Origin: Clostridiales bacterium CCNA10
Lineage (GTDB): Bacteria > Bacillota > Clostridia > Oscillospirales > Oscillospiraceae
Direction: 5' to 3'
DNA length: 64,000 nucleotides
Assembly (NCBI GenBank): GCA_003573975.1
Contig: AP018533.1
Span: 1,488,001 to 1,552,000, forward strand
Shown here: piece by piece, positions 1-64,000 of the stretch
Layout: every line of letters starts with the position of its first letter
Numbering within the stretch: the stretch's first letter is position 1
Position numbers and translations under genes: made by a program
The notes under the pieces: model-generated
The model's input: the letters and a program-made list of their open reading frames with translations, nothing else
Told to the model about the DNA's origin: nothing
Databases searched by the model: none

Positions 1-699
1 GACCTGAACTATGACGACGCGGTGCGGCTGGCTGACCGGATGGGGAAGGAGCACGGCTGGATCCTGGTGCAGGATACCGCCTGGCCGGGCTACGAGGAAA
101 TCCCCGCCTGGATCATGGAGGGCTACACCACCATCGCCTGGGAGCTGTTCCAGCAGCTGGAGGACTTGGGCGGACAGATGCCCACCCACCTGTTCCTCCA
201 GGCCGGAGTGGGCAGCTTCGCGGGGGCCATACTGGGCAGCTTTGCCGCGCGCCTTGGGAAGGACTGCCCCATCACCTGCATCGTGGAGCCTGACCGGGCG
301 GACTGCCTGTACCGGAGCGCCCGGGCGGCGGATGGGAAGATCCATCCGGTCACCGGGGAGATGAACAGCATGATGGCCGGGCTCTGCTGCGGCGAGCCGT
401 GCACCATCAGCTGGGAGATCATCAGCCCCGGCGCGGCGGCCTTCCTGTCCTGCTCGGACGAGTACTCCGCCATGGGGATGCGCCTGCTGGGCCGGCCGGA
501 GCCGGGGGACCCGGCAGTGGTGTCCGGCGAGTCGGGGGCGGTGGGCGTGGGTGTCCTGTCCGCCATTCTGCATGAGGAGAAGCTGGAGGACCTGCGGTGG
601 TCCCTGGGGCTGAACGAGAGCTCCCGGGTGCTGTGCATCAGCACGGAGGGGGACACCGACCAGGCCAACTATCAAAAGATCGTGGGGGAGAGGGTCTGA
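1..699 (+). CDS. dpaL: Diaminopropionate ammonia-lyase, C-terminal part (5' end outside window)
   Basis: The open frame enters from the left edge in frame 1 and gives about 232 residues, against roughly 400 for the family. It reads NYDDAVRLADRMG, DTAWPGYEEIPAWIMEGY and, near the middle, LQAGVGSFAGA, a glycine-rich stretch typical of fold-type II PLP enzymes; these match the YgeX/DpaL family. The enzyme deaminates 2,3-diaminopropionate to pyruvate and ammonia in the cytoplasm. The PLP lysine lies in the missing N-terminal part. The frame ends at TGA without an obvious strong terminator. Family assignment is from remembered motifs; substrate is inferred. Confidence 0.85.
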   Translation, partial: DLNYDDAVRLADRMGKEHGWILVQDTAWPGYEEIPAWIMEGYTTIAWELFQQLEDLGGQMPTHLFLQAGVGSFAGAILGSFAARLGKDCPITCIVEPDRADCLYRSARAADGKIHPVTGEMNSMMAGLCCGEPCTISWEIISPGAAAFLSCSDEYSAMGMRLLGRPEPGDPAVVSGESGAVGVGVLSAILHEEKLEDLRWSLGLNESSRVLCISTEGDTDQANYQKIVGERV

Positions 700-767
700 C
701 GCCGCGCTAAGGGAGCGTCCCGGGGCTTCCGGCGGCGGGCAGAGTTCTGTCAAACAGGAAAAGAAGA

Positions 768-816
768 AAAAAGCGCTGGACAAAACCGTAAATGGGGCGG
801 TTTTGCCCAGCGCTTT
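768..816 (-). terminator. Rho-independent terminator of the YoaK-like gene
   Basis: Arms AAAGCGCTGG and CCAGCGCTTT (770-779 and 807-816) continue into CAAAACCG/CGGTTTTG. Read on the minus strand the stem is followed by TTTTTTCTTC, so it fits the end of the minus-strand gene that stops at 856. It may also slow readthrough from dpaL. Confidence 0.8.
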
Positions 817-855
817 CTGATCAAAATGGGACCTGGATGGGAAGACGGAGGGGGG

Positions 856-1521
856 TTATACACGTTTTTCCCCACGGAGCATGATGAGGAAGGCGGACAG
901 CAGGGGGACGAGGGCGGCCAGGATGGTCCGGCCGGCAAACAGAGGGGTGAGCAGGCCGCTGAGCACCGCCCCGGCGATGAAGGAACCAATCAGTCCATAG
1001 TAGACCCGGACCTTCTCCAGTGCGGTCCCCTCCCGGTGGAAGAACCAGTGGAACAGATGCTCCGTCCCGCTGCGCAGATTGCCAGTACACATCGTGGTGA
1101 CGCAGCCGCAGCCCTGAAACTTTCGGAAGGACTCCACCTGGAGGGCGCTGGTGAAGGAGATGATGATGTTGGCCAGGGGGTCCAGTGGGCCGCAGGGCAG
1201 GCAGGAGACCAGCAGGATGGCGCCACACTCGGCCAGCAGAAGGGGCAGCCGCCAGTGGAGGCGGGTACTGTCCCCAAATCTGCGCCGGAGCTGCTCCGCC
1301 GCCAGAACCCCCAGGGCGAAGGCCAGAATGGGGAGCAGATAGTGCAGGGCTTGGTCCAGCTGCCCCTGGGCCAGGTTGATCCCCATCAGGACGATGTTGC
1401 CGGTCTCCGCGGTGGCAAAGACCTGGCCGCGGTTGAGATAGCTGTACCCGTCCAGCAGACCGCCGGCCAGAGCCAGCAGAAGGCCGACTGGAAGCGTTTC
1501 AGAGGGTTGGAGCTGTTTCAT
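856..1521 (-). CDS. YoaK-like DUF1275 membrane protein
   Basis: The product has 221 residues with about six hydrophobic segments. N-terminal LLLALAGGLLDGYSYLNRG and TAETGNIVLMG, and the middle GCGCVTTMCTGNLRSG, are the conserved blocks of the YoaK/DUF1275 family. The function of this family is unknown; a membrane transport role is often guessed. The start at 1521 is chosen because AAGGAGG stands just upstream; longer upstream open frame lacks a ribosome site. It is divergent from folT, and the THF riboswitch between them belongs to folT, not to this gene. Confidence 0.85.
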   Translation of the reverse strand: MKQLQPSETLPVGLLLALAGGLLDGYSYLNRGQVFATAETGNIVLMGINLAQGQLDQALHYLLPILAFALGVLAAEQLRRRFGDSTRLHWRLPLLLAECGAILLVSCLPCGPLDPLANIIISFTSALQVESFRKFQGCGCVTTMCTGNLRSGTEHLFHWFFHREGTALEKVRVYYGLIGSFIAGAVLSGLLTPLFAGRTILAALVPLLSAFLIMLRGEKRV

Positions 1522-1648
1522 GGATGTACCTCCTTCCGGAATCCCGCACAAAAGGATACCACAAGTTTTGACGTTGGGCAAGGACAGAGGAACTTTTTTG
1601 AAAAAATATACCGTTTGTCTTGCTTTTTGGAGGAGAAAGGAGTAAACT

Positions 1649-1788
1649 GACAGCTGGCAGAGTAGGGTCACCTGTGCAGGTCCCTTTGTGGGACCTTCAG
1701 TGCCGGCGGGACGGGGAGTTGTCCGCCGGACGAACAGCGCCCTCCCAGTGGGGAGGGGGCGGCAGTGGGTGATCCGCATCCCGCTGTC
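1649..1788 (+). promoter_or_regulatory. THF (tetrahydrofolate) riboswitch upstream of folT
   Basis: The 5' strand GACAGC (1649-1654) pairs with GCTGTC (1783-1788) to close P1. Inside are the conserved blocks of the THF-I class: GGCAGAGTAGGG, then CAGTGCCGG, and the 3' GGGTGATCCGCATCCCGCTG, which matches the usual GGTGAATC-GCATCCGCT core. Two further hairpins fill the middle (GGTCCCtttgtGGGACC and TCCGGCGGAC-type arms). The position directly before a folate S-component is the classic context. Folate presumably hides the ribosome site at 1861-1866. Motifs were read by eye; no covariance search was run. Confidence 0.85.
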
Positions 1789-1876
1789 GCATGGCAGGGT
1801 GAAAATTTGATGATCCTCCTTCTGTGCGGCATACCCGAACACGGGCTGCCACAGCATAGAAGGAGGTTTTTTGCTG

Positions 1877-2494
1877 ATGAAACACAACCATCTCCCCCTG
1901 AACCTGTACCGTACGCCCTTTACCCCCGCCTACTGGCGGGAGGCCAGTGCAGCCATGTCCAGCCTAAAGCTGCTGGTTTTTGCCGCACTGATGGTGGCGG
2001 TAACCCGGGCCCTCTCCATGATTCCTGGCATTCCCATCGCCCACACGAAGCTCACTTGGGGTTTCCTTTCAAGGTCGCTGTGCGCCCTGGTGTGTGGTCC
2101 GGTGATGGGGCTGGTCTTTGGCTTTGTGGAGGACATCCTGGGCTTTATCCTCCACCCAACCGGGGATTTTTTCCCAGGCTATACCCTGTCAACTATGGTC
2201 GGAGTACTGGTCTATGCATTGTGCTTTTTTCGCCGGCGGATCACCGTGGTGCGTTTGGTGGCGGCGAATCTGCTGGTCAACCTGCTAGTGAATGCAGGAC
2301 TGGGGTCGATTTGGAGCACGGTCGTGCGGGGTGGAGTCTACTGGGGCTGGTTCATCCCAAGCATGGCAAAAAATATGGTGACAATCCTGCCCAAGGCGGC
2401 GGTGCTGTATTTTCTGTTCCAGGCTCTGCTCCCCATCCTTCAACGGATGAACCTGATCCCTCGCCAGGTGGACGGAGTGATCCGTCTGATTTGA
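1877..2494 (+). CDS. folT: Folate ECF transporter S component FolT
   Basis: The product is about 205 residues with five to six hydrophobic segments and the S-component pattern ALMVAVTRALSMIPGIPI...KLTWGFLSRSLCALVCGPVMGLVFGFVEDILGFI. S components bind vitamin and work with a shared EcfAA'T module, which is not in this window. The substrate is assigned from the THF riboswitch in front and from the family look. AGGAGG at 1861-1866 precedes both a TTG at 1871 and the ATG at 1877; the ATG is preferred. A strong terminator follows. Confidence 0.85.
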   Translation: MKHNHLPLNLYRTPFTPAYWREASAAMSSLKLLVFAALMVAVTRALSMIPGIPIAHTKLTWGFLSRSLCALVCGPVMGLVFGFVEDILGFILHPTGDFFPGYTLSTMVGVLVYALCFFRRRITVVRLVAANLLVNLLVNAGLGSIWSTVVRGGVYWGWFIPSMAKNMVTILPKAAVLYFLFQALLPILQRMNLIPRQVDGVIRLI

Positions 2495-2507
2495 AATACC
2501 GGTGATC

Positions 2508-2559
2508 ATACTGCCGCGTGTCGGGCCCTGTACGGGTCCGATGCGAGGCGGTATTTTTT
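2508..2559 (+). terminator. Terminator after folT
   Basis: ATACTGCCGCGTGTCGG pairs, with some G-T pairs, with CCGATGCGAGGCGGTAT; the loop is near GGCCCTGTACGGG. TTTTTT follows at 2554-2559. Confidence 0.8.
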
Positions 2560-2599
2560 GCCCATTTCAGGGGGAAATGTCGTAATCGGGAAAAATGTA

Positions 2600-2608
2600 T
2601 GTTATAAT
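2600..2608 (+). promoter_or_regulatory. Possible extended -10 promoter of the LTA-synthase-like gene
   Basis: TGTTATAAT gives a perfect TATAAT at 2603-2608 with an upstream TGn. No good -35 is seen 16-18 bases upstream, so an extended -10 element is the likely form. It lies 58 bases before the ATG. Confidence 0.4.
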
Positions 2609-2666
2609 CCTGTAAAAAAGGGGTACAGTCGGACCGGAAGGCCCTGCCTGTACGGGAGGGAGCGGG

Positions 2667-4754
2667 ATGATGTTAGACAGGCTGCGTGTATCCGGGCGGC
2701 GGGAGACCCACATGCCGGCGGAGGGGAGCGCATGGGGGACCATGCTGTTTTTTCCGGGCGTGTTCCTGTGGCTGGAACTGGTGCTGCGCCTGGCGGCAGG
2801 GCACAGCCTGCGGTATCTCCCCATCTCCGCGGCCTTTGCCCTGGCGGCGGGGCTGGTGTGCGGCGCGGGACTGGAGCTGTTCCCCGGGAAGTGGCGGCGG
2901 AGGATCGCCTGTGTGCTGGCCGGCCTGCTGGGGCTGATCTATGGCGGGGAGCTGGTTTGCAAAACGGTGATGCAGTCTTTCTATCCCCTGTTCAGCATGG
3001 CGGACACGGCAGTGAACAACGACCTGATGGACTACTGGGGGGCGACTTGGCGTGGGATCTGGCAGAGTCTGCCCATCCTGGTCCTGATGCTCCTTCCGGC
3101 GGTCCTGGCGGCGGTCTTCCGCCTGCGGCTGTTCCCCGATGGGGAGCGGGCGGCCCGCCGGGCGGTGGGACTGCTGTGCGGCGCGGCGGCGGTCCATCTG
3201 CTGGGGGTGGGGGCCCTGTATCTGCCCTGGCGGGGGGACCTGACGCCCAGGCTGCTGTATCACTCGGATGTGAACATCGAGGACCAGGTGGAGCAGCTGG
3301 GCCTGTGGACCATGCTCCGGCTGGATGTGCAGCACGCTGTGGTCCCGGCCCGAAACGATCTGGGGGAGGACTTCTCCGGCCTGGAAGGCCCGGAGCTTCA
3401 GCCCCCGGAGGGAGAGGAGCCGCAGCCCCAGCCGGAGGAGACGGACCGGTCCCCTAATGTGATGGAGGTGGATCTGGAGGCCCTGGCGGCGGGCGCGGAG
3501 AGCGAGGACGCGGCCTGGCTGGCCCGTTACTTTGACAGTGTGGCGCCGACGAAGAAGAATGAATACACCGGACGATTTCGGGGGTACAATGTCATCCAGC
3601 TGAGCATCGAGGGCTTCTCCGGCTACGCCATCGACCCGGAGCTCACCCCCACCCTGTACCGGCTGACCCATGAGGGCTTTGTGTTCCCCAATTTTTATAC
3701 CCCCCTGCACTATACCAGCACCTCCGGCGGGGAGTGTCAGAACCTGCTGGGTCTGTACCCCAAGGCGGGCAACCCCATCACCATGAAGGAGACCGGGGTG
3801 CGGCACACGGACTGCCGCTTCAGCCTGGCCCGTCAGCTGGGGGCTCTGGGATATACGGTGCTGGGCTACCACGGAAATGAGGATATGTACGGGCGGTATG
3901 CCTCCCACACCAACCTGGGCTACACCTGGAAGCAGTACCAGACGGGGCTGGAGCTGGAGATGACAGCGGACGGGAGCACCTATGCCTGGCCCCAGTCCGA
4001 TGTCTATGTGGCCAAGACCAGCATGGAGGACTATCTCTCTTTGGACAGCCCCTTCCATGTGTACTACATGACCATCAGCGGACACATGCCCTACAACTTC
4101 AACCGGGTGGCGTCGAAGTACCGGGATCTGGTGGAGCCCCTGCCGTACAGTGAGACTACAAAGGCATATCTGGCCACTGCCATTGAGGCGGACCGGATGC
4201 TCCAGACTCTGCTGGACGGACTGGAGCAGGCGGGCGAGCTGGACAATACCCTGATCGTGGCCTGTGCCGACCACATCCCCTATTTCAATGTGGACACGCT
4301 GGAGGAGCTGTCCGGGCAGAGCTTTGGCAGTTCGGAGGATATGGAGCGGCTGGATGAGAGGAGCGTCAACTTCGACGTCTACCGCAGCGCTCTGATCCTG
4401 TGGGCCGCCGGGATGGAGGAGCCGGTGGTGGTGGACAAGCCCTGCGGACAGGTGGACATCCTGCCCACCGTCTCCAACCTGCTGGGCTTGGAGTATGACT
4501 CTCGGATGCTGGCCGGGTCGGATCTGCTGTCCGACGCGCCGGGGCTGGTGATCTTCAGCTCCCGGAGCTGGCTGACAGACCGGGGATTTTATGACCGCTA
4601 CACCCAGACCTTCACCCCGGCGGAGGGGGGAACTATGACGCCCGAGGAGCAGGCGGCCTATGTGGACGCCATGAAGCGGACCGTTCAGTACAAGCTGGGC
4701 TGTACAGAGAAGATCCTGAACAGCGATTTTTACCGCCTGGCCTTTGGAGGTTGA
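2667..4754 (+). CDS. LTA synthase family membrane sulfatase
   Basis: This is a 695-residue protein with an N-terminal membrane domain (hydrophobic stretches at about 24-42, 51-70, 80-97, 130-152, 166-187), a charged proline/glutamate linker (about 230-265) and an extracellular sulfatase-fold domain. Catalytic features are QLSIEGF (metal-binding Glu at about 315), YTSTSGGE (nucleophile Thr at about 352) and a late CADHIPYF metal site. The family makes glycerol- or other phosphodiester-linked cell-wall polymers from lipid donors. Whether this one makes lipoteichoic acid or modifies another glycolipid cannot be told. GGGAGG precedes the start; an in-frame ATG at 2712 is an alternative. Confidence 0.88.
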   Translation: MMLDRLRVSGRRETHMPAEGSAWGTMLFFPGVFLWLELVLRLAAGHSLRYLPISAAFALAAGLVCGAGLELFPGKWRRRIACVLAGLLGLIYGGELVCKTVMQSFYPLFSMADTAVNNDLMDYWGATWRGIWQSLPILVLMLLPAVLAAVFRLRLFPDGERAARRAVGLLCGAAAVHLLGVGALYLPWRGDLTPRLLYHSDVNIEDQVEQLGLWTMLRLDVQHAVVPARNDLGEDFSGLEGPELQPPEGEEPQPQPEETDRSPNVMEVDLEALAAGAESEDAAWLARYFDSVAPTKKNEYTGRFRGYNVIQLSIEGFSGYAIDPELTPTLYRLTHEGFVFPNFYTPLHYTSTSGGECQNLLGLYPKAGNPITMKETGVRHTDCRFSLARQLGALGYTVLGYHGNEDMYGRYASHTNLGYTWKQYQTGLELEMTADGSTYAWPQSDVYVAKTSMEDYLSLDSPFHVYYMTISGHMPYNFNRVASKYRDLVEPLPYSETTKAYLATAIEADRMLQTLLDGLEQAGELDNTLIVACADHIPYFNVDTLEELSGQSFGSSEDMERLDERSVNFDVYRSALILWAAGMEEPVVVDKPCGQVDILPTVSNLLGLEYDSRMLAGSDLLSDAPGLVIFSSRSWLTDRGFYDRYTQTFTPAEGGTMTPEEQAAYVDAMKRTVQYKLGCTEKILNSDFYRLAFGG

Positions 4755-4774
4755 GCGGATAGCGGGGAAAACAG

Positions 4775-4803
4775 TTGCTTTTTTTCCTGCGCTCCAGTAT
4801 AAT
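4775..4803 (+). promoter_or_regulatory. Promoter of the Bax-inhibitor-1 gene
   Basis: TTGCTT at 4775-4780 and TATAAT at 4798-4803 are separated by 17 bases. The start codon is 59 bases downstream. Confidence 0.6.
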
Positions 4804-4861
4804 GGGGCCAACCCGGAATCAAAGTAAGAAACGCTGTCTCGTATGAAAGGAGCGTACCCAC

Positions 4862-5581
4862 ATGAGTTTTGACCCCTATGAGTTTGACCGAGGCTATGGT
4901 TCCTCCGCCCAAGGTCTGAGCGAGGGGGAGTACACTGCCCGTACCTTCCTCTGGATGGTCCTGGGGCTGATGGTGACCTTCGGAGTGGCGGTGCTGTGCT
5001 GGCTCACCAACGCCACGATCTATGCCCTGATCCTGATCCCCGCGGTCCAAGTGATCGTCCTGATCGCCACCCTGATCCTGTCCTTTGTGATGGTCAGGAG
5101 AATCGGGCGGATGAGCGTGGCCGCTGCCCGGACTATGTTCCTGATTTTTTCAGCCCTGTTCGGCTTCACCATGTCCATCTATCTGCTGATCTACGATCTG
5201 ACCAGCCTGGTGTTCGCCTTCCTGGCCACCGCCCTTTATTTTGGGGTACTGGCGGCCTATGGCCGCCTGACCGGGCGGGACCTCTCCGGCATCCGTCCGA
5301 TCCTGTTTTCCGGTTTGCTCTTTCTGGTGATTTTTGGCGTGATCAGCCTGTTCATCCCTGCGCTGAGCCTCTTTGACAGTATATCCTGTCTCATCGGCAT
5401 CGCAGTGTTCCTGGGCTATACCGCCTATGACACCCAGCGGATCCGGGCGTTTTACCACTACTACGCCGGCTACCCCGATATGCTGGAAAAGGCGTCCATC
5501 TTCGCCGCCCTCCAGCTCTATCTGGATTTCGTCAACCTGTTCCTGTACCTGCTCCGGTTCCTGGGCAGACGCCGGGATTGA
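4862..5581 (+). CDS. Bax inhibitor-1/YccA family membrane protein
   Basis: 239 residues with seven predicted hydrophobic segments from residue 24 on. The C-terminal block GYTAYDTQRIR followed by YLDFVNLFLYLLRFLGRR is diagnostic of the BI-1/YccA (UPF0005) family. In bacteria these are inner-membrane proteins linked to pH-dependent Ca2+ leak or to membrane-protease control; the role here is unknown. GAAAGGAG lies upstream of the ATG. The gene stands alone between its own promoter and terminator. Confidence 0.85.
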   Translation: MSFDPYEFDRGYGSSAQGLSEGEYTARTFLWMVLGLMVTFGVAVLCWLTNATIYALILIPAVQVIVLIATLILSFVMVRRIGRMSVAAARTMFLIFSALFGFTMSIYLLIYDLTSLVFAFLATALYFGVLAAYGRLTGRDLSGIRPILFSGLLFLVIFGVISLFIPALSLFDSISCLIGIAVFLGYTAYDTQRIRAFYHYYAGYPDMLEKASIFAALQLYLDFVNLFLYLLRFLGRRRD

Positions 5582-5596
5582 CCAAAGAAGAGCAGC

Positions 5597-5639
5597 AAGC
5601 GGCCCCGGGCTCCGCCAAGGAGTCCGGGGGCCGCTTTTG
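5597..5639 (+). terminator. Terminator between convergent genes
   Basis: AAGCGGCCCCGGGCTCC pairs with GGAGTCCGGGGGCCGCTT around a short loop, followed by TTTTG. It ends the Bax-inhibitor gene and sits against the end of the convergent symporter gene. Confidence 0.75.
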
Positions 5640-5640
5640 T

Positions 5641-7038
5641 TCAGGGGGCCGTCTGCGCGCGCTCCCACTCCGCCAGACAGGACAGGGCCCTGGGGGCCAG
5701 CAGCAGAATGGCGGCCAGATTGGGCAGGGCCATCAGCGCGTTGCACAGGTCCACCAGCTGCCACAGGGGCGAGACGTCTGCCACCGCCCCCAGAACGGTG
5801 CACAGAAGGAACACCGCCCGGTAGGTGGGGAGCAGGCGGTCCCCTCCAGTGAGAAAACGGAGGCTCTGCTGTCCGTAGCAGCTCCAGCCCAGAATGGAGG
5901 AGAAGGCGAAGAGAATCAGGCTGAGGGACACCGCCCAGGTCCCGGCGGGCCCCAGGACGGAGGAGAAAGCCCGGGCGGTGAGGGGGACGCCCATAGCGGC
6001 GTCTGGGACCACCCCTGTTTGAAGCTGTGCCAGGGCCGCCTCCGGGTCGTAGGCTCCGCTGACCAGGATGACCAGGGCGGTGACGGTGCACACCACCAGG
6101 GTAGAGCAGAACACCTCGAAGATCCCCCACATCCCCTGGCGGGCGGGGTGGTCCACCTGTGCGGCTCCGTGGGCCATGGCGGAGGTGCCCAGCCCAGCCT
6201 CGTTGGTGAATACCCCGCGGGCCACCCCGTGGCGCAGGGCGGTGAGCAGGGTATAGCCCGCGCCGCCGCCCAGGGCGGCGGAGGGGGAGAGGGCGCTGGA
6301 GAAAATCAGGGCCAGGGCGTGAGGAAGCTGTTCCCGGCGGAGCAGCAGGACGGCCAGCCCGCTGCCCAGATAGAGCAGGGCCATGGCCGGGACCAGCCGC
6401 TGGGCCACCCGGGCCACGCGGCCCATGCCGCCGGTCAGGATAAGCCCGGCCAGCAGGGCGGTGCCAAGTCCCACCGCCAGCCGGTCCCAGCCCAGGGCGG
6501 CGTGGAGGGCGGAGGCGATGGAGCCGGACTGGATCAGGTTGCCCCCGGCCAGGGTGGCGGGGAGGCAGGCCAGGGCGAACCAGGCGGCCAGGACGGGGCA
6601 ATGGAGCCCATCCCGCAGATAGTACATGGGTCCGCCCTGCCACCCTCCGTCCGGGGAGGGGCAGTGGTAGCGGACGGCCAGCAGCTTCTCCACACAGCTG
6701 GTGGCCATGCCCAGCAGCGCGGAAACCCACATCCAGAATACCGCACCGGGGCCGCCCAGATAGATGGCCGCGGCCACCCCGGCGATGCTGCCGGTGCCGA
6801 TGGTGGAGGCCAGGGCGGTGCTCAGGGCCTGGAGGGAGGAGATCCCCCGGACCGGGCGGTCCCGGGGACGGAACAGAGAGCCCAGGGTGGCGGACAGCCA
6901 CAGCCGGACCCGGAACAGGGGGAAAAAGCCGCAGCCCAGGGACAGCAGCAGCCCGGTGAGGAGAAAGAACCCCAGCAGCCAGGGGTCCCACAGGGCGTCG
7001 GCCGCACGGGCGAGAAGGGACAAGCATATCACCTCCAA
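5641..7038 (-). CDS. Alanine/glycine:cation symporter (AGCS family)
   Basis: 465 residues with about ten to eleven membrane segments. Signature blocks are ALASTIGTGSIAGVAAAIYLGGPGAVFWMW and GVFTNEAGLGTSAMAHGAA, which carry the substrate- and Na+-binding glycines and the conserved NEAGLG motif of the AGCS (AlsT/YaaJ) family. It would import small neutral amino acids with Na+ or H+. It lies downstream of the nitroreductase on the same strand but a terminator-like hairpin separates the two, so it may have its own promoter. Confidence 0.88.
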   Translation of the reverse strand: MEVICLSLLARAADALWDPWLLGFFLLTGLLLSLGCGFFPLFRVRLWLSATLGSLFRPRDRPVRGISSLQALSTALASTIGTGSIAGVAAAIYLGGPGAVFWMWVSALLGMATSCVEKLLAVRYHCPSPDGGWQGGPMYYLRDGLHCPVLAAWFALACLPATLAGGNLIQSGSIASALHAALGWDRLAVGLGTALLAGLILTGGMGRVARVAQRLVPAMALLYLGSGLAVLLLRREQLPHALALIFSSALSPSAALGGGAGYTLLTALRHGVARGVFTNEAGLGTSAMAHGAAQVDHPARQGMWGIFEVFCSTLVVCTVTALVILVSGAYDPEAALAQLQTGVVPDAAMGVPLTARAFSSVLGPAGTWAVSLSLILFAFSSILGWSCYGQQSLRFLTGGDRLLPTYRAVFLLCTVLGAVADVSPLWQLVDLCNALMALPNLAAILLLAPRALSCLAEWERAQTAP

Positions 7039-7040
7039 AG

Positions 7041-7073
7041 AAAGCCGGGCCCTGTCCGGAGGACAGGGCCCGG
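7041..7073 (-). terminator. Terminator-like hairpin between nitroreductase and symporter
   Basis: CCGGGCCCTGTCC (7045-7057) and GGACAGGGCCCGG (7061-7073) form a perfect 13-bp stem with a 3-base loop. On the minus strand it is followed by CTTTCTTT. Confidence 0.65.
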
Positions 7074-7129
7074 TGGTTCAGTGATATGCGGCGGGAGGGA
7101 AAATCAGAACGGCCCGGAGCCGGCAGCAC

Positions 7130-7651
7130 TCAGACCCGGACGATGTAGTCCGGCTTCCGGGGCTTGGGGGTAGGGACGTCCCCCTCCGGATAGCCCAGGA
7201 TACAGTTGCCCACGCCGCGAAGGGTGGCCGGAAGCCCCCAACGGGCCAGCAGCTCCTTGCCCTCCGGGCGGTCGAACAGCTCCAGCGCCCGGTTGATCCA
7301 GCAGGAGCCTACCCCCAGGGACCAGGCGGCGTTCATCAGATTGCCCATGACCAGCGCGCCGTCCCGCATCCAGTTGTAATTCTCGCCGTCAGCCAGGACC
7401 ACGACCACCGTGGGGGCGCCGTAAAAGGGGTCGGTGCCGGGGCGGCCCTGGATCTCCGCGTTCAGGCGGGAGAGCAGGGCGATGGTGTCCGGCTCCTGGA
7501 CCACGACCATCACGGCGGACTGCTTCCCCATGCCGGAGGGGGCGTAGGTCCCCGCCTCCAGAATGGCATCCAGTACCTCTGGACGGACCTGCTCCGGGCG
7601 GTAGCGGCGGATGCTCCGCCGCGTTTTCAGGGTGGTCAGGGTCTCATTCAT
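7130..7651 (-). CDS. Nitroreductase family flavoprotein
   Basis: 173 residues, the usual length. It opens with TLKTRRSIRRYRPEQV, the FMN-phosphate-binding RRSIR pattern, and has APSGMGKQ after the first helices and a late LGYPEG, all standard for the nitroreductase family. Such enzymes use FMN and NAD(P)H to reduce nitro compounds, quinones or flavins; the natural substrate is unknown. The start ATG is preceded by GAAAGGAAGC. It is divergent from nrdR. Confidence 0.85.
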   Translation of the reverse strand: MNETLTTLKTRRSIRRYRPEQVRPEVLDAILEAGTYAPSGMGKQSAVMVVVQEPDTIALLSRLNAEIQGRPGTDPFYGAPTVVVVLADGENYNWMRDGALVMGNLMNAAWSLGVGSCWINRALELFDRPEGKELLARWGLPATLRGVGNCILGYPEGDVPTPKPRKPDYIVRV

Positions 7652-7731
7652 GGGATCAGCTTCCTTTCAGAATTGGATGGGGCCATTATAGCACAGATCG
7701 GGGCGGCAGGGAGAAAAAATCAGATTTTGGG

Positions 7732-7758
7732 GTACCACAGGGAGAAAAAATGTGGTAC
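7732..7758. repeat. Inverted repeat in the nrdR upstream region
   Basis: GTACCACA (7732-7739) and TGTGGTAC (7751-7758) are perfect inverted arms separated by 11 bases. The site lies 41 bases before the nrdR start in the divergent nitroreductase-nrdR region. It does not match the usual NrdR box. It could be an operator or a small leader hairpin. Confidence 0.5.
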
Positions 7759-7799
7759 ACTACCGCTATAACAGATCCTTGGACTGGAGGAAGCGTGCG

Positions 7800-8258
7800 A
7801 TGAAATGTCCTTACTGTGCGTATTTAGAGAGCAAGGTGGTGGATTCCCGGCCCGCGGATGAGGGGGCCAGCATCCGCCGCCGGCGGGAGTGCCTGTCCTG
7901 CCACAAGCGGTTCACCACATACGAGATGATGGAGAGCCTGCCCCTGGTGGTGGTGAAGAAAGACGGAAGCCGCCAGAGCTTCGACCGGAATAAGGTGATG
8001 AGCGGCCTGATCCGCGCCTGTGAGAAGCGCCCTGTCTCGGTGAATACTCTGGAGGAACTGGTCACAGAGATCGAACAGGTCCTTCAAAATGAGATGGAGC
8101 GGGAGGTCAGCTCCGCCATGATCGGCGAGCTGGTGATGGAGCGGCTGAAAAAGGTGGATGAGGTGGCCTATGTGCGCTTTGCCTCGGTCTACCGCCAGTT
8201 CAAGGACATCAATACCTTCATGCAGGAGCTGAACAAGCTGTTGGAGGACCGCAGATAG
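7800..8258 (+). CDS. nrdR: Transcriptional repressor NrdR
   Basis: 152 residues. The N terminus MKCPYC...[12 protein letters not shown] holds the four zinc cysteines of the rubredoxin-like domain, followed by an ATP-cone domain ([20 protein letters not shown] onward). NrdR senses ATP/dATP and represses ribonucleotide reductase genes. The start at 7800 is set by GGAGG nine bases upstream and by the family N terminus; the open frame extends further but without support. Its terminator has been split by the insertion sequence that follows. Confidence 0.95.
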
Positions 8259-8271
8259 ACACTTTGGAAAA

Positions 8272-8281
8272 GAGCCCGGGG
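8272..8281 (+). terminator. 5' arm of the nrdR terminator, separated from its 3' arm by an IS
   Basis: GAGCCCGGGG stands 13 bases after the nrdR stop. Its exact complement CCCCGGGCTC followed by TTTTT lies at 9597-9611, beyond the insertion sequence. Removing the IS and one copy of the AAT duplication restores a 10-bp stem with an AATCG loop and a U-tract. Confidence 0.85.
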
Positions 8282-8284
8282 AAT

Positions 8285-8315
8285 TGAACCGGTCCAGTAA
8301 AAACGGACAGTGACA
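8285..8315 (+). repeat. Left terminal inverted repeat of the IS
   Basis: It starts TGAACCGGTCCAG and contains GGACAGTGACA; about two thirds of positions match the right end when aligned with one gap. Confidence 0.75.
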
Positions 8316-8316
8316 A

Positions 8317-8359
8317 AAGCCCCCCTGATGTAGGAAAATAGACTACATCAGGGGGGCTT
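8317..8359 (+). promoter_or_regulatory. Perfect hairpin at the 5' end of the transposase message
   Basis: AAGCCCCCCTGATGTAG (8317-8333) pairs perfectly with CTACATCAGGGGGGCTT (8343-8359) around a 9-base loop. The 3' arm holds GGGGGG, the only purine-rich ribosome site before orfA (ATG at 8363). Transcripts arriving from outside would fold and hide it, a known way IS elements avoid being switched on by neighbouring promoters. Confidence 0.7.
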
Positions 8360-8362
8360 ATT

Positions 8363-8677
8363 ATGGAGAAACGGAACTACACACACATTCAAGCGCTGTT
8401 GCCTGAGATCAAAGCCATGCTGGCAGAGGGGAAAACCCAGCGGGAAGTTGCAGAACACTACGGCTTTCGGGATAAGCAGGTGGTAAAAAGGCTGCTTGAG
8501 CGTGAGCGGAGAAAAGAACGCAAGCTGGAAGCCGGGATCCTTCCACGGCCCAAAGGACGACCGAGGAAAGATGCCGCACCAAGAAACATTGTGGCAGAGC
8601 AGGCGTATGAGATCCATCGCTTGCAGATGGAGAACAAATTGCTGCGGGATTTTCTGCGGTCCACAGGAAGGAAGTGA
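8363..8677 (+). CDS. IS3-family transposase OrfA (helix-turn-helix)
   Basis: 104 residues, normal for an IS3 OrfA. It has a helix-turn-helix region, KTQREVAEHYGFRDKQVVKRLLERERR, at about 26-52 and a C-terminal leucine-rich helix, QAYEIHRLQMENKLLRDFL, likely for multimerisation. OrfA binds the inverted repeats. The stop TGA at 8675-8677 overlaps the GTG of orfB, which is in the -1 frame. No A6G-type slippery run is seen, so coupled restart is as likely as frameshifting. Confidence 0.88.
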   Translation: MEKRNYTHIQALLPEIKAMLAEGKTQREVAEHYGFRDKQVVKRLLERERRKERKLEAGILPRPKGRPRKDAAPRNIVAEQAYEIHRLQMENKLLRDFLRSTGRK

Positions 8678-9531
8678 GGGCAAGGGTAAAATACCACATC
8701 ATATATCGTCACAGAGAGGAATATCCAATATCCGTCATGTGCACGTTTTTTGCAGTATCCAGAAGCGGCTACTATGCGTTTGTCCACCGTCTGGACAGGC
8801 CGGAGAAGGATGCCGCTCTTGCAAAAGTTATCGCACAGCAGCGGGAACGCAGCTTCCGTACCTATGGCTACCGGCGGATGTGGCTATGGCTGAAAAGCCA
8901 GAACATTTTCTGTAATCCTAAAACTGTGCTGCGAATCATGAAAAAATATGATCTGCTGTCAGAGATCCGCCGCCGCAGGAAATGGCAGCAGATGGGGCAG
9001 CAGGTCCACAGGTATGAGAATCTGCTGAACAGAGGATTTCACGCAGATGGGCCAAACAGAAAATGGGTAACGGACATCTCCTACATCCACACCAAGCAGG
9101 GCGTACTGTACCTATCCATGATCCGGGATCTCTACGACAACAGTATTGTGGCTTACAAAACCGGAACGGAACAGACGGTGGGTCTGGTTCTGGACACCAT
9201 TCGTCTGGCAATGAAGCGAGAGAAAAAGAAGGTCGCTGCAGAACTCCACCTCCACAGCGACCAGGGATTTCAGTACACCTCGCGAGCATACTTCAACCTG
9301 ACTCAAGCATACGGCATTACACCGTCCATGTCAAGAAAGGGAAATCCATATGACAACGCCATGGCGGAAAATTTCTTCTCCATCCTCAAAACGGAGTGCA
9401 TTTACCGCCACAAACCGGCTACCTTCCCGGAAGCCAACGAAATGATCGACCGCTATATTCATTTTTATAACCATGAGCGCATCCAGTTAAAGACTGGAGA
9501 GGCGCCGCTTGCGCGACGCCTCTCCTACTAA
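8674..9531 (+). CDS. IS3-family transposase OrfB (DDE integrase)
   Basis: 285 residues with HTH_21-like N-terminal region (GYRRMWLWLKSQ) and an rve integrase core. The DDE triad is intact: D134 in WVTDISYIH, D196 in HSDQGFQYTS and E232 in NPYDNAMAENFFS, with 35 residues between the last two. The GTG start overlaps the orfA stop and has AGGAAGGAA just upstream, fitting translational coupling. No disruption was found, so the element may still be active. A hairpin (GAGAGGCGCCG...GACGCCTCTC) covers its last codons. Confidence 0.92.
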   Translation: MRARVKYHIIYRHREEYPISVMCTFFAVSRSGYYAFVHRLDRPEKDAALAKVIAQQRERSFRTYGYRRMWLWLKSQNIFCNPKTVLRIMKKYDLLSEIRRRRKWQQMGQQVHRYENLLNRGFHADGPNRKWVTDISYIHTKQGVLYLSMIRDLYDNSIVAYKTGTEQTVGLVLDTIRLAMKREKKKVAAELHLHSDQGFQYTSRAYFNLTQAYGITPSMSRKGNPYDNAMAENFFSILKTECIYRHKPATFPEANEMIDRYIHFYNHERIQLKTGEAPLARRLSY

Positions 9532-9561
9532 AACTCGATATTTCCTACCAGGGCTCTTTTT

Positions 9562-9591
9562 TGTACTGTCTGCATAATCTGGGGCAGTTCA
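9562..9591 (-). repeat. Right terminal inverted repeat of the IS
   Basis: Read on the minus strand it starts TGAACTGCCCCAG and ends GACAGTACA, matching the left end imperfectly. Confidence 0.75.
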
Positions 9592-9596
9592 AATCG

Positions 9597-9611
9597 CCCC
9601 GGGCTCTTTTT
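9597..9611 (+). terminator. 3' arm and U-tract of the split nrdR terminator
   Basis: CCCCGGGCTC followed by TTTTT, complementary to 8272-8281. It is now 1.3 kb away from its partner arm. Confidence 0.85.
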
Positions 9612-9647
9612 CGACAGCAGCTCCCTGCATCCCCGATGGACCGGAAT

Positions 9648-10145
9648 TTATAGATCCCACTCGTATGCCAATTTGGGCCCGCCGCCGAATTGAATAAGAC
9701 CGCAGTACTGAAAGCCTTCTCTCAGAAGTATATGCTGCATGACGGTGTTTTTCTCCTGTGTGTCCACTCTGATGGCGCTGATATGACGGGATAGGCACAG
9801 CGCTTTGATCAAGTCAAAAGCGGCCTTGGAGAACCCTCCGCCCCTCGCCTTTTGATGGAAGGCCATGCGGTGGACCACGGCATAGGGACGATCCGTTTTC
9901 CATGCGCCTTCTATTGTCTGATACGCAGGTTCGTCACCGATCATAATGCAGCAGTAGCCGATGAGCTCCTTTTCATGGACAAAGGTGTACCCAATATTTT
10001 GAGAAATATCCTCAAGAATGGTCTGCTGCGTAGGATAATCAGGGCGCCACTGCTCAAAGCCCAAAGATTGATGATAGTCTCTCGCGTCCTCGATGCATTG
10101 ATAGCATCCTTCGGCCTCGTTTGGTTCTGCTTTTCGCAATTCCAT
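9648..10145 (-). CDS. GNAT family N-acetyltransferase
   Basis: 165 residues. MELRKAEPNEAEGCYQCIEDAR at the start and VHRMAFHQKARGGGFSKAAFDLIKALC in the middle give the GNAT acetyl-CoA loop, here QKARGGG, close to the Q/RxxGxG/A consensus. A late DTQEKNTVMQHILLREGFQYCG is the usual GNAT C-terminal helix-strand. Substrate unknown. The ATG at 10145 is preferred over an upstream GTG because GAGGAG stands before it. The gene has visibly lower GC than pheT next to it and lies beside the IS, hinting at acquisition. Confidence 0.8.
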   Translation of the reverse strand: MELRKAEPNEAEGCYQCIEDARDYHQSLGFEQWRPDYPTQQTILEDISQNIGYTFVHEKELIGYCCIMIGDEPAYQTIEGAWKTDRPYAVVHRMAFHQKARGGGFSKAAFDLIKALCLSRHISAIRVDTQEKNTVMQHILLREGFQYCGLIQFGGGPKLAYEWDL

Positions 10146-10229
10146 TGCCACGAGCTCCTCTCCGTTCACAAATTAAGAGTTGCAGGTCCGTCCGGTCCCA
10201 TAGCGTCGCACAGCGGGAACAATACAGGA

Positions 10230-10263
10230 ACAGCCACAGCATCGTTTCGCTTGCTGTGGCTGT
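10230..10263 (-). terminator. Hairpin downstream of pheT
   Basis: ACAGCCACAGCA (10230-10241) pairs perfectly with TGCTGTGGCTGT (10252-10263) around a 10-base loop. The tail on the minus strand is TCCTGTATTG, poor in T, so termination strength is uncertain. Confidence 0.5.
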
Positions 10264-10321
10264 TGGCTGTCTTATTGATCGCGTCCTGTGTTGAAGACGT
10301 CCATGGCGTGATGGGAAGCGC

Positions 10322-13027
10322 TCAGCGCAGCACTGCGCCGCACTTGGCTTCCAGGGTCGCCAGAATGGCCTTTACATCGTTGTCGGCCTCCTCGGCGGTG
10401 AGGGAGCGGTCGTCAGCCCGGAGGACCAGGTTGAAGGCCACGGACTTTTTGCCCTCGGCCACGCCCTTGCCCCGGTAGATGTCGAACAGCTTGACCTCCT
10501 TGAGCAGACCGTGGGCCCCCTCTTTGATGGCGGACTCCAGGGCTCCAACGGTGATCTCCTCGCCGCAGACCACAGCGATGTCGCGGGTCACAGCGGGGAA
10601 CTTGGGCAGGGGGACGTACTGGGGATCGGCCCCCTTGGCGGCGCACAGGGCGTCAAAGGACAGCTCCGCGCAGTAGAGATCCGCGTCCGCACCATAGTTC
10701 TGAGCCACCAGGGGATGGATCTGGCCGAATACGCCCACCTCACGGCTGCCCACCAGGATCCGGGCGCAGCGGCCGGGGTGGTAGGAGGGGTTGTCCCGGA
10801 CCGCCTCATAGGCGGCGTCAGAGATGCGGATGGAGTCCAGAATGGACTGGACCGCGCCTTTCAGGACGAAGAAGTCCATTCCGTCGCCATAACCGCCCAC
10901 CGAGAGCACCTTGGGCTCGTCAGCCATGCCGTCCTCCCGCTGGAAATAGGTGCGGCCCAGCTCATACAGGCGGGCGGACTTGTTGCGGAAGTTGTAATTC
11001 CGGGTCAAAATTTCCAGCATGGAGGGCAGGACCGTGGTGCGCATGATGGAGGTGTCCTCGCCCAAGGGATTCATGATTTTCATGGAGTTCCGGCGGGGAT
11101 CGTCCTTGGCCCAGCGGATCTTGTCGTAGTAGGTGGGGGAGATGAAGGAGTAAGTGATGATCTCGTCATAGCCCAGGGAGCGGCAGGTCTGGCCCAGAGT
11201 GCGCTCCACCTCCTGAACAGGGGAGTAGCCGCCCCGGGTGGTCTGACCCCGCATGAGGGTGGTGGGGATGTTGTTATAGCCGTAGAACCGGGCGACCTCC
11301 TCGGCCAGGTCGGCGATGCCCTCCACGTCGCGGCGCCAGGAGGGGATGATGACGTCGGCGGGGCTGTTGGGGAAGCTTTGATCCTCGGTGACGATGCCAA
11401 CACGCTCCAGATACCGATATTGGTCCGCGGCAGGGATATCAGTGCCCAGCAGGGCATTGACCCGCTCCGGGTCCATCCGGATGGTGCGGGGCTGAGGGAC
11501 GTAGTTCAGAATGTCGATGACGCCGTCCACGACCTCGCCCGCGCCCAGCCGCTCCACCAACTCACAGGCACGGTCCACGGCGGGCAGGGTGTTCAGGGGA
11601 TCCAGCCCCTTTTCAAACTTGGCGGAAGCCTCGGTACGCATACCCAGGGCAAGAGCGCCCTTGCGGATGCAGGTGCCGTCGAAGTTGGCCGACTCAAAGA
11701 CCACGTCCACGGTGTCGTCGGCGATCTCGCTGTTCTCGCCGCCCATGATGCCCGCCAGGCCCACGGCCCGGGTATCGTCGGCGATGACCAGGTGGTTGGC
11801 GGTGAGCTTCCGGACCTGGCCGTCCAGGGTGGTGAGCTCCTCGCCCTCTTCGGCCAGGCGGACGATGATCTTACCGCCCTTCACATAGCGGTAGTCGAAG
11901 GCGTGCATGGGCTGGCCATACTCCAGCATAACGTAGTTGGTAATGTCCACGATGTTGTTGATGGGGCGCACGCCCATGGCGCGCAGCCGCTCCCGCATCC
12001 ACTTGGGGGAGGGGACAATCTTCACGTTGCGGACCATCCGGGCGGTGTAGCGGGGGCACAGGTCGGCGGCGGGGGTCTCCACATCCAGCAGCTCCATCAG
12101 GTCGCCCTCGGCCCCGCCCTTGACCTCCGGCTGGTGGAGGCGCAGGGGGACGCCGTAGGTGGCGGCGGCCTCCCGGGCCAGACCGATGACAGAGAGACAG
12201 TCGGGGCGGTTGGGGGTGATCTCAAACTCCACCACGTGGTCATCCAGACCCACCACGGGCTTCAGGTCGTCCCCGGGCTTGCAGTCCTCGTGAAGAATGA
12301 AGATGCCGTCGGGGATGCAGTGGGGGAACTCCGCCTGCTGGGCGTGGAGGTCCTCCAGGGTGCAGATGGAGTCGGCCTTGGTGTTGTAAGCCACCAGGTC
12401 CCCCTCGTGGAGGTTGGCGCAGAGGGTGTCGGGGCAGGCGGTGGAGCCGCCCAGGTCCAGGCAGGTGTGGAAGGAGCCGTCGGGCTGGATGGCAGCCTCC
12501 AGTACCTTGGCGCACACCACCGGGCCGAACACCTTGTCCCCGGCCTTGATGTCCGCGGGGATGGAGGGCTTGTTCTTGTCCAGAGGATGGTAGTCGTTCA
12601 GCAGGGCGGCGGGGGTGATGACCGCGTAGGGGAAATCACGGGTGTCCAGGCCCAGCTCGGCAAGGCCGCACAGCATCCCGTTGGACTCCACGCCCCGGAG
12701 CTTGCCCTTTTCGATCTTCTTGCCGCCGGGCAGGGTGGACTTATGCAGGGCCACAGGGACCAGGTCGCCCACATGGACGTTCCAGGCCCCGGTGACGATC
12801 TGGATGGGGGCCTCCTGGCCCACACAGATCTGGCACACCCACATGTGGTCGGAGTCGGGGTGGCGCTCCATGGACAGGACCTGACCCACCACCACGTTGG
12901 AGGTCTCCCCGCCCAGGTCGTGGGTCAGCTCCACCTTGGAGCCGGACAGAGTCATGGCCTCAGCAAAATCTTTATCATTGGCGTCAACGGTGACAAACTC
13001 GCTGAGCCACTTGCGAGATAGATTCAT
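10322..13027 (-). CDS. pheT: Phenylalanyl-tRNA synthetase beta subunit with an extra domain
   Basis: 901 residues, about 100 more than the usual PheT. The order is N-terminal B1, tRNA-binding EMAP-like domain (about 42-120), B3/B4 editing domain (TPNRPDCLSVIGLAREAA from about 271), B5, catalytic-like core and a C-terminal ferredoxin-fold anticodon-binding domain (KFPAVTRDIAVV onward). Residues about 132-237 are additional and resemble the EMAP domain. It charges tRNA-Phe as an alpha2-beta2 complex with PheS. The gene is downstream of pheS, separated by a repeat element, and shares its T-box control. AAGGGAG precedes the ATG. Confidence 0.95.
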   Translation of the reverse strand: MNLSRKWLSEFVTVDANDKDFAEAMTLSGSKVELTHDLGGETSNVVVGQVLSMERHPDSDHMWVCQICVGQEAPIQIVTGAWNVHVGDLVPVALHKSTLPGGKKIEKGKLRGVESNGMLCGLAELGLDTRDFPYAVITPAALLNDYHPLDKNKPSIPADIKAGDKVFGPVVCAKVLEAAIQPDGSFHTCLDLGGSTACPDTLCANLHEGDLVAYNTKADSICTLEDLHAQQAEFPHCIPDGIFILHEDCKPGDDLKPVVGLDDHVVEFEITPNRPDCLSVIGLAREAAATYGVPLRLHQPEVKGGAEGDLMELLDVETPAADLCPRYTARMVRNVKIVPSPKWMRERLRAMGVRPINNIVDITNYVMLEYGQPMHAFDYRYVKGGKIIVRLAEEGEELTTLDGQVRKLTANHLVIADDTRAVGLAGIMGGENSEIADDTVDVVFESANFDGTCIRKGALALGMRTEASAKFEKGLDPLNTLPAVDRACELVERLGAGEVVDGVIDILNYVPQPRTIRMDPERVNALLGTDIPAADQYRYLERVGIVTEDQSFPNSPADVIIPSWRRDVEGIADLAEEVARFYGYNNIPTTLMRGQTTRGGYSPVQEVERTLGQTCRSLGYDEIITYSFISPTYYDKIRWAKDDPRRNSMKIMNPLGEDTSIMRTTVLPSMLEILTRNYNFRNKSARLYELGRTYFQREDGMADEPKVLSVGGYGDGMDFFVLKGAVQSILDSIRISDAAYEAVRDNPSYHPGRCARILVGSREVGVFGQIHPLVAQNYGADADLYCAELSFDALCAAKGADPQYVPLPKFPAVTRDIAVVCGEEITVGALESAIKEGAHGLLKEVKLFDIYRGKGVAEGKKSVAFNLVLRADDRSLTAEEADNDVKAILATLEAKCGAVLR

Positions 13028-13047
13028 AGATAAAACTCCCTTTGTTT

Positions 13048-13167
13048 GAATTAGGAATGAGGAGTTAGGAATTAGGAATTGTGGTGTCCGGTTTTGCCGG
13101 AATATTTGGAATTGAGCTGCGGAAGAGACAGCTTCAATTCCTAACTCCTAATTTCTAATTCCTAATT
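13048..13167. repeat. GGAATTAGGA palindromic repeat, copy A (pheS-pheT gap)
   Basis: The left arm reads AATTAGGAATGAGGAGTTAG then GAATTAGGAATT; the right arm reads AATTCCTAACTCCTAATTTC then TAATTCCTAATT. The arms (13048-13080 and 13136-13167) are near-perfect inverted copies around a 55-base centre. The unit recurs at 15557-15657 and 60471-60602. Confidence 0.8.
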
Positions 13168-13181
13168 GATTTTTAAAGCAA

Positions 13182-14207
13182 TCAGAATTGCTCTAAAAAT
13201 CTAACATCGTTCTCAAAGATCAGGCGCAGGTCGGCGATCTTGAAGCGGCGCATGGCGGTGCGCTCCAGACCGATGCCGAAGGCCCAGCCGGAATAGACCT
13301 CCGGGTCGATGCCGGCCATCTTCAGCACCTTGGGGTGGATCATGCCGGCGCCCAGCATCTCGATCCAGCCCTCGCCCTTACAGGTGGGGCAGCCCACACC
13401 GCCGCACTTGTGGCACTGCACGTCCATCTCGCAGGAGGGCTCGGTAAAGGGGAAGTGGTGGGGGCGGAAGCGGGTCTTGGTACCCTTGCCGTACAGCTGC
13501 TCCACCACCGTATTCAGGGTGCCCTTCAGGTCGGCCATGGTGACGTTTTTGTCGATGACCATGCCCTCCACCTGGTGGAACATGGGGGAGTGGGTGGCGT
13601 CCACCTCGTCCTTGCGGTACACCCGGCCGGGGGCGATGATGCGGATGGGCAGCTCCATGGTCTCCATGGCCCGGACCTGCATGGGGCTGGTCTGGCTGCG
13701 GAGCATCACCCGGCTGCCGGCGTCAAAATAGAAGGTGTCCGACCAGTCCCGGGAGGGGTGGCCCTCCTCGGCGTTGAGCTTGTCGAAGTTGTACTCGGCC
13801 AGCTCCACCTCGGGGCCGTCCAGCACGGTGAAGCCCATGCCGATGAAGATGTCCTTCAGCTCGTCCAGGGCCAGGTACATGGGGTGCTTGTGCCCCAGCT
13901 TCACCTTGCGGCCGGGGATGGTCACATCCAGCGCCTCGTCCTTCAGGCGCTGCTCCAGGGCCTGGGCCTCCAGCTTGCCGGCGGCGGCCTCGATGGCCGC
14001 CTCCAGGGCGGAGCGGACCTCGTTGGCCAGCTGGCCCATGGCGGGGCGCTCCTCGGCGGATAGCTTGCCCATCATTTTCAGAACGGCGGTGAGCTCGCCC
14101 TTCTTGCCCAGATACTGGACGCGCAGGCTGTCCAGCTCGGCGGCGGACTGGGCCTGCTCAAAGGCGGCCAGCGCCTCCGAACGGATCCTTGCTAACTGTT
14201 CTTTCAT
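13182..14207 (-). CDS. pheS: Phenylalanyl-tRNA synthetase alpha subunit
   Basis: 341 residues, the normal length. An N-terminal coiled-coil (about 1-90) binds tRNA; the class II core follows with motif 2 around RPHHFPFTEPSCEMDV and motif 3 near GWAFGIGLERTAMRRF. A C-x2-C-x8-C-x2-C-like cluster (CHKCGGVGCPTCKGEGW) is present, as in many PheS of Firmicutes. It forms the catalytic alpha2-beta2 enzyme with PheT. It is first in the operon, directly behind the T-box leader, with AAGGAAG before the ATG. Confidence 0.95.
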   Translation of the reverse strand: MKEQLARIRSEALAAFEQAQSAAELDSLRVQYLGKKGELTAVLKMMGKLSAEERPAMGQLANEVRSALEAAIEAAAGKLEAQALEQRLKDEALDVTIPGRKVKLGHKHPMYLALDELKDIFIGMGFTVLDGPEVELAEYNFDKLNAEEGHPSRDWSDTFYFDAGSRVMLRSQTSPMQVRAMETMELPIRIIAPGRVYRKDEVDATHSPMFHQVEGMVIDKNVTMADLKGTLNTVVEQLYGKGTKTRFRPHHFPFTEPSCEMDVQCHKCGGVGCPTCKGEGWIEMLGAGMIHPKVLKMAGIDPEVYSGWAFGIGLERTAMRRFKIADLRLIFENDVRFLEQF

Positions 14208-14254
14208 CTGTGTTCTTCCTTTCAGAGGTAAATTGATCGGACGGGGACGGGCAG

Positions 14255-14482
14255 CAAAAAAGCCTTCCGCCCCAAACCTGTTGGGACGAAAGGCAACCCT
14301 TCCGCGGTACCACCCGTATTCGTGTCAGACACGCACTTGAATTTCCTGATAACGGCGGAACAGCCGTCCCCCTCTCAGGGGCCGCTCCCGGGCGAACCAA
14401 ACGACACGCTTCGGGGCGGCTTTCAGCCGGTGACCGCCCCTCTCTGAGAAACGAAAACTCGTTATTTTCCCGTTCTTCGCAT
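14255..14482 (-). promoter_or_regulatory. T-box leader of pheST with terminator
   Basis: On the minus strand the T-box GGGTGGTACCGCGGAAGG lies at about 14298-14315. It is followed by the terminator hairpin GCCTTTCGTCCCAAC/TTGGGGCGGAAGGC (14261-14294) and a TTTTTT run at 14256-14261. Upstream, GCGAAG pairs with the later CTTCGC-like strand of stem I, and AGAGAGGGG resembles the stem I bulge. A TTC (Phe) triplet at 14394-14396 is a specifier candidate. Uncharged tRNA-Phe would stabilise the antiterminator. Confidence 0.9.
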
Positions 14483-14504
14483 TTGAAACTGATTGTATCT
14501 AATA

Positions 14505-14533
14505 CTTATAGCATACTGCGGCGGAAAATGCAA
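14505..14533 (-). promoter_or_regulatory. Promoter of the pheST T-box transcript
   Basis: On the minus strand TTGCAT (14528-14533), 17 bases, then TATAAG (14505-14510). It sits just upstream of stem I of the T-box. Confidence 0.6.
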
Positions 14534-14676
14534 GTATGAAATGGGAGCATCCGGGGGAAAGAATGGAATATGGGGAAAATATAGATTAGGATAGGAAATA
14601 TTAAGAAGGTCCAGCGGGGGAGAGCGTATGTGAGCAGGACAAAACGAAATCCTACTAAGTAAATAGGAAATAAGGA

Positions 14677-14705
14677 TAGACAAAACCTTCCGTCTATGAT
14701 AAAAT
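14677..14705 (+). promoter_or_regulatory. Promoter of the sufC-sufB-like operon
   Basis: TAGACA (14677-14682), 17 bases, TAAAAT (14700-14705). The start codon is 111 bases downstream, leaving a leader that holds a palindrome and a hairpin. Confidence 0.55.
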
Positions 14706-14712
14706 AAGGCTG

Positions 14713-14727
14713 ACCCTAAGATAGGGT
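14713..14727. promoter_or_regulatory. Palindrome at the suf transcription start
   Basis: ACCCTA-AGA-TAGGGT is a perfect 6-bp inverted repeat starting 8 bases after the -10, at the expected start of transcription. This is where a repressor of the Rrf2/IscR kind could bind. The regulator is not known. Confidence 0.45.
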
Positions 14728-14732
14728 GTCCT

Positions 14733-14759
14733 GTCCATTTGTTTGTGGGACAAATGGAC
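14733..14759 (+). promoter_or_regulatory. Hairpin in the suf leader
   Basis: GTCCATTTGT and ACAAATGGAC form a perfect 10-bp stem with a 7-base loop. No T-run follows, so it is not a terminator; it may protect the message 5' end. Confidence 0.45.
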
Positions 14760-14816
14760 GGGGAACGGGAAAGACGGAACCGGGATCAAACCGGACGGAA
14801 TACAGGAGGGAACCTC

Positions 14817-15545
14817 ATGCTAGAGTTACAGCATATCTGCTATGATGTGGAGCAGGACGGAGAGGACAAAGGCATCCTGCGGGACATCGATTTGACCATT
14901 GACGAACGGTTTGTGGCCATCACCGGCCCAAACGGCGGCGGTAAGTCCACCCTGGCCAAGATCATCGCCGGCATCTACACCCCCACCAGCGGGCGGATCC
15001 TGCTGGACGGGGAGGACATCACCGGCCTGGACATCACCCAGCGGGCCCACCGGGGCGTCAGCTTTGCCTTTCAGCAGCCGGTGCGCTTCAAGGGTCTGAC
15101 AGTGAAGGACCTGATCACCCTGGCCAGCGGAAAAAACATCGGCGTGCCGGAGGCGTGCAACTACCTGTCCGAGGTGGGGCTGTGCGCCAAGGACTATATC
15201 GACCGGGAGGTGGACGGCTCCCTGTCCGGCGGCGAACTCAAGCGTATCGAGATCGCCATGATCATGGCCCGGGGGACCAAGCTGTCCGTCTTTGACGAGC
15301 CGGAGGCGGGTATCGATCTGTGGTCCTTCTCCAACCTGATCCAGGTGTTCGAGCACCTGCACGAGAAGATCAACGGCTCTATCCTCATCATCTCCCATCA
15401 GGAGCGGATCCTGAACATCGCCGACCGCATCATCGTTCTGGCTGACGGCCAGGTGCGCAGCGACGGGGGACGGGAGGAGATCCTGCCTCAGCTGCTGGGC
15501 GAGGCCCCCAGCGTGTGCAGCGCGTTGAGCGACAAGGTAAAATAA
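14817..15545 (+). CDS. sufC: SufC-like Fe-S cluster assembly ATPase (SmsC type)
   Basis: 242 residues, an ABC ATPase with Walker A GPNGGGKST at about 38-46, signature SLSGGELKR, Walker B LSVFDEPEAGID and H-loop IISHQ. The DEPEAGID form and the close partner below mark it as SufC, the ATPase of the SUF scaffold, which is cytoplasmic. AGGAGG stands before the ATG at 14817; the open frame upstream has no support. With the next gene it forms a two-gene unit lacking sufD, sufS and sufU, as in the SUF-like minimal systems of Clostridia and archaea. Confidence 0.9.
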   Translation: MLELQHICYDVEQDGEDKGILRDIDLTIDERFVAITGPNGGGKSTLAKIIAGIYTPTSGRILLDGEDITGLDITQRAHRGVSFAFQQPVRFKGLTVKDLITLASGKNIGVPEACNYLSEVGLCAKDYIDREVDGSLSGGELKRIEIAMIMARGTKLSVFDEPEAGIDLWSFSNLIQVFEHLHEKINGSILIISHQERILNIADRIIVLADGQVRSDGGREEILPQLLGEAPSVCSALSDKVK

Positions 15546-15556
15546 CAAGACGATCA

Positions 15557-15657
15557 GGAATTGGAAATTAGGAATTGACGCGCCGATTCGGGGCGGAGGT
15601 GCCTGATTCCTCCGGCAGAGCCGGATGCAGTCATTCCTAACTCCTCATTCCTAATTT
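15557..15657. repeat. GGAATTAGGA palindromic repeat, copy B (sufC-sufB gap)
   Basis: Left arm AGGAATTGGAAATTAGGAAT and right arm ATTCCTAACTCCTCATTCCT plus AATT, inverted, around a 55-base centre that itself holds a short hairpin (CCTCCGGC/GCCGG). Same unit as at 13048-13167 and 60471-60602, same kind of position between two genes of one operon. Confidence 0.75.
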
Positions 15658-15675
15658 ACAGAAGGAGACAGAACC

Positions 15676-16593
15676 ATGGACGCCATACAGAAAAATTTGC
15701 TGGAGCAGGTCGCCGAGCTCCATGATGTGCCCGAAGGGGCCTATAACATCCGGGCCAACGGGAAGGCGGCCGCCCGGAACACCACCGCCAACATCGACAT
15801 TGTCAGCAAAGAGGACAAGGACGGCATTGACATCATCATCAAGCCCGGCACCAAAAATGAGTCGGTCCACATCCCTGTGGTGCTCAGCGAGAGCGGCCTG
15901 AATGAGACCGTCTACAACGATTTTATCATCGGCGACGACTGCGACGTGACCATCGTGGCCGGCTGCGGCATCCACAACTGCGGGGTGCAGAATTCGGAGC
16001 ACTCCGGGATCCACTCCTTCCATGTGGGCAAGCGCGCCCGGGTGCGCTATGTGGAGCGCCACTACGGCGAGGGCGACGGTATGGGGGAGAACATCATGAA
16101 TCCCACCACCGTGGTGGAGATGGATGAGGACAGCTATCTGGAGATGGAGACCACCCAGATCAAGGGTGTGGACTCCACCGTCCGCACCACGAAGGCCACC
16201 CTGGGCTCCCGGGCCACCCTCATCATCAAGGAGAAGGTGATGACCCACGGCAAGCAGCTGGCCAAGTCCGACTTTACTGTGGACCTGAACGGAGAGGACT
16301 GCCACACCAACGTGATCTCCCGCTCTGTGGCCCGGGACCAGTCCCACCAGGTGTTCCTGGCCCGGATCAACGGCAATGCCCGGTGCTACGGCCACTCCGA
16401 GTGTGACGCCATCATCATGGATCAGGGCGTGGTGGCCGCCATCCCGGAGGTCACCGCCAACTGCGTGGACGCCAGCCTGGTCCACGAGGCTGCCATCGGC
16501 AAGATCGCCGGGGAGCAGCTCATCAAGCTGATGACCCTGGGCCTCACCGAGAAGGAGGCCGAGGAGCAGATCGTCAAGGGATTTTTGAAGTAA
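15676..16593 (+). CDS. sufB: SufB/SufD-family Fe-S scaffold (SmsB type)
   Basis: 305 residues, shorter than SufB (about 470) and SufD (about 420); it is essentially the beta-helix core. Conserved blocks include GCGIHNCGVQNSEHSGIHSF, SRSVARDQSHQVF and GHSECDAIIMD, followed by HEAAIGKI, the C-terminal SufB-type stretch with the conserved E-A motif. It would hold the nascent Fe-S cluster with the SufC-like ATPase. GAAGGAG lies before the ATG. A repeat element separates it from sufC, but both probably share a transcript. Confidence 0.88.
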   Translation: MDAIQKNLLEQVAELHDVPEGAYNIRANGKAAARNTTANIDIVSKEDKDGIDIIIKPGTKNESVHIPVVLSESGLNETVYNDFIIGDDCDVTIVAGCGIHNCGVQNSEHSGIHSFHVGKRARVRYVERHYGEGDGMGENIMNPTTVVEMDEDSYLEMETTQIKGVDSTVRTTKATLGSRATLIIKEKVMTHGKQLAKSDFTVDLNGEDCHTNVISRSVARDQSHQVFLARINGNARCYGHSECDAIIMDQGVVAAIPEVTANCVDASLVHEAAIGKIAGEQLIKLMTLGLTEKEAEEQIVKGFLK

Positions 16594-16605
16594 ATCAGAC
16601 GTCCA

Positions 16606-16642
16606 GGGAGGGGAGGCCGGCTGCGGTCTCTCTTCCTTTTTT
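16606..16642 (+). terminator. Terminator after the sufB-like gene
   Basis: GGGGAGGCCG and CGGTCTCTCTTCC form a stem with a GCTG loop (one G-T pair), followed by TTTTTT. Confidence 0.55.
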
Positions 16643-16694
16643 CATCGGGATGTGATACAATACCGGAAAAATCTTTTGAAAAGGGGTGTGGACC

Positions 16695-17201
16695 GTGCGG
16701 ACCATTTATATTGACTACGGCGAGGTGTCCCAATCGGGGCCGCTGGGAATTTTCAGCTGTGAGGTGCAGATCCTTTACGCTGGGACGGTGCTCCACACGG
16801 AGCAGGCCAAGGTCCGGGCGGAGGTTCCACAGTATCAGGAGATGGCGGAGCGGGCCGGGATATACTTTTTCTTTGAGGATGAGGAGCTCCCGGAGATCCC
16901 GTTTTACGCGGTCCCCAGCCTGGAGCTGGTGGCCCGGGACCGGGAGGGAAACTGGTACGGCCGCGCGGAGGACCTGGGGGAGGGCGTGTACTGCGTCACC
17001 CCGGAGGGAGCGGCTTTCCGGGTGTCCGAACGCATGGGCCGGTTCTCTGGCCGCCTGCTGGCGGGGGAGGAGGTCCGGGAGCTGTGGGAGCCTGTCCCGG
17101 AGCTCAGGGTGTACCCCTCCAAGGCGGAGGCAGCCCGGGAGGTGGAGCTGGTCCCGCCGGAGAAGCTGCTGCCAAAGGGATGGAAGGAGCGGGAGAGATG
17201 A
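16695..17201 (+). CDS. Hypothetical protein, coupled to nnrDE
   Basis: About 168 residues, not recognised. It reads VRTIYIDYGEVSQSGPLGIFSCEVQILYAGTVL, has no signal peptide or membrane segment and is acidic in the middle. A GTG at 16695 with AAAAGGGG upstream is the likely start; an in-frame GTG at 16686 is possible. Its TGA overlaps the ATG of the next gene (ATGA), so the two are translationally coupled. Nothing in it indicates an enzyme class. Confidence 0.65.
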   Translation: MRTIYIDYGEVSQSGPLGIFSCEVQILYAGTVLHTEQAKVRAEVPQYQEMAERAGIYFFFEDEELPEIPFYAVPSLELVARDREGNWYGRAEDLGEGVYCVTPEGAAFRVSERMGRFSGRLLAGEEVRELWEPVPELRVYPSKAEAAREVELVPPEKLLPKGWKERER

Positions 17202-18883
17202 GGATGCTTGCCACCACAGAGCAGATGAGAGAGCTGGACCGGACCGCCATTGAGGAGCGGGGGATCCCCTCTCTGGAGCTGATGGAGAACGCCGCCCGGG
17301 AGGTGGCCCAGGCGGTGGCCGATCTGGTGGGGCCGGTGAAGGGCCCCCGGCCGGACGGACGGATCGGGGGCGCGGTGTCCGTGGCGGTGCTCACCTCGCG
17401 TGGCGAGCCGCTGACCCCGGAGGAGCAGCGGGAGGCGGACGAGATACGGGCTGTGGTGGAGTCCAAGAACAGCGACCTCACCCAGCGGATCGCTCTGTTC
17501 TGCGGCCCGGGGAACAACGGCGGGGACGGCATCGCCGCCGCCCGGCTGCTGCGGGAGTGGGGGTATCGGGTGCGGGCTTTCCTGGTGGGGGACCGGACCA
17601 AAATGACCCCAGACGCCCGGGCCATGGAGGAGCGGCTGGCGGAGGCCGGCGGCGCTCTGGAGCCTCTGGATCTGGAGGACCGCCTGTTGACCGCCTGGCT
17701 GTCTACCTGTGACTGCTATGTGGACGCCCTGTTCGGCGTGGGCCTGAAGCGGCCGGTGGAGGGGGACTTTCTGGCGGCGGTCCGGTGGATGAACGGACGG
17801 CGGGCCCCCGTGGTGTCCTGCGACCTGCCCTCCGGGGTGGACGGGGATACCGGGGAGGTCCTGGGGGAGGCCGTCCGGGCCCACACCACTGTCACCTTTA
17901 CCTGTGCCAAGCCGGGGCTCTATCTGGGGGCCGGGGCGGGCTGCGCCGGGGAGGTGCAAGAGGCCGACATCGGGATCCCCTGGGACCTGGTCCATCAAAT
18001 GATATGGCGGGGTCCGGAGCCGATCGAGTTAAACCCGAACGATATGCACTGGGTCCTCCCCCGCCGTCCCGCTGATGGCCACAAGGGGGATTTTGGAAGG
18101 GTATTCATCCTGGGGGGCAGCGAGGGCTACACCGGCGCCCCGACTCTGGCCGCCCGGGGCGCGCTGCGGACTGGCGCGGGGCTGGTCTATGTGGGGGTCC
18201 CCCGGGAAATCTATCCTGTCATAGCCATAAAATGTGAAGAAGCTATGGCTTTTCCGCTGCCGGAGGAGTATACTGCAATACTGGAAAAGGCGGCCGCCTG
18301 CGATGTGGCGGTGATCGGCCCCGGACTGGGCCGGCATCCGAACACAGAGCGGCTGGCGCGTTCCCTGCTGTGCGACCTGACCATCCCGGTGGTACTGGAC
18401 GCCGATGGCATAAACGCGCTGGCGGGACATATAGATGTTCTGGACAGCCGCTCCGCTCCCACGGTGCTCACCCCCCATGCGGGGGAGTTTGCCCGGCTGA
18501 CGGGTGGCTCCCTGCCGGTGCGGGACCCTGTGGCCGCCGCCCGCGGCTTTGCCAGGGCACACCGCTGCACCCTGGTCCTCAAGGGCCGGGGGACGGTGAC
18601 CGCGGCCCCGGAGGGAAAGGTATGGCTCTGCGGGACGGGGAACCCGGGAATGGCAAAGGGGGGGTCCGGCGACGTGCTGGCCGGGATGATCGCCGCCCTG
18701 CTGGGACAGAAGCACCTGAACGGTCCCGGCGTTTCTGTACCGGAGACTGCCGCCCTGGCGGTGTGGCTCCACGGAAAGGCGGGGGACCGTTGTGCGGAGC
18801 AGTATGGGGAGTACGCCATGCTGCCCTCCGACCTGATCGAGATGCTCCCCCAGGTGCTGAAGGAGAGCGAGGAGCGGAACTAA
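17198..18883 (+). CDS. nnrD: Bifunctional NAD(P)HX epimerase/dehydratase
   Basis: 561 residues. The N-terminal YjeF_N domain (about 1-260) has FCGPGNNGGDGIAAARLL and DALFGVGLKRPVEG, the epimerase motifs. The C-terminal ribokinase-like domain (about 275-561) has HKGDFGRVFILGGS, GPGLGR, LTPHAGEFARLTG and NPGMAKGGSGDVLAG, the ADP/ATP-dependent dehydratase motifs. It repairs hydrated NADH and NADPH. The start is the ATG overlapping the upstream stop. The fused form equals E. coli NnrDE (YjeF). Confidence 0.92.
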   Translation: MRMLATTEQMRELDRTAIEERGIPSLELMENAAREVAQAVADLVGPVKGPRPDGRIGGAVSVAVLTSRGEPLTPEEQREADEIRAVVESKNSDLTQRIALFCGPGNNGGDGIAAARLLREWGYRVRAFLVGDRTKMTPDARAMEERLAEAGGALEPLDLEDRLLTAWLSTCDCYVDALFGVGLKRPVEGDFLAAVRWMNGRRAPVVSCDLPSGVDGDTGEVLGEAVRAHTTVTFTCAKPGLYLGAGAGCAGEVQEADIGIPWDLVHQMIWRGPEPIELNPNDMHWVLPRRPADGHKGDFGRVFILGGSEGYTGAPTLAARGALRTGAGLVYVGVPREIYPVIAIKCEEAMAFPLPEEYTAILEKAAACDVAVIGPGLGRHPNTERLARSLLCDLTIPVVLDADGINALAGHIDVLDSRSAPTVLTPHAGEFARLTGGSLPVRDPVAAARGFARAHRCTLVLKGRGTVTAAPEGKVWLCGTGNPGMAKGGSGDVLAGMIAALLGQKHLNGPGVSVPETAALAVWLHGKAGDRCAEQYGEYAMLPSDLIEMLPQVLKESEERN

Positions 18884-18916
18884 ACGGCCGTTTTAAGACG
18901 CTTTGGAGGGAAAACT

Positions 18917-19510
18917 GTGCGCAGACGCCTGCTTTGCGTACCAATGATGACCCTGGTGCTGCTCACCGCCTGCGGCGGGACGGCGGCGGGAGATCCGGCG
19001 GAGGAGCTGGCCCTGGCGGTCCGGGGGGAGTACCTGGCCATGGAGCGCTGTGCCGCAGAGGTGGAGATCACCGCCGACTACGGCCAGCGGGTCTATGAAT
19101 TTCTTCTGTCCGCCGCGGTGGATGGGGAGGAGACCGTCCTGACCCTGCGGGAGCCGGAGCTGGCCGCCGGGATCACCGCCCGGATCAGCGAAGAGGGCGG
19201 AGTGCTGGAGTACGACGGCCTGGCGCTGGAGACCGGACCCCTGGATGGGAATGGGCTGTCCCCCGTGTCCGCCCTGCCCGCACTGTTGTCGGCGGCCCGG
19301 TCGGAGTACATGGCGGAGTGTACGCTGGAGCGGACAGGGGACTCTGAGCTGCTGCGGGTGCTCTGTGCGGATCCGGAGGATCCCCCCGGGACTGGGCGGG
19401 AGACCGCCCTGTGGTTCGACCCGGAGACCTATGCCCTGGTGCGGGGGGAGATCAGCGTGGACGGATACCGGGTCATCCAGTGCGAGTTGACCGGCTTTAC
19501 CAGAGGATAG
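18917..19510 (+). CDS. Putative lipoprotein of unknown function
   Basis: 197 residues starting at a GTG behind TTGGAGGG. A signal peptide MRRRLLCVPMMTLVLLTACG ends in the lipobox LTAC with Cys at about 19. The mature part has repeated beta-strand-like segments (VEITADYGQRVYEF, TALWFDPETYALVRGEI), reminiscent of LolA/outer-surface sensor folds, but no family is assigned. It sits 33 bases after nnrDE and 18 before alr, so it is probably in the same operon. Confidence 0.75.
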   Translation: MRRRLLCVPMMTLVLLTACGGTAAGDPAEELALAVRGEYLAMERCAAEVEITADYGQRVYEFLLSAAVDGEETVLTLREPELAAGITARISEEGGVLEYDGLALETGPLDGNGLSPVSALPALLSAARSEYMAECTLERTGDSELLRVLCADPEDPPGTGRETALWFDPETYALVRGEISVDGYRVIQCELTGFTRG

Positions 19511-19528
19511 AGAGGAAGCTTTCAGTTT

Positions 19529-20674
19529 ATGGATACCACAAGGATGAGAACATGGGCGGAGATCGATCTGACCGCCCTGGAGCACAATTACCGGACCCTG
19601 CGGGCCATGCTGCCCCGGGAATGCCGGTTTCTGGGCCTCTGCAAGGCCAACGCCTATGGACATGGGGCCGCTGTGATCGGTCATACCCTGGAGCGCCTGG
19701 GAGCGGATATGCTGGCGGTGGCCTGTGTCAGCGAGGCGGAGGAGCTGCGGCAGAGCGGGGTCAAGCTGCCCATTCTTTGCTTGGGCGAGACTCCGGAGGA
19801 GCTGATCCCCCTGCTGCTGGAGCTGGATGTGACCCAGATGGTGGAGGATCTGGAGACCGGCCGAAGGCTGTCCGCCGCCGCCCAGAGGGCTGGGCGGACC
19901 CTGCGGGTCCATGTGAAGCTGGACACCGGCATGAGCCGGCTGGGCTTTCTGTGGGAGGCGGGCCGGGAGGAGGAGACGGCGGACGAGATCGCCCGGCTGT
20001 GCCGCCTGCCCGGTCTGGAGGCCGAGGGCCTGTTTACCCACTTTGCGGACGCCGACGGGAGCGAGGCCTATACTATGGCCCAGTTTGACCGCTTTCTGGC
20101 CGCCCGGGCGGCGCTGGAGGAGCGGGGGATCGCCTTCAAAATCTGCCATTGTGCCTCCAGCGCTGCTGTGCTACAATATCCCTGTACTTATCTGGATATG
20201 GTGCGGCCCGGCCTGGTGCTGTATGGCTGGTATCCGGCGGAGGAGCTGAAGGGCCTGGACGGCCCGGGGCTGGAGCCGGTGATGGCGGTGAAGAGCCGGG
20301 TGGCCGCGGTGCGCAGCCTGCCCAAGGGGACGCCGGTGAGCTATGGCCGCACGGCGGTGCTGGAGCGGGACTCCCGGATCGCGGTGGTGCCGGTGGGCTA
20401 TGGGGACGGCTATCCCAGAAGCCTGTCCAACCGCATGGTGATGCGGGTGCGCGGCGTGGAGTGCCCCATCGTGGGCCGGGTGTGCATGGATATGTGTATG
20501 CTGGATGTGACCGACGTCCCCGGCGTGCAGGCGGGGGATGTGGCTGTGGTATACGACGGGCCGCTGCTGGAGCGGGCCGCCCGGCTGGCGGGGACCATCC
20601 CCTATGAGCTGATGTGCGACGTGAACCCCCGGGTGCCCCGGGTCTATCTCCCGGAGGACAGGGCGGAGGCGTGA
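19529..20674 (+). CDS. alr: Alanine racemase
   Basis: 381 residues. The PLP lysine is K39 in LCKANAYGHG and the second catalytic base is Y272 in VSYGRT. MVRPGLVLYG and VCMDMCMLDVTDVPG are further family blocks. It converts L-Ala to D-Ala for peptidoglycan and, in spore formers, for spore physiology. It is followed by mazF, the alr-mazF order known from Bacillus, but the antitoxin gene usually between them is absent. Confidence 0.95.
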   Translation: MDTTRMRTWAEIDLTALEHNYRTLRAMLPRECRFLGLCKANAYGHGAAVIGHTLERLGADMLAVACVSEAEELRQSGVKLPILCLGETPEELIPLLLELDVTQMVEDLETGRRLSAAAQRAGRTLRVHVKLDTGMSRLGFLWEAGREEETADEIARLCRLPGLEAEGLFTHFADADGSEAYTMAQFDRFLAARAALEERGIAFKICHCASSAAVLQYPCTYLDMVRPGLVLYGWYPAEELKGLDGPGLEPVMAVKSRVAAVRSLPKGTPVSYGRTAVLERDSRIAVVPVGYGDGYPRSLSNRMVMRVRGVECPIVGRVCMDMCMLDVTDVPGVQAGDVAVVYDGPLLERAARLAGTIPYELMCDVNPRVPRVYLPEDRAEA

Positions 20675-20803
20675 GCGCCGGACGCGGGCAACCTGAGGCT
20701 CCTCCCCGCATAGGATGAGGCGGAGCGGCAGGCGCGCCGCCTGGGCAGAAAAGGCGCGGAGGGGAATTTTCCTCGGGCAGAGGTATAATCCCCGCCGCTC
20801 CGT

Positions 20804-20865
20804 GGGAAAATCATAGTACAGCGTTACATAAGACCCGTTGGGCCGCGTAACGCGTACTATTTTCC
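20804..20865 (+). promoter_or_regulatory. Long inverted repeat upstream of mazF
   Basis: Arms GGAAAAT, AGTAC and GCGTTAC (20805-20827, with single unpaired stretches) face GTAACGC, GTACT and ATTTTCC (20847-20865), giving about 19 base pairs around a 19-base loop. Flanking CCGCT (20793-20797) and AGCGG (20867-20871) extend it. A UACAU lies at 20825-20829 at the loop edge. It ends 18 bases before the mazF start. Confidence 0.65.
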
Positions 20866-20883
20866 AGCGGAGTGTGAGGATAC

Positions 20884-21249
20884 GTGGATAACAGTGTGAA
20901 ACGAGGCGACATTTTTTATGCCGACCTTAGCCCCGTCGTGGGCAGTGAGCAGGGGGGCGTGCGGCCCGTTCTGATCGTCCAGAATGACACCGGCAACCGG
21001 CACAGCCCCACGGTCATCGCCGCAGCCATCACCTCTCAGACCGGAAAGGCCCGCCTCCCCACCCACATCTCCCTGGCCGCCCTCAGTTGCGGACTGCCCA
21101 AGGATTCCGTGATCCTTCTGGAGCAGATTCGCACGCTGGATAAGCGCCGCCTGCGGGAGCACATGGGGAAGCTGGACGAGACGATGATGAAGCAAGTGGA
21201 CGGGGCCATTGCGGTGAGCTTCGGCCTCCATCCGGAGACCATGGTATAG
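20884..21249 (+). CDS. mazF: MazF/EndoA-type endoribonuclease toxin
   Basis: 121 residues. [31 protein letters not shown] is the classical MazF/PemK N terminus and PTHISL...[12 protein letters not shown] the core; it is closest in look to Bacillus EndoA (NdoA). Such toxins cut single-stranded mRNA at short motifs. It starts at a GTG behind GAGGA. No antitoxin frame (MazE/EndoAI-like) is present in the 209 bases between alr and mazF or directly after it, so the partner is elsewhere or lost. Confidence 0.9.
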
Positions 21250-21298
21250 CCGCCGCGGCGGACAAAAGAGAAAGGGCACGGCCCGAAGGAGTATCGAG

Positions 21299-21805
21299 AT
21301 GAAGATGAATCGCGCGTGGAAGATCCGCCTGGGGGCCCTGTGCCTGACCGGGCTGTGCCTTGGAACGGGGGCGGCTCTGGCCGCGGGGGACGCGGACGAT
21401 CCCCTGGTCACCCTGAGCTATCTCAATGAGACGGTCCTGCCCAAGCTGCTCAGCCAGACGGATGAGAAGGCGAAGGTCCGTCAGACGGAGCTGGCCAATC
21501 AGCTCAGCCAGGTCATGGCCCAGGGGGGCGGGGGCGCTTCGGCCTCCTACACGGTGGTCACCCTGAACCCGGGACAGCGGATGGATCTGGACATCGGCTG
21601 TGAGGTGCTGCTCCGGGTGGGCAGCGCTACGGCAGGGGCAGCAGTAGACCCGGCCCTGGTGGATGTGAGCGCGGGGGGCGAGCTGTACAGCGGCGGCGCG
21701 CTGGTGCGCAACCACCTGTATCTGGCCACTATGTCCGACCACTATCTGGTGGCCGGCAACAGCACGGTGAAGGTGCTGGCCCGGGGCGGCTACCGCGTTT
21801 CATAA
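21299..21805 (+). CDS. Secreted protein of unknown function
   Basis: 168 residues with a signal peptide (KIRLGALCLTGLCLGTGAALA, cleavage after about residue 28). The mature part has a helical region, YLNETVLPKLLSQTDEKAK, then a glycine stretch and a beta-rich tail YTVVTLNPGQRMDLDIGCEVLLRVG. This layout (YLNETVLPK... then VVxLxxGQxLxxxxGxExxLRxG) is a small family seen in Oscillospiraceae; function unknown. A strong bidirectional terminator follows. Confidence 0.75.
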   Translation: MKMNRAWKIRLGALCLTGLCLGTGAALAAGDADDPLVTLSYLNETVLPKLLSQTDEKAKVRQTELANQLSQVMAQGGGGASASYTVVTLNPGQRMDLDIGCEVLLRVGSATAGAAVDPALVDVSAGGELYSGGALVRNHLYLATMSDHYLVAGNSTVKVLARGGYRVS

Positions 21806-21814
21806 GCGAACAAG

Positions 21815-21861
21815 AAAAAAGGCCGGCAGGCACAGATTTTTCTGTGTCTGCCGGCCTTTTT
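21815..21861. terminator. Bidirectional terminator between convergent genes
   Basis: AAAAAAGGCCGGCAGGCACAG pairs with CTGTGTCTGCCGGCC followed by TTTTT. A-run and T-run on the two sides allow action on both strands. Confidence 0.85.
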
Positions 21862-21891
21862 GGCTGGATACACCGATGAAAGGGTGGGACG

Positions 21892-22734
21892 TTACTGCGG
21901 CTTTTGGTCCTCGACGCGGGACGCGGTGCGGCGGCCGCTCTGCCGTTCAGCCTGGCCGGGGAGTGGGATCTGGATCTGGATGGACAGCAGTGTTTTGGCC
22001 AGCCAGACAAAGGACAGCAGGACCAGGATGGGGATGATGCAGGAGGTCACCAGCATGACGGCCAGAGCCTCCAGAAAATCGTTGGCCATCCGGCCCACCT
22101 TGTCCGCGGCTCCGGAGGCGGCATGGGTGATCCCGTCCAGCAGACCTGCCCAGAAGCCCTTCTCATCCCCGCCCTCCGCAGCGCTGTCCTCGATCTCCTC
22201 GGCGGCGTCCTGGGCGGATTGGATGGTGGCGTCGATGGAGGCCTGATAGGTGTCCTCGATCATATTGGAGAGCTGGAGGCTCACCGGGATCACAAGGACG
22301 ATGAGCAGGCCGAAGGCGGCCAGCTTTCCGGCCAGGAGCCGGAGCCCCCTCCAGTCAAAGAGCACATTCAAGATATAGGCCAGGCAGGCCACGGGGATCA
22401 GGATTTTGAAGGCGAGAAAGCCGGTGATGGTCAGCAGATACTTTTCCAGATAGATAGCGCAGAGCACCACAAGAAAGTGGGAGCTCAGGTCGGCCAGCTG
22501 CTCCGCGATGGGGGTGGCGGCGTCTCCGGGAATGAGGGTGATGGCCGCCGAGGCCGCCGCGGAGGCGGCGGAGAGCTCCAGCACAGTGGTCTGCTTTTCC
22601 TCCAATGCGGCAATGGAGTGCTTGTGAAATTCCGAGGAGGACGCGACGCCTGCCAGGACAAAGAAGGAGAGGAGGGCGGCGAGCAGGGGGAGGATCAGGA
22701 ACAGGGCGTTCCGGCGAAGTTTTTTCTGGATCAT
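21892..22734 (-). CDS. Integral membrane protein of unknown function
   Basis: 280 residues. A first membrane segment at about 9-30 is followed by an extracytoplasmic helix-rich part (HSIAALEEKQTTVLELSAASAAA), then segments at about 80-125, 135-155 and, after an acidic insert (about 160-200), 222-250. The C terminus is charged. No family is recognised. GAAAGGAG precedes the ATG at 22734. It lies 46 bases after the MATE gene on the same strand, so the two are probably cotranscribed. Confidence 0.65.
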   Translation of the reverse strand: MIQKKLRRNALFLILPLLAALLSFFVLAGVASSSEFHKHSIAALEEKQTTVLELSAASAAASAAITLIPGDAATPIAEQLADLSSHFLVVLCAIYLEKYLLTITGFLAFKILIPVACLAYILNVLFDWRGLRLLAGKLAAFGLLIVLVIPVSLQLSNMIEDTYQASIDATIQSAQDAAEEIEDSAAEGGDEKGFWAGLLDGITHAASGAADKVGRMANDFLEALAVMLVTSCIIPILVLLSFVWLAKTLLSIQIQIPLPGQAERQSGRRTASRVEDQKPQ

Positions 22735-22780
22735 GTTGGGCTCCTTTCGTGGGAGGTGGTTGGATCGTGGACGGGGCAGC

Positions 22781-24148
22781 TCAGCCGGGCTGGCTGTCCT
22801 CATCCCGGGTGGGAAGGCGGAAGCCGATGCCCTTGAGCTCCAGAAGGAACACAGTGGAGTGGAACAGGACGATGGCGACCCAGCCCAGGCCGGTGGCCAG
22901 AGCCACAGCGTCCAGCCCCATGGCGCCCGCCAGAGCGTATGTGAGGACGACCCGGACGGCGATCTGAAGGGTGGTCCCCCAGAAGGTGATATTCATTCGT
23001 CCAATGCCCCGGTAGTGCCCCACATAGGAGTGTCCCATAAAGGACAGAAAGTAGAAGCAGCCCATCAGCCGCAGGTAGGAGGCGCCCAGGGCGGCGCTCT
23101 CCGCCTCGCCGTCCAGGAAGGGGAGGACCAGCTGGCCGCCGCCGAAGAACAGCAGCAGGGAGAACAGAAATCCGATGCCTACCACCATGACGGACCCCCG
23201 GAGGAAGCCGGACAGGGCGCGGCGGTATTTTTTTGCCCCCTGATTCTGCGCCACAAAAATGGCGATGGACTCGCAGCCGCTGATGCCGAAGGCCTGACTG
23301 AAGTTTTCCACCCGGGTGGTGGCGGTGAAGGCGGAGATGGCCGCTGTGCCTAGGCCGTTGACGGCGCTCTGGATCATCAGCTTGCCCAGATAGAGGCTGG
23401 ACTGCTGGAGGGCGGCCACCGCCGCATAGCTGGTGGTCTGGCGCACCAGGGTCCCGTTCATCCGCATATCGTCCCGCTGGATGCGCAGGAAGGGCAGCTT
23501 TTTGCGGATATAGACCAGGCACAGCAGGGCGGAGAGAAGCTGCGCGCTGGCTGTGGCCAGGGCGGTGCCCCGGATGCCCAGTTCCAGTCTGGCTACCAGC
23601 AGCCAGGCTGCCGCCAGGTTATAGGCCAGGGAGGCCAGCAGGAAACAGAGGGCGGCCCGGGTGTCGCCGATGGCCCGGAGGGTGGCGGCCAGATAGTTAT
23701 AGGCGAAGGTGAAGAGCATCCCCGCCAGGATGACCCGCAGGTAGGACATGGCGTAGTCCATCAACTCCGGAGGGGTCTGGATCAGCAGGAGAAGGGGACG
23801 CAGAAAGACCAGGGTGAGGAGGACCGCCGCCGCTGTGGCTCCGCCGATGAGCACGCCGGAGACGAAGAGCTGCTGGCGCAGGCGGGCGAAGTTCTGCTCT
23901 CCGAAGAAGCGGGCCACCAGGACGGAGGCCCCCATACAGGCCCCGGTGATGACATAGATGAACAGGTTCATCACGCTCTCGGCCACCCCCAGGGCTGCGA
24001 AGGCATCCCCGCCGATGTGGCGGGTGACGACCAGGGAGTTGATGATATTGTACAGCTGCTGGAGCACATTGGCGGCCAGCAGAGGCAGGCACAGGCGGAC
24101 CAGCTGGGCCGTGATGGGTCCGGCGGTGAGTTTGGCTTGTCTGGACAC
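22781..24148 (-). CDS. MATE family efflux transporter
   Basis: 455 residues with about twelve membrane segments. LVRLCLPLLAANVLQQLYNIINSLVVTRHIGGDAFAALGVA is the family N terminus, and the second half repeats the pattern (RQTTSYAAVAALQQSSLYLGKLMIQ). MATE carriers export drugs or metabolites in exchange for Na+ or H+. The GTG at 24148 is chosen because GGGGAGG stands seven bases upstream and because homologues start at this point; the longer open frame is unsupported. Confidence 0.9.
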   Translation of the reverse strand: MSRQAKLTAGPITAQLVRLCLPLLAANVLQQLYNIINSLVVTRHIGGDAFAALGVAESVMNLFIYVITGACMGASVLVARFFGEQNFARLRQQLFVSGVLIGGATAAAVLLTLVFLRPLLLLIQTPPELMDYAMSYLRVILAGMLFTFAYNYLAATLRAIGDTRAALCFLLASLAYNLAAAWLLVARLELGIRGTALATASAQLLSALLCLVYIRKKLPFLRIQRDDMRMNGTLVRQTTSYAAVAALQQSSLYLGKLMIQSAVNGLGTAAISAFTATTRVENFSQAFGISGCESIAIFVAQNQGAKKYRRALSGFLRGSVMVVGIGFLFSLLLFFGGGQLVLPFLDGEAESAALGASYLRLMGCFYFLSFMGHSYVGHYRGIGRMNITFWGTTLQIAVRVVLTYALAGAMGLDAVALATGLGWVAIVLFHSTVFLLELKGIGFRLPTRDEDSQPG

Positions 24149-24398
24149 GGAGAGACCTCCCCTTCTGTGATCGGTGCTGCCTCTATCATAGTACGAAATC
24201 TGCCGTTTGTAAATGGAAGGGAGAAAAGAGCGGCCATCTGGGACGCTTTTCAGGGGAGCACCGGGAAAAACTGGGGATCTGAGCGGGAGACGACAGGATG
24301 CGGCCAAATCTGCCCGGGTCATCCCCTATAATTGGAACATCCAGAATATGGGTGTCCTGTTCTAGCTAACCGGGACGCCGGGAAAGGAGAGACGAGAC

Positions 24399-24704
24399 AT
24401 GGCAGTGATGTGCGAGGAGGAAAACCGCTGCCTGACCGCGGCAGTGTCGGGGGAGTTGGACCACCACCGCGCAAAGGAAGTGATGGAGGAGCTGGACCGG
24501 CAGATCGACGCGGCCCTGCCCAGAAAATTGACCCTGGACCTGTCCGGGCTGACCTTTACAGACAGCTCCGGTATCGCGGTCATCCTGCGCACCTACCGCA
24601 GAATGAGCCAGCTGCGGGGCGGGATGACTGTGGTCCACGCCCCGGACCAGGCCCGGCGGGTGTTCCGGGCGGCCGGGCTGGAAAAGCTGGTCCGATTTGA
24701 ATAA
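24399..24704 (+). CDS. spoIIAA: Anti-sigma F factor antagonist SpoIIAA
   Basis: 101 residues, a STAS domain. TLDLSGLTFTDSSGIAVILR carries the phosphorylated serine in DSSG at 55-58. Dephosphorylated SpoIIAA frees sigma F from SpoIIAB in the forespore. GAAAGGAGAG precedes the ATG. First gene of the spoIIA operon; a TATAAT at about 24329-24334 has no matching -35, and a sigma-H type promoter was not clear. Confidence 0.93.
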   Translation: MAVMCEEENRCLTAAVSGELDHHRAKEVMEELDRQIDAALPRKLTLDLSGLTFTDSSGIAVILRTYRRMSQLRGGMTVVHAPDQARRVFRAAGLEKLVRFE

Positions 24705-24722
24705 GTCAGGAGGCTGTACATC

Positions 24723-25160
24723 ATGAAAATAGAAAACTATTGTACCCTGGAGTTCCCCAGCCGCTCGGCCAACGAGGGGTTCGCCCGGGCGGCGGCGGCC
24801 TGCTTTGCCGCCCAGCTGGACCCCACACTGGAAGAGATCAACGACGTCAAGACGGCAGTGAGTGAGGCGGTGACCAACGCCATCGTCCACGCCTACCCAG
24901 ACCGGATCGGGAAGATCGTGATGAAGCTGCGGCAGAAGGAGGGGCAGGTGCTGGAGATCGTGGTGCGGGACTGGGGGGTGGGCATCTCGGATGTGGCCCA
25001 GGCCAGGACCCCGCTCTTCACCACCGGTAGCGAGGAGCGCGCCGGTATGGGCTTTACCATTATGGAGAGCTTTATGGATGAGCTGAAGGTCCGCTCCACA
25101 CCGGGAAAGGGGACCACCGTCACCATGCGGCGGCAGATCGCCCGCCGCATCTCAGGTTGA
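24723..25160 (+). CDS. spoIIAB: Anti-sigma F factor / SpoIIAA kinase SpoIIAB
   Basis: 145 residues, a GHKL ATPase: N-box VSEAVTNAIVHAYP, G1-box VRDWGVGISD and lid region RAGMGFTIMESFMDEL. It binds sigma F and phosphorylates SpoIIAA. Its stop TGA overlaps the TTG start of sigF, so the two are made in step. Confidence 0.93.
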   Translation: MKIENYCTLEFPSRSANEGFARAAAACFAAQLDPTLEEINDVKTAVSEAVTNAIVHAYPDRIGKIVMKLRQKEGQVLEIVVRDWGVGISDVAQARTPLFTTGSEERAGMGFTIMESFMDELKVRSTPGKGTTVTMRRQIARRISG

Positions 25161-25900
25161 ATGGGACGCCCAGCGCCCCCCAGCTGCTGGAGGCGGCCCG
25201 GCTGGGGGATGAGCGGGCCTGTGAGCAGGTGCTGGAGGAGAACAACGGGCTGATCTGGTCCATTGTGCGCCGCTACTACGGCCGCGGCGTGGAGCCGGAC
25301 GACCTGTATCAGCTGGGCTGCCTGGGATTTTTGAAGGCGGTGCGGGGGTACGACCCCGCCTTCGGCACCCAGTTCTCCACCTATGCTGTACCCAAGATCG
25401 CCGGGGAGATCCGGCGGTTCCTGCGGGATGACGGGGCGGTGAAGGTGAGCCGGGGGATGAAGGAGCGGGGCGTCCTGGTGCGGGGGCTCCGCAGCCGCCT
25501 GTGCGCCGAGCTGGGCCGGGAGCCCGCCCTGTCTGAGCTGGCGGAGGCCGCCGGCCTCACCCCCGAGGAGGTGGCGGCAGCGGAGACGGCCACCGAGCCG
25601 GTGATCTCCCTCCAGACGGAGACCGGGGAGGGCGGCCTGACCCTGGAGGGGATGCTGTCCGGCGGCGGTATGGAGGACGGGCTGGTGGAGCGGCTGGCCC
25701 TGCGGGGGGCGTTGGAGGAGCTGCCACAGCGGGAGCGGGAGGTGCTGCTGCTGCGGTATTACAAGGGGCTGACCCAGACCCGGGCGGCCCGGGTGCTGGG
25801 AGTGTCCCAGGTGCAGGTCTCCCGTTTGGAGCGCCGGGCGGTGGAGCGTCTGCGGCAGATGCTGGCGCCGGAGAGGGGAGAGGCCCCGCCGAGCGGGTGA
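25157..25900 (+). CDS. sigF: RNA polymerase sigma-F factor
   Basis: 247 residues. Region 2 (GLIWSIVRRYYGRGVEPDDLYQLGCLGFLKAVRGYDPAFGTQFSTYA) is followed by region 3 and region 4 (LEELPQREREVLLLRYYKGLTQTRAARVLGVSQVQVSRLERRA). It directs early forespore transcription in sporulation. The only start that fits is TTG at 25157, inside TTGA with the SpoIIAB stop; the ATG at 25161 is out of frame. This weak start and coupling would keep sigma F below its inhibitor. Confidence 0.92.
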   Translation: MNGTPSAPQLLEAARLGDERACEQVLEENNGLIWSIVRRYYGRGVEPDDLYQLGCLGFLKAVRGYDPAFGTQFSTYAVPKIAGEIRRFLRDDGAVKVSRGMKERGVLVRGLRSRLCAELGREPALSELAEAAGLTPEEVAAAETATEPVISLQTETGEGGLTLEGMLSGGGMEDGLVERLALRGALEELPQREREVLLLRYYKGLTQTRAARVLGVSQVQVSRLERRAVERLRQMLAPERGEAPPSG

Positions 25901-25920
25901 CACACTTTCCTATATGGATG

Positions 25921-25957
25921 CAAATATCCCCTGATGCACAGCATCAGGGGATATTTG
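25921..25957. terminator. Perfect 17-bp hairpin between convergent sigF and marR
   Basis: CAAATATCCCCTGATGC (25921-25937) and GCATCAGGGGATATTTG (25941-25957) pair perfectly with a 3-base loop. No T-run follows on either strand beyond the stem's own TTTG, so it may act as a weak bidirectional terminator or as an end-protecting structure for both transcripts. Confidence 0.6.
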
Positions 25958-25981
25958 TATGGTCTGATGCCTCCGGAGGGG

Positions 25982-26443
25982 TCACAGGTCACTCCGTGCG
26001 GACAGGGTTGGGTCCAGCTCAGGCATCAGCTCGTTGGAGATGATGTCCAGCATCTCCTCCAGCTTGGCCACATCCTCTTCCGGAAAGCGGTTTTTGATCC
26101 GCTCCATGACAGTAGAGAGATAGCGGTAGCTGACGTTGTAGTAGTCAATATACTTCTGGGTGACGTACAGGTGGTACTCCCGCTTGTCATCCGGAGACTG
26201 CTTCTTGGTCACATAACCCTTCTGGATCAGGTTATTGATCTTGTAGGCCGCGTTGGGAGGAGAGATGTTGACAAAGCTGGAGAACTCGTTGATGGTGGGG
26301 TGGCCCAGGGCATTGATGATCTCCATGCAAAAGCTTTCTACTGTGGTGAGACTGGCCTCCCGGTTCTGAAAGCGGGCGAATACGGCACGGTAAAAGTGGA
26401 GCTTGAATTTGGTATACACGCGGTCAAAAGCACGGTCCAGCAT
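25982..26443 (-). CDS. MarR-family regulator at the end of the FASII operon
   Basis: 153 residues. A winged helix-turn-helix lies at about 45-100 (GHPTINEFSSFVNISPPNAAYKINNLIQKGYVTKKQSPDDKREYHLYVT), flanked by dimer helices. The ATG at 26443 is chosen because AGGAGG stands upstream. It is the last gene of the lipid operon, like FabT of streptococci in function though in a different position. It probably represses the operon at the palindrome at 36628-36664, sensing long-chain acyl-ACP; that is an inference. Confidence 0.82.
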   Translation of the reverse strand: MLDRAFDRVYTKFKLHFYRAVFARFQNREASLTTVESFCMEIINALGHPTINEFSSFVNISPPNAAYKINNLIQKGYVTKKQSPDDKREYHLYVTQKYIDYYNVSYRYLSTVMERIKNRFPEEDVAKLEEMLDIISNELMPELDPTLSARSDL

Positions 26444-26515
26444 AAATCTGCCTCCTGTATCATTTCGTGGCACTCGTTGTCATTAGAATACCAAATTTAC
26501 AGGCGGAAAGCAAAT

Positions 26516-26941
26516 TTATTGGATGACAAAGGTCAATTCGCAGCGGGCGGCCAGCTTGCCGTCCACCTTTGCCGCCGCCTTGCCGAAGCCTACCGGCCCG
26601 TGCTGCTCCACCAGCTCACAGGACAGCTCCAGCACATCGCCGGGGCGCACCGGCTGCTTGAAGCGGGCGTTCTTCACGCCGCCGAAGATGGCCAGCTTTC
26701 CCCGGTTCTCCGGCAGGGAGAGGGCGGCCACCGCTCCGGTCTGAGCCAGGGCCTCCAGGATGAGCACCCCGGGCATGATGGGGTTGCCGGGGAAGTGGCC
26801 TACGAAGAAGGGCTCATTCATGGTGACACATTTGACACCCGTGGCCTTCACACCGGGCTCACAATCGGTGATCCGGTCCACCAGCAGGAAGGGGGGGCGG
26901 TGAGGCAGGATCTCCATGATCTGCTGAATGTTCAGTTCCAT
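26516..26941 (-). CDS. fabZ: 3-hydroxyacyl-ACP dehydratase FabZ
   Basis: 141 residues, hot-dog fold. [14 protein letters not shown] starts it and the active site is H49 in [15 protein letters not shown] and E63 in ILEALAQTG. It removes water from 3-hydroxyacyl-ACP in the fatty acid cycle. It begins three bases after the fabF stop. No FabA/FabM-type isomerase is seen in the operon. Confidence 0.93.
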
Positions 26942-26944
26942 GAC

Positions 26945-28186
26945 TCAGCCCTCCCACTTCTGAAAGACCAGACAGGTGTTGTGACCGCCGAAGCCCAGAG
27001 AGTCGGACAGGGCGCAGTGGATGTCAGCCTGTCGGCCCTCGTTGGGGACGATGTCCAGGTCACAGGCGGGATCGGGGACCTGGTAATGGATGGTGGCGGG
27101 GACGAAGCTGTCCTTCAGCGCCAGGACGCAGAACACCGCCTCTACCGCGCCGCTGGCCCCCAGCAGGTGGCCGGTCATGGACTTGGTGGAGCTGACCATC
27201 AGCCGGTCAGCGTGGCCGCCGAACACCTTGCGGATAGCGGCGGTCTCGCCGCTGTCGTTCAAGGGGGTGGAGGTCCCGTGGGCGTTGATGTAGTCCACCG
27301 CCTCGGGGGCGGTGCCAGCGTCCGCCAAGGCCTGCTCCATACAGGCGGCGCTCCAGGCCCCTGCGGGGTCGGGGGCGGTGATGTGGTAGGCGTCGCAGGT
27401 GGCGCCGTAGCCGGTGATCTCACCCAGGATCTGAGCGCCGCGAGCGCGGGCGTGCTCCAGTTCCTCCAGCACCAGAATGGCGGCACCCTCGCCCATGACG
27501 AAGCCGCTGCGCTCCGCGTCAAAGGGGATGGAGGCCCGGGCCGGGTCAGAGGCAGTGGTCAGGGCGCTCATGGAGGTGAAGCCGCCAATGGCCAGGGGGG
27601 TGATAGAGGCCTCCGCGCCGCCAGCCACCATGACCTCGGCATATCCGTCCCGGATGTGGCGGAAGGCGTCGCCTAGCGCATTGCTGCCGCCGGCACAGGC
27701 GGCCACAGGGGAGATGCACATCCCGTGCAGGCCGAAGCGGATGGCGATGTGTCCGGCAGCCAGGTTGGAGATGGCCATGGGGATGAAGAAGGGGGAGACC
27801 TTGTCAAAGCCGCGGCTCTGGCCGGACTCACAGCAGCTCTGAATGGTGCTGATCCCGCCGATGCCGCTGGAGACAGACACCCCCATGCGGCTGGTGTCCT
27901 CCCGCTCCAGATCCAGGCCGCTCTGGGCCATGGCCTCCACTGCGGCAGTGACGGCGAACTGAGTGAAGCGGTCCATCCGGCGGGCCTCTTTTTTATCCAG
28001 GACCCGGGTGGGGTCGAAGTCCTTCACCTCTGCGGCCAGGGATACCTTCTGGCTGCTGTGGTCGTACAGGGTGATGGGGGCGATGCCGCACGCGCCGGCC
28101 CGGACCGCGTCCCAGGTCTCCTGGACGGTGTGGCCCAGGGGAGTGACGGCCCCCATGCCGGTGATCACTACGCGTCTTTTTTCCAT
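26945..28186 (-). CDS. fabF: 3-oxoacyl-ACP synthase II FabF
   Basis: 413 residues. The Cys-His-His triad is C164 in VAACAGG, H303 in NAHGTSTPLND and H340 in TKSMTGHLLGASG, with K335 in the last. It elongates acyl-ACP with malonyl-ACP. The usual TACA around the cysteine is AACA here. Start at 28186 (GGAAAC upstream, family N terminus MEKRRVVITG). Confidence 0.94.
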   Translation of the reverse strand: MEKRRVVITGMGAVTPLGHTVQETWDAVRAGACGIAPITLYDHSSQKVSLAAEVKDFDPTRVLDKKEARRMDRFTQFAVTAAVEAMAQSGLDLEREDTSRMGVSVSSGIGGISTIQSCCESGQSRGFDKVSPFFIPMAISNLAAGHIAIRFGLHGMCISPVAACAGGSNALGDAFRHIRDGYAEVMVAGGAEASITPLAIGGFTSMSALTTASDPARASIPFDAERSGFVMGEGAAILVLEELEHARARGAQILGEITGYGATCDAYHITAPDPAGAWSAACMEQALADAGTAPEAVDYINAHGTSTPLNDSGETAAIRKVFGGHADRLMVSSTKSMTGHLLGASGAVEAVFCVLALKDSFVPATIHYQVPDPACDLDIVPNEGRQADIHCALSDSLGFGGHNTCLVFQKWEG

Positions 28187-28208
28187 AGCTCTGTTTCCTT
28201 TCTGCGGC

Positions 28209-28952
28209 TTAAACCGCCATGCCGCCGTCGACACACAGCACCTGGCCGGTGACATAGGCGGTCTCGTCCGCAGCAAAGAAGGCCACGGCCCGGGCCACAT
28301 CCTCCGGCTGACCCAGACGGGCCATGGGGATGGTCTTGAGCAGGGCTTCCTTCGCCGCCTCCGGCAGGACTGCGGTCATATCCGTGTCGATAAAGCCGGG
28401 GGCCACCGCGTTGACGGTAACTTTTCGGGCGGCCAGCTCCTTGGCCAGAGATTTGGTCAGGCCGATGAGGCCGGCCTTGCTGGCGGAGTAGTTGGCCTGA
28501 CCGGCGTTGCCACGGAGGCCCACCACGCTGCTCATGTTGATGATGCGGCCATAGCGCTGGCGCATCATGGGGCGGTAGGCCGCCTTGCAGCAGCAGAAGG
28601 CCCCCTTCAGGTTGGTGTCCAGCACGGCGTCGAAGTCGGCCTCGCTGATGCTCAGGGCCAGATTGTCCCGGGTGATGCCGGCGTTGTTCACCAGGATGTG
28701 GAGGCTGCCGAAGGAGGAGATGACCTCCTTGACCATGGCCTCACAGGCGGCGGCGTCGGCTACGTCGGCCCGGATGGTCACCGCCTGGACTCCCAGCTCC
28801 CGGCAGGCGGCGGCGGTCTCCTCTGCGGCCTGGGCGTTGCCGGCGTAGTTTACTGCCACATTGGCCCCCTGGCGGGCCAGCTCCAGGCAGATGGCCCGGC
28901 CGATCCCACGGCTTCCGCCGGTGACCAGCGCGTTTCTTCCTTGCAGACTCAT
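28209..28952 (-). CDS. fabG: 3-oxoacyl-ACP reductase FabG
   Basis: 247 residues, SDR fold. NADPH site TGGSRGIGRA at 11-20, NNAG at 89-92, and the catalytic S142-Y155-K159. It reduces 3-oxoacyl-ACP. AAGGAG lies before the ATG. A second SDR of the same type is at 50502-51260 outside the operon; this one is the housekeeping copy by context. Confidence 0.94.
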   Translation of the reverse strand: MSLQGRNALVTGGSRGIGRAICLELARQGANVAVNYAGNAQAAEETAAACRELGVQAVTIRADVADAAACEAMVKEVISSFGSLHILVNNAGITRDNLALSISEADFDAVLDTNLKGAFCCCKAAYRPMMRQRYGRIINMSSVVGLRGNAGQANYSASKAGLIGLTKSLAKELAARKVTVNAVAPGFIDTDMTAVLPEAAKEALLKTIPMARLGQPEDVARAVAFFAADETAYVTGQVLCVDGGMAV

Positions 28953-28956
28953 GGGG

Positions 28957-29886
28957 TCACGCTCCTTTCAGGGCGGCGATGGCGGCCTCCAGCTCCTCCG
29001 CCGTCTCCACCGGATAGCATTTGATCTGTTTGGCGGTCTTGCGGACAAAGCCGGACAGGGTCCGGCCCGGGCCGATCTCCACCACCGTATCCACCCCCAG
29101 CTCGGCCAGACGGCGGATGGTGTCCTCCAGATAGACGCTGGACTGGACCTGCTGCTCCAAAAGAGCGGGGATGGCGTCACGCTCCCCCTTCAGATCGCCC
29201 AGGCAGTTGAAGAGCACGGGAATCTCCATCTCACGGAAGGGCACGCTCCGGAACTTCTCCCGCAGAGCGTCTCCGGCGGGGGCCATGAGGGAGGTGTGGA
29301 AGGGGCCGCTGACCTTGAGGGGCAGCACCCGTTTGGCTCCCGCGGCTTTGGCCAGCTCCCCGGCCCGGTCCACCGCGTCGGCGTCGCCGGAGATGACGAT
29401 CTGACCGGGGCAGTTGAAGTTGGTGCACTCCACCACCCCCGCGTCGGAGGCATCCTCACAGATCTGCTTCAGGGTATCCCGGTCCAGATTCAGCACCGCC
29501 GCCATGCCGCAGGGGCGGTCCTTCACCGCGTCGGCCATGGCCTGGCCCCGGAAGGCCACCAGGGAGATGGCGGAGGGCGCGTCCAGCACCCCGGCACAGT
29601 GCAGGGCGGAGTACTCCCCCAGGCTGAGGCCGGCGGTATAGTCGGGGACGATGCCCGCGTCCTTCAGCAGGGCGGTGACCCCGGCGGCGAAGGCCACCAT
29701 ACAGGGCTGGGTGTAGCGGGTGTCGTTCAGACGATCCTCCGGCCCGTCAAAGCACAGCTGCTTCAGGTCAAAATCCACCGGCGCGCTGTCCAGCACCGCA
29801 CGGAAGGCGGGATAGATCTCATACAGGTCCCGGCCCATGCCCACGTGCTGGGCGCCCTGGCCGGCATACAAAAAGGCAAGCTTCAT
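28957..29886 (-). CDS. fabD: Malonyl-CoA:ACP transacylase FabD
   Basis: 309 residues. Nucleophile S88 in GLSLGEYSAL and H197 in SGPFHTSLM, preceded by the oxyanion-loop FLYAGQGAQ at 5-13. It loads malonate on ACP. The ATG at 29886 overlaps the stop of the preceding FabK-like gene (ATGA). Confidence 0.94.
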   Translation of the reverse strand: MKLAFLYAGQGAQHVGMGRDLYEIYPAFRAVLDSAPVDFDLKQLCFDGPEDRLNDTRYTQPCMVAFAAGVTALLKDAGIVPDYTAGLSLGEYSALHCAGVLDAPSAISLVAFRGQAMADAVKDRPCGMAAVLNLDRDTLKQICEDASDAGVVECTNFNCPGQIVISGDADAVDRAGELAKAAGAKRVLPLKVSGPFHTSLMAPAGDALREKFRSVPFREMEIPVLFNCLGDLKGERDAIPALLEQQVQSSVYLEDTIRRLAELGVDTVVEIGPGRTLSGFVRKTAKQIKCYPVETAEELEAAIAALKGA

Positions 29887-30947
29887 GCAAAAGCCCTCCA
29901 ATCCTTCATCAATTCGTCCATCAGCTCCCGCACATGGAGCATCCGGTCCAGCTTCCCCACGTTGGAGCCGCTGAAGAACAGGCCCTCCTCCCGGTTGCCC
30001 TTCACCGCCTGGATCAGGGCGTGGGTGATGCAGAAGGGGACCTGGGCCGGCTGGCAGCCGGCCATACACAGGGAGCAGTGCTTCGGAGGGAAACGCAGTC
30101 CCTGCTCCAGCCGCTGGATCAGGGGGGTGCGCACCGCACGGCCTGGCATCCCAACGGGGCTGTGGATGATGGCCAGATCCTCCTCCCGGGCCTGGAGCAG
30201 CACGTCCTTAAAGCCCTGGGAGGCATCGCACTCATAGGTGGCGATGAAGCGGGTGGCCAGCTGGACCCCCGCCGCCCCCAGACGGGTGTACCGGGCCATA
30301 TCCCGGCCGGTAAACACCCCGCCCGCCGCAAAGACCGGGATGGGGCGGCCATACTTCTCCTCGTAGGGCCGGACCTCGGCCAGTACGCCGGGGAGGATCT
30401 CCTCCAGAGTGGGGCATCGGCCCTCCAGCAGCTCGTCCTCATGGAAGCCCAGGTGGCCGCCGGCCTGGGAGCCCTCCACCACCACAAAGTCGGCGGTGGT
30501 CTGATACCGCCGGTCCCAGGTTTTTAAGATCAGCTTGGCCGCCCGCGCGCCGGAGACGATGGGGGCGATGGCGGTCCTGCTGCCCCGGGTGAGGGCGGGG
30601 AGCTCCAGGGGGAGCCCCGCGCCGGACACCACCGCGTCCACCCCGGCGGCTACGGCGGTTTGCACCGCGTCGGCAAACTGCCGGGTGGCCACCATGGCGT
30701 TGACCGCCACCATGCCGGCCCCGCGGGCCAGCTCCCGGGCCTTTTGGATCTCGGCTTTTAAGGCGCGCAGGTTGGCGGTCAGGGGATCCCGGTAAAAGTC
30801 GGGCTCCTGGAAGCCCACGTCGGCGGTGCTGATGGTGCCCATGCCGCCGCAGGCGGCCACAGCGCCGGCCAGACCTCCCATGGAGACGCCTACTCCCATG
30901 CCCCCCTGTAAAATGGGGACGGTCAACTCATGTCCGCGAATCTGCAT
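29883..30947 (-). CDS. FabK/nitronate monooxygenase-like flavoprotein paralogue
   Basis: 354 residues, TIM-barrel FMN enzyme of the FabK/2-nitropropane dioxygenase family: PILQGGMGVGVS at the start, GSQAGGHLG with the likely catalytic H165, and PVFAAGGVFTGRDMA for the phosphate. It differs from the adjacent fabK by about 45 extra residues, among them a cysteine cluster C291-x2-C294-x3-C298-x7-C306 (CSLCMAGCQPAQVPFC). It may be a second enoyl-ACP reductase or a cofactor-specific variant. It overlaps fabD and follows fabK by three bases. Confidence 0.8.
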   Translation of the reverse strand: MQIRGHELTVPILQGGMGVGVSMGGLAGAVAACGGMGTISTADVGFQEPDFYRDPLTANLRALKAEIQKARELARGAGMVAVNAMVATRQFADAVQTAVAAGVDAVVSGAGLPLELPALTRGSRTAIAPIVSGARAAKLILKTWDRRYQTTADFVVVEGSQAGGHLGFHEDELLEGRCPTLEEILPGVLAEVRPYEEKYGRPIPVFAAGGVFTGRDMARYTRLGAAGVQLATRFIATYECDASQGFKDVLLQAREEDLAIIHSPVGMPGRAVRTPLIQRLEQGLRFPPKHCSLCMAGCQPAQVPFCITHALIQAVKGNREEGLFFSGSNVGKLDRMLHVRELMDELMKDWRAFA

Positions 30948-30950
30948 CTC

Positions 30951-31877
30951 TTACAACTCCAGTTCTGCCAGCCGCTTGGCGCAGCCACTGTTCAGCTCCT
31001 CAAAGATCTGGCGCAGGGGCTTGATCTCATGGAGCATCCCGGCCACCTGGCCGGCCATCAGGCTTCCGGTCTTGGTGTCGCCGTCAAAAACTGCCCGGCG
31101 CAGGCTGCCCAGCGTATAGTGCTCCAGCTCCATCCGGTCGGCGCCCGCCTTCTCCCGGGCCAGGTACTCCCGGGACATCTGGTTGCGCAGGATGCGCACC
31201 GGGGCGTCCACCGAGCGGCCGGTGACCACCGTGTCCCGGTCCTTGGCCTTGAGCACGGCCTTCTTATAGTTCTCGTGGATGGGGCACTCCTCGCTCACCA
31301 GTAGGCAGGTGCCCACCTGAGCGCCAATGGCGCCCAGGGCATAGGCGGCCAGCAGCTGCCGCCCGTCGGCGATGCCTCCGGCGGCAATGACGGGGATGTC
31401 CACCGCGTCCGCCACCTGGGGGACCAGGGCCATGGTGGTCAGCTCGCCCACATGGCCGCCGCTCTCGGTGCCCTCGGCGATGACGGCGTCCGCCCCGGCC
31501 CGGGCCACGACCTTGGCGAGGGCCACGGCGGGGATCACGGGAAACACCTTGGCGCCGGACTCCTTCCAGGCGGGGATGAACCGGGCGGGGTCGCCTGCGC
31601 CGGTGGTGACCACAGCCACCTTCTCCTGGGCGGCGATGGCGGCCAGCTGCTCCACCTGGGGGTGCATCAGCATGATGTTGACGCCGAAGGGTTTCTCTGT
31701 CAGCGTCCGGCAGCGGCGGATGCTGTCCTGAAAGACCTCGGGACTCATACCGCCCGCGCCGATCAGGCCCAGGGCCCCGGCGTTAGACACCGCGGCGGCA
31801 AATTCAGCGGTGGCGATGTTGGCCATGCCGCCCTGGATAAAGGGAAACTCGATCCCAAGAAGCTCATTCAATCTCAT
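30951..31877 (-). CDS. fabK: Enoyl-ACP reductase II FabK
   Basis: 308 residues. FPFIQGGMANIAT, AVIAEGTESGGHVGE with H142 (H144 in the pneumococcal enzyme) and PVIAAGGIADGRQLLAAYALGA match FabK. FMN- and NAD(P)H-dependent, it completes each elongation cycle and replaces FabI. It sits between fabH and the FabK-like paralogue with gaps of three bases on each side. Confidence 0.92.
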   Translation of the reverse strand: MRLNELLGIEFPFIQGGMANIATAEFAAAVSNAGALGLIGAGGMSPEVFQDSIRRCRTLTEKPFGVNIMLMHPQVEQLAAIAAQEKVAVVTTGAGDPARFIPAWKESGAKVFPVIPAVALAKVVARAGADAVIAEGTESGGHVGELTTMALVPQVADAVDIPVIAAGGIADGRQLLAAYALGAIGAQVGTCLLVSEECPIHENYKKAVLKAKDRDTVVTGRSVDAPVRILRNQMSREYLAREKAGADRMELEHYTLGSLRRAVFDGDTKTGSLMAGQVAGMLHEIKPLRQIFEELNSGCAKRLAELEL

Positions 31878-31880
31878 CGT

Positions 31881-32840
31881 TTATCTCTCCTCCCTGGCCT
31901 GCCACTGGAACAGGGCTCCGCCCCAGGTCAGGCCCGCGCCGAAGCCCAGGCACATGATCCACTGGCCCGGCTTGAGCAGGCCGCGCTCCGCCATCTCGTC
32001 CAGCGCGATGGGGATGGTGCCGGCAGACGTGTTGCCATATCGCTCGATGTTTTCATAAAAGCGGTCCAGCGGGACCTTCAGCCGCTTGGCCACAGATTCC
32101 ACAATGCGGTGGTTGGCCTGATGGGGGACGTACCAGTCCACCTGATCCTTGTCCAGACCGGCCTGGTCCAACAGCTCCCGGGCCAGCTTAGGGACAGTCT
32201 CCAGCGCGAACTTAAAGACCTCCTGGCCGTTCATGTGGAGATAGGGGTGCTCCGCCTGACCGGGGCCGGGGGCCCACAGGACCTCGCGGCAGCCGCGGGC
32301 GCCCAGTCTGGCGAACCAGGGGGCGTCCGGGTCGGCCTTGACCACTGCGGCGCCCACGCCGTCGCCGAAGATGATGCAGGTGGAGCGGTCGTCCATGTCG
32401 GTGATCCGGCTGAGCAGCTCGCCGCCCACAAGCAGGGCGTATGGCCGGGCCATCCGGGGCAGCAGGGCGGCGGAGGTCTCCATGGCATAGAGGAAACCGG
32501 TGCAGCCGGCACTCAGGTCAAAGGCGGGGCAGTCCTCCGGCAGGTGCAGCGCCTGGTGGATCAGGCAGGCCTGGGAGGGGGTGGCGCAGTCGGGGGATAC
32601 CGTGGCAGTCAGGCACAGCCCCAGCTCCTGGGGGGAGACGCCCGCCCGTTCCAGGGCGGCGCGGGCGGCCTCCACGGCCAGCTGCGTCAGGGTTTCGTGG
32701 GTGGCGAAGCGGCGCTCACGGATGCCGGTGCGGCTGACGATCCACTCATCGCTGGTCTCCACCCGGAGGGCCAGGTCGTCGTTGGTGACGATGTTCGCCG
32801 GCAGGGCCCGGCCGGTGCCGAGAATGTGCAGTCCATTCAT
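31881..32840 (-). CDS. fabH: 3-oxoacyl-ACP synthase III FabH
   Basis: 319 residues. Triad C113 (LSAGCTGFLYA), H240 (VPHQANHRI) and N270 (YGNTSAGTIP). It starts fatty acid synthesis from acyl-CoA and malonyl-ACP. Overlaps accA by four bases (32837-32840). Confidence 0.94.
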   Translation of the reverse strand: MNGLHILGTGRALPANIVTNDDLALRVETSDEWIVSRTGIRERRFATHETLTQLAVEAARAALERAGVSPQELGLCLTATVSPDCATPSQACLIHQALHLPEDCPAFDLSAGCTGFLYAMETSAALLPRMARPYALLVGGELLSRITDMDDRSTCIIFGDGVGAAVVKADPDAPWFARLGARGCREVLWAPGPGQAEHPYLHMNGQEVFKFALETVPKLARELLDQAGLDKDQVDWYVPHQANHRIVESVAKRLKVPLDRFYENIERYGNTSAGTIPIALDEMAERGLLKPGQWIMCLGFGAGLTWGGALFQWQAREER

Positions 32841-33646
32841 GTTTCGGTCTCCTCCAGGACCGCGCCCATGGCGCGGAATTTCTGATAGCGGTGGGCAGAC
32901 AGGTCCTTTTCCCGCAGAAGCTGGCCCAGGTGCCGGGTCAGGGCCCGGTCCACTGCGGCAAACACCGCCTTGGGGTCATTGTGTGCGCCGCCCTCCGGCT
33001 CGGGGATCACCTGGTCGGCCACCCCAAGGCGCAGCAGGTCGGCGGCGGTGAGCTTCATAACTCCGGCGGCCTCGTCGGCCCGGCCGGCGTCCTTCCACAG
33101 GATGGAGGCAAAGCCCTCGGGGGAGAGGACGGAGTACACCGCGTTCTCCAGCAGGAGGACCCGGTTGCCCACCGCCAGGGCCAGCGCCCCGCCGCTGCCC
33201 CCCTCGCCGGTGACCACAGAGATCACCGGCACAGTGAGGGAGCTCATCAGGGACAGGGAGGAGGCGATGGCCTCGGCCTGGCCCTCCGCCTCCGCCTCAA
33301 GGCCGGGGTAGGCCCCCGGCGTGTCGATGAAGGTGAAGATGGGGCGGCCGAACTTCTCCGCCTGACGCATGAGGCGCTGGGCCTTGCGGTAGCCCTCGGG
33401 GCTGGGCATCCCGAAGTTGCACTTCATGTTCTCCTCAAAGGTGCGGCCCTTCCGGTGGCCCAGCACGGTGACCGGCCGGCCGTGGAAGCGGGCGATGGCC
33501 CCGAAGATGCTGGGATCCTCCCGGTGGAGCCGGTCCCCCTTGCAGACAAATACGTCGGTGAACAGGGCATTGACAAAATCCAGCGTCCCGGGACGGCCCA
33601 GAGTGCGGGCGATCTTCACCCGCTGGGCCGCGGTCAATTCGCTCAT
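32837..33646 (-). CDS. accA: Acetyl-CoA carboxylase carboxyltransferase alpha
   Basis: 269 residues, crotonase-like fold with FIDTPGAYPGLEAEAEGQAEAIA and SVVTGEGGSGGALALAVGNRV, the two oxyanion-hole regions. With AccD it moves the carboxyl group from biotin to acetyl-CoA. Shorter than E. coli AccA (319) as usual in Firmicutes. Four-base overlaps with both neighbours point to tight coupling. Confidence 0.93.
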   Translation of the reverse strand: MSELTAAQRVKIARTLGRPGTLDFVNALFTDVFVCKGDRLHREDPSIFGAIARFHGRPVTVLGHRKGRTFEENMKCNFGMPSPEGYRKAQRLMRQAEKFGRPIFTFIDTPGAYPGLEAEAEGQAEAIASSLSLMSSLTVPVISVVTGEGGSGGALALAVGNRVLLLENAVYSVLSPEGFASILWKDAGRADEAAGVMKLTAADLLRLGVADQVIPEPEGGAHNDPKAVFAAVDRALTRHLGQLLREKDLSAHRYQKFRAMGAVLEETET

Positions 33647-34527
33647 CGGTGCAGGACCCCCTTCCGGTGGAGTGCCAGCAGCTGGGCCAGTGTGTCCCGC
33701 AGCTGTCCGCGGGGGACGATCTGATCCACGAAGCCGTGCTCCTCCAAATATTCCGCCCGCTGAAAGCCGTCGGGCAGCTCCTGACCGATGGTCTGCCGGA
33801 TGACCCGGGGACCGGCAAAGCCGATGAGGGCGCCGGGCTCGGCCAGGGTGACGTCGCCCAGCGAGGCGAAGCTGGCGGTGACGCCGCCGGTGGTGGGGTG
33901 GGTAAAGACCGAGATGTACAGGCCGCCGGCGTCGGAGAAGCGGCGGATGGCGGCGCTGGTCTTGGCCATCTGCATCAGGGAGAGGATCCCCTCCTGCATC
34001 CGGGCTCCGCCGCTGGCGGAGAAGATGACCAGAGGGAGGCGGTGCTTTTGGGCATACTCCGCCGCCCGGGTGATCTTCTCGCCCACGGCCACCCCCATGC
34101 TGCCCATGAAAAAGCGGCTGTCCAGCACCGCGAACACGGCGCTGATCCCGTCCAGCTTGCCCACAGCAGCCACTGCCGCGTCACACAGGGCGGTTTTTTC
34201 CCGCTGGGAGGACAGTTTTTCCTCGTAGCCCGGGAACTCCAGGGCGTTGGGGGCGGTGAGGCCGGGCCAGAGCTCCCGGAAGGTGAAGGGATCCAGCAGC
34301 AGGGACAGCCGCAGGTAGGCCCCGATGGGCAGATGATAGCCGCAGTGGGGGCAGACATATTCAGACCGGACCAGATCCTGGTTGGCGCACTCCGCGCCGC
34401 AGCCGGGGCAGGTCTGGCTGCCGCTGGGCGGGACCGCGGAGCGGCGGGCGGCGGCCTCGACGGCCTCCTCCCGCTGTCGGCGCAGCCGGTCCAGCCGGTC
34501 CCGGCGGGAACGAAACAGTGGCTGCAT
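33643..34527 (-). CDS. accD: Acetyl-CoA carboxylase carboxyltransferase beta
   Basis: 294 residues. An N-terminal zinc ribbon with C40, C43, C59 and C62 is followed by the carboxyltransferase core (VIFSASGGARMQEGILSLMQMAKTSAA and FAGPRVIRQT). It starts one base after the accC stop. Confidence 0.93.
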   Translation of the reverse strand: MQPLFRSRRDRLDRLRRQREEAVEAAARRSAVPPSGSQTCPGCGAECANQDLVRSEYVCPHCGYHLPIGAYLRLSLLLDPFTFRELWPGLTAPNALEFPGYEEKLSSQREKTALCDAAVAAVGKLDGISAVFAVLDSRFFMGSMGVAVGEKITRAAEYAQKHRLPLVIFSASGGARMQEGILSLMQMAKTSAAIRRFSDAGGLYISVFTHPTTGGVTASFASLGDVTLAEPGALIGFAGPRVIRQTIGQELPDGFQRAEYLEEHGFVDQIVPRGQLRDTLAQLLALHRKGVLHR

Positions 34528-34528
34528 A

Positions 34529-35896
34529 TTACTCCTCCTTATCCCAGTTCAGAAGCTCCTCCTGATGGGCGGCCAGAAAACCGGTGTCGTACTGCCCCTT
34601 GATAAAGTCGGGGTGGTGCAGGATCAGGTGGCAGAAGTCGGCGGTGGTGGGATAGCCCTGGATGACCAGCTCCTCCAGCGCCCGGCGCATCCGGCGGATG
34701 GCCTCCAGGCGGGTGGGGGCGTGGACGATGATCTTGGCGACCAGCGAGTCGTAGTAGGGGGAGACGGCGTAGCCGTTATAGAGCATGGAGTCCACCCGCA
34801 CGCCGGGGCCGCCGGGAAAATGCAGGAATTCCGTAGTCCCCGGACAGGGGCGGAAGCCGGCTGCGGCGTCCTCGGCGTTGACCCGGCACTCGATGGCGTG
34901 CCCGGTGAGGGATACCTCCTCCTGCGTGAGGGAGAGGGGCAGGCCGGCGGCAATGCGCAGCTGTTCCCGCACCAGATCCAGACCGGTGACCAGCTCGGTG
35001 ACCGGGTGCTCCACCTGGATGCGGGTGTTCATCTCGATGAAGTAGAACTTCCCATCCTGGTCCAGCACGAACTCGATGGTGCCCGCGTTCTCATAGCCGG
35101 CGGCCCGGGCGGCCGCCACTGCCGCCGCGCCCATCGCCTCCCGCAGCTGGGGGGAGAGGGCCTTGGAGGGGGACTCCTCCACCAGCTTCTGATTCTTGCG
35201 CTGGATGGAGCAGTCCCGCTCCCCCAGGTGGATCACAGCCCCGTGGCGGTCGGCCAGGATCTGAAACTCGATGTGCCTGGGGTTGAGGATGAGCTTCTCC
35301 AGATAGAGCTGTCCATCACCGAAGCAGGCCAGGGCTTCCGCCCTGGCCTCCTCGAACTTGGCGACTAACTCCTCAGGCCGGTCCACCCGGCGCATCCCGC
35401 GGCCTCCGCCTCCGGCGCTGGCCTTCACCAGCACCGGGTAGCCGATGGCCTCCGCCACAGCCTGGGCGTCCTGGGCGGTGGATACCGGCCCGTCGGAGCC
35501 GGGGACCACAGGGACGCCGTGGGACTGCATCAGGGCGCGGGCGGCCGCCTTGTTGCCCATGGTCCGGATCACATCCCCGGAGGGGCCGATGAAGGTCAGC
35601 TCCAGGTCGGCGCACCGCTGGGCAAATTCCGCGTTTTCGGAGAGAAAGCCGTAGCCGGGATGCAGGGCGTCGCACCCGGTCTGGCGGGCCACGGTCAGCA
35701 GGGCGTCCACATTCAGATAGCTGTCGGCGGCCTTGGCCGGACCGATGCAGACAGCCTGGGTGGCCAGCTGGACATGGAGGGCGTCCGCGTCGGCGGAGGA
35801 GTACACCGCCACCGTGTCCACCCCCAGCTCCCGGCAGGCCCGGAGGATCCGTACCGCGATCTCGCCGCGGTTGGCGATCAATATACGCTGAAACAT
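34529..35896 (-). CDS. accC: Biotin carboxylase
   Basis: 455 residues, ATP-grasp enzyme. RILIANRGEIAVRILRACRELG starts it; VLVKASAGGGGRGMRRV is the glycine-rich ATP loop, and EMNTRIQVEHPVTE the catalytic/metal site. It carboxylates the biotin on AccB. It depends on biotin attached by a BirA that is not intact in this window. Confidence 0.95.
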   Translation of the reverse strand: MFQRILIANRGEIAVRILRACRELGVDTVAVYSSADADALHVQLATQAVCIGPAKAADSYLNVDALLTVARQTGCDALHPGYGFLSENAEFAQRCADLELTFIGPSGDVIRTMGNKAAARALMQSHGVPVVPGSDGPVSTAQDAQAVAEAIGYPVLVKASAGGGGRGMRRVDRPEELVAKFEEARAEALACFGDGQLYLEKLILNPRHIEFQILADRHGAVIHLGERDCSIQRKNQKLVEESPSKALSPQLREAMGAAAVAAARAAGYENAGTIEFVLDQDGKFYFIEMNTRIQVEHPVTELVTGLDLVREQLRIAAGLPLSLTQEEVSLTGHAIECRVNAEDAAAGFRPCPGTTEFLHFPGGPGVRVDSMLYNGYAVSPYYDSLVAKIIVHAPTRLEAIRRMRRALEELVIQGYPTTADFCHLILHHPDFIKGQYDTGFLAAHQEELLNWDKEE

Positions 35897-35899
35897 CGC

Positions 35900-36337
35900 T
35901 TAAAGCCTCCGGACCCGGAACAGGGGGGCGTCAAAGCCTGCCAGGCTCCCGTTGTCCATCAGAACTTCTTCGATCACGCAGTCCATGGGGGCGGGGATCT
36001 CGCTCATCATCTTCATGGCCTCCAGGATGCACACCGTCTGGCCCTTCTTGACCCGATCCCCCGCCTGTACAAAGGGGGCGGAGTCCGGTCCGGAGGCGGC
36101 GTAGAAGGTGCCCACCAGGGGGGCCTTGATGTACTCAGCCCCGCTCTCCTGAGGAGGCTGAGCAGCGGGCGCGGCGGAAGGAACGGGGACCGCGGCCGGG
36201 CTGGGAGCGGCCGCCGCCGGGGCGGCGGTCACGGTCCGGTCCAGCTTGAGCCGGGTCCCGTTCTGCTCCAGCTCCAGTCCGGTGAGCGTGGAGCGCTCAA
36301 AGCGCTCCATCAGGGCGTAAATGGATTCCAGATCCAT
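35900..36337 (-). CDS. accB: Biotin carboxyl carrier protein
   Basis: About 145 residues: an N-terminal helix, a proline/alanine linker and a C-terminal biotinyl domain with the attachment lysine in LEAMKMMSEIPAP (K109 from this start). The ATG at 36337 is preferred because GAGAGGTGA is placed correctly for it; a GTG at 36349 is the alternative. Confidence 0.92.
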   Translation of the reverse strand: MDLESIYALMERFERSTLTGLELEQNGTRLKLDRTVTAAPAAAAPSPAAVPVPSAAPAAQPPQESGAEYIKAPLVGTFYAASGPDSAPFVQAGDRVKKGQTVCILEAMKMMSEIPAPMDCVIEEVLMDNGSLAGFDAPLFRVRRL

Positions 36338-36363
36338 GGGAACAGTCACCTCTCGCGTTGAAA

Positions 36364-36591
36364 TCAGGCCTCCTTGGCCTCCAGGTAGCGGACGATGTCG
36401 CCCACGGTCTTCATGTTGGGACGGTCCTCGTCAGCGATGGACAGGCCCAGCTGCTCCTCCAGAGCGATGTTCAGCTCTACGGCGTCCAGGGAATCGGCGC
36501 CCAGATCCTCAGCCAGGGTGGCCTCCATGGTCACGTCCTCCAACTCGCAGCTCAGGGTGTCAACAATAATATCGCGTACTTTCTCAAACAT
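36364..36591 (-). CDS. acpP: Acyl carrier protein
   Basis: 75 residues, acidic, with the phosphopantetheine serine S34 in LGADSLDAVEL. It carries growing acyl chains. The ATG at 36591 has GAGGAG seven bases upstream. First gene of the operon. Confidence 0.95.
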   Translation of the reverse strand: MFEKVRDIIVDTLSCELEDVTMEATLAEDLGADSLDAVELNIALEEQLGLSIADEDRPNMKTVGDIVRYLEAKEA

Positions 36592-36627
36592 GGGAATGCT
36601 CCTCTCATTTTTCGACATAATTCATTC

Positions 36628-36664
36628 AAATATTTTAGTTAAACTTTTTTAACTAAAAATATTT
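36628..36664. promoter_or_regulatory. Palindromic operator in the lipid-operon leader
   Basis: The core is TAGTTAAA-CTTT-TTTAACTA (36636-36655), perfect 8-bp arms with a 4-base centre, extended to AAATATTT on both sides with one slipped base. It begins at the predicted transcription start of the acpP operon, so a bound repressor would block initiation or early elongation. The MarR-type protein at the operon's end is the likely ligand. Confidence 0.75.
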
Positions 36665-36670
36665 AAGCGT

Positions 36671-36698
36671 ATTGTACCAGCTTTCCGAAGAAAGTCAA
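36671..36698 (-). promoter_or_regulatory. Promoter of the acc-fab operon
   Basis: On the minus strand TTGACT (36693-36698), 16 bases, TACAAT (36671-36676). Transcription would start at about 36664, at the edge of the palindrome. Confidence 0.7.
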
Positions 36699-36788
36699 TG
36701 GGGATTTTCTACAAAATGGCTCGGGTGCAAGAGGACGGATTTGGAACGCCTAGGGGCGGATAGATGAGAGATCGAAAAGGAAAGCTAT

Positions 36789-36834
36789 AAAAAAGTTGTG
36801 TAAAGCCTAAAAACTGAGGCTTTACACAACTTTT
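36789..36834 (-). terminator. Terminator of the two-component operon
   Basis: AAAAGTTGTGTAAAGCCT and AGGCTTTACACAACTTTT form an 18-bp stem with an 8-base loop; TTTTTTATAG follows on the minus strand. Confidence 0.85.
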
Positions 36835-36874
36835 GTTCCAACAAAATTTTCGAGGCATTCCACAGAGATGAAAA

Positions 36875-37579
36875 TCAGTCCTCCAGCATCCGGTAACCGA
36901 TGCCCAGCTCCGTCAGAACGTACTTGGGCTCGGAGGGATTCTCCTTCAACTTCCGGCGGATATTGGCCATGTTGACCCGGAGGATTTGGTTGCTGCTGCT
37001 GCCGTAGGGACCCCAGACGTGCTCCTGGATGAAGTCATAGGTGAGGACCTTGCCGGCGTGGATGCACAGCAGTTCCAGGATCTTGAACTCGTTTTGGGTA
37101 AAGTGGATCTCCTCGCCGTCCAGCAGGACCTGGTGCTTGGCGATATCCACTGTCAGGTCCTTGATATGATAGATGTCCTTCTGGGAGCCGCGGCTCAGCT
37201 TCAGCCGGTCGGCCCGGCGCAGAGTGGTACGGATGCGGGCCAATAACTCCGGGACGCCGAAGGGTTTGACGATGTAGTCGTCCGCCCCCATGTCCAGGGC
37301 CTTCACCTTTTCCGACTCCCGGTCCCGGGCGGAGATGATGATGACGGGGGTTTCCTGGGGCAGACCGCTGAGTTCCTGGAGTACCTCGATCCCATCCATG
37401 TCCGGCAGGCCCAGGTCCAGCAGGACCAGGTCGGGCCCGTGGGAGAAATAGAGGGACAGGCCCTCTTTCCCGGCAAAGGCGGGAATGGGCTTATAGTCGT
37501 TGGCGCTTAGGGCCCGGCAGATAAAGTTGCTGATGGTATGCTCATCCTCAATGACCAGGATCACACGTTTTTCATTCAT
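36875..37579 (-). CDS. KdpE-like OmpR-family response regulator
   Basis: 234 residues. Receiver domain with phospho-acceptor D55 (LVLLDLGLPD) and K in DDYIVKPFG, then a winged-helix DNA-binding domain (DGEEIHFTQNEFKILELLCIHAGKVLTYDFIQEHVWG). It looks like KdpE. Its start overlaps the end of the kinase gene by eight bases. No kdpFABC potassium pump genes are nearby. Confidence 0.88.
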   Translation of the reverse strand: MNEKRVILVIEDEHTISNFICRALSANDYKPIPAFAGKEGLSLYFSHGPDLVLLDLGLPDMDGIEVLQELSGLPQETPVIIISARDRESEKVKALDMGADDYIVKPFGVPELLARIRTTLRRADRLKLSRGSQKDIYHIKDLTVDIAKHQVLLDGEEIHFTQNEFKILELLCIHAGKVLTYDFIQEHVWGPYGSSSNQILRVNMANIRRKLKENPSEPKYVLTELGIGYRMLED

Positions 37580-38753
37580 CTTTGATCTCCTCCATAGGAA
37601 GGCCGAAGCGGAACACAGCCCCGCCCTCCGGATCGTTTCCAGCGGCGAAGAAACCGTCATGGGCCTTAATGATGCTTTGACAGACGGACAGGCCGATCCC
37701 CATTCCCCGGGACGAGTCGCCGGAGAGGTTGTCAGTGAGCTGCCGTCCGCTCTGTACGGCGCGGCTGACTTCCGGGGAGATGCCGCGCCCCCGGTCGCGC
37801 ACCTCCACCACCGCCCAGTCATCCTGGCGGAAGAGGTGCAGCTGGATGTGCTCCCGGTCCCCTGAGTGGCGGATGGCATTTTCCAGCAGGTTGACGATCA
37901 CCTGCTTGATGAGCATGGGCTCCATGGGCAGATAGAGAATGTCCTCCGAAAGGTTCAGGGCGATCGGGAAGTCTGGGAAACGGCGGCGGATGGTGAGGAG
38001 GGCGTCGCCGGCCACCTCCTCCAGCATCTCCTCCTGCTTGTTCAGCGGCATGGTGCCATCCCGGATCTTCGTGATAGACAGCAGGTTCTCCACCATAGCG
38101 ATCAGGGCGTCAGCGTCACTTTTGATGTCCTGGACCAGAGAGAGGTTTTTTCCCGACTGGGCGATCTCCTCGCTGGAGAGGAGGACGGAGGCTGCGCCGG
38201 AGATGGCGGTCAGGGGGGTGCGCAGATCGTGGGAGACTGCCCGGAGAATGTTGCCCCGGATGGTCTCCCGGGCGGCCTCCAGCTGAATGGCGGCCTTTTC
38301 CTCGTTCAGCTTGGCGTTGAGTTCGTACAGTGCCTTGGTATCCTGCTCCCGCTTCATGGCCTCCACAGCCTGAAGCTTGACCCGGGAGGTGAGGGCGCAC
38401 ACGACGCCGGAAATCAGGGTCATGCTGACCATGGCCACCGGGTAGCCGCTGTAACTGAGGGAGAAGGCGCGGTATGGGAACATGAAGAAGTAATTGATGC
38501 AGAAAGCGCCTACCAAAGAGGCAATGAGGCCGTAGAAATATCCATTGGTCAGCAGGGAAATAAACATGACTGACAGAACAAAAACCAGGGCGGAGTTGTT
38601 CTCTGCACCGGTATGTCCGATCAGGGTGTCACTGACTAGGTAAGCCGCACATAAAAACAGCAGGGTGGTGAACAGATTGCGGGGGACTGGGGGGAGAAAA
38701 CGCGTAACCCGGAGATACCCACGGTACAGCCGGATGAGTGGATTACATGACAA
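37572..38753 (-). CDS. KdpD-like sensor histidine kinase lacking the N-terminal sensor
   Basis: 393 residues. Four membrane segments of a DUF4118-type domain (about 28-122), a coiled linker, HisKA with phospho-acceptor H175 (RAVSHDLRTPLTA) and HATPase_c (VNLLENAIRHSG, DRGRGISPE, GMGIGLSVCQSI). The 500-residue cytosolic KdpD/USP part of E. coli KdpD is missing, as in short Firmicute versions. The start is TTG at 38753 behind GGAGG; no ATG fits. Confidence 0.88.
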   Translation of the reverse strand: MSCNPLIRLYRGYLRVTRFLPPVPRNLFTTLLFLCAAYLVSDTLIGHTGAENNSALVFVLSVMFISLLTNGYFYGLIASLVGAFCINYFFMFPYRAFSLSYSGYPVAMVSMTLISGVVCALTSRVKLQAVEAMKREQDTKALYELNAKLNEEKAAIQLEAARETIRGNILRAVSHDLRTPLTAISGAASVLLSSEEIAQSGKNLSLVQDIKSDADALIAMVENLLSITKIRDGTMPLNKQEEMLEEVAGDALLTIRRRFPDFPIALNLSEDILYLPMEPMLIKQVIVNLLENAIRHSGDREHIQLHLFRQDDWAVVEVRDRGRGISPEVSRAVQSGRQLTDNLSGDSSRGMGIGLSVCQSIIKAHDGFFAAGNDPEGGAVFRFGLPMEEIKDE

Positions 38754-38830
38754 GGGTGGTTCCCTCCTTCTAATGGGTAAGCTTTCAGAGCCGGCAGGTG
38801 CTGTCTGTATCCGTTTCAGAAGATAATACT

Positions 38831-38859
38831 ATTATAGCAGAAAACGGAAAAACCGTAAA
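38831..38859 (-). promoter_or_regulatory. Promoter of the two-component operon
   Basis: On the minus strand TTTACG (38854-38859), 17 bases, TATAAT (38831-38836). Confidence 0.55.
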
Positions 38860-38940
38860 GGGAGGAGAAAAAAGTCTTGTCCAGGCGGACAGCGGTAGGG
38901 AGGGGGAGACGATGAAGAACGGGAAAAGTCGAATAAGACC

Positions 38941-38970
38941 TTGCATCTATGCCTCGGTCTGGTGTAAAAT
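38941..38970 (+). promoter_or_regulatory. Promoter of glnS
   Basis: TTGCAT (38941-38946), 18 bases, TAAAAT (38965-38970), 44 bases before the ATG. Confidence 0.5.
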
Positions 38971-39014
38971 AACATGGTATTATATTGTTACAAAGGAGAC
39001 GAGGAGGGATCATC

Positions 39015-40727
39015 ATGGCTGAAGAACGGATCAATGGCGCCCCCGCTGCGGAGGGCCCGGCTCCCAGCCAGAATTTTATCCATGAGTTTATTGCGGAGGA
39101 CATTGCCCCCGGCGGACGGTGCGCCGGGATGCAGGTCCATACCCGTTTTCCGCCTGAGCCCAACGGCTATCTGCACATCGGGCACTGCAAGGCGCTGATC
39201 ATCGACTTTGGCTCTGCGGAGAAGTTCGGCGGCATCTGCAACCTGCGGATGGACGACACGAACCCCGCCAAAGAGGACACCGAGTTTGTGGAGGCCATCC
39301 AGGAGGACATCCACTGGCTTGGTTTCGACTGGGGCGACCGCTTCTTCTACGGCAGCGACTATTTTGACAAGACCTATGAGCTGGCGGTAGGCCTCATCAA
39401 AAAGGGCCTGGCCTATGTGTGTGAGCTCACGCCGGAGCAGTTCAAGGAGTACCGGGGCGATGTGAACACCCCCGCCCGCTCTCCCTGGCGGGACCGACCC
39501 ATTGAGGAGTCCCTGGACCTGTTCCAGCGTATGAAGAATGGGGAGTTCCCCGAAGGTAAGTATACCCTCAGGGCCAAGATCGACCTGGCCAGCGGCAACT
39601 TCAATATGCGGGACCCGGTGCTCTACCGTATTCGGTATATCGAGCATCACCGCCAGGGCACCAAGTGGTGCATCTTCCCCATGTACGACTTTGCCCACCC
39701 CATCCAGGACGCCCTGGAGGGCATCACCCACTCCCTCTGCTCCCTGGAGTATGAGGACCACCGGCCCCTGTACGACTGGGTCATCAACAACACCGATGTG
39801 CCCAGCAAGCCCCGTCAGATCGAGTTTGCCCGCCTTGGCATCAACTACACCGTCATGTCCAAGCGGAAGCTGCGCAAGCTGGTGGAGGAGCACTATGTCT
39901 CCGGCTGGGACGACCCCCGTATGCCCACCCTGTGCGGTCTGCGCCGCCGTGGCTATACCCCCGCCTCCATCCGGAATTTCTGTGACCGGATCGGCGTAGC
40001 CAAAAACCCCTCCACGGTGGAGTACGGCTTCCTGGAGCACTGCCTCCGGGAGGACCTGAACGAGCACGCCCAGCGGGCCATGGCGGTGCTGCGCCCCATC
40101 AAGCTGACCATCACCAACTACCCCGAGGGGGAGAGCGAACTGGTGGAGGTGGAGAACAATCCCAACGACCCCGCCGCCGGGACCCGCCCGGTCTCCTTCT
40201 CCAAGCACCTGTATATTGAGCAGGAGGACTTTTTGGAGACTCCCGTTCCCAAGTATAAGCGCCTGTATCCTGCCGGTCCGGAGTGCCGCCTGAAGGGGGC
40301 GTACCTGATCAAGTGCACCGGCTGCGTCAAGGACGAGGCGGGCAACGTGGTAGAGGTCCTGGCGGAGTACGACCCGGAATCCCGGGGCGGGAATCCCGCC
40401 GACGGACGCAAGGTGAAGGGGGCCACCATCCACTGGGTGGACGCCGCCACCGCGGTGGACGCCCAGGTGCGCCTGTACGACAACCTCTTTGCTGATGAGG
40501 CTCCTGACGCCGGGGACAAGAACTTCCTGGACTGCCTGAACTCCAACTCTCTGGAGGTGCTGGATGGCTGTAAGCTGGAGGCCTCTCTGGCTCAGGCCCA
40601 GGCTCCGGCCCAGTACCAGTTCCTCCGTCTGGGCTACTTCTGTGTGGACAGCAAGGACTCCAAGCCCGGAGCCCTGGTGTTCAACCGGGCAGTCAGCCTC
40701 AAGGACGGCTTCAAGCCCGGAAAATAA
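39015..40727 (+). CDS. glnS: Glutaminyl-tRNA synthetase
   Basis: 570 residues, class I. HIGH motif is LHIGH in PPEPNGYLHIGHCKAL, and the KMSKS-type motif is VMSKRK. Catalytic core to about residue 350, then two beta-barrel anticodon domains (EQEDFLETPVPKYKRLYPAGPECRLKGAYLIKCTGC). It charges tRNA-Gln directly; many Firmicutes use GatCAB instead. The ATG at 39015 follows GAGGAGGG. A tRNA-Gln(CUG) gene is in this window at 49103. Confidence 0.95.
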   Translation: MAEERINGAPAAEGPAPSQNFIHEFIAEDIAPGGRCAGMQVHTRFPPEPNGYLHIGHCKALIIDFGSAEKFGGICNLRMDDTNPAKEDTEFVEAIQEDIHWLGFDWGDRFFYGSDYFDKTYELAVGLIKKGLAYVCELTPEQFKEYRGDVNTPARSPWRDRPIEESLDLFQRMKNGEFPEGKYTLRAKIDLASGNFNMRDPVLYRIRYIEHHRQGTKWCIFPMYDFAHPIQDALEGITHSLCSLEYEDHRPLYDWVINNTDVPSKPRQIEFARLGINYTVMSKRKLRKLVEEHYVSGWDDPRMPTLCGLRRRGYTPASIRNFCDRIGVAKNPSTVEYGFLEHCLREDLNEHAQRAMAVLRPIKLTITNYPEGESELVEVENNPNDPAAGTRPVSFSKHLYIEQEDFLETPVPKYKRLYPAGPECRLKGAYLIKCTGCVKDEAGNVVEVLAEYDPESRGGNPADGRKVKGATIHWVDAATAVDAQVRLYDNLFADEAPDAGDKNFLDCLNSNSLEVLDGCKLEASLAQAQAPAQYQFLRLGYFCVDSKDSKPGALVFNRAVSLKDGFKPGK

Positions 40728-40766
40728 TAGGTACAGATGCAGAACGCATTTGTGCGTTGATTTGTT

Positions 40767-40815
40767 AAAAAGCCTTTGGCGGCCGCAGACCCTGCGGCCG
40801 CCAAAGGCTTTTTTG
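40767..40815 (+). terminator. Terminator of glnS
   Basis: AAAAGCCTTTGGCGGCCGCAG pairs with CTGCGGCCGCCAAAGGCTTTT; TTTTTT follows. Strong and bidirectional in form. Confidence 0.9.
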
Positions 40816-41225
40816 AGGTGTAACCACCTCCGGGAAGGCTTACTTTGAAGAACTGATGGATACCATCGTAGAACAGGATGTGCCATTGACCTTTAATTTC
40901 AATGTGGCGATCACGAACCTGACAAGATGGATGGGCCCCATGCCCAAACCCTTGTCCGCAATCGCTTCCCCGTAGCCTATCATTTTACGAAACCGTGTTT
41001 CTCGCTCCAGCGAATCAGGTGCATGGAATCATGGGAAAATGCACCGTTTCAAGCCAAGTCACACGGAATGGGAAAGTCGGAAGGTGCGCCCGCTGGATGA
41101 ACATGGGAAATAGCAGTATAAGACCGAGAAAAGTTGGCACATCACAAGACATCATCCAGAAATTTTTTGATGTACTTGTCGTTATATCTGAAAGCGAGAT
41201 GGCACCAGCAAAATAATAAAATTAT
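40816..41225. other. Left edge of a low-GC island, no recognisable gene
   Basis: After the glnS terminator the base composition falls. A frame from about 40839 reads KAYFEELMDTIVEQDVPLTF up to a stop at 40975, and another, 40995-41216, has 73 codons, but neither resembles a known protein, and no ribosome site supports them. Probably remnants of a gene at the joint of the island. Confidence 0.5.
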
Positions 41226-41282
41226 ATTGTAAACCCAATATGCGAAGACGGGTTGACAATAAGAAGATGAAAATGTTATATT
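41226..41282 (+). promoter_or_regulatory. BirA-type operator overlapping a promoter
   Basis: ATTGTAAACCC (41226-41236) and GGGTTGACAAT (41250-41260) are inverted arms with one mismatch and a 13-base spacer, the form of the biotin repressor box. The right arm contains the -35 TTGACA (41253-41258); TATATT at 41277-41282 is the -10, spacing 18. Holo-BirA bound here would block RNA polymerase. Confidence 0.8.
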
Positions 41283-41300
41283 GTTTAGGGAGGTTATGAA

Positions 41301-41878
41301 ATGACAACAAAAGAAAAAATACTCAAGCTTTTTGAGACGAGCAGAGACGTATATTTTTCCGGCGAAGATATTGCCCCAAAACTATGCTGCAAAACAAACT
41401 GTCAGAATTGCTACAATGGCTGCCGTTGCAATGTGCGAGTCAATCGAAGCCGTATCTGATGAGAAGGCTGAGATTAAATGGGTAAATGATATTTTTGTCC
41501 GTGATAAATAGGTCTGCGGCATTTTAACGGGGGGTGTATTTAATCTTGAAAGCAGTTCGTTGGACTATGCCATGCTTAGAGTGGGAATCAACATTGATCG
41601 GCCGAAGGATGGCTTTCCAGAAGAGATAGCTTCTATTGCCGGAACTGTTTTCAGCAAAACCAAAGTGATATTAAAAATCGTCTGCAAATCAAATGGACTA
41701 TATGGAACAATACCGAAACCGCAGCCTTGTAATCGGCAAACAAGTCGCGCGAATGTCTTTTAATAAATCCACAAATGCTGTTGTCTTTGGTATAGACGAT
41801 AAGTGCCATTTGTTAGCGAGATACTCTGATGGTACAGAAGATTGTTATTCATCCGGTGAAATTAGTGTTCGTTTTTAA
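41301..41878 (+). pseudogene. birA: Inactivated biotin repressor/ligase birA
   Basis: Three pieces align to BirA. An HTH start MTTKEKILKLFETSRDVYFSGEDIA is joined out of frame to a piece of the catalytic domain, TVRIATMAAVAMCESIEAVSDEKAEIKWVNDIFV, which has a TAG at about 41510, then VCGILTGGVFNLESSSLDYAMLRVGINI. The last piece, SLVIGKQVARMSF...DGTEDCYSSGEISVRF, is the C-terminal domain in another frame. The GRGRxGR biotin-AMP loop region is deleted. At least one large deletion, one stop and frame changes make it dead. Confidence 0.88.
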
Positions 41879-41890
41879 ATAGGAGATTAT

Positions 41891-42439
41891 ATGAAAAAAA
41901 CAAAAAATTTAGTAATGTGCTCTCTCTTTGTCGCGCTGATTGTTGTAGGAGCATTTATCAAAATTCCTGTTCCTGTTGTGCCATTTACATTACAACTTTT
42001 ATTTACAATGATGGCAGGTCTTTTGCTTGGAGGAAAACTTGGCGCTGTCTCTGTTGGAGTGTATATTCTGATGGGACTTCTCGGGCTTCCTATATTTGCG
42101 GAAGGCGGCGGTTTTGCGTATGTTCTGAAGCCGAGCTTCGGATATATTATCGGTTTCGCGGTTGCTTCCTATGTGACAGGCATGATTGCCAATCGGGTTC
42201 CCGATCCGAGCTATAAACGCTTGCTTGCGGCAAACTTTATTGGTCTTGGAATCGTTTATCTGTTCGGAATGGTCTATTATTATTTGATGAGTAATTTTTA
42301 CCTTGGAACTCCTATTGGTTTATGGCCGTTGTTCCTGTATTGCTTTATTTTGGCTGTACCAGGGGATATTTTGTTATGTATTCTTGGAGCATTTCTCGGA
42401 AAAAGAATGATTCCGCTCATGAGAAGCAGCAGAGTGTGA
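41891..42439 (+). CDS. bioY: Biotin transporter BioY
   Basis: 182 residues with six hydrophobic segments. Family blocks: FIKIPVPVVPFTLQLLFTMMAGLLLGGKLGAVSVGVYILMGLLGLPIF and a later KPSFGYIIGF. BioY is the biotin S component, able to work alone or with an ECF module. TAGGAGA stands before the ATG, 13 bases after the birA remnant, and the pair likely shared the BirA-box promoter. Low GC like the rest of the island. Intact. Confidence 0.93.
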   Translation: MKKTKNLVMCSLFVALIVVGAFIKIPVPVVPFTLQLLFTMMAGLLLGGKLGAVSVGVYILMGLLGLPIFAEGGGFAYVLKPSFGYIIGFAVASYVTGMIANRVPDPSYKRLLAANFIGLGIVYLFGMVYYYLMSNFYLGTPIGLWPLFLYCFILAVPGDILLCILGAFLGKRMIPLMRSSRV

Positions 42440-42541
42440 GGATATGAAAATGAATGAACAGACAAAGTCTTGAATGGTAAACAACAAAGAAAGAAGCACT
42501 GCTTTTAATTGTAGAACAGGCAAGGATCAATCACGAATAAA

Positions 42542-42808
42542 GGTGTCCTTCACTGTTCAATTGTGACGTCAGGAAAACACTTGTCTGATACAGAAGTGGA
42601 TGCAATGTGCGAGGCTGTCCGGGAAACCAAAGAAAAAGTCGGGATCTCTGTCTGTGGTTCCTTTGGCCTGCTGAATGAACAACAGTTCCGCAGGTTGAAA
42701 GAAGCCGGTGTGACGAGGGTACATAATAATCTGGAAATTTCTAACAGGAATTACAACAAAACAGATATGGCGCTGTTAAAGGAACTGGGATATGAGGTGA
42801 GATTTGCA
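42542..42808 (+). pseudogene. bioB: Remnant of biotin synthase bioB
   Basis: In frame with bioD, the text GVLHCSIVTSGKHLSDTEVD and KVGISVCGSFGLLNEQQFRRLKEAGVTRVHNNLE is the middle of BioB; it then jumps to NYNKTDMALLKELGYEVRF, which is the BioB C-terminal tail (NYLTT...DLAMIKELGYEV). The N-terminal part with the CxxxCxxC Fe-S/SAM motif and the section between the two blocks are missing. It cannot make biotin. The frame runs without stop into bioD, but the deleted protein has no expected function. Confidence 0.88.
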
Positions 42809-43513
42809 ATGAGTAAAAATTTATTTATTACTGGAACCGGAACAGATGTCGGAAAGACCTATGTGACGGGGCTGATTGTCAAAAAGCTCCGTGAGGGTGG
42901 AGCGTCTTCCGCCTACTACAAGGCCGCAATGAGTGGAAACGAACGGCGGCCGGACAGCACTCTGATCCCCGGCGACGCCTTACAGGTGAAAACAATGTCT
43001 GGGGTTGAACAGCCCCTTGAAGAGATGTGTCCATATATTTATGAGACGGCAGTTTCTCCCCATCTGGCGGCAAAGATCGAGGGGAACCCCATTGAAATGG
43101 AATGTGTGCTGAAAAATTTTGACCGTGTGTGCGGCACATATGATTACGTTACAGTGGAAGGTTCAGGCGGGATCTTCTGCCCGCTCCGCTTTGACGAGCA
43201 GAAGATCCAGCTTGAGGATTTTATTAAAGCCCGCAGTTTGGCCTGCCTGATGATCGCTGACGCAGGGCTTGGTACCATCAACGCGGTTGTTTTGACGGCT
43301 GAATATATGAAAGCCCGCAAAATCCCCGTGAAGGGCATTATCTTCAATCATTACGAGCCGGGTAACCCATTGCACGAAGATAACCGGCTGATGTGCGAAG
43401 CCATGACCGGCTTGAACGTAGTCGCCTGTGTCAAAGATGGCGATATGGACTTGGATATTCCCTTTGAATTGATGGAAGGATTTTATGAAGAGAACGGAGG
43501 TAACAGGAAATGA
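42809..43513 (+). CDS. bioD: Dethiobiotin synthetase
   Basis: 234 residues. P-loop GTGTDVGKTYVTG at 8-20, lysine in YYKAAMSG, and VEGSGGIFCPL, all family features. It closes the ureido ring of dethiobiotin from diaminopelargonate. GAGGTGAG precedes the ATG at 42809. The stop overlaps the bioA start (ATGA). The gene is intact even though bioB, the next step, is destroyed just upstream. Confidence 0.92.
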   Translation: MSKNLFITGTGTDVGKTYVTGLIVKKLREGGASSAYYKAAMSGNERRPDSTLIPGDALQVKTMSGVEQPLEEMCPYIYETAVSPHLAAKIEGNPIEMECVLKNFDRVCGTYDYVTVEGSGGIFCPLRFDEQKIQLEDFIKARSLACLMIADAGLGTINAVVLTAEYMKARKIPVKGIIFNHYEPGNPLHEDNRLMCEAMTGLNVVACVKDGDMDLDIPFELMEGFYEENGGNRK

Positions 43514-44715
43514 TCTGGTATCCATATGAGCAGATGAAAACAATGAAGTCACCCTATAAAATCGTCAATGCGGAAGGCATTTATCTGTATACCGAGGACC
43601 AGAAGCTGATTGACTCTGTGTCCTCCTGGTGGAGTGTGATCCACGGCTATAAACACCCGGAACTCAATCAGGCAATTGAGACACAGCTGAAGAAATTTGC
43701 TCATGTAATGCTGGGAGGTTTGACCCATGAGCCAGCAGAAAAACTTTCCGAAAAGCTCCAGCGTTGGCTGCCTGAGGATTTGGATTACTGCTTTTTCTCT
43801 GATTCTGGTAGCGTTGCGGTAGAGGTTGCCCTTAAAATTGCGCTGCAATATTATATGAACCGGGAAGAAATACAGCGTACCATGGTATTGGCGTTGGAGC
43901 ATGCCTATCACGGGGATACTTTCAAAACTATGGAGGTGGGCGATGATGAGGACTACCATTTTGTCTTAAAAGCATACGGCAAAAGCAAAAATGTCGTTCA
44001 CATCCCTACTGAGATCGATGCGCTTGAACAGGCGTTCGCAGAGTATCACGACCGTTTGAATTGCTTTATCGTTGAGCCCTTGCTGCAGGGTGCGGGCGGC
44101 ATGAGAATGTACGACATTTCCTTCCTGAAACGGGCAAGAGAGCTTTGCGACCAATATGATGTGCTTCTTGTCTTCGATGAGGTTGCGACAGGCTTCGGGC
44201 GTACCGGCAATCGGTTTGTTGCCGATTTGGTTTTACCGGATATTCTTGTTCTCGGTAAGGCTTTAACAGGCGGGTATATCGGACATGCTGTCACCGTTGC
44301 AAACCGAAAGGTATATGAGGGTTTTTATGACAATAATCCTTCTCACGCCTTAATGCATGGCCCCACTTTCATGGGCAATGCGCTGGCTTGCAGTGTAGCC
44401 CTGAAGTCCATAGAAATATTTGAATCGCAGGACTACATGGCGAAAATCCACAGGATTGAAGAAATCACCCGCCGTGAAATGGAAGGGTTTTCTGATCCGC
44501 GTATTAAAGAAATTCGTATTATGGGCGCTTGTGTATGTATTGAAGTATATGATTCCAATACAATCAAGGAATACCAACAATTTGCTTATAAACGAGGCGT
44601 ATTCAGTCGTCCTTTCTTGAACTATCTGTATGCGATGGTTCCCTATGTGATTGAGGAAGATGAACTGGTCAAGGTTTTGCAGACGATGAAGGAATGGTTT
44701 TCTGAAAAGTGTTGA
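43510..44715 (+). CDS. bioA: Adenosylmethionine-8-amino-7-oxononanoate transaminase
   Basis: 401 residues, PLP aminotransferase class III. SSWWSVIHGYKHPELNQAI holds the substrate-site tryptophans, EHAYHGDT the ring-stacking region, LLVFDEVATGFGRTG the PLP aspartate and DILVLGKALTGGYI the Schiff-base lysine. It is typical BioA. GGAGG lies before the ATG. Intact; coupled to bioD. Confidence 0.93.
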   Translation: MIWYPYEQMKTMKSPYKIVNAEGIYLYTEDQKLIDSVSSWWSVIHGYKHPELNQAIETQLKKFAHVMLGGLTHEPAEKLSEKLQRWLPEDLDYCFFSDSGSVAVEVALKIALQYYMNREEIQRTMVLALEHAYHGDTFKTMEVGDDEDYHFVLKAYGKSKNVVHIPTEIDALEQAFAEYHDRLNCFIVEPLLQGAGGMRMYDISFLKRARELCDQYDVLLVFDEVATGFGRTGNRFVADLVLPDILVLGKALTGGYIGHAVTVANRKVYEGFYDNNPSHALMHGPTFMGNALACSVALKSIEIFESQDYMAKIHRIEEITRREMEGFSDPRIKEIRIMGACVCIEVYDSNTIKEYQQFAYKRGVFSRPFLNYLYAMVPYVIEEDELVKVLQTMKEWFSEKC

Positions 44716-44743
44716 TGACAATGGGTTCCTCATGTACATCAAT

Positions 44744-44779
44744 GCCGCCGTCCTGCAACGGATTTTCCAGGACGGCGGC
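44744..44779 (+). terminator. Hairpin after bioA
   Basis: GCCGCCGTCCTG (44744-44755) pairs perfectly with CAGGACGGCGGC (44768-44779); the tail CTCCTTTGC is poor in T. It is high in GC, unlike bioA, so it may mark the return toward host sequence. Confidence 0.55.
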
Positions 44780-44813
44780 CTCCTTTGCTGCAGCGTTGGT
44801 TTGGCAGACGGTT

Positions 44814-45256
44814 TCATGAATCCGGGACAAATTCCGGGTCTGGATCATCAAACCAAAACGTCTGAGTCATATCGGTATAATACCCCTGATATGTCCCTCC
44901 AAAGTCCATCAGAAGACAGTTTCCCCGCTCAATACACCCCAGACGCTCCGTATAGTGTGGATCCGCCGCGTGGGAACCGGCACAGATGCAGGTGCTAGGC
45001 TCATCCAGTCCCAGCACCGTCATCTTGTAAGAGAGCTGTACAAAAAATTCTACCCCTGTCCGGCCGCCCACCGGCTACCGTCTTCCATCACCCGCCGGAG
45101 TGCCTCATCGCTCCGGCGGCAGGCCTCTCTTATACGCGCGCATTCCTCCCTATCCTGATAGACCTGTAGGGGATCCAGCAATCGGTTTGCGGAGTAAAAA
45201 TAGCGCTCCGAAAGGACGTTCATCAGAGGGAACAGGAAGCTGGCCTGAGCGGCCAA
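44814..45256 (-). pseudogene. Remnant of an M24 (Xaa-Pro) peptidase
   Basis: On the minus strand LLDPLQVYQDREECARIREACRRSDEALRRVMEDG is the linker helix before an M24 domain. A frame change at about 45055-45071 leads to GRTGVEFFVQLSYKM...CAGSHAADPHYTERLGCIERGNCLLMDFGGTYQGYYTDMTQTF, which has the M24 His and the D-x-G/D-x-T metal pattern. The N-terminal domain and the later metal ligands are missing; the frame stops at 44814 near the bioA hairpin. Confidence 0.82.
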
Positions 45257-45268
45257 TTATGTTCACAC

Positions 45269-45395
45269 TCATCTTAGGATCTCTTTGGCCTGTGCCAAGG
45301 GATAGTGACAGGCCACCAGATGGCCACCGCCTACATTTTGTAATTCCGGACTTTGTGTACGGCACTTCTCTTGGCAATATTTGTCAACAACGATT
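45269..45395 (-). pseudogene. C-terminal remnant of an oligopeptide ABC ATPase (OppF/DppF)
   Basis: Minus-strand reading KYCQEKCRTQSPELQNVGGG then HLVACHYPLAQAKEILR and a stop. This is the cysteine-rich tail of OppD/OppF-type ATPases (RCPYA...C...PEL...GHxVACHYP). Only about 40 codons remain; upstream the similarity ends at about 45395. It stands 12 bases before the M24 remnant, suggesting a former peptide uptake and peptidase operon. Confidence 0.75.
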
Positions 45396-45637
45396 ATAAT
45401 AAAACATTCAATCATTGTATAGTAAGATCATGAAGAGCCCGCTGCAGAACTAAGTCATTCTGCAACAGGCCCTTGCGTTTAGGGGGCGTTTCAGCTTCCG
45501 AACAAAAGCGACTGTCTAATATTTAAATCATTCGTAGTCTGGTGTGTGGTAACTTCATTCTACCAGAGAGTTGTATGAACTTCTTCTCGTTTTCCTAAAG
45601 TATTGCGCTTGATAATATAGTTTACCCGCCAGAACAC
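45396..45637. other. Right edge of the island, no gene seen
   Basis: AT-rich stretch without a credible frame. An imperfect hairpin (GCTGCAGAA/TTCTGCAACA) lies at about 45436-45472. TTGATAATATAG at about 45610 resembles a -10 region without a -35. Confidence 0.5.
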
Positions 45638-45677
45638 GCAGGGACCGCCATCATGATGGCGGTCCCTGCGCATTTTT
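45638..45677. terminator. Terminator downstream of the DUF4358 lipoprotein gene
   Basis: CGCAGGGACCGCCATCA and TGATGGCGGTCCCTGCG pair perfectly (the centre TCATGA is itself palindromic). The T-run (CATTTTTA) is on the plus-strand side; on the minus strand the tail is TGTTCTGG. Confidence 0.7.
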
Positions 45678-45681
45678 AAAT

Positions 45682-46194
45682 TTAGTTGGCTTGGGTGGCG
45701 TCAGCGATGGCGTCAAAGACCGTATCCTGGTCCTGGCACATGACCAGCAGGATCGTGCCGTCCTCCAGAGTCTCCAGTCTGGCGTTCTCAGCCACCTCGT
45801 ACTGGTCGGCCAGATACATTTCAAAGCTGGACTTGGTACGGTCGATATAGCCCTGAAGCGCCTCCATCACCGCAGCCTCCTTGCCCTCGGCGGGCATGAT
45901 GGCGGCAATGGCATAGGCCTTGATGTTCATTAAAGAGGCGCTGATGCCGAACGCGGCCATATCCTCTGTGTTCAGACCCATGTTTTCCAGCACCATGGCG
46001 GATCCGTCATCTTCCTTGGCCTGGGTAAAGGCGGGGTTGTACTCCGCCATCTCTCCGCCGTTTTCCATGATCGCGGAGCTGTACAGCTCGGCCAGCTCCT
46101 CTGGGGTCTTGTCCGCCGCAGGCTTGCTGCCGCAGCCGGACAGAGCGGTGATGGACAGGGCCAGGGCCAGAACGAGAGTCAAGATCTTCTTCAT
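45682..46194 (-). CDS. DUF4358 lipoprotein
   Basis: 170 residues. Signal peptide MKKILTLVLALALSITALSG with lipobox LSGC (Cys at about 21). The rest, KTPEELAELYSSAIMENGGE...YAIAAIMPAEGKEAAVMEALQGYIDRTKSSFE...VAENARLETLEDGTILLVMCQD, matches the DUF4358 family of clostridial surface lipoproteins, function unknown. GGAGG upstream of the ATG. Confidence 0.82.
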   Translation of the reverse strand: MKKILTLVLALALSITALSGCGSKPAADKTPEELAELYSSAIMENGGEMAEYNPAFTQAKEDDGSAMVLENMGLNTEDMAAFGISASLMNIKAYAIAAIMPAEGKEAAVMEALQGYIDRTKSSFEMYLADQYEVAENARLETLEDGTILLVMCQDQDTVFDAIADATQAN

Positions 46195-46343
46195 GATAAG
46201 TCCTCCATATCGTGTTTTGTGTGATTAGTTTGCTGCCTTCATGTTCTTTGGACGGCTCCCAGTGAAAAAAGTTCCCTTCGGAGTCTGATTTTTATATTTT
46301 ATCTGAATGCGCAGAGTTTCAACCTTTGTTTGGAACTTTTCTA

Positions 46344-47060
46344 TCAGGTCTGACAACAGCGGGCCGCTTCCTGCCGCCGCTGCATCCTGAGCCAGTTCAA
46401 AAAGCCATAGAGATCGTTGACCAGGAATACAGAAAAGCAGACCAGGACCAGAAGATAGGAGCGGTCCTCTGCCGCGGCCAGCCCCCAGAGTACGACCAAG
46501 ACCAGGTCGTTGGCGGCATAGGCGGCCGCAAACAGGGCGCTGCGCCGAAAGGTCAGGAAGGCGGCCAGGAAGCTGGTAGCCACGGACAGAGTGCTGGGGA
46601 TCAGGCGGTTGGTGTGGAGCGCAGCCAGGATGAAATAAAACACTGCTGTGACTACCACGGTCAGGGTCAGCATCCAAGCAGCATCCCGTCGCTCCAGCCG
46701 TCTCACTTGGACCTCGGCCCGGTTTCCCTGATATGGATTCCGCAGCCAGGAGACCAGAGCGAATACCGCCATTGGCGCAGTCATTCCCAGGTAGGTCGCC
46801 ATCTCTCCATAATACCCGCAGGAGAAAGAAATGATACCGTACAGCGCGCTGAAGCACACCATCAGCAGCTGTCCGAAGGGGTTCCCCTTGGCGTTGAAGA
46901 TCAGGGAGGTCACGCCGATCAGCGACGCGGCCAGGATCCCGAACTGTGTCCGGTCATAGGCGAGGAAGAAGGCCAGGATGAGCGCGGTGGACGTCCCCCA
47001 GAGCGCCAATTCCCCCCTGGTAAAATAGTGGAAACAGTGATACACACGTTTTTTTGCCAT
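46344..47060 (-). CDS. pnuC: PnuC-family nicotinamide riboside/vitamin transporter
   Basis: 238 residues, about seven membrane segments. SLIGVTSLIFNAKGNPFGQLLMVCFSALYGIISFSCGYYGEM matches the PnuC core with the GNPxGQ substrate loop, and LVNDLYGFLNWLRMQ is the conserved C-terminal WxxW/F-type helix. It takes up nicotinamide riboside or a related vitamin by facilitated diffusion. GGAGG stands nine bases before the ATG, immediately after a terminator-like hairpin in the leader. Confidence 0.9.
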   Translation of the reverse strand: MAKKRVYHCFHYFTRGELALWGTSTALILAFFLAYDRTQFGILAASLIGVTSLIFNAKGNPFGQLLMVCFSALYGIISFSCGYYGEMATYLGMTAPMAVFALVSWLRNPYQGNRAEVQVRRLERRDAAWMLTLTVVVTAVFYFILAALHTNRLIPSTLSVATSFLAAFLTFRRSALFAAAYAANDLVLVVLWGLAAAEDRSYLLVLVCFSVFLVNDLYGFLNWLRMQRRQEAARCCQT

Positions 47061-47208
47061 ATTTAGATCCTCCGATCAAAAAATAAGCATTCGCGGCACA
47101 TCTTCAAAGACCTATCGATGTGCGGCGAATGCGTTCGCATTCCTACCCGGTGGTAGAATTTGATGAAATTTTCCTGCCCATTATACTGTATCCGAAGGGA
47201 AAAAGCAA
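47061..47208 (-). promoter_or_regulatory. pnuC promoter and attenuator-like leader
   Basis: On the minus strand TTGCTT (47203-47208), 17 bases, TATAAT (47180-47185) predict a start at about 47173. The leader has CTACC/GGTAG, then GAATGCG-AA-CGCATTC (47127-47142), then a 16-bp terminator stem, GCATTCGCCGCACATC with GATGTGCCGCGAATGC (47132-47117 and 47102-47087), followed by TTATTTTTT. The small hairpin uses part of the terminator 5' arm, so the two could be alternatives. The ribosome site follows at 47069-47073. Confidence 0.65.
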
Positions 47209-47274
47209 GCAGAATTTTACCGCCTGCTCAGGGCGATTTGTCCTCCGGCGGCCAGGGGCAGGGGGGAGAAAGCG

Positions 47275-48864
47275 CTATCCTCTGGCCACCGCCTCGGCCA
47301 CCCGGATCCCGTCTACGGCGGCGGATACGATGCCGCCGGCGTAGCCCGCTCCCTCGCCGCAGGGATAAAGCCCCCGCAGGGCGGACTGGAGGCTCTCATC
47401 CCGGAGGATGCGCACCGGCGAGGAAGAGCGGGTTTCCACCCCGGTGAGCACGCCCTCGGATGCGGCAAAGCCCCGGAGCTTCCTGTCCATGAGGGGCAGC
47501 GCATCCCGCAGGGTGTCCGCCACCGCCTGGGGCAGGCAGCGGTCCAGCTCCGTCCAGGTCACGCCGGGGCGGTAGGTAGGCAGGATGGAGCCCGGCCCCT
47601 GGGAGGGGCGCTTGTTCAGAAAGTCTCCCACCAGCTGGGCAGGAGCGAGGAAATTCCCGCCGCCCAGCTGAAAGGCGGCCCGCTCCCACTGCTCCTGAAA
47701 GCGGACCCCGGCCAGAGGGTCGGAGCCAAAGGAACAAAAATCCTCCGGCCCCACACCCACCAGAAAGCCGCCGTTGATATTTTTTCCGTCCCGGGCCCGG
47801 AGGCTCATGCCGTTGGTCACCACCTGGCCCGGTGCGGAGGAGGAGGCCACAACCTGGCCGCCGGGGCAGACGCAGAAGGTGAAGGCGGACCGGCCGGTGG
47901 GCAGGTGGCAGGCCAGCTTATAGTCCGAAGGGGGCAACTGCTCCCAGGCTGGGCCGTACTGGGCCCTGGAGATGGCTGCCTGCTCCTGCTCGATGCGCAC
48001 GCCCACGGCGAAATTCTTCTGCTCCATAGGCACACCCGCCTGGTGGAGCATGGCGAAGGTGTCCCGGGCTGAGTGTCCCGGGGCCAGCACCAGGGCGTCA
48101 CAGTCCAGGCGGTACCGCCCCGCCTCACAGGCGACCCACACGCCGGAGAGCGCGCCGGAGCCGGTCTCCAGCCCGCTCAGGCAGTGGCCGAAGCGCACGT
48201 CGCACCCCAGGGAGATCAGCTCCTGCCGGATGCGCTTGACTACCTGCCGCAGAATATCGGTGCCGATGTGGGGCTTGTGGGACCACTTCACATCCTCCGG
48301 AGCCCCCGACTCCACCAGGGCGTCGATGACGGCGGAAATGCGGGGGTCGTGGGTGCCGGTGGTGAGCTTCCCGTCAGAGAAGGTCCCAGCCCCGCCCTCG
48401 CCGAACTGGACGTTGGAGGATGGATCCAGTAGGCCGGAGTCCCAGAAGCGCTCCACCTGAGCGGTACGGCAGTCCACATCCTGCCCCCGCTCCAGCACCA
48501 CGCAGGGAAGCCCGTTCCGGGCCAGAAACAGGGCGGCAAACAGGCCCGCCGGCCCCATGCCCACCACCACGGGCATGGAGGGGGAGCGCCGCTTCACCTC
48601 CGGAAAGAGATAGGGCTTGGGGAGCACCAGGGAGACATTCTTTTTCCCGGTCCGCTCCACCGCCTGTTCCTCGCCGGTGCGCAGGGACACGTCCACGGTG
48701 TAAACATAGTGGACGTCCTGCTTCTTCCGGGCGTCGATAGACTGGCGCACTAGAGTGAGTTCCTCCAGCGCGCCCGGGCGCACCCCCAGAATGCGGGCCG
48801 CCTTTTTCCGCAGCTGCTCCAGATCTCCGTCCAGAGGCAGGGGGATATTTTGAATTCGTATCAT
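47275..48864 (-). CDS. FAD-dependent oxidoreductase of unknown substrate
   Basis: 529 residues. An N-terminal domain of about 90 residues (MIRIQNIPLPLDGDLEQLRKKAARILG, VRQSIDARKKQDVHYVYTVDV) precedes a Rossmann FAD site VVVGMGPAGLFAALFLARNG. FGEGGAGTFSDGKL, ALVLAPGHSARDTF and a late LYPCGEGAGYAGGIVSAAVDGI are family blocks of the large uncharacterised FAD-dehydrogenase group common in gut Firmicutes. The substrate is unknown. No ribosome site conflict; start ATG at 48864. Confidence 0.85.
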   Translation of the reverse strand: MIRIQNIPLPLDGDLEQLRKKAARILGVRPGALEELTLVRQSIDARKKQDVHYVYTVDVSLRTGEEQAVERTGKKNVSLVLPKPYLFPEVKRRSPSMPVVVGMGPAGLFAALFLARNGLPCVVLERGQDVDCRTAQVERFWDSGLLDPSSNVQFGEGGAGTFSDGKLTTGTHDPRISAVIDALVESGAPEDVKWSHKPHIGTDILRQVVKRIRQELISLGCDVRFGHCLSGLETGSGALSGVWVACEAGRYRLDCDALVLAPGHSARDTFAMLHQAGVPMEQKNFAVGVRIEQEQAAISRAQYGPAWEQLPPSDYKLACHLPTGRSAFTFCVCPGGQVVASSSAPGQVVTNGMSLRARDGKNINGGFLVGVGPEDFCSFGSDPLAGVRFQEQWERAAFQLGGGNFLAPAQLVGDFLNKRPSQGPGSILPTYRPGVTWTELDRCLPQAVADTLRDALPLMDRKLRGFAASEGVLTGVETRSSSPVRILRDESLQSALRGLYPCGEGAGYAGGIVSAAVDGIRVAEAVARG

Positions 48865-49024
48865 ATTTCATCACCTGTGCCAGTGTACCATATTTTCCAT
48901 CCTGTTGAAAAGAGCGGGAGCCGCCCGGGGAGAAATTTTCTGTGGGAGCGGGGTGTGCGTGGGCGGCTCCGGACTGGGCGGTTTCAGGCCTTTTTGAAAA
49001 AATAAAAAAATTTCAAAAAACCTA

Positions 49025-49052
49025 TTGACATTTTTCGAGACTCTGTTATAAT
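49025..49052 (+). promoter_or_regulatory. Promoter of tRNA-Gln
   Basis: TTGACA (49025-49030), 16 bases, TATAAT (49047-49052), both perfect hexamers; the tRNA starts 51 bases downstream. Confidence 0.8.
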
Positions 49053-49102
49053 AGCACCTGTCCTTACGGGACACGAGTTAAAAAAGCTCGGCTGAATCAA
49101 AT

Positions 49103-49176
49103 AGCGGGATTGTGTAAGGGTAGCACGACAGACTCTGACTCTGTTTGTGAGGGTTCGAATCCTTCTCCCGCTGCCA
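49103..49176 (+). tRNA. tRNA-Gln (anticodon CUG), CCA encoded
   Basis: Acceptor arms AGCGGGA and TCCCGCT, D-arm with GTAAGGGTAGCAC, anticodon stem ACAGA/TCTGT with loop CTCTGAC giving anticodon CTG, T-arm GGGTTCGAATCC, discriminator G at 49173 and CCA at 49174-49176. The cloverleaf folds without gaps. It decodes CAG. Stands alone with its own promoter and terminator. Confidence 0.95.
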
Positions 49177-49215
49177 AACAAGAGGCAACTGCTTTTGCAG
49201 TTGCCTCTTGTTTTA
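49177..49215 (+). terminator. Terminator of tRNA-Gln
   Basis: ACAAGAGGCAACTGC and GCAGTTGCCTCTTGT form a 15-bp stem with TTTT loop; TTTT follows. Confidence 0.85.
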
Positions 49216-49270
49216 GGTTCTAGTATTGGAACGGTCGGGGAGGCGAAGCCGCTCCTGCGGACGGCTTTTT

Positions 49271-49318
49271 AAGGAACAGCACGGCGTACTACAACTGGTA
49301 CGCCGTGCTGTTCCCTTT
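49271..49318 (-). terminator. Terminator of the glycoside-hydrolase-like gene
   Basis: GGAACAGCACGGCGTAC and GTACGCCGTGCTGTTCC (49273-49289 and 49298-49314) pair perfectly. On the minus strand the tail is TTAAAAAG, moderate only. Confidence 0.65.
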
Positions 49319-49327
49319 CTTCCGTTA

Positions 49328-50416
49328 TCAAGTGCCGTCTGCCGCCCAGACCGCCTGGGCCACGGCCTCATCCGGGTTCAGGGTGCCGCTCCGGGACACC
49401 AGCCGCTCCTCCGCCCCGGTCACGCCGGAGGCGTTCAGCGCCGCCAGGGCCTCTGTCCGGTTCCCATCCATCCAGATCCGGTCCACACTGGCGTTCAGTG
49501 CCTCTGCCGTCAGCCCCGTGCCAGGATCTTCACCGGACAGCTGGCCGGCGGACACCGCCAGGGAGAGGCGGACGTCATAGGACTCCAGGGCGGACGCGGC
49601 CCGGGCCAGGAAGCCGGTCACAACCGGCTCCAGCGCTCCCGCCGGGTACTGGAGATTGCCCAGAGGGCCGTCCGACTGGGCGGGGTAGCCCCAGTGCTCC
49701 AGCACGATCTCATCAAAGCCCAGCTGGGCCAGCTCCACCATCAGGCCGACCAGATAGTCCTGCACCTCTTGGTCGGAGGGGGAGGCCCAGTGCAGCCCGC
49801 CGCCGTCCTTCCAGCGGTAGCCGCTGCTGGTGCGGATGGTGTGGGCCATGTTGGAGCCCAGGGCCTCATCCTGGAAGCAGGACAAACGGACTATGGTATA
49901 GAACTCCTTTTGATTCCAGGCGGACAGCTGCTCATTGAGTTCGGGAGCATCCGCCCCGGGCAGTTTTGCCGCCCCGGCCAGGGGCTGTTCTGACTGCCAG
50001 CCCAGCCGTCCCTGGGCGTTCTTCATCTCCACCACCACGCTGTTGGCCCCCGCCTGCTCCGCCAGGGCGGCGGCGCTCCCGTCCAACAGGGCGGACAGCG
50101 GTACTGCCGCCGCCGCAGTGGCCTCCTCAGGCTTGGGAGGCTCCACCGGCTGAGAGGCGTCCTCCTTCGGCTCCGGTTCCTCCTCGATCACCACATCCAC
50201 CTGGCCTGGGTCGGCCGGCTTGGGACTTTCTTGCTGGAAGAAAGGGAGGGTCAGCTTGAGTCCTTCGTCTGTATAGTTGAAATATTTCTGCCCCCACAGC
50301 AGCGCGGCCACAGCCAGAGCGGCAAGAATGGCCAAGATCAGCGCGATCCACTTCAGCCAGTCCGTGGCGGTCTTTCTTCCATGGTAGGATCGATAGTCAA
50401 ATTTGGTGCGTCGCAT
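49328..50416 (-). CDS. Membrane-anchored putative glycoside hydrolase (DUF4015-like)
   Basis: About 362 residues. A basic N terminus and one membrane segment (WIALILAILAALAVAALLWG, about 21-42) anchor it, followed by a proline/glutamate-rich linker (about 65-100). The outer domain reads NSVVVEMKNAQGRLGWQS, EFYTIVRLSCFQDEA, SDQEVQDYLVGLMVELAQLGFDEIVLEHWGYP, which resembles the TIM-barrel putative glycoside hydrolase family (DUF4015), with a likely acid in VLEHWGYP. Start ATG at 50416, six bases after GGAGG. Confidence 0.7.
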   Translation of the reverse strand: MRRTKFDYRSYHGRKTATDWLKWIALILAILAALAVAALLWGQKYFNYTDEGLKLTLPFFQQESPKPADPGQVDVVIEEEPEPKEDASQPVEPPKPEEATAAAAVPLSALLDGSAAALAEQAGANSVVVEMKNAQGRLGWQSEQPLAGAAKLPGADAPELNEQLSAWNQKEFYTIVRLSCFQDEALGSNMAHTIRTSSGYRWKDGGGLHWASPSDQEVQDYLVGLMVELAQLGFDEIVLEHWGYPAQSDGPLGNLQYPAGALEPVVTGFLARAASALESYDVRLSLAVSAGQLSGEDPGTGLTAEALNASVDRIWMDGNRTEALAALNASGVTGAEERLVSRSGTLNPDEAVAQAVWAADGT

Positions 50417-50501
50417 CCCCATCCTCCTCTCCAAACTTCCAACGCTCCACTCATTCTGTCCGCTGCATTGGTTTTTAACCTGGCAATATGCCCATGCCCG
50501 G

Positions 50502-51260
50502 TCAGCCGATGACCATTCCGCCGTCTACGGGAAGCACCTGTCCCGTGATGAAGCTGGCGGCGGAAGAGGCGAGGAAATAGACAGCTTCTGCCACCTCCTC
50601 GGGCCGGCCGATGCGGCACAGCGGGGTCTCCTCCGCCAGAGCGGCCATATCCCCGGCGCTCAGATGGCGGTTCATATCGGTGTCGATCACACCGGGGGCC
50701 ACACAGTTTACCCGGATGTGGGAGGGCCCCAGTTCCTTAGCCAAGGCCCGGGTCAGGCCGATGATCCCCGCTTTAGAGGCGGAATAGGCCGCCTCGCAGG
50801 AGCCGCCGGTGATCCCCCACATGGAGGAGATGGTGACGATGCTCCCCGCCTGCCGGCGGACAAAGCCTGGGACCGCCGCCCGCAGGACATGGAACACCCC
50901 GTCCAGATTGGTGCCCATCAGCTCCCGCCAGCCCTCTGTGCTCAGATCGGTGAGCAGCATCTGGGGTGCGGCAATGCCAGCGCTGCATACCAGAGCATCC
51001 AGTCCGCCAAAGGTCTGCTCCGCGGCCGCAGTCAGGGCGGCCGCCTCCTCCGGCCGGGAGACGTCCCCCGGGATGGCCTCCGCGCGGACGCCCCGCTCCC
51101 GCAGCTCTGCCGCCAGCGCCTCCGCCGCTGCCCGGGAGCGGCAGTAGTTTACCGCCACATCCCAGCCGCCCTGGGCAAACCGCCGGGCGGCCGCCGCTCC
51201 GATCCCCCGGGATGCCCCGGTGATCAGTACCGCCGGATGCCGGCTTTCTCTCTCCTCCAT
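50502..51260 (-). CDS. SDR-family oxidoreductase (FabG-like paralogue)
   Basis: 252 residues. Cofactor site ITGASRGIGAAAARRFA, the usual NNAG replaced by CSAG, and catalytic Ser/Tyr/Lys in TISSMWGITGGSCEAAYSASKAGIIGLTRALAKEL. Its end, FITGQVLPVDGGMVIG, is FabG-like. It stands alone, outside the FASII operon, so it may act on another ketone. The ATG at 51260 has AGGAGG nine bases upstream. FabG at 28209-28952 is clearly different in sequence. Confidence 0.85.
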   Translation of the reverse strand: MEERESRHPAVLITGASRGIGAAAARRFAQGGWDVAVNYCRSRAAAEALAAELRERGVRAEAIPGDVSRPEEAAALTAAAEQTFGGLDALVCSAGIAAPQMLLTDLSTEGWRELMGTNLDGVFHVLRAAVPGFVRRQAGSIVTISSMWGITGGSCEAAYSASKAGIIGLTRALAKELGPSHIRVNCVAPGVIDTDMNRHLSAGDMAALAEETPLCRIGRPEEVAEAVYFLASSAASFITGQVLPVDGGMVIG

Positions 51261-51601
51261 AAGGCGTTTCCTCCTGTCCGCCGCTGCTTCTCCGGCGTTT
51301 TCTGCCCACATTGTAACCGTTTTCCGCCCCGGACGCAAGCCCCCAGCCCATCTGTTCTGAAGTTTCATTGTTCACTGGTTGGGTTCCTGAACTGAAAATT
51401 TACACTTCTTTAATGGAACGGCCACAGAATTTTCAAAATGTTTACGGGAATTTCTTGCTTTTTTTGCGAACATACATATAATAATATCGGACTGTCAGGA
51501 ATGAGGTCCTTCTTCTTTTGGAAGTTGTACGGACAGAATGAGCGATGTCCGGCCAAAATGCGGCAGCCGCCGCACATCACAGCATCTCGAGGTAATTTCT
51601 T
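51261..51601. promoter_or_regulatory. Divergent intergenic region with the promoter of the lipid-kinase gene
   Basis: On the plus strand TTGCTT (51455-51460), 16 bases, TATAAT (51477-51482); the gene starts 119 bases further on. The rest is AT-richer than its surroundings and holds no frame. No clear promoter for the SDR gene was found. Confidence 0.55.
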
Positions 51602-52510
51602 ATGAAACGGCTGCTTTTTGTGTACAATCCTACCTCCGGCAAGGGGGCTATCACCGGAAACGTGACCACCATCGTGGACGCTTTTACCAAGGCCGGCTGG
51701 CTGGTCACCATCTATCCCACCCAGGGCACCGGGGATGCTACGCGGGTCACCCGGGAACTGGCCCCTCAGTTTGACCGGGTGGTCTGCTGCGGCGGAGACG
51801 GCACGCTGAGCGAAACGGCCGCCGGGCTGCTCGCCCTCCCTCAGCCTCCTCTGCTGGGCTACATCCCCTCCGGTTCCACCAACGACTGCGCCGCCACCCT
51901 CCGCATCCCACAGGGCTATAAGCCGGCCGCGGAGCTGGCCGCCGGCGACACCCCTCCCTTAAAGTGGGACATTGGGACCCTCAACGACCGCCCCTTTGTC
52001 TATGTGGCCGCCTTCGGGGCCTTTACCGAGGTGGCATACGATACCCCCCAGGAGCTGAAAAACACCTTTGGACACCTGGCCTATGTCATGGCTGGGATCG
52101 CGTCCCTGCCCTCCATCACCCCCTACCATTTGAAGCTGGAATACGACGGCCAGACCATTGAGGATGACTTTTTCTATGGTATGGTGTGCAACACCTACTC
52201 CGTGGGTGGGATCAAGAATCTGCCCACCGACCGGGTGGACCTGGACGACGGCCTGTTCGAGGTCATTCTGGTGCGCAAACCCATGAACATCTTCGACATC
52301 GGGGCCGGGCTTCAGGCTCTGCTCCGCCCCGGTGCAGTGGAGGAGAGCGGCGCGCTGCTCTCCTTCCACGCCGCCCGTCTCCGTTTCCTCAGTGAGAAGC
52401 CCATCCCCTGGACCATCGACGGGGAGTACGGCGGCAGCCATGAGATCAATGAGGTCCGGAACCGCCGCCAGGCCCTGTCGATCATCGCCGGGCCGGACGC
52501 ATCCAAATAG
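51602..52510 (+). CDS. Diacylglycerol/lipid kinase family protein
   Basis: 302 residues. KRLLFVYNPTSGKG at the start, VVCCGGDGTLSETAAGLL with the GGDGT nucleotide motif, and YIPSGSTNDCAATL (PxGTxND-like, here PSGSTND) define the DAGK/YegS lipid kinase family. It phosphorylates diacylglycerol or a similar lipid, recycling LTA-synthesis by-product in many Gram-positives; that fits the LTA-synthase-like gene at 2667. Ribosome site CGAGGT is modest. Own promoter and terminator. Confidence 0.88.
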   Translation: MKRLLFVYNPTSGKGAITGNVTTIVDAFTKAGWLVTIYPTQGTGDATRVTRELAPQFDRVVCCGGDGTLSETAAGLLALPQPPLLGYIPSGSTNDCAATLRIPQGYKPAAELAAGDTPPLKWDIGTLNDRPFVYVAAFGAFTEVAYDTPQELKNTFGHLAYVMAGIASLPSITPYHLKLEYDGQTIEDDFFYGMVCNTYSVGGIKNLPTDRVDLDDGLFEVILVRKPMNIFDIGAGLQALLRPGAVEESGALLSFHAARLRFLSEKPIPWTIDGEYGGSHEINEVRNRRQALSIIAGPDASK

Positions 52511-52519
52511 ACAGGCAGG

Positions 52520-52557
52520 AACCGCCGCAGAATGGGAATGTTCTGCGGCGGTTTTTC
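52520..52557 (+). terminator. Terminator of the lipid-kinase gene
   Basis: AACCGCCGCAGAA and TTCTGCGGCGGTT with an 8-base loop, then TTTTCTG. Confidence 0.85.
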
Positions 52558-52709
52558 TGTAATACCTTCAGGGGCTGGGCCTTGCAGAAGGGAGGCGGAC
52601 CCGCATATGGAGCAAAAAAATTTGGCTTCTCTGAGATTTTTAGGTTGTCTGATGGATATTCCTTTATGAAAGGCCTTTCAAAGCGAACCAAACAAGGAGG
52701 TGGTCCGAG

Positions 52710-53228
52710 TTGACCGGAGAGGCATTTGCCCAGGCGGTCCAGACCTATGGAGATACCGTGTACCGGGTCGCATTCCATGCACTGAACAGCCGTGAGGACG
52801 CGGAGGACGTGATGCAGACCGTCATGCTGAAGCTCTTTGAGTACGACAAGGAATTTGAGAGCGAGGCACATTTGAAGCACTGGCTGCTGCGGGTGTCGGT
52901 CAATGAGAGCCGGAAGCTCCTGCGCTCCTTCTGGCGGCGCGTTTCCGTCCCTTTGGATGACTGGCGCGAGCTGGAGGCACCGGAACATGGGGAGCGGGCA
53001 GAGCTGTTGGAGGCTGTGATGGCGCTGGATCCGAAATACCGGCTGGCCATTTATCTCTACTACTATGAAGGACTGACGGTGGCCGAAACAGCTGCCGCCA
53101 TGAGAGCCAATCCATCCACGGTGCAGACCTGGCTGCTCCGGGCCAGGGCCCGGCTGAGGAGCGCGCTGGATGAGAAGGCGGAGGATCAGGAGGGAAGCGT
53201 CTATGTTCGACCCCAAGGAATATTGTGA
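52710..53228 (+). CDS. ECF-type RNA polymerase sigma factor
   Basis: 172 residues. Region 2 (YGDTVYRVAFHALNSREDAEDVMQTVMLKLFEYD) and region 4 (VMALDPKYRLAIYLYYYEGLTVAETAAAMRANPSTVQTWLLRARARLRSAL). It starts at TTG with AAGGAGG upstream. The next gene overlaps it by 26 bases and encodes its likely anti-sigma factor. Signal and target genes unknown. Confidence 0.9.
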   Translation: MTGEAFAQAVQTYGDTVYRVAFHALNSREDAEDVMQTVMLKLFEYDKEFESEAHLKHWLLRVSVNESRKLLRSFWRRVSVPLDDWRELEAPEHGERAELLEAVMALDPKYRLAIYLYYYEGLTVAETAAAMRANPSTVQTWLLRARARLRSALDEKAEDQEGSVYVRPQGIL

Positions 53229-53811
53229 AGTATGCCGGGAGCTGCGGGCTCCTGAAAAAAAAATAGAGGAGATCATCGCTATGACAGAACATCGTACCCC
53301 AAAGAAATGGGTCCGCTCTCTGGGAGCCGGCCTGACAGCTTGTGCCGCCGCAGCAACCATGGTGGTGGGGGTGGCCGCCGCTAATCCAGAGGCCGCACAG
53401 GAATTTTTCGCTCACATCACTTCTGCTGTCAAGGTAGACGAGTTTCGGCGTGACCTGACCACCAAGGACGGTGAACAAGTCACGGTCCTGGACCTGCCCC
53501 AGGCCACAGTGGAAAACCAAAATGGGCGCGCCATCCTGGTGGTGAACGGGGAGGAGACGGACATCACAGACCAGCTGAAGGCTGCGGGCAGCTACACCCG
53601 CGAGTTATCCTTCGGCGGGACCCAGGTGACGGTCACGGTGGAGGGCAGCGCCACAGAGTGGATGCTGACCACAGCCTTTGAGACCTTGGATGGGGGGCTC
53701 CAAACCTTTACCATTGATTCAAAGGGAAGCAGTATGACAGCCCCTTCCGATACAGCGGAAGGGGATACAGAGACCTCCGCACCAAAGTCCGAAGGAGTTT
53801 TACAGCCTTGA
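53203..53811 (+). CDS. Membrane-bound putative anti-sigma factor
   Basis: 202 residues. A cytoplasmic N-terminal part of about 40 residues (MFDPKEYCEVCRELRAPEKKIEEIIAMTE), one membrane segment at about 42-62 (GAGLTACAAAATMVVGVAAAN) and an outer domain with beta-strands (DEFRRDLTTKDGEQVTVLDLPQ, SYTRELSFGGTQVTVTVEGSATEWMLTTAFETLDGG). The short cytosolic part has CEVC but no HxxxCxxC zinc motif. Role inferred from the overlap with the sigma gene. AGGAGGG before the ATG. Confidence 0.78.
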   Translation: MFDPKEYCEVCRELRAPEKKIEEIIAMTEHRTPKKWVRSLGAGLTACAAAATMVVGVAAANPEAAQEFFAHITSAVKVDEFRRDLTTKDGEQVTVLDLPQATVENQNGRAILVVNGEETDITDQLKAAGSYTRELSFGGTQVTVTVEGSATEWMLTTAFETLDGGLQTFTIDSKGSSMTAPSDTAEGDTETSAPKSEGVLQP

Positions 53812-53818
53812 ACCTCAG

Positions 53819-53852
53819 AGTCGTGTGCCTCCCGGCACACGACTTTGCTTTT
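53819..53852 (+). terminator. Terminator of the sigma/anti-sigma operon
   Basis: AGTCGTGTGCC and GGCACACGACT with a 4-base loop, then TTGCTTTTC. Confidence 0.75.
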
Positions 53853-53954
53853 CTGGGGGAGGGAATGAAGCTGGCGGTTGTATTTTTCCTGCCGAGCCTC
53901 TATAATAAAGGCAGCAGATGCCCGGCCGCGGCGCCGGACAGAAGGAGGAGCCTC

Positions 53955-54458
53955 ATGAAGAAGAGAGGGTGGATCTTGGGACTGGCGGCGCTGACGCTGC
54001 TGTCTGGGTGCGGCGCGTTCCCGGCGGAGAGCGGAGTGACGGAGGCTGTTTTGGGTGAAACGGTTTCGACCCGGTGGTTCGACTGCACGGTGGAGGAGGC
54101 GGAGGCACGGAAGTCCTATGAGAGCGATACAGCCTCCGGCGGAAATAAGCTGGTGGTGGTGGAGCTGGAGCTGAAAAACACCTTCCATGAGGCGGTCTCC
54201 ATGTATGACACGGATTTTCAGCTGTACTGGGGGGAATGCGGCCCGGATGAGTGGGCCATGCCCCTGGATCCCTATTGCGAAGACCAGCTGCCCCGGGAGT
54301 ACGACCTGGAGCCTGGAAAGTCCCGGGAAGGGCTGCTGGTGTATGAGGTGCCTCAGGAGGAGACGGAGTTTACTCTGGCCTTTCTGGAGCTGATCGAGAA
54401 CGGGACCGAGGAGGGCGAGGAGGGAGATCTGTTCCTGACCCGCTTCACGGTGGAATGA
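53955..54458 (+). CDS. Lipoprotein with a DUF4352-like domain
   Basis: 167 residues. Signal peptide MKKRGWILGLAALTLLSG with lipobox LSGC. The body, GETVSTRWFDCTVEEAEARKSYESD...GGNKLVVVELELKNTFHEAVSMYDTDFQLYWG...EYDLEPGKSREGLLVYEVPQ, has the immunoglobulin-like strand order of DUF4352. Function unknown, extracellular. GAAGGAGGAG before the ATG at 53955. Confidence 0.75.
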   Translation: MKKRGWILGLAALTLLSGCGAFPAESGVTEAVLGETVSTRWFDCTVEEAEARKSYESDTASGGNKLVVVELELKNTFHEAVSMYDTDFQLYWGECGPDEWAMPLDPYCEDQLPREYDLEPGKSREGLLVYEVPQEETEFTLAFLELIENGTEEGEEGDLFLTRFTVE

Positions 54459-54581
54459 TTTGCGGAGAAGGGTCCCGGGAGCGGCTTGCTTTTTCGTCCA
54501 AATCGCGGTATGATAGTGGCCGAAACAGAAGCCGCACAGGCGGCCCCGGGGCCGGAAGGTGCGGAGAAAGAGGAACCTGTC

Positions 54582-55352
54582 ATGCGTTTATTTGATACCC
54601 ATGCCCACTACGATTCCGGGGCTTTCAACAGCGACCGGCTGGAGACGCTGGCCGCCATGCCGGAGCAGGGGGTGGAGCTGATCCTGAATCCGGGCTGCGA
54701 CCTGGAGAGCTCCCGGACCGCCATCGCCCTGGCGGAAGAGTTTCCCTTTGTCTACGCCGCTGTGGGGGTTCACCCCTCTGACTGCGGGGCGTGGGAGGAC
54801 AGCTGGCTGGAGCAGCTGCGGGCCCTGGCCGCCCACCCAAAGGTACGGGCCATCGGAGAGATCGGGCTGGACTACTACTGGAAGGACAATCCCCCCAGAG
54901 AACTTCAGCAGAAGGTGTTTGCCCGGCAGCTGGAGCTGGCGGCGGAGCTGGACCTGCCGGTCATCGTCCATGACCGGGAGGCCCACCAGGACTGCCTGGA
55001 GGTGGTTCGGGCCCATCCGGAGGTCCGTGGCGTGTACCACTGCTACTCCGGGAGTCTGGAGGACGCCAAGGTGCTGGTGAAGCTGGGCTGGATGCTGTCC
55101 TTCACTGGCGTCATCACCTATAAAAATGCACGAAAGGCTCTGGAAGTCATCGAGTGGTTGCCCATGGACCGGATTATGGTGGAGACTGATTCCCCCTATC
55201 TCACGCCGGAGCCCTTCCGGGGCAAGCGCAACGACTCGGGGAAGGTCCATCTGGTGGCCGAGGCCATTGCCCGGGTGAAGGGAATGGACCCGGAGGAGGC
55301 TGCCCGGATCACACTGGAAAACGGAACGCGGTTTTTCCGCATTGAATTTTAA
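54582..55352 (+). CDS. tatD: TatD family hydrolase/deoxyribonuclease
   Basis: 256 residues, metal-dependent TIM-barrel. FDTHAHYDSGAF, GVHPSDC, IGEIGLDYYW, VIVHDREAHQD, YHCYSGS and MVETDSPYLTPEPFRG hold the metal ligands. TatD proteins have 3'-exonuclease/phosphodiesterase activity. GAGGAA lies before the ATG at 54582; an in-frame upstream start has no support. Linked to the next gene with an 18-base gap. Confidence 0.92.
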   Translation: MRLFDTHAHYDSGAFNSDRLETLAAMPEQGVELILNPGCDLESSRTAIALAEEFPFVYAAVGVHPSDCGAWEDSWLEQLRALAAHPKVRAIGEIGLDYYWKDNPPRELQQKVFARQLELAAELDLPVIVHDREAHQDCLEVVRAHPEVRGVYHCYSGSLEDAKVLVKLGWMLSFTGVITYKNARKALEVIEWLPMDRIMVETDSPYLTPEPFRGKRNDSGKVHLVAEAIARVKGMDPEEAARITLENGTRFFRIEF

Positions 55353-55370
55353 ACAAGGAGGCGGGATGGT

Positions 55371-55991
55371 ATGACCATCACCTATGAATATGAGGACGCG
55401 CTGTATGTGAACCTCACCAACAAGTGCAACTGCAACTGTGAATTCTGTCTGCGCCACGGGAGAAAGGAGGGCTCCATCTATACGGAGGACTCCCTCTGGC
55501 TGGAGCGGGAGCCCACCCGGCAGGAGGCCCTGGACAGCTTTCTCAGCAGGGACGTGTGTTCTTATCGGGAGATCGTGTTCTGCGGCTATGGAGAGCCTAC
55601 CTACCGCATCGAGGACATACTCTGGCTGGTGGACCAGCTGAAGGAGCGCTTCGGCGGGCAGCTGCCCCCGGTGCGCATCAACACCAACGGCCACGCCAAC
55701 CTGATCCACGGCCGGGACGTGATCCCGGAGCTGAAGGGCCGGATCGACACCCTCTCCATCTCCCTCAACGCAAATAACGCCGCGGACTACACGGCGTTGT
55801 GCCACCCGGTCCAGGGTGAGGCGGCCTATCAGGCCATGCTGGACTTTGCCAAGGAGGCCAAGGACTATGTCCCCCATGTGATCTTTACCGTGGTGGACAA
55901 GGGGACCGCTCCCGAGGAGATCGAGGAGAGCCGCCGCATCGCAGAGAGCCTGGGAGTCCATCTCCGGGTCCGCAGCTACATCGATTCCTGA
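55371..55991 (+). CDS. TatD-associated radical SAM protein
   Basis: 206 residues. NLTNKCNCNCEFCLRHG carries the CxxxCxxC cluster motif (C19, C23, C26), and FCGYGEPTYR and NTNGHANL are further radical SAM strands. Lacks a C-terminal extension, so it is a minimal radical SAM protein. The same gene follows tatD in many Firmicutes (a named TatD-linked radical SAM family); its substrate is unknown. AAGGAGG precedes the start. Confidence 0.88.
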   Translation: MTITYEYEDALYVNLTNKCNCNCEFCLRHGRKEGSIYTEDSLWLEREPTRQEALDSFLSRDVCSYREIVFCGYGEPTYRIEDILWLVDQLKERFGGQLPPVRINTNGHANLIHGRDVIPELKGRIDTLSISLNANNAADYTALCHPVQGEAAYQAMLDFAKEAKDYVPHVIFTVVDKGTAPEEIEESRRIAESLGVHLRVRSYIDS

Positions 55992-56004
55992 TCGCATTCG
56001 AGAT

Positions 56005-56065
56005 AAAACGATCCCCCCGGGCGGACAGCAGAAGAAATGCTGTCTCCGCCCGGGGGGATCGTTTT
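56005..56065. terminator. Long bidirectional terminator
   Basis: AAAACGATCCCCCCGGGCGG then ACAGCA pairs with TGCTGT, one bulge, CCGCCCGGGGGGATCGTTTT. It ends the radical SAM gene and the convergent thioesterase gene. Confidence 0.85.
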
Positions 56066-56086
56066 CTGATTTCGCGCCGCGCCCGG

Positions 56087-56500
56087 TCAGTCCTTCCGGT
56101 CAAACATGAAAAAGGTGAAGGTGCCTGTGGCCACCAGGGCCTCCGCCCCATTGCGCAGCTCCACCTGGATGACGGACAGGGTTTGCCCCTCCTTTTTGGG
56201 GACTGCCGTACAGGTGATCCGGTCCCCGTCCGCAGGCCTCAGGAACTCCATGGAGCTGCCTGAGGTCACGCAGCTGCGCCCGCGGGCGCAGGCACAGCAG
56301 CCCGCCACCGTATCCGCCAGAGTGGCCAGCGCCCCGCCGTGGACCTTTCCGTGGGGATTGATGCTGTCCGGCCCCACGGTCAGCACGCCCTCTGCCCGGC
56401 CGGGCTCCACATGGGTCACCTCCACGCCGCTCTCATAGGAGAACTGGTGGGGCTGGTTGGTCAGCCTGCAGATCCAATGCTGCTCTGCCTGTCCGTTCAT
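56087..56500 (-). CDS. PaaI-like hot-dog thioesterase
   Basis: 137 residues. HGKVHGGALATLADTVAGCCA has the HGG motif of the PaaI family and VTSGSSMEFLRPADGDRITCTAVP the second half of the fold. It hydrolyses an acyl-CoA of unknown type. The ATG at 56500 has AGGAGG nine bases upstream. Confidence 0.85.
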   Translation of the reverse strand: MNGQAEQHWICRLTNQPHQFSYESGVEVTHVEPGRAEGVLTVGPDSINPHGKVHGGALATLADTVAGCCACARGRSCVTSGSSMEFLRPADGDRITCTAVPKKEGQTLSVIQVELRNGAEALVATGTFTFFMFDRKD

Positions 56501-56939
56501 TTCCGTCGTGCCTCCTGTGCTCACAAAGTAGAATTCAGTGTAGCACAGCGGTCTGTGTTCTGCAAGGGGGCACAGTGGCCCTTGAGCCTGCTTTTCTGGT
56601 GCAGAGATGCTCCTCCAACTGTTGAAAAAGCGGTATAGAGATTGATGTGTCCGCACATTTTGCGGAAATTTGGGCGGAAGAGGTGGAGGGTCCTGCATTT
56701 TGATTGGACGATAAAAGTTTACAATCTGTACAAATTGTGAAAAAGATGAAAAATAAGCGGGGACTTGAGGGTTTTCTTGAAGAATAAAATGAAAAAGTCT
56801 CTTTTACTGGAGAGGGGACGAAAGGGTGGGCGATGGAGAGGGAAAAATGCCTTGCATTTTAGGGCGATTTAGCCTACAATGGAGGCATACAATCCAAGGA
56901 TTGTCTGCAATGTTTCAAATGTAGGGTGGTGAGGTGTCA
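56501..56939. other. Divergent region before the V-ATPase operon
   Basis: AT-rich, no credible frame. TTTACAAT (56718-56725) and ATTGTGAA (56734-56741) form an inverted repeat with one mismatch that could be an operator. Confidence 0.45.
56852..56880 (+). promoter_or_regulatory. Promoter of the V-type ATPase operon
   Basis: TTGCAT (56852-56857), 17 bases, TACAAT (56875-56880), 59 bases before the first start codon. Confidence 0.6.
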
Positions 56940-57254
56940 ATGGCAGTGGAAGCGATCCAACAGGTGACGGAGCTGGAGCGAACGGTGAAGCAGGAGAAAG
57001 AGGCTGCGGCAGCCGAAAGCAAGCAGCGCATCCTGGAGGCCCAGCGCTCCGCCCGGCGTCAGGTGGAGGAGTCCCGCCAGAACGCGGAGGCGGAGACCCG
57101 GCAGATGATGGCGGAGGCGGAGCAGGAAGCGGCGAAATGGACCGCGTCTGTCCTGGAGCAGGCACGGCTGGACTGTGAGGAAAAGAAGCAGGAGGCTCGG
57201 GGCCGGTTGGAGCAGGCGGTCGCTTTTCTGGTAGAAAAGGTTGTGAAAAGCTGA
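56940..57254 (+). CDS. atpH: V-type ATPase subunit G/H (peripheral stalk)
   Basis: 104 residues, almost entirely a charged alpha-helix (VTELERTVKQEKEAAAAESKQRILEAQRSARRQVEESRQNAEAETRQ...) with the right-handed coiled-coil look of archaeal AtpH. It pairs with subunit E in the peripheral stalk. First in the operon; its TGA overlaps the ATG of the I subunit (TGATG). Confidence 0.82.
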   Translation: MAVEAIQQVTELERTVKQEKEAAAAESKQRILEAQRSARRQVEESRQNAEAETRQMMAEAEQEAAKWTASVLEQARLDCEEKKQEARGRLEQAVAFLVEKVVKS

Positions 57255-59224
57255 TGGCGATTATCAAAATGAAGCGGCTGCATCTGCTGGCGCTGCGGAG
57301 CGACCGGGAGGAGCTGCTGCACACCTTACAGCGGATGGGCTGCGTGGAGATCAGCGAGCCGGCAGAGGCGGACGGCCGTTCCGACGCACCCCCAGGAGAC
57401 TGGGAGGGGCTGACGGCTGTTCTGGAACTTCGGACGCCGGACGGCTCCGCCCTGACCCAGGTGCAGGAGGAGAAGCAGTCGGCGGAGCGGGCGCTGTCCG
57501 TGCTGTCCCGCTGCGGGGCCAAAGGCAGAGGGATGCTCACCCCGCGGCCCCAGCTGACCGAGGAGGAGCTGTTTGAGCCGGCCGCCTGCGCCGCAGGGAC
57601 GCGGGCGGTGGAGGCGGTGCTCCAGAAGGACCGGGAGGCCGCCCTGCTCCAGGCGGAGCAGGGGAAGCTGACCGCCCAGAAGGCGGCGCTGGCCCCCTGG
57701 CTGTCCCTGGACCTCCCTCTGGAGAGCGGCTCCACCCGTGAGATGCTGGTGCAGTTCGGTACTCTGACCGCCGCACGTCCCCTGGAGGAGGCCCAGCGGA
57801 CGGTGGAAGAGGCCAGCGAGTTGGCCCAGCTGATCCAGGCCAGCGCCGGCCGGGAGGTGCGCTATTGCCTGCTGGTCTGCCACAAGAGCGCCCAGGAGGC
57901 GGTCCTGGAAGCCCTGCGGGACTTCGGCTGGTCCAAAGTTTCGCTGAACGGATGGACCGGGACGGCCCGGGAAAATGACGCCCGTCTGGACCGGGAGCTG
58001 TCCGAAAACGCGGAGCGTCTCCGGCAGACAGAGGAGGAACTGGCCGGCATGACCGGCCTGGCAGATGACGTCCGCCGGGCCTCGGACCGGGCCTCGGTGC
58101 TCATCGACCGGGAGGAGAGCCGGGCCAGGCTCCGGGATACGGAGCAGACCTTCCTGCTCCGGGGGTGGATCCCCGCGGAGCGGTGGGAGGATACGGAGCG
58201 GAAGCTGTCCGCCTACCCCTGCGCCTGGCAGGTGGAGGACCCAGCGGAGGAGGAGTACCCCCAGGTGCCGGTGAGCCTGAAAAACAACTGGCTCACCCGC
58301 CCGCTGAACATGGTTACGGAGATGTATTCCCTGCCTGCCTACGGAACGGTGGACCCCAACCCCCTGATGGCCCCATTCTTCATCCTGTTTTACGGTGTGA
58401 TGATGGCAGACATGGGATACGGGCTTTTGATGATGCTGGCCTCTGTGGTGGTGCTGACCAAGGCGCGCCCCCAGAAGGGGATGCACGACTTTTTTGCCCT
58501 GCTTGGCCTGTGCGGCGTGAGCACTTTCCTCATGGGGACGCTGACCGGCGGCTTCTTTGGGGATTTCATCCCCCAGCTGCTGAAGCTGCTGAATCCGGAG
58601 AGCACCTTCGTGTGGTTCTGGCCGCCCCTGTTCACCCCGTTGGATAACACCCTTCAGATCCTGATCGGCTCCATGGCCCTGGGCGTCGTCCAGATCGTCA
58701 CGGGCATGGCCATCAGCTTCGTTCAAAAGCTCCGAAATGGGAAGTGGATGGACGCGGTGTGGGAAGAGGTCACCTGGTGGCTGGTCTTTGCCGGGATCGC
58801 CCTGGCGGTGCTGGGGACGACCAACATGGTCCTGTACGCCGGTGTGGCTATGGTGTTTGCCGGGCCGCTGATCACAGGGAAGGGCTTTGGAAAACTCACT
58901 GGGATCTTCGGGTCCCTTTACAACCATGTGACCGGCTACTTCGGCGACATCCTGTCCTACTCCCGTCTGATGGCTCTGATGCTGGCCGGCTCGGTCATTG
59001 CCCAGGTGTTCAACACACTGGGGGCCATCCCCGGGAACGTGGTCATCTTTGTGGTGATTTCTATGGTGGGCAACGCCCTGAACTTCGCCCTGAACCTGCT
59101 GGGCTGCTATGTCCACGACCTGCGTCTCCAGTGTCTGGAATACTTCGGGAAATTCTATGAGGACGGCGGAAAGCCCTTCCGTCCCCTGGATCTGAACACA
59201 AAATACTACAACGTGGTCAAATAA
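57254..59224 (+). CDS. atpI: V-type ATPase subunit I (a subunit)
   Basis: 656 residues: a long cytosolic N-terminal half with coiled coils (about 1-350) and a C-terminal membrane half with about eight segments starting at ITNPLMAPFFILFYGVMMADMGYGLL-type sequence (here DPNPLMAPFFILFYG). GDILSYSRLMALMLAGSVIAQ holds the conserved arginine of the ion channel. It passes ions to the rotor ring. Confidence 0.92.
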   Translation: MAIIKMKRLHLLALRSDREELLHTLQRMGCVEISEPAEADGRSDAPPGDWEGLTAVLELRTPDGSALTQVQEEKQSAERALSVLSRCGAKGRGMLTPRPQLTEEELFEPAACAAGTRAVEAVLQKDREAALLQAEQGKLTAQKAALAPWLSLDLPLESGSTREMLVQFGTLTAARPLEEAQRTVEEASELAQLIQASAGREVRYCLLVCHKSAQEAVLEALRDFGWSKVSLNGWTGTARENDARLDRELSENAERLRQTEEELAGMTGLADDVRRASDRASVLIDREESRARLRDTEQTFLLRGWIPAERWEDTERKLSAYPCAWQVEDPAEEEYPQVPVSLKNNWLTRPLNMVTEMYSLPAYGTVDPNPLMAPFFILFYGVMMADMGYGLLMMLASVVVLTKARPQKGMHDFFALLGLCGVSTFLMGTLTGGFFGDFIPQLLKLLNPESTFVWFWPPLFTPLDNTLQILIGSMALGVVQIVTGMAISFVQKLRNGKWMDAVWEEVTWWLVFAGIALAVLGTTNMVLYAGVAMVFAGPLITGKGFGKLTGIFGSLYNHVTGYFGDILSYSRLMALMLAGSVIAQVFNTLGAIPGNVVIFVVISMVGNALNFALNLLGCYVHDLRLQCLEYFGKFYEDGGKPFRPLDLNTKYYNVVK

Positions 59225-59773
<549 letters not shown>

Positions 59774-59786
59774 GGGAGCGGCGCGT

Positions 59787-60476
59787 ATGGACGGAATTGA
59801 AAAAATCACCGCGCGCATCCGTGCGGACGCGGATGCGGAGCTGGCCCAGCTGAGGGAACAGACCGAGACCCAGATCCTGGAGATCCAGGCCCAGGCGAAG
59901 GCACAGATGGACCAGGAGCGGACCGCCATCCTGGCCAGAGGCCGGAGGGCGGCGGAGGAGCGGTTAGAGCGGCTGAAGTCTGCGGCCCAGCTGGAGCGGC
60001 GGAAGCTGGAGCTGGCCGCCAAGCAGGAGGTGCTGTCCGAGGCCTTCGAGCAGGCGCTGGAGAAGCTGTGCGCCCTGCCGGAGGAGGAGTACATCCAGCT
60101 GCTGACTGGTATGGTGCTCCAGGCGGTGTCCACCGGACGGGAACAGCTGGTGTTCTCGCCCAGAGACCGCAGCCGCATCGGCAAGCAGGTCGTTGTGGCC
60201 GCCAACGAGGCCCTGGTGAAGGCGGTGGCCCCGGAGCTGCCCGACTCCCTGACAGACTCCCGGGTGGGGGCTCTGCTGGGCAAGGTGGTCAACAGCGCCG
60301 CGGCGCAGATCACCGGCACCGGCCTGCTCTCCCTGGCGGAGGAGACCCGTCCCATCCGGGGCGGCTTCATCCTGGTGGACGGACCGGTGGAGGTCAACTG
60401 CTCCTTTGAGACGCTGGTCCGCCTCCAGCGGGAGAAGCTGGAGAATCAGGCGGCGGAGCTCCTGTTTGAAAATTAG
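59787..60476 (+). CDS. atpE: V-type ATPase subunit E (peripheral stalk)
   Basis: 229 residues. N-terminal helix (IEKITARIRADADAELAQLREQTETQILEIQAQAKAQMDQE) and a C-terminal globular domain (GGFILVDGPVEVNCSFETLVRLQREKL). It holds the head to the membrane part. The last three codons, ...FEN and the TAG stop, come from the start of the repeat copy at 60471, so the C-terminal end was reset by the repeat. Confidence 0.9.
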   Translation: MDGIEKITARIRADADAELAQLREQTETQILEIQAQAKAQMDQERTAILARGRRAAEERLERLKSAAQLERRKLELAAKQEVLSEAFEQALEKLCALPEEEYIQLLTGMVLQAVSTGREQLVFSPRDRSRIGKQVVVAANEALVKAVAPELPDSLTDSRVGALLGKVVNSAAAQITGTGLLSLAEETRPIRGGFILVDGPVEVNCSFETLVRLQREKLENQAAELLFEN

Positions 60477-60602
60477 GAATGAGGAGTTAGGAATTAGGAA
60501 TTGAATGCCACTTGAAAACCTTGACGCGGTATGAGTTTTCTGCGGCCAGACTGGAATGAGAAACGGAGCAGAGAATGGGAAAACTCTTGATTCCTAACTT
60601 TA
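60471..60602. repeat. GGAATTAGGA palindromic repeat, copy C (atpE-atpC gap)
   Basis: Left arm AATTAGGAATGAGGAGTTAG then GAATTAGGAATT (60471-60502) is nearly identical to the left arm of copy A. The right arm is worn down to GATTCCTAACTTT (60589-60601). It overlaps the end of atpE and ends 15 bases before atpC. Confidence 0.8.
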
Positions 60603-60616
60603 AGAAAGGGGGGCGT

Positions 60617-61618
60617 ATGTTGTCCCGCAATAAAGATACGGATTATTTAGCCCTCTCCGCCCGGATCCACGCCATGGAGGGCCGGCTTCTGACCCGGGAC
60701 CGGATGGATCGGATGATCGACGCCCGGGAGGAGAGCGAGGCGCTGAAGGTCCTCACAGAGTGCGGCTACGGCGGCGCGGAGGGCCTGCGGGCCCAGGATG
60801 TGGAGCGTGTGCTGGCCACCGCCCGGGCGGAGACCTTTCAGGAGCTGAGCACAGCCGCCCCCGATCCCCGGGTGGTGGATGTGTTCCGGCTGAAATACGA
60901 CTATCACAACGCCAAGGTGCTGGTGAAGGCGGAGGCCATGGGGATCGACGCCGGGAGGCTGCTGCTGGACGGCGGGCGCGTGCCCGCCTCTGGGCTGGCC
61001 GAGAACTATCAAAAGGAGCAGCTGGGCGGCCTGTCCCTCCGCTTTCAAAGTGCGATCCGGGAGGCCCGGGAGACCCTGGCTGCCTCCCACGATCCTCAGC
61101 TGGCCGACCTGGCTCTGGACCGGGCCTGCTACGAGGAGATGGCCCAGCTGGCCCGGGAGACCGGGAGCGGCTTCCTCCAGGGGTATGTCCGCCTTGCGGT
61201 GGATGTGGCCAACCTGAGGGCCGCCGTCCGGGTGGCCCGGATGGGGAAGGGGAGCGAGTTTTTATCCCAGGTGCTGCTGCCCGGCGGGAGTGTGTCCCAG
61301 CGGACCCTGGCCGCAGCCAGGGGAGAGGAGCTGAGCGCCCTGTTCCAGAACGGGGCGCTGGCCCAGGCCGCGGAGCTGGGGGCCAAGGCGGCCCGTCCGG
61401 CGGGCGGCTCCCTCACCGCCTTTGAGCGGGAGTGTGACAACGCCCTGACCCGCTATTTGGGGGATGCCCGGCGGGTGCCCTTCGGTGTGGAGACGGTCAT
61501 CGCCTATCTGTACGCCAAGGAGGCGGAGCTGACGGCCATCCGCACCATCCTGGCCGGCCGGCGGGCCGGTTTGGACGGGGCCGTCATCCGGGAGCGCCTG
61601 CGGGAGACCTATGTATAG
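60617..61618 (+). CDS. atpC: V-type ATPase subunit C (d-like)
   Basis: 333 residues, all-helical, with DYLALSARIHAMEGRLL at the start and RLKYDYHNAKVLVKAEAMG near residue 95, family blocks of the funnel-shaped subunit that links central stalk and rotor. The ATG at 60617 is chosen because AAGGGGGG lies upstream; an upstream in-frame start at 60575 would take in repeat sequence and is rejected. Confidence 0.9.
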   Translation: MLSRNKDTDYLALSARIHAMEGRLLTRDRMDRMIDAREESEALKVLTECGYGGAEGLRAQDVERVLATARAETFQELSTAAPDPRVVDVFRLKYDYHNAKVLVKAEAMGIDAGRLLLDGGRVPASGLAENYQKEQLGGLSLRFQSAIREARETLAASHDPQLADLALDRACYEEMAQLARETGSGFLQGYVRLAVDVANLRAAVRVARMGKGSEFLSQVLLPGGSVSQRTLAAARGEELSALFQNGALAQAAELGAKAARPAGGSLTAFERECDNALTRYLGDARRVPFGVETVIAYLYAKEAELTAIRTILAGRRAGLDGAVIRERLRETYV

Positions 61619-61633
61619 CGGAGGTGGATGGAG

Positions 61634-61942
61634 ATGTATCGCATCGCAGTGATCGGAGACCCGGACAGTGTGCTGGGCTTCAAAGCCCTGGGGCTGGAGG
61701 TGTGTCCGGCGGAGGATGTGGAGCAGGCCCGACAGGCCATCCACCGGATGGCAAAAGAGAACTACGCCATTTTGTACCTCACCGAGCAGCTGGCCGCCCA
61801 GCTGCAGTCTGAGATCGCCCGGTATCAGGACGCCCTGACCCCGGCCATCATCCTCATCCCCGGCAAGGAGGGCTCACTGGGCATCGGCATGGCCAATGTC
61901 ACCAACGCCGTGGAGCGGGCAGTGGGCGCAGATATTTTATAA
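61634..61942 (+). CDS. atpF: V-type ATPase subunit F
   Basis: 102 residues. [35 protein letters not shown], then [12 protein letters not shown] and [17 protein letters not shown], the CheY-like fold of subunit F in the central stalk. The ATG at 61634 is nine bases after GGAGG; the ATG at 61628 is only three bases after it. Confidence 0.92.
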
Positions 61943-61971
61943 AAATTGACCCGAAAGAAGGTTATAAGCCT

Positions 61972-63747
61972 ATGGGAAAGATCGTCAAGGTCTCCGGCCC
62001 TCTGGTGGTGGCCACAGGGATGGAGGAGGCCAACATGGCCGACGTGGTCCGTGTGGGCGAGCAGCGCCTGATCGGCGAGATCCTGAATATGACTGGGGAC
62101 GCCGCCTCCATCCAGGTCTATGAGGAGACCTCCGGACTGGGGCCCGGCGCTGAGGTGGTCACCACCGGCGCGCCCCTGTCCGTGGAGCTGGGCCCCGGCC
62201 TGATCGAGAATATTTACGACGGGATCCAGCGCCCTCTGGAGGTCATCCGGGAGGTCAGCGGAAGCAACAGCCTCCCCCGGGGCGTGGAGGTGCCCGCCCT
62301 GGACCGGGAGAAGAAGTGGGCGTTCACCCCGGCCGTCCAGCCCGGGACCCGGGTGGTGGGTGGCGATGTGCTGGGCACGGTCCAGGAGACCGAGTCCATC
62401 CTCCACAAGATCATGCTGCCCCCCAGAATGAAGGGGACCATCGTGTCCATCCAGGGCGGCCCCTTTACCGTCACCGAGACGGTGGCCGTGCTGGAGCAGG
62501 AGGACGGCTCCCGGGTGGAGCTGCCTATGATGCAGAAATGGCCTGTCCGTGTGGGCCGCCCCTATAAGCACAAGTATCCCCCTGTGGTGCCCCTCCAGTC
62601 CGGACAGCGGATCGTGGACACCTTCTTCCCCGTGGCCAAGGGGGGCACCGCCGCCATCCCCGGCCCCTTCGGCTCCGGCAAGACGGTGATGCAGCACGCC
62701 CTGGCCAAGTGGTCCGACGTGGACTTGGTGGTCTATATCGGCTGCGGCGAGCGGGGCAACGAGATGACCGACGTGCTCCGGGAGTTCCCCGAGCTGGTGG
62801 ACCCCCGTACCGGTCAGTCGCTGATGAAGCGGACAGTGCTCATCGCCAACACCTCTGATATGCCGGTGGCCGCCCGTGAGGCGTCCATCTACACCGGCAT
62901 CACCATCGCAGAGTACTTCCGGGACATGGGTTACGCCGTGGCCGTCATTGCCGACTCCACCTCCCGCTGGGCCGAGGCCCTGCGCGAGATGTCCGGCCGT
63001 CTGGAGGAGATGCCCGGCGAGGAGGGCTATCCCGCCTACCTCAGCTCCCGCCTGGCCCAGTTCTATGAGCGGGCCGGCTCCGTGGCCTGCCTGGGCTCCG
63101 ACGAGGACCGCCGGGGCAGCCTTACCGCCGTGGGCGCGGTGTCCCCTCCCGGCGGCGACCTGTCCGAGCCGGTCTCTCAGGCCACCATGCGCATTGTGAA
63201 GGTGTTCTGGGCCCTGGATTCCTCTCTGGCCTACCGCCGCCACTTCCCGGCCATCAACTGGCTCAACTCCTATTCCCTCTATCTGGACTCCCTGAAGCCC
63301 TGGTATGACGAGCATCTGGGCAAGGACTTCCTTCAGAACCGGGAGTGGGCCATGGCCGTGCTTCAGGAGGAGGCCAGCCTGAACGAGATCGTCCAGCTGG
63401 TGGGTAAGGACTCCCTCTCCGCCAGGGACCAGATCACGCTGGAGACCGCCAAGATGATCCGGGAGGACTTTCTGCAGCAGAACTCCTTTGTGGACATTGA
63501 CTCCTACTCGGAGTATGACCGGCAGGCGCGGATGCTTGCCCTTATCCGGGAGTATGACGGGCACTGCCGGGAGGCGGCGGAGCGGGGCGGAGACCTGGCT
63601 CAGATGTTCTCCATCCCCGCCCGGGAGAAGATCGGCCGGGCCAAATCGGTCCCTGCGAACCAGTATATGGATAACTATGCCAATATTATGGTGGAGATGG
63701 ACGAGGAGATCAACGCCATTGCGGAGAAGGGAGAGGAAGCACTGTGA
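61972..63747 (+). CDS. atpA: V-type ATPase catalytic subunit A
   Basis: 591 residues. P-loop GPFGSGKT at 231-238, and an A-type 'non-homologous' insert before it (about 110-200). [31 protein letters not shown] is the catalytic signature. It hydrolyses or makes ATP in the head. AGAAGG lies before the ATG. Its stop overlaps the GTG of atpB (GTGA). Confidence 0.96.
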
Positions 63748-64000
63748 TCCGGGAATATAAGACGATCCAGGAGATCTCCGGCCCGCTGATGGTGGTGGAT
63801 CACGTTCAGGGCGTCACCTATGACGAGCTGGGCGAGATCGAACTGACAGACGGCACCGTCCGGCGCTGCCAGGTGCTGGAGGTCAACGGCGACTCCGCCG
63901 TGGTCCAGCTATTTGAAAATTCCGCCGGTATCAATCTGGCTGAGTCCAAGATCCGCTTCCTGGGGCATCCCCTTCAGCTGGGCGTTTCAGAGGATATGCT
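63744..64000 (+). CDS. atpB: V-type ATPase subunit B, N-terminal part (cut by window end)
   Basis: 85 codons from a GTG start inside [61 protein letters not shown] is the beta-barrel N terminus of the non-catalytic B subunit. Subunit D is expected just beyond the window. Confidence 0.94.

Follow-up and report, generated by a model that had tools for sequence, protein, structure and literature searches.

The nrdR locus in the window (the 64,000-nucleotide stretch of the Clostridiales bacterium CCNA10 genome analysed here) raises the question of whether an insertion sequence (IS) can choose transcription terminators as its targets. The gene (7800–8258, + strand; ATG at 7800, the open reading frame being listed from a GTG at 7752) encodes the Pfam Zn_ribbon_NrdR and ATP-cone domains, and its terminator is interrupted, 26 nt after the stop codon, by an IS3-family element of 1307 bp (8285–9591, + strand) that runs from TGAACC to GTTCA and is one of five copies of 1307–1308 bp in this genome. 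Read directly, the 5′ arm of the split terminator, GAGCCCGGGG (8272–8281, + strand), is preceded by an A-run and followed by the left target site duplication (TSD), AAT (8282–8284), which also supplies the first three bases of the loop. Beyond the element come the right AAT (9592–9594), the rest of the loop, CG (9595–9596), the 3′ arm CCCCGGGCTC (9597–9606, + strand) and the T-tract TTTTT (9607–9611, + strand). Once the flanks are joined, with the IS and one AAT removed, 8272–8281 pairs with 9597–9606, and the site reads GAGCCCGGGG-AATCG-CCCCGGGCTC-TTTTT, a long, strong hairpin whose loop measures 5 nt (−42.6 kcal/mol by RNAfold when 40-nt flanks are included, −33.0 with 30-nt flanks). Coordinates and fold thus confirm the preliminary description, which had placed the element, with its AAT duplication, exactly in the loop of the nrdR terminator. 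Elsewhere in the window are a THF riboswitch (RF01831, 56.8 bits, 1656–1788, + strand) and a tRNA-Gln (CTG; 49103–49176, + strand), the sole tRNA detected there by ARAGORN.

By family the element is an ordinary IS3 member; its novelty lies in its choice of target. The first gene, orfA (8363–8677, + strand), encodes 104 residues, among them a KGRPRK motif resembling an AT-hook, and matches an HTH domain weakly: in profile searches the match to HTH_28 (E 0.0065) fell below that model's cut-off, and OrfA alone matched IS3 transposase models weakly. The second, orfB (8674–9531, + strand), encodes a DDE transposase of 285 residues with rve and HTH_21 domains in a Pfam search, and OrfB scored 301 bits against the NCBIfam transpos_IS3 model NF033516 (cut-off 160). 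Motif positions reveal a DD(35)E triad formed by D134, D196 and E232, with 35 residues separating the last two. Two further hallmarks of the family are present, namely the overlap of orfA with orfB in the −1 frame, and TG...CA inverted ends accompanied by a 3–5 bp TSD, which was found in 39 of 68 distinct copies.

Targeting of terminator loops had been proposed from the nrdR copy only. When the flanks of other copies were folded with the IS and one TSD removed, most sites proved to be terminator hairpins with the insertion in the loop (5/5 in the own genome, 12/13 in three other genomes and, at the looser of two cut-offs, 36/39 of the distinct copies with a TSD), and the proposal has held. The own genome, a single contig, contains five full copies among all 34 candidates scored; all five lie in terminator hairpins, the arms are unrelated between sites, and the TSDs are AAT, TGG, CAC, GTC and CCG. 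The left end of one of these copies (L002, G000:C1:2409692-2411005) bears an additional TGAAC (TGAACTGAACC) that lies inside the TGG duplication and looks like a doubling of the terminal 5 bp; the TGG duplication holds only if this TGAAC is counted as part of the copy. The left end of L002 was shifted by 5 nt by hand, and all other ends were set by inverted-repeat match alone. The genome also contains two remnants 74–77% identical to the element (G000:C1:704366-704629 and 2697873-2698168), perhaps from an older wave of related insertions.

In three further well-assembled genomes, final counts were likewise based on all search candidates scored. Full copies occupied terminator loops at 7/7 sites in G333 (10 contigs; TSDs of 3–4 bp), at 2/2 in G125 (2 contigs; one with a score of only 22) and at 3/4 in G078 (one contig), where full scoring added two copies, L291 and L297; three loci without two clean ends (L185, L300 and L302) were left out of the full-copy counts. 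Pseudoflavonifractor sp. Marseille-P3106 has eight copies (L040, L050-L055 and L097), all with a TSD, of which seven score at least 33 and one, L055, 16.5.

The wider set comprised 153 loci with OrfB identity of at least 57%, some of them one place fetched twice; clean ends on both sides, with flanks, were available for 79, of which 68 were distinct. A TSD of 3–5 bp was present in 39 and absent in 29. The strict test was an ungapped hairpin score of at least 24 together with an A- or T-tract, and the looser cut a score of at least 20. An earlier measure, which counted junction-crossing pairs, was abandoned for its leniency (8 pairs were attained by 408/569 mispaired flanks), and in the first folding set 23 of 76 loci were without clean ends or flank, four more loci (80 in total) not being entered. 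Among the 39 distinct copies with a TSD, 36 scored at least 20, 33 at least 24 and 30 at least 30, and because all 33 of the second group have an A/T tract, 33/39 also passed the strict test. The corresponding counts for 10000 random window positions were 774, 260 and 56, with 50 strict, and for 2012 mispaired flanks 160, 55 and 10, with 47 strict. Adding the later G078 copies L291 (48.5) and L297 (10.5) brings the totals to 37/41 at the looser cut and 34/41 in the strict test.

The choice of terminator loops is a strong preference, not an absolute one. Six of the 39 TSD copies miss the strict cut and three the looser one, and L297 was found later. The clearest exceptions are L297, an 83% relative in a single-contig complete genome (G078:C1:4081935-4082783; TSD AAA, score 10.5), and L217, an 89% relative on a viral contig (IMGVR_UViG_2882072473_000007; TSD CAGG, score 8), both of which lie in sites without a terminator hairpin. 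The preliminary description had held that hairpin-less sites would speak against targeting; such sites do occur at L297 and L217, and most TSD sites are hairpins nonetheless. Two other TSD copies fall below 20, L055 (16.5) and L121 (11); L121 shares its site with L058, and the joined flanks of L058 form a −22.6 fold whose apex is displaced from the cut. Copies without a TSD present a different picture: only 5/29 have a hairpin of at least 20, and their arms mostly do not match. Since 19/29 keep an A-run of at least 4 on the left and a T-run of at least 4 on the right (201/10000 at random), these copies may be recombined copies or short-read chimeras, resembling halves of different terminators. 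Recombination between IS copies is a known cause of TSD loss, according to the part of the source cited (PMC11708052), and short-read assembly through a repeated element would be a second possible source.

What the targets have in common is a layout. The 36 hairpins of TSD copies with a score of at least 20 have 36 different 5′ arms and no conserved stem sequence. When they are aligned on the dyad, information peaks at A (−20 to −15), C (−10 and −9), G (+9 and +10) and T (+14 to +19), with little near the dyad centre (at most about 0.4 bit), and the common architecture is an A-rich stretch 14–21 bp to the left, a GC stem, a loop and a T-rich stretch 14–21 bp to the right. Because the arms differ everywhere and only this layout is shared, the target is an architecture and not a sequence. 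The centre of the TSD lies no more than 2.5 nt from the dyad in 28/36 hairpins and 3 to 5.5 nt away in the remaining 8/36, and the TSD falls entirely within the loop in 20/36. We consider it highly probable that this IS3-family transposase strongly prefers intrinsic (rho-independent) terminators, inserting at or near the hairpin apex with a 3–5 bp TSD at or beside the loop; a hairpin inside the element, described below, would insulate it. The transposase may read shape and symmetry, as an extruded or looped hairpin and/or as paired A/T tracts, possibly with the involvement of the basic motif of OrfA. For the element, the gain would be landing sites that are both plentiful and harmless.

Reading of the tracts could also suffice by itself: the target would then be duplex DNA with an inverted A-tract and T-tract about 35 bp apart, recognised for example by the AT-hook-like motifs of OrfA, and the hairpin would be incidental. 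This is the best of the alternatives, and still an unlikely one. The two tract stretches (A −20 to −15; T +14 to +19) carry the highest information; a tract accompanies 33/33 TSD copies with a hairpin of at least 24, as against 218/404 such intergenic positions; and OrfA has GR[PKAT] in 66/68 relatives, with the exact [KR]GRP in 34/68, a motif that presumably recalls an AT-hook and that we take as a lead. Mispaired flanks, however, keep the tracts and not the pairing, and they reach the strict class in only 47/2012 cases, so that true pairing exceeds what the tracts provide, with the confounding circumstance that natural terminators have both. Hairpin, tracts and terminating polymerase are inseparable by sequence because natural terminators have all three.

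The polymerase is the basis of a second alternative, in which the transposase would be drawn to RNA polymerase paused at terminators, or else to the RNA hairpin or an R-loop. Transcription-coupled insertion would suit targets that are terminator-like hairpins rather than hairpins generally, but the sites have no orientation bias by tract (T exceeds A in 10, A exceeds T in 9, and the two are equal in 17), and the left-hand gene reads towards the element in 11/16 copies, which is a weak lean. We regard this explanation as improbable.

Selection without any targeting, whereby insertion is random and only copies between genes, where terminators are common, survive, is less probable by far. It finds some support in the gene surroundings of 16 copies from four genomes (simple ORF calling; L291 and L297 not included), since a gene-sized ORF facing the element ends 17–90 nt away in 15 of them and both neighbours face it in 8. 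These distances also fit the earlier suggestion that such insertions harm no gene, with the reservations that L002 has no facing gene-sized ORF and that several frames are open across the junction in a weak check for split genes, so that a split gene is possible. Intergenic window positions, however, pass the strict test in just 218/10067 cases, and in 70/10067 when the cut must also lie within 2.5 nt of the dyad, as against 33/39 (binomial p about 3e-49, with copies treated as independent) and 26/39 of the TSD copies. With intergenic controls so far below the TSD copies, purging of insertions in genes cannot alone explain the pattern, and it is not evident that an insertion within a terminator would be any safer than one beside it. 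Finally, that the arms are part of the element or created by insertion, as their presence around it in most TSD copies might suggest, is scarcely credible given 36 different arm sequences, TSDs placed between the arms and the element ends, and terminator hairpins, though of other sequence, at related places free of the IS.

The state of such places before insertion was approached through relatives. Sixty same-genus genomes, the own genome included, had an nrdR match, and 30 fetched loci yielded 29 congeners with nrdR identity of at most 90%. A hairpin of at least 24 lies downstream of nrdR in 26/29 congeners, with a tract in 24, and the sequences differ from the window site; 105/1000 random window stretches contained a hairpin of at least 24. 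Joined-flank queries, one site each, against the genera of G333 (7 genomes), G078 (itself only) and G898 (9 genomes) returned no exact empty site or close IS-free relative. The L266 site was sought across the two genomes of the G935 genus; its flanks have two matches 1452 bp apart in G1025 (C1:101455-103396), and this spacing suggests that the site is filled there too. The place, after a gene taken by eye for gyrB, may go back to one old insertion common to both genomes or may have been used more than once. Places in G1025 that match the IS150-like sites L264 and L267 of G935 are IS-free and have hairpins of 36 and 34 with A-/T-runs at the insertion point, in other sequence; at the L267 place only the right-hand gene matches, the left-hand gene being elsewhere.

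The element carries a hairpin of its own near its left end (8317–8359, + strand), with a 17-bp stem, a 9-nt loop and a predicted fold of −34.9 kcal/mol (z −9.4). A promoter-like pair, GTGACA-18-GAAAAT (8310–8339, + strand; 9/12 matches, by consensus only), has its second hexamer (8334–8339) within the loop, and a Shine-Dalgarno-like AGGGGGG (8350–8356) lies in the 3′ arm, before the ATG of orfA. Among relatives, a hairpin scoring at least 24 is found in 66/67 distinct left ends, mostly about 30–80 bp from the end, and a promoter-like pair occurs at one place in 65/68, most commonly TAGACA or GTGACA followed after 17–18 nt by GAAAAT, GATAAT or TAGAAT; here too the loop, or its edge, contains the second hexamer, and the 3′ arm has AGGGGG or AGGAGG ahead of the orfA ATG. 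Across 18 aligned left ends, 95.2% of cells are paired, compared with 43–55% when the partners are slid, and there are 13 double-change cells as against 4.0 in shuffles; this covariation analysis used 18/36 left ends, a CCTCC-type subgroup being shifted in the alignment and the others being judged singly.

The position of this hairpin suggests a role in separating the element from its surroundings. With both arms present the RNA has a folding energy of −34.9 kcal/mol; RNA from 8341 onward is nearly unstructured (−0.8). In readthrough RNA from the host gene, which would contain both arms, the orfA ribosome site would be hidden; a transcript of the element itself would begin inside the hairpin and leave that site free. 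As only the former would hold both arms, the hairpin would insulate the element from neighbouring transcription. Judged from sequence, readthrough RNA probably has its transposase start masked by this hairpin, an arrangement in keeping with an element resident in terminators. Termination of the upstream transcript may be a further effect; the hairpin is absent from the terminator-scan list, and its sense-strand U-tract is weak. The preliminary description had seen nrdR readthrough as a possible source of transcript into the IS, and sense readthrough would indeed enter it; as a transcript source the idea needs amending, in that the internal hairpin would hide the ribosome site of orfA.

A second group of IS3 elements shares the habit. 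Of these IS150-like Firmicutes elements (clade B), the ones retrieved with the window element share about 33–37% OrfB identity with it, and among distinct copies the score is at least 24 in 15/21 with a TSD and at least 20 in 7/20 without one. The own genome has such an element (L207/L233, G000:C1:404851), with one in-frame TGA in orfB, in a terminator loop with TSD AAA and a score of 29.5. Two IS150-like copies in G386:C9, L189 and L190, have similar flanks and TSD CCC, and their target may be a dispersed repeat. In the OrfB tree, in which some deep forks are weak, the clade of the window element (clade A) and the IS150-like clade are separate: clade A, with L136 and L188, is on a starred branch apart from the starred branch of IS150 (L222), ISKpn8 (L225) and ISEnfa3 (L223). 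L136, from the branch sister to clade A, also lies in a terminator loop. The IS150 subgroup thus resembles the window element in IS3-family chemistry, in its 3–4 bp TSD and, for clade B, in its use of terminators; it differs in that the window element falls outside the IS150 branch and in that, according to the parts of the sources cited, genes are the insertion sites of E. coli IS150 (dgt; PMC11708052) and of IS1447 (tdk; PMC6211511), the latter annotated earlier as belonging to this subgroup. Because E. coli IS150 is in a gene though it belongs to the second branch, the habit may be gained or lost within that branch. No terminator loop was found at IS600 (L224), IS150 (L222; an imperfect hairpin lies 8 nt off), ISKpn8 (L225) or the two copies of a 31% relative (L196, L197), and the case of ISEnfa3 (L223) is weak; only a small number of elements outside the two clades served as specificity controls, and a 37% group (L201-L206) and others were left out.

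Drawing these strands together, we tentatively propose, as an idea with somewhat less than an even chance of being right, that in two separate Firmicutes IS3 clades a DDE transposase reads the shape of the terminator (an extruded or looped hairpin plus A/T tracts) and not its sequence, and that the element's own terminator-like hairpin replaces the terminator it splits and blocks translation from readthrough, target and insulator being matched.

Other mobile elements offer partial parallels. IS1397, ISKpn1 and ISPsy8 are IS3-family elements that target REP or palindromic units, and the transposase of such REP-targeting elements is reported as apparently responsible for target choice, in the part of the source cited (PMC1525189). 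The comparison with IS1397 made in the preliminary description is fair as far as palindromes go, both being two-ORF IS3 elements that insert in palindromic extragenic DNA. It does not extend to the target itself: IS1397, ISKpn1 and ISPsy8 are described there as using a conserved repeat (REP), whereas the targets of the window element, with 36 distinct arms, are no conserved repeated palindrome and have terminator architecture alone in common. Class C group II introns, numerous in Firmicutes, likewise use rho-independent terminators as harmless sites, but these are retroelement ribozymes that insert immediately after the terminator, in the description cited in part (PMC8919778), and the window element is a DDE element that splits the loop. 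A class C group II intron was itself ruled out at this locus, where the insertion is in the loop and the ORFs are OrfA and a DDE OrfB. IS1630, of the IS30 family and so of a family other than IS3, inserts in terminator-like inverted repeats and makes long duplications. Among the matches listed in a search of titles and abstract beginnings in the open-licence literature, with ISfinder pages outside its scope, no IS was described as choosing rho-independent terminators or terminator loops.

If targeting by architecture is true, it would give a DDE transposon a safe-harbour rule that does not depend on sequence, reaching the niche of class C group II introns by a different chemistry, and insertion in gene-ending hairpins would spare the genes themselves. 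It opens to testing the question of how hairpins or A/T-tract palindromes are recognised by a transposase, and that of how readthrough is controlled in elements that dwell in terminators. The split sites also suggest that interrupted terminators would escape a terminator predictor, and that gene ends in gut Clostridia are being rebuilt by such elements.
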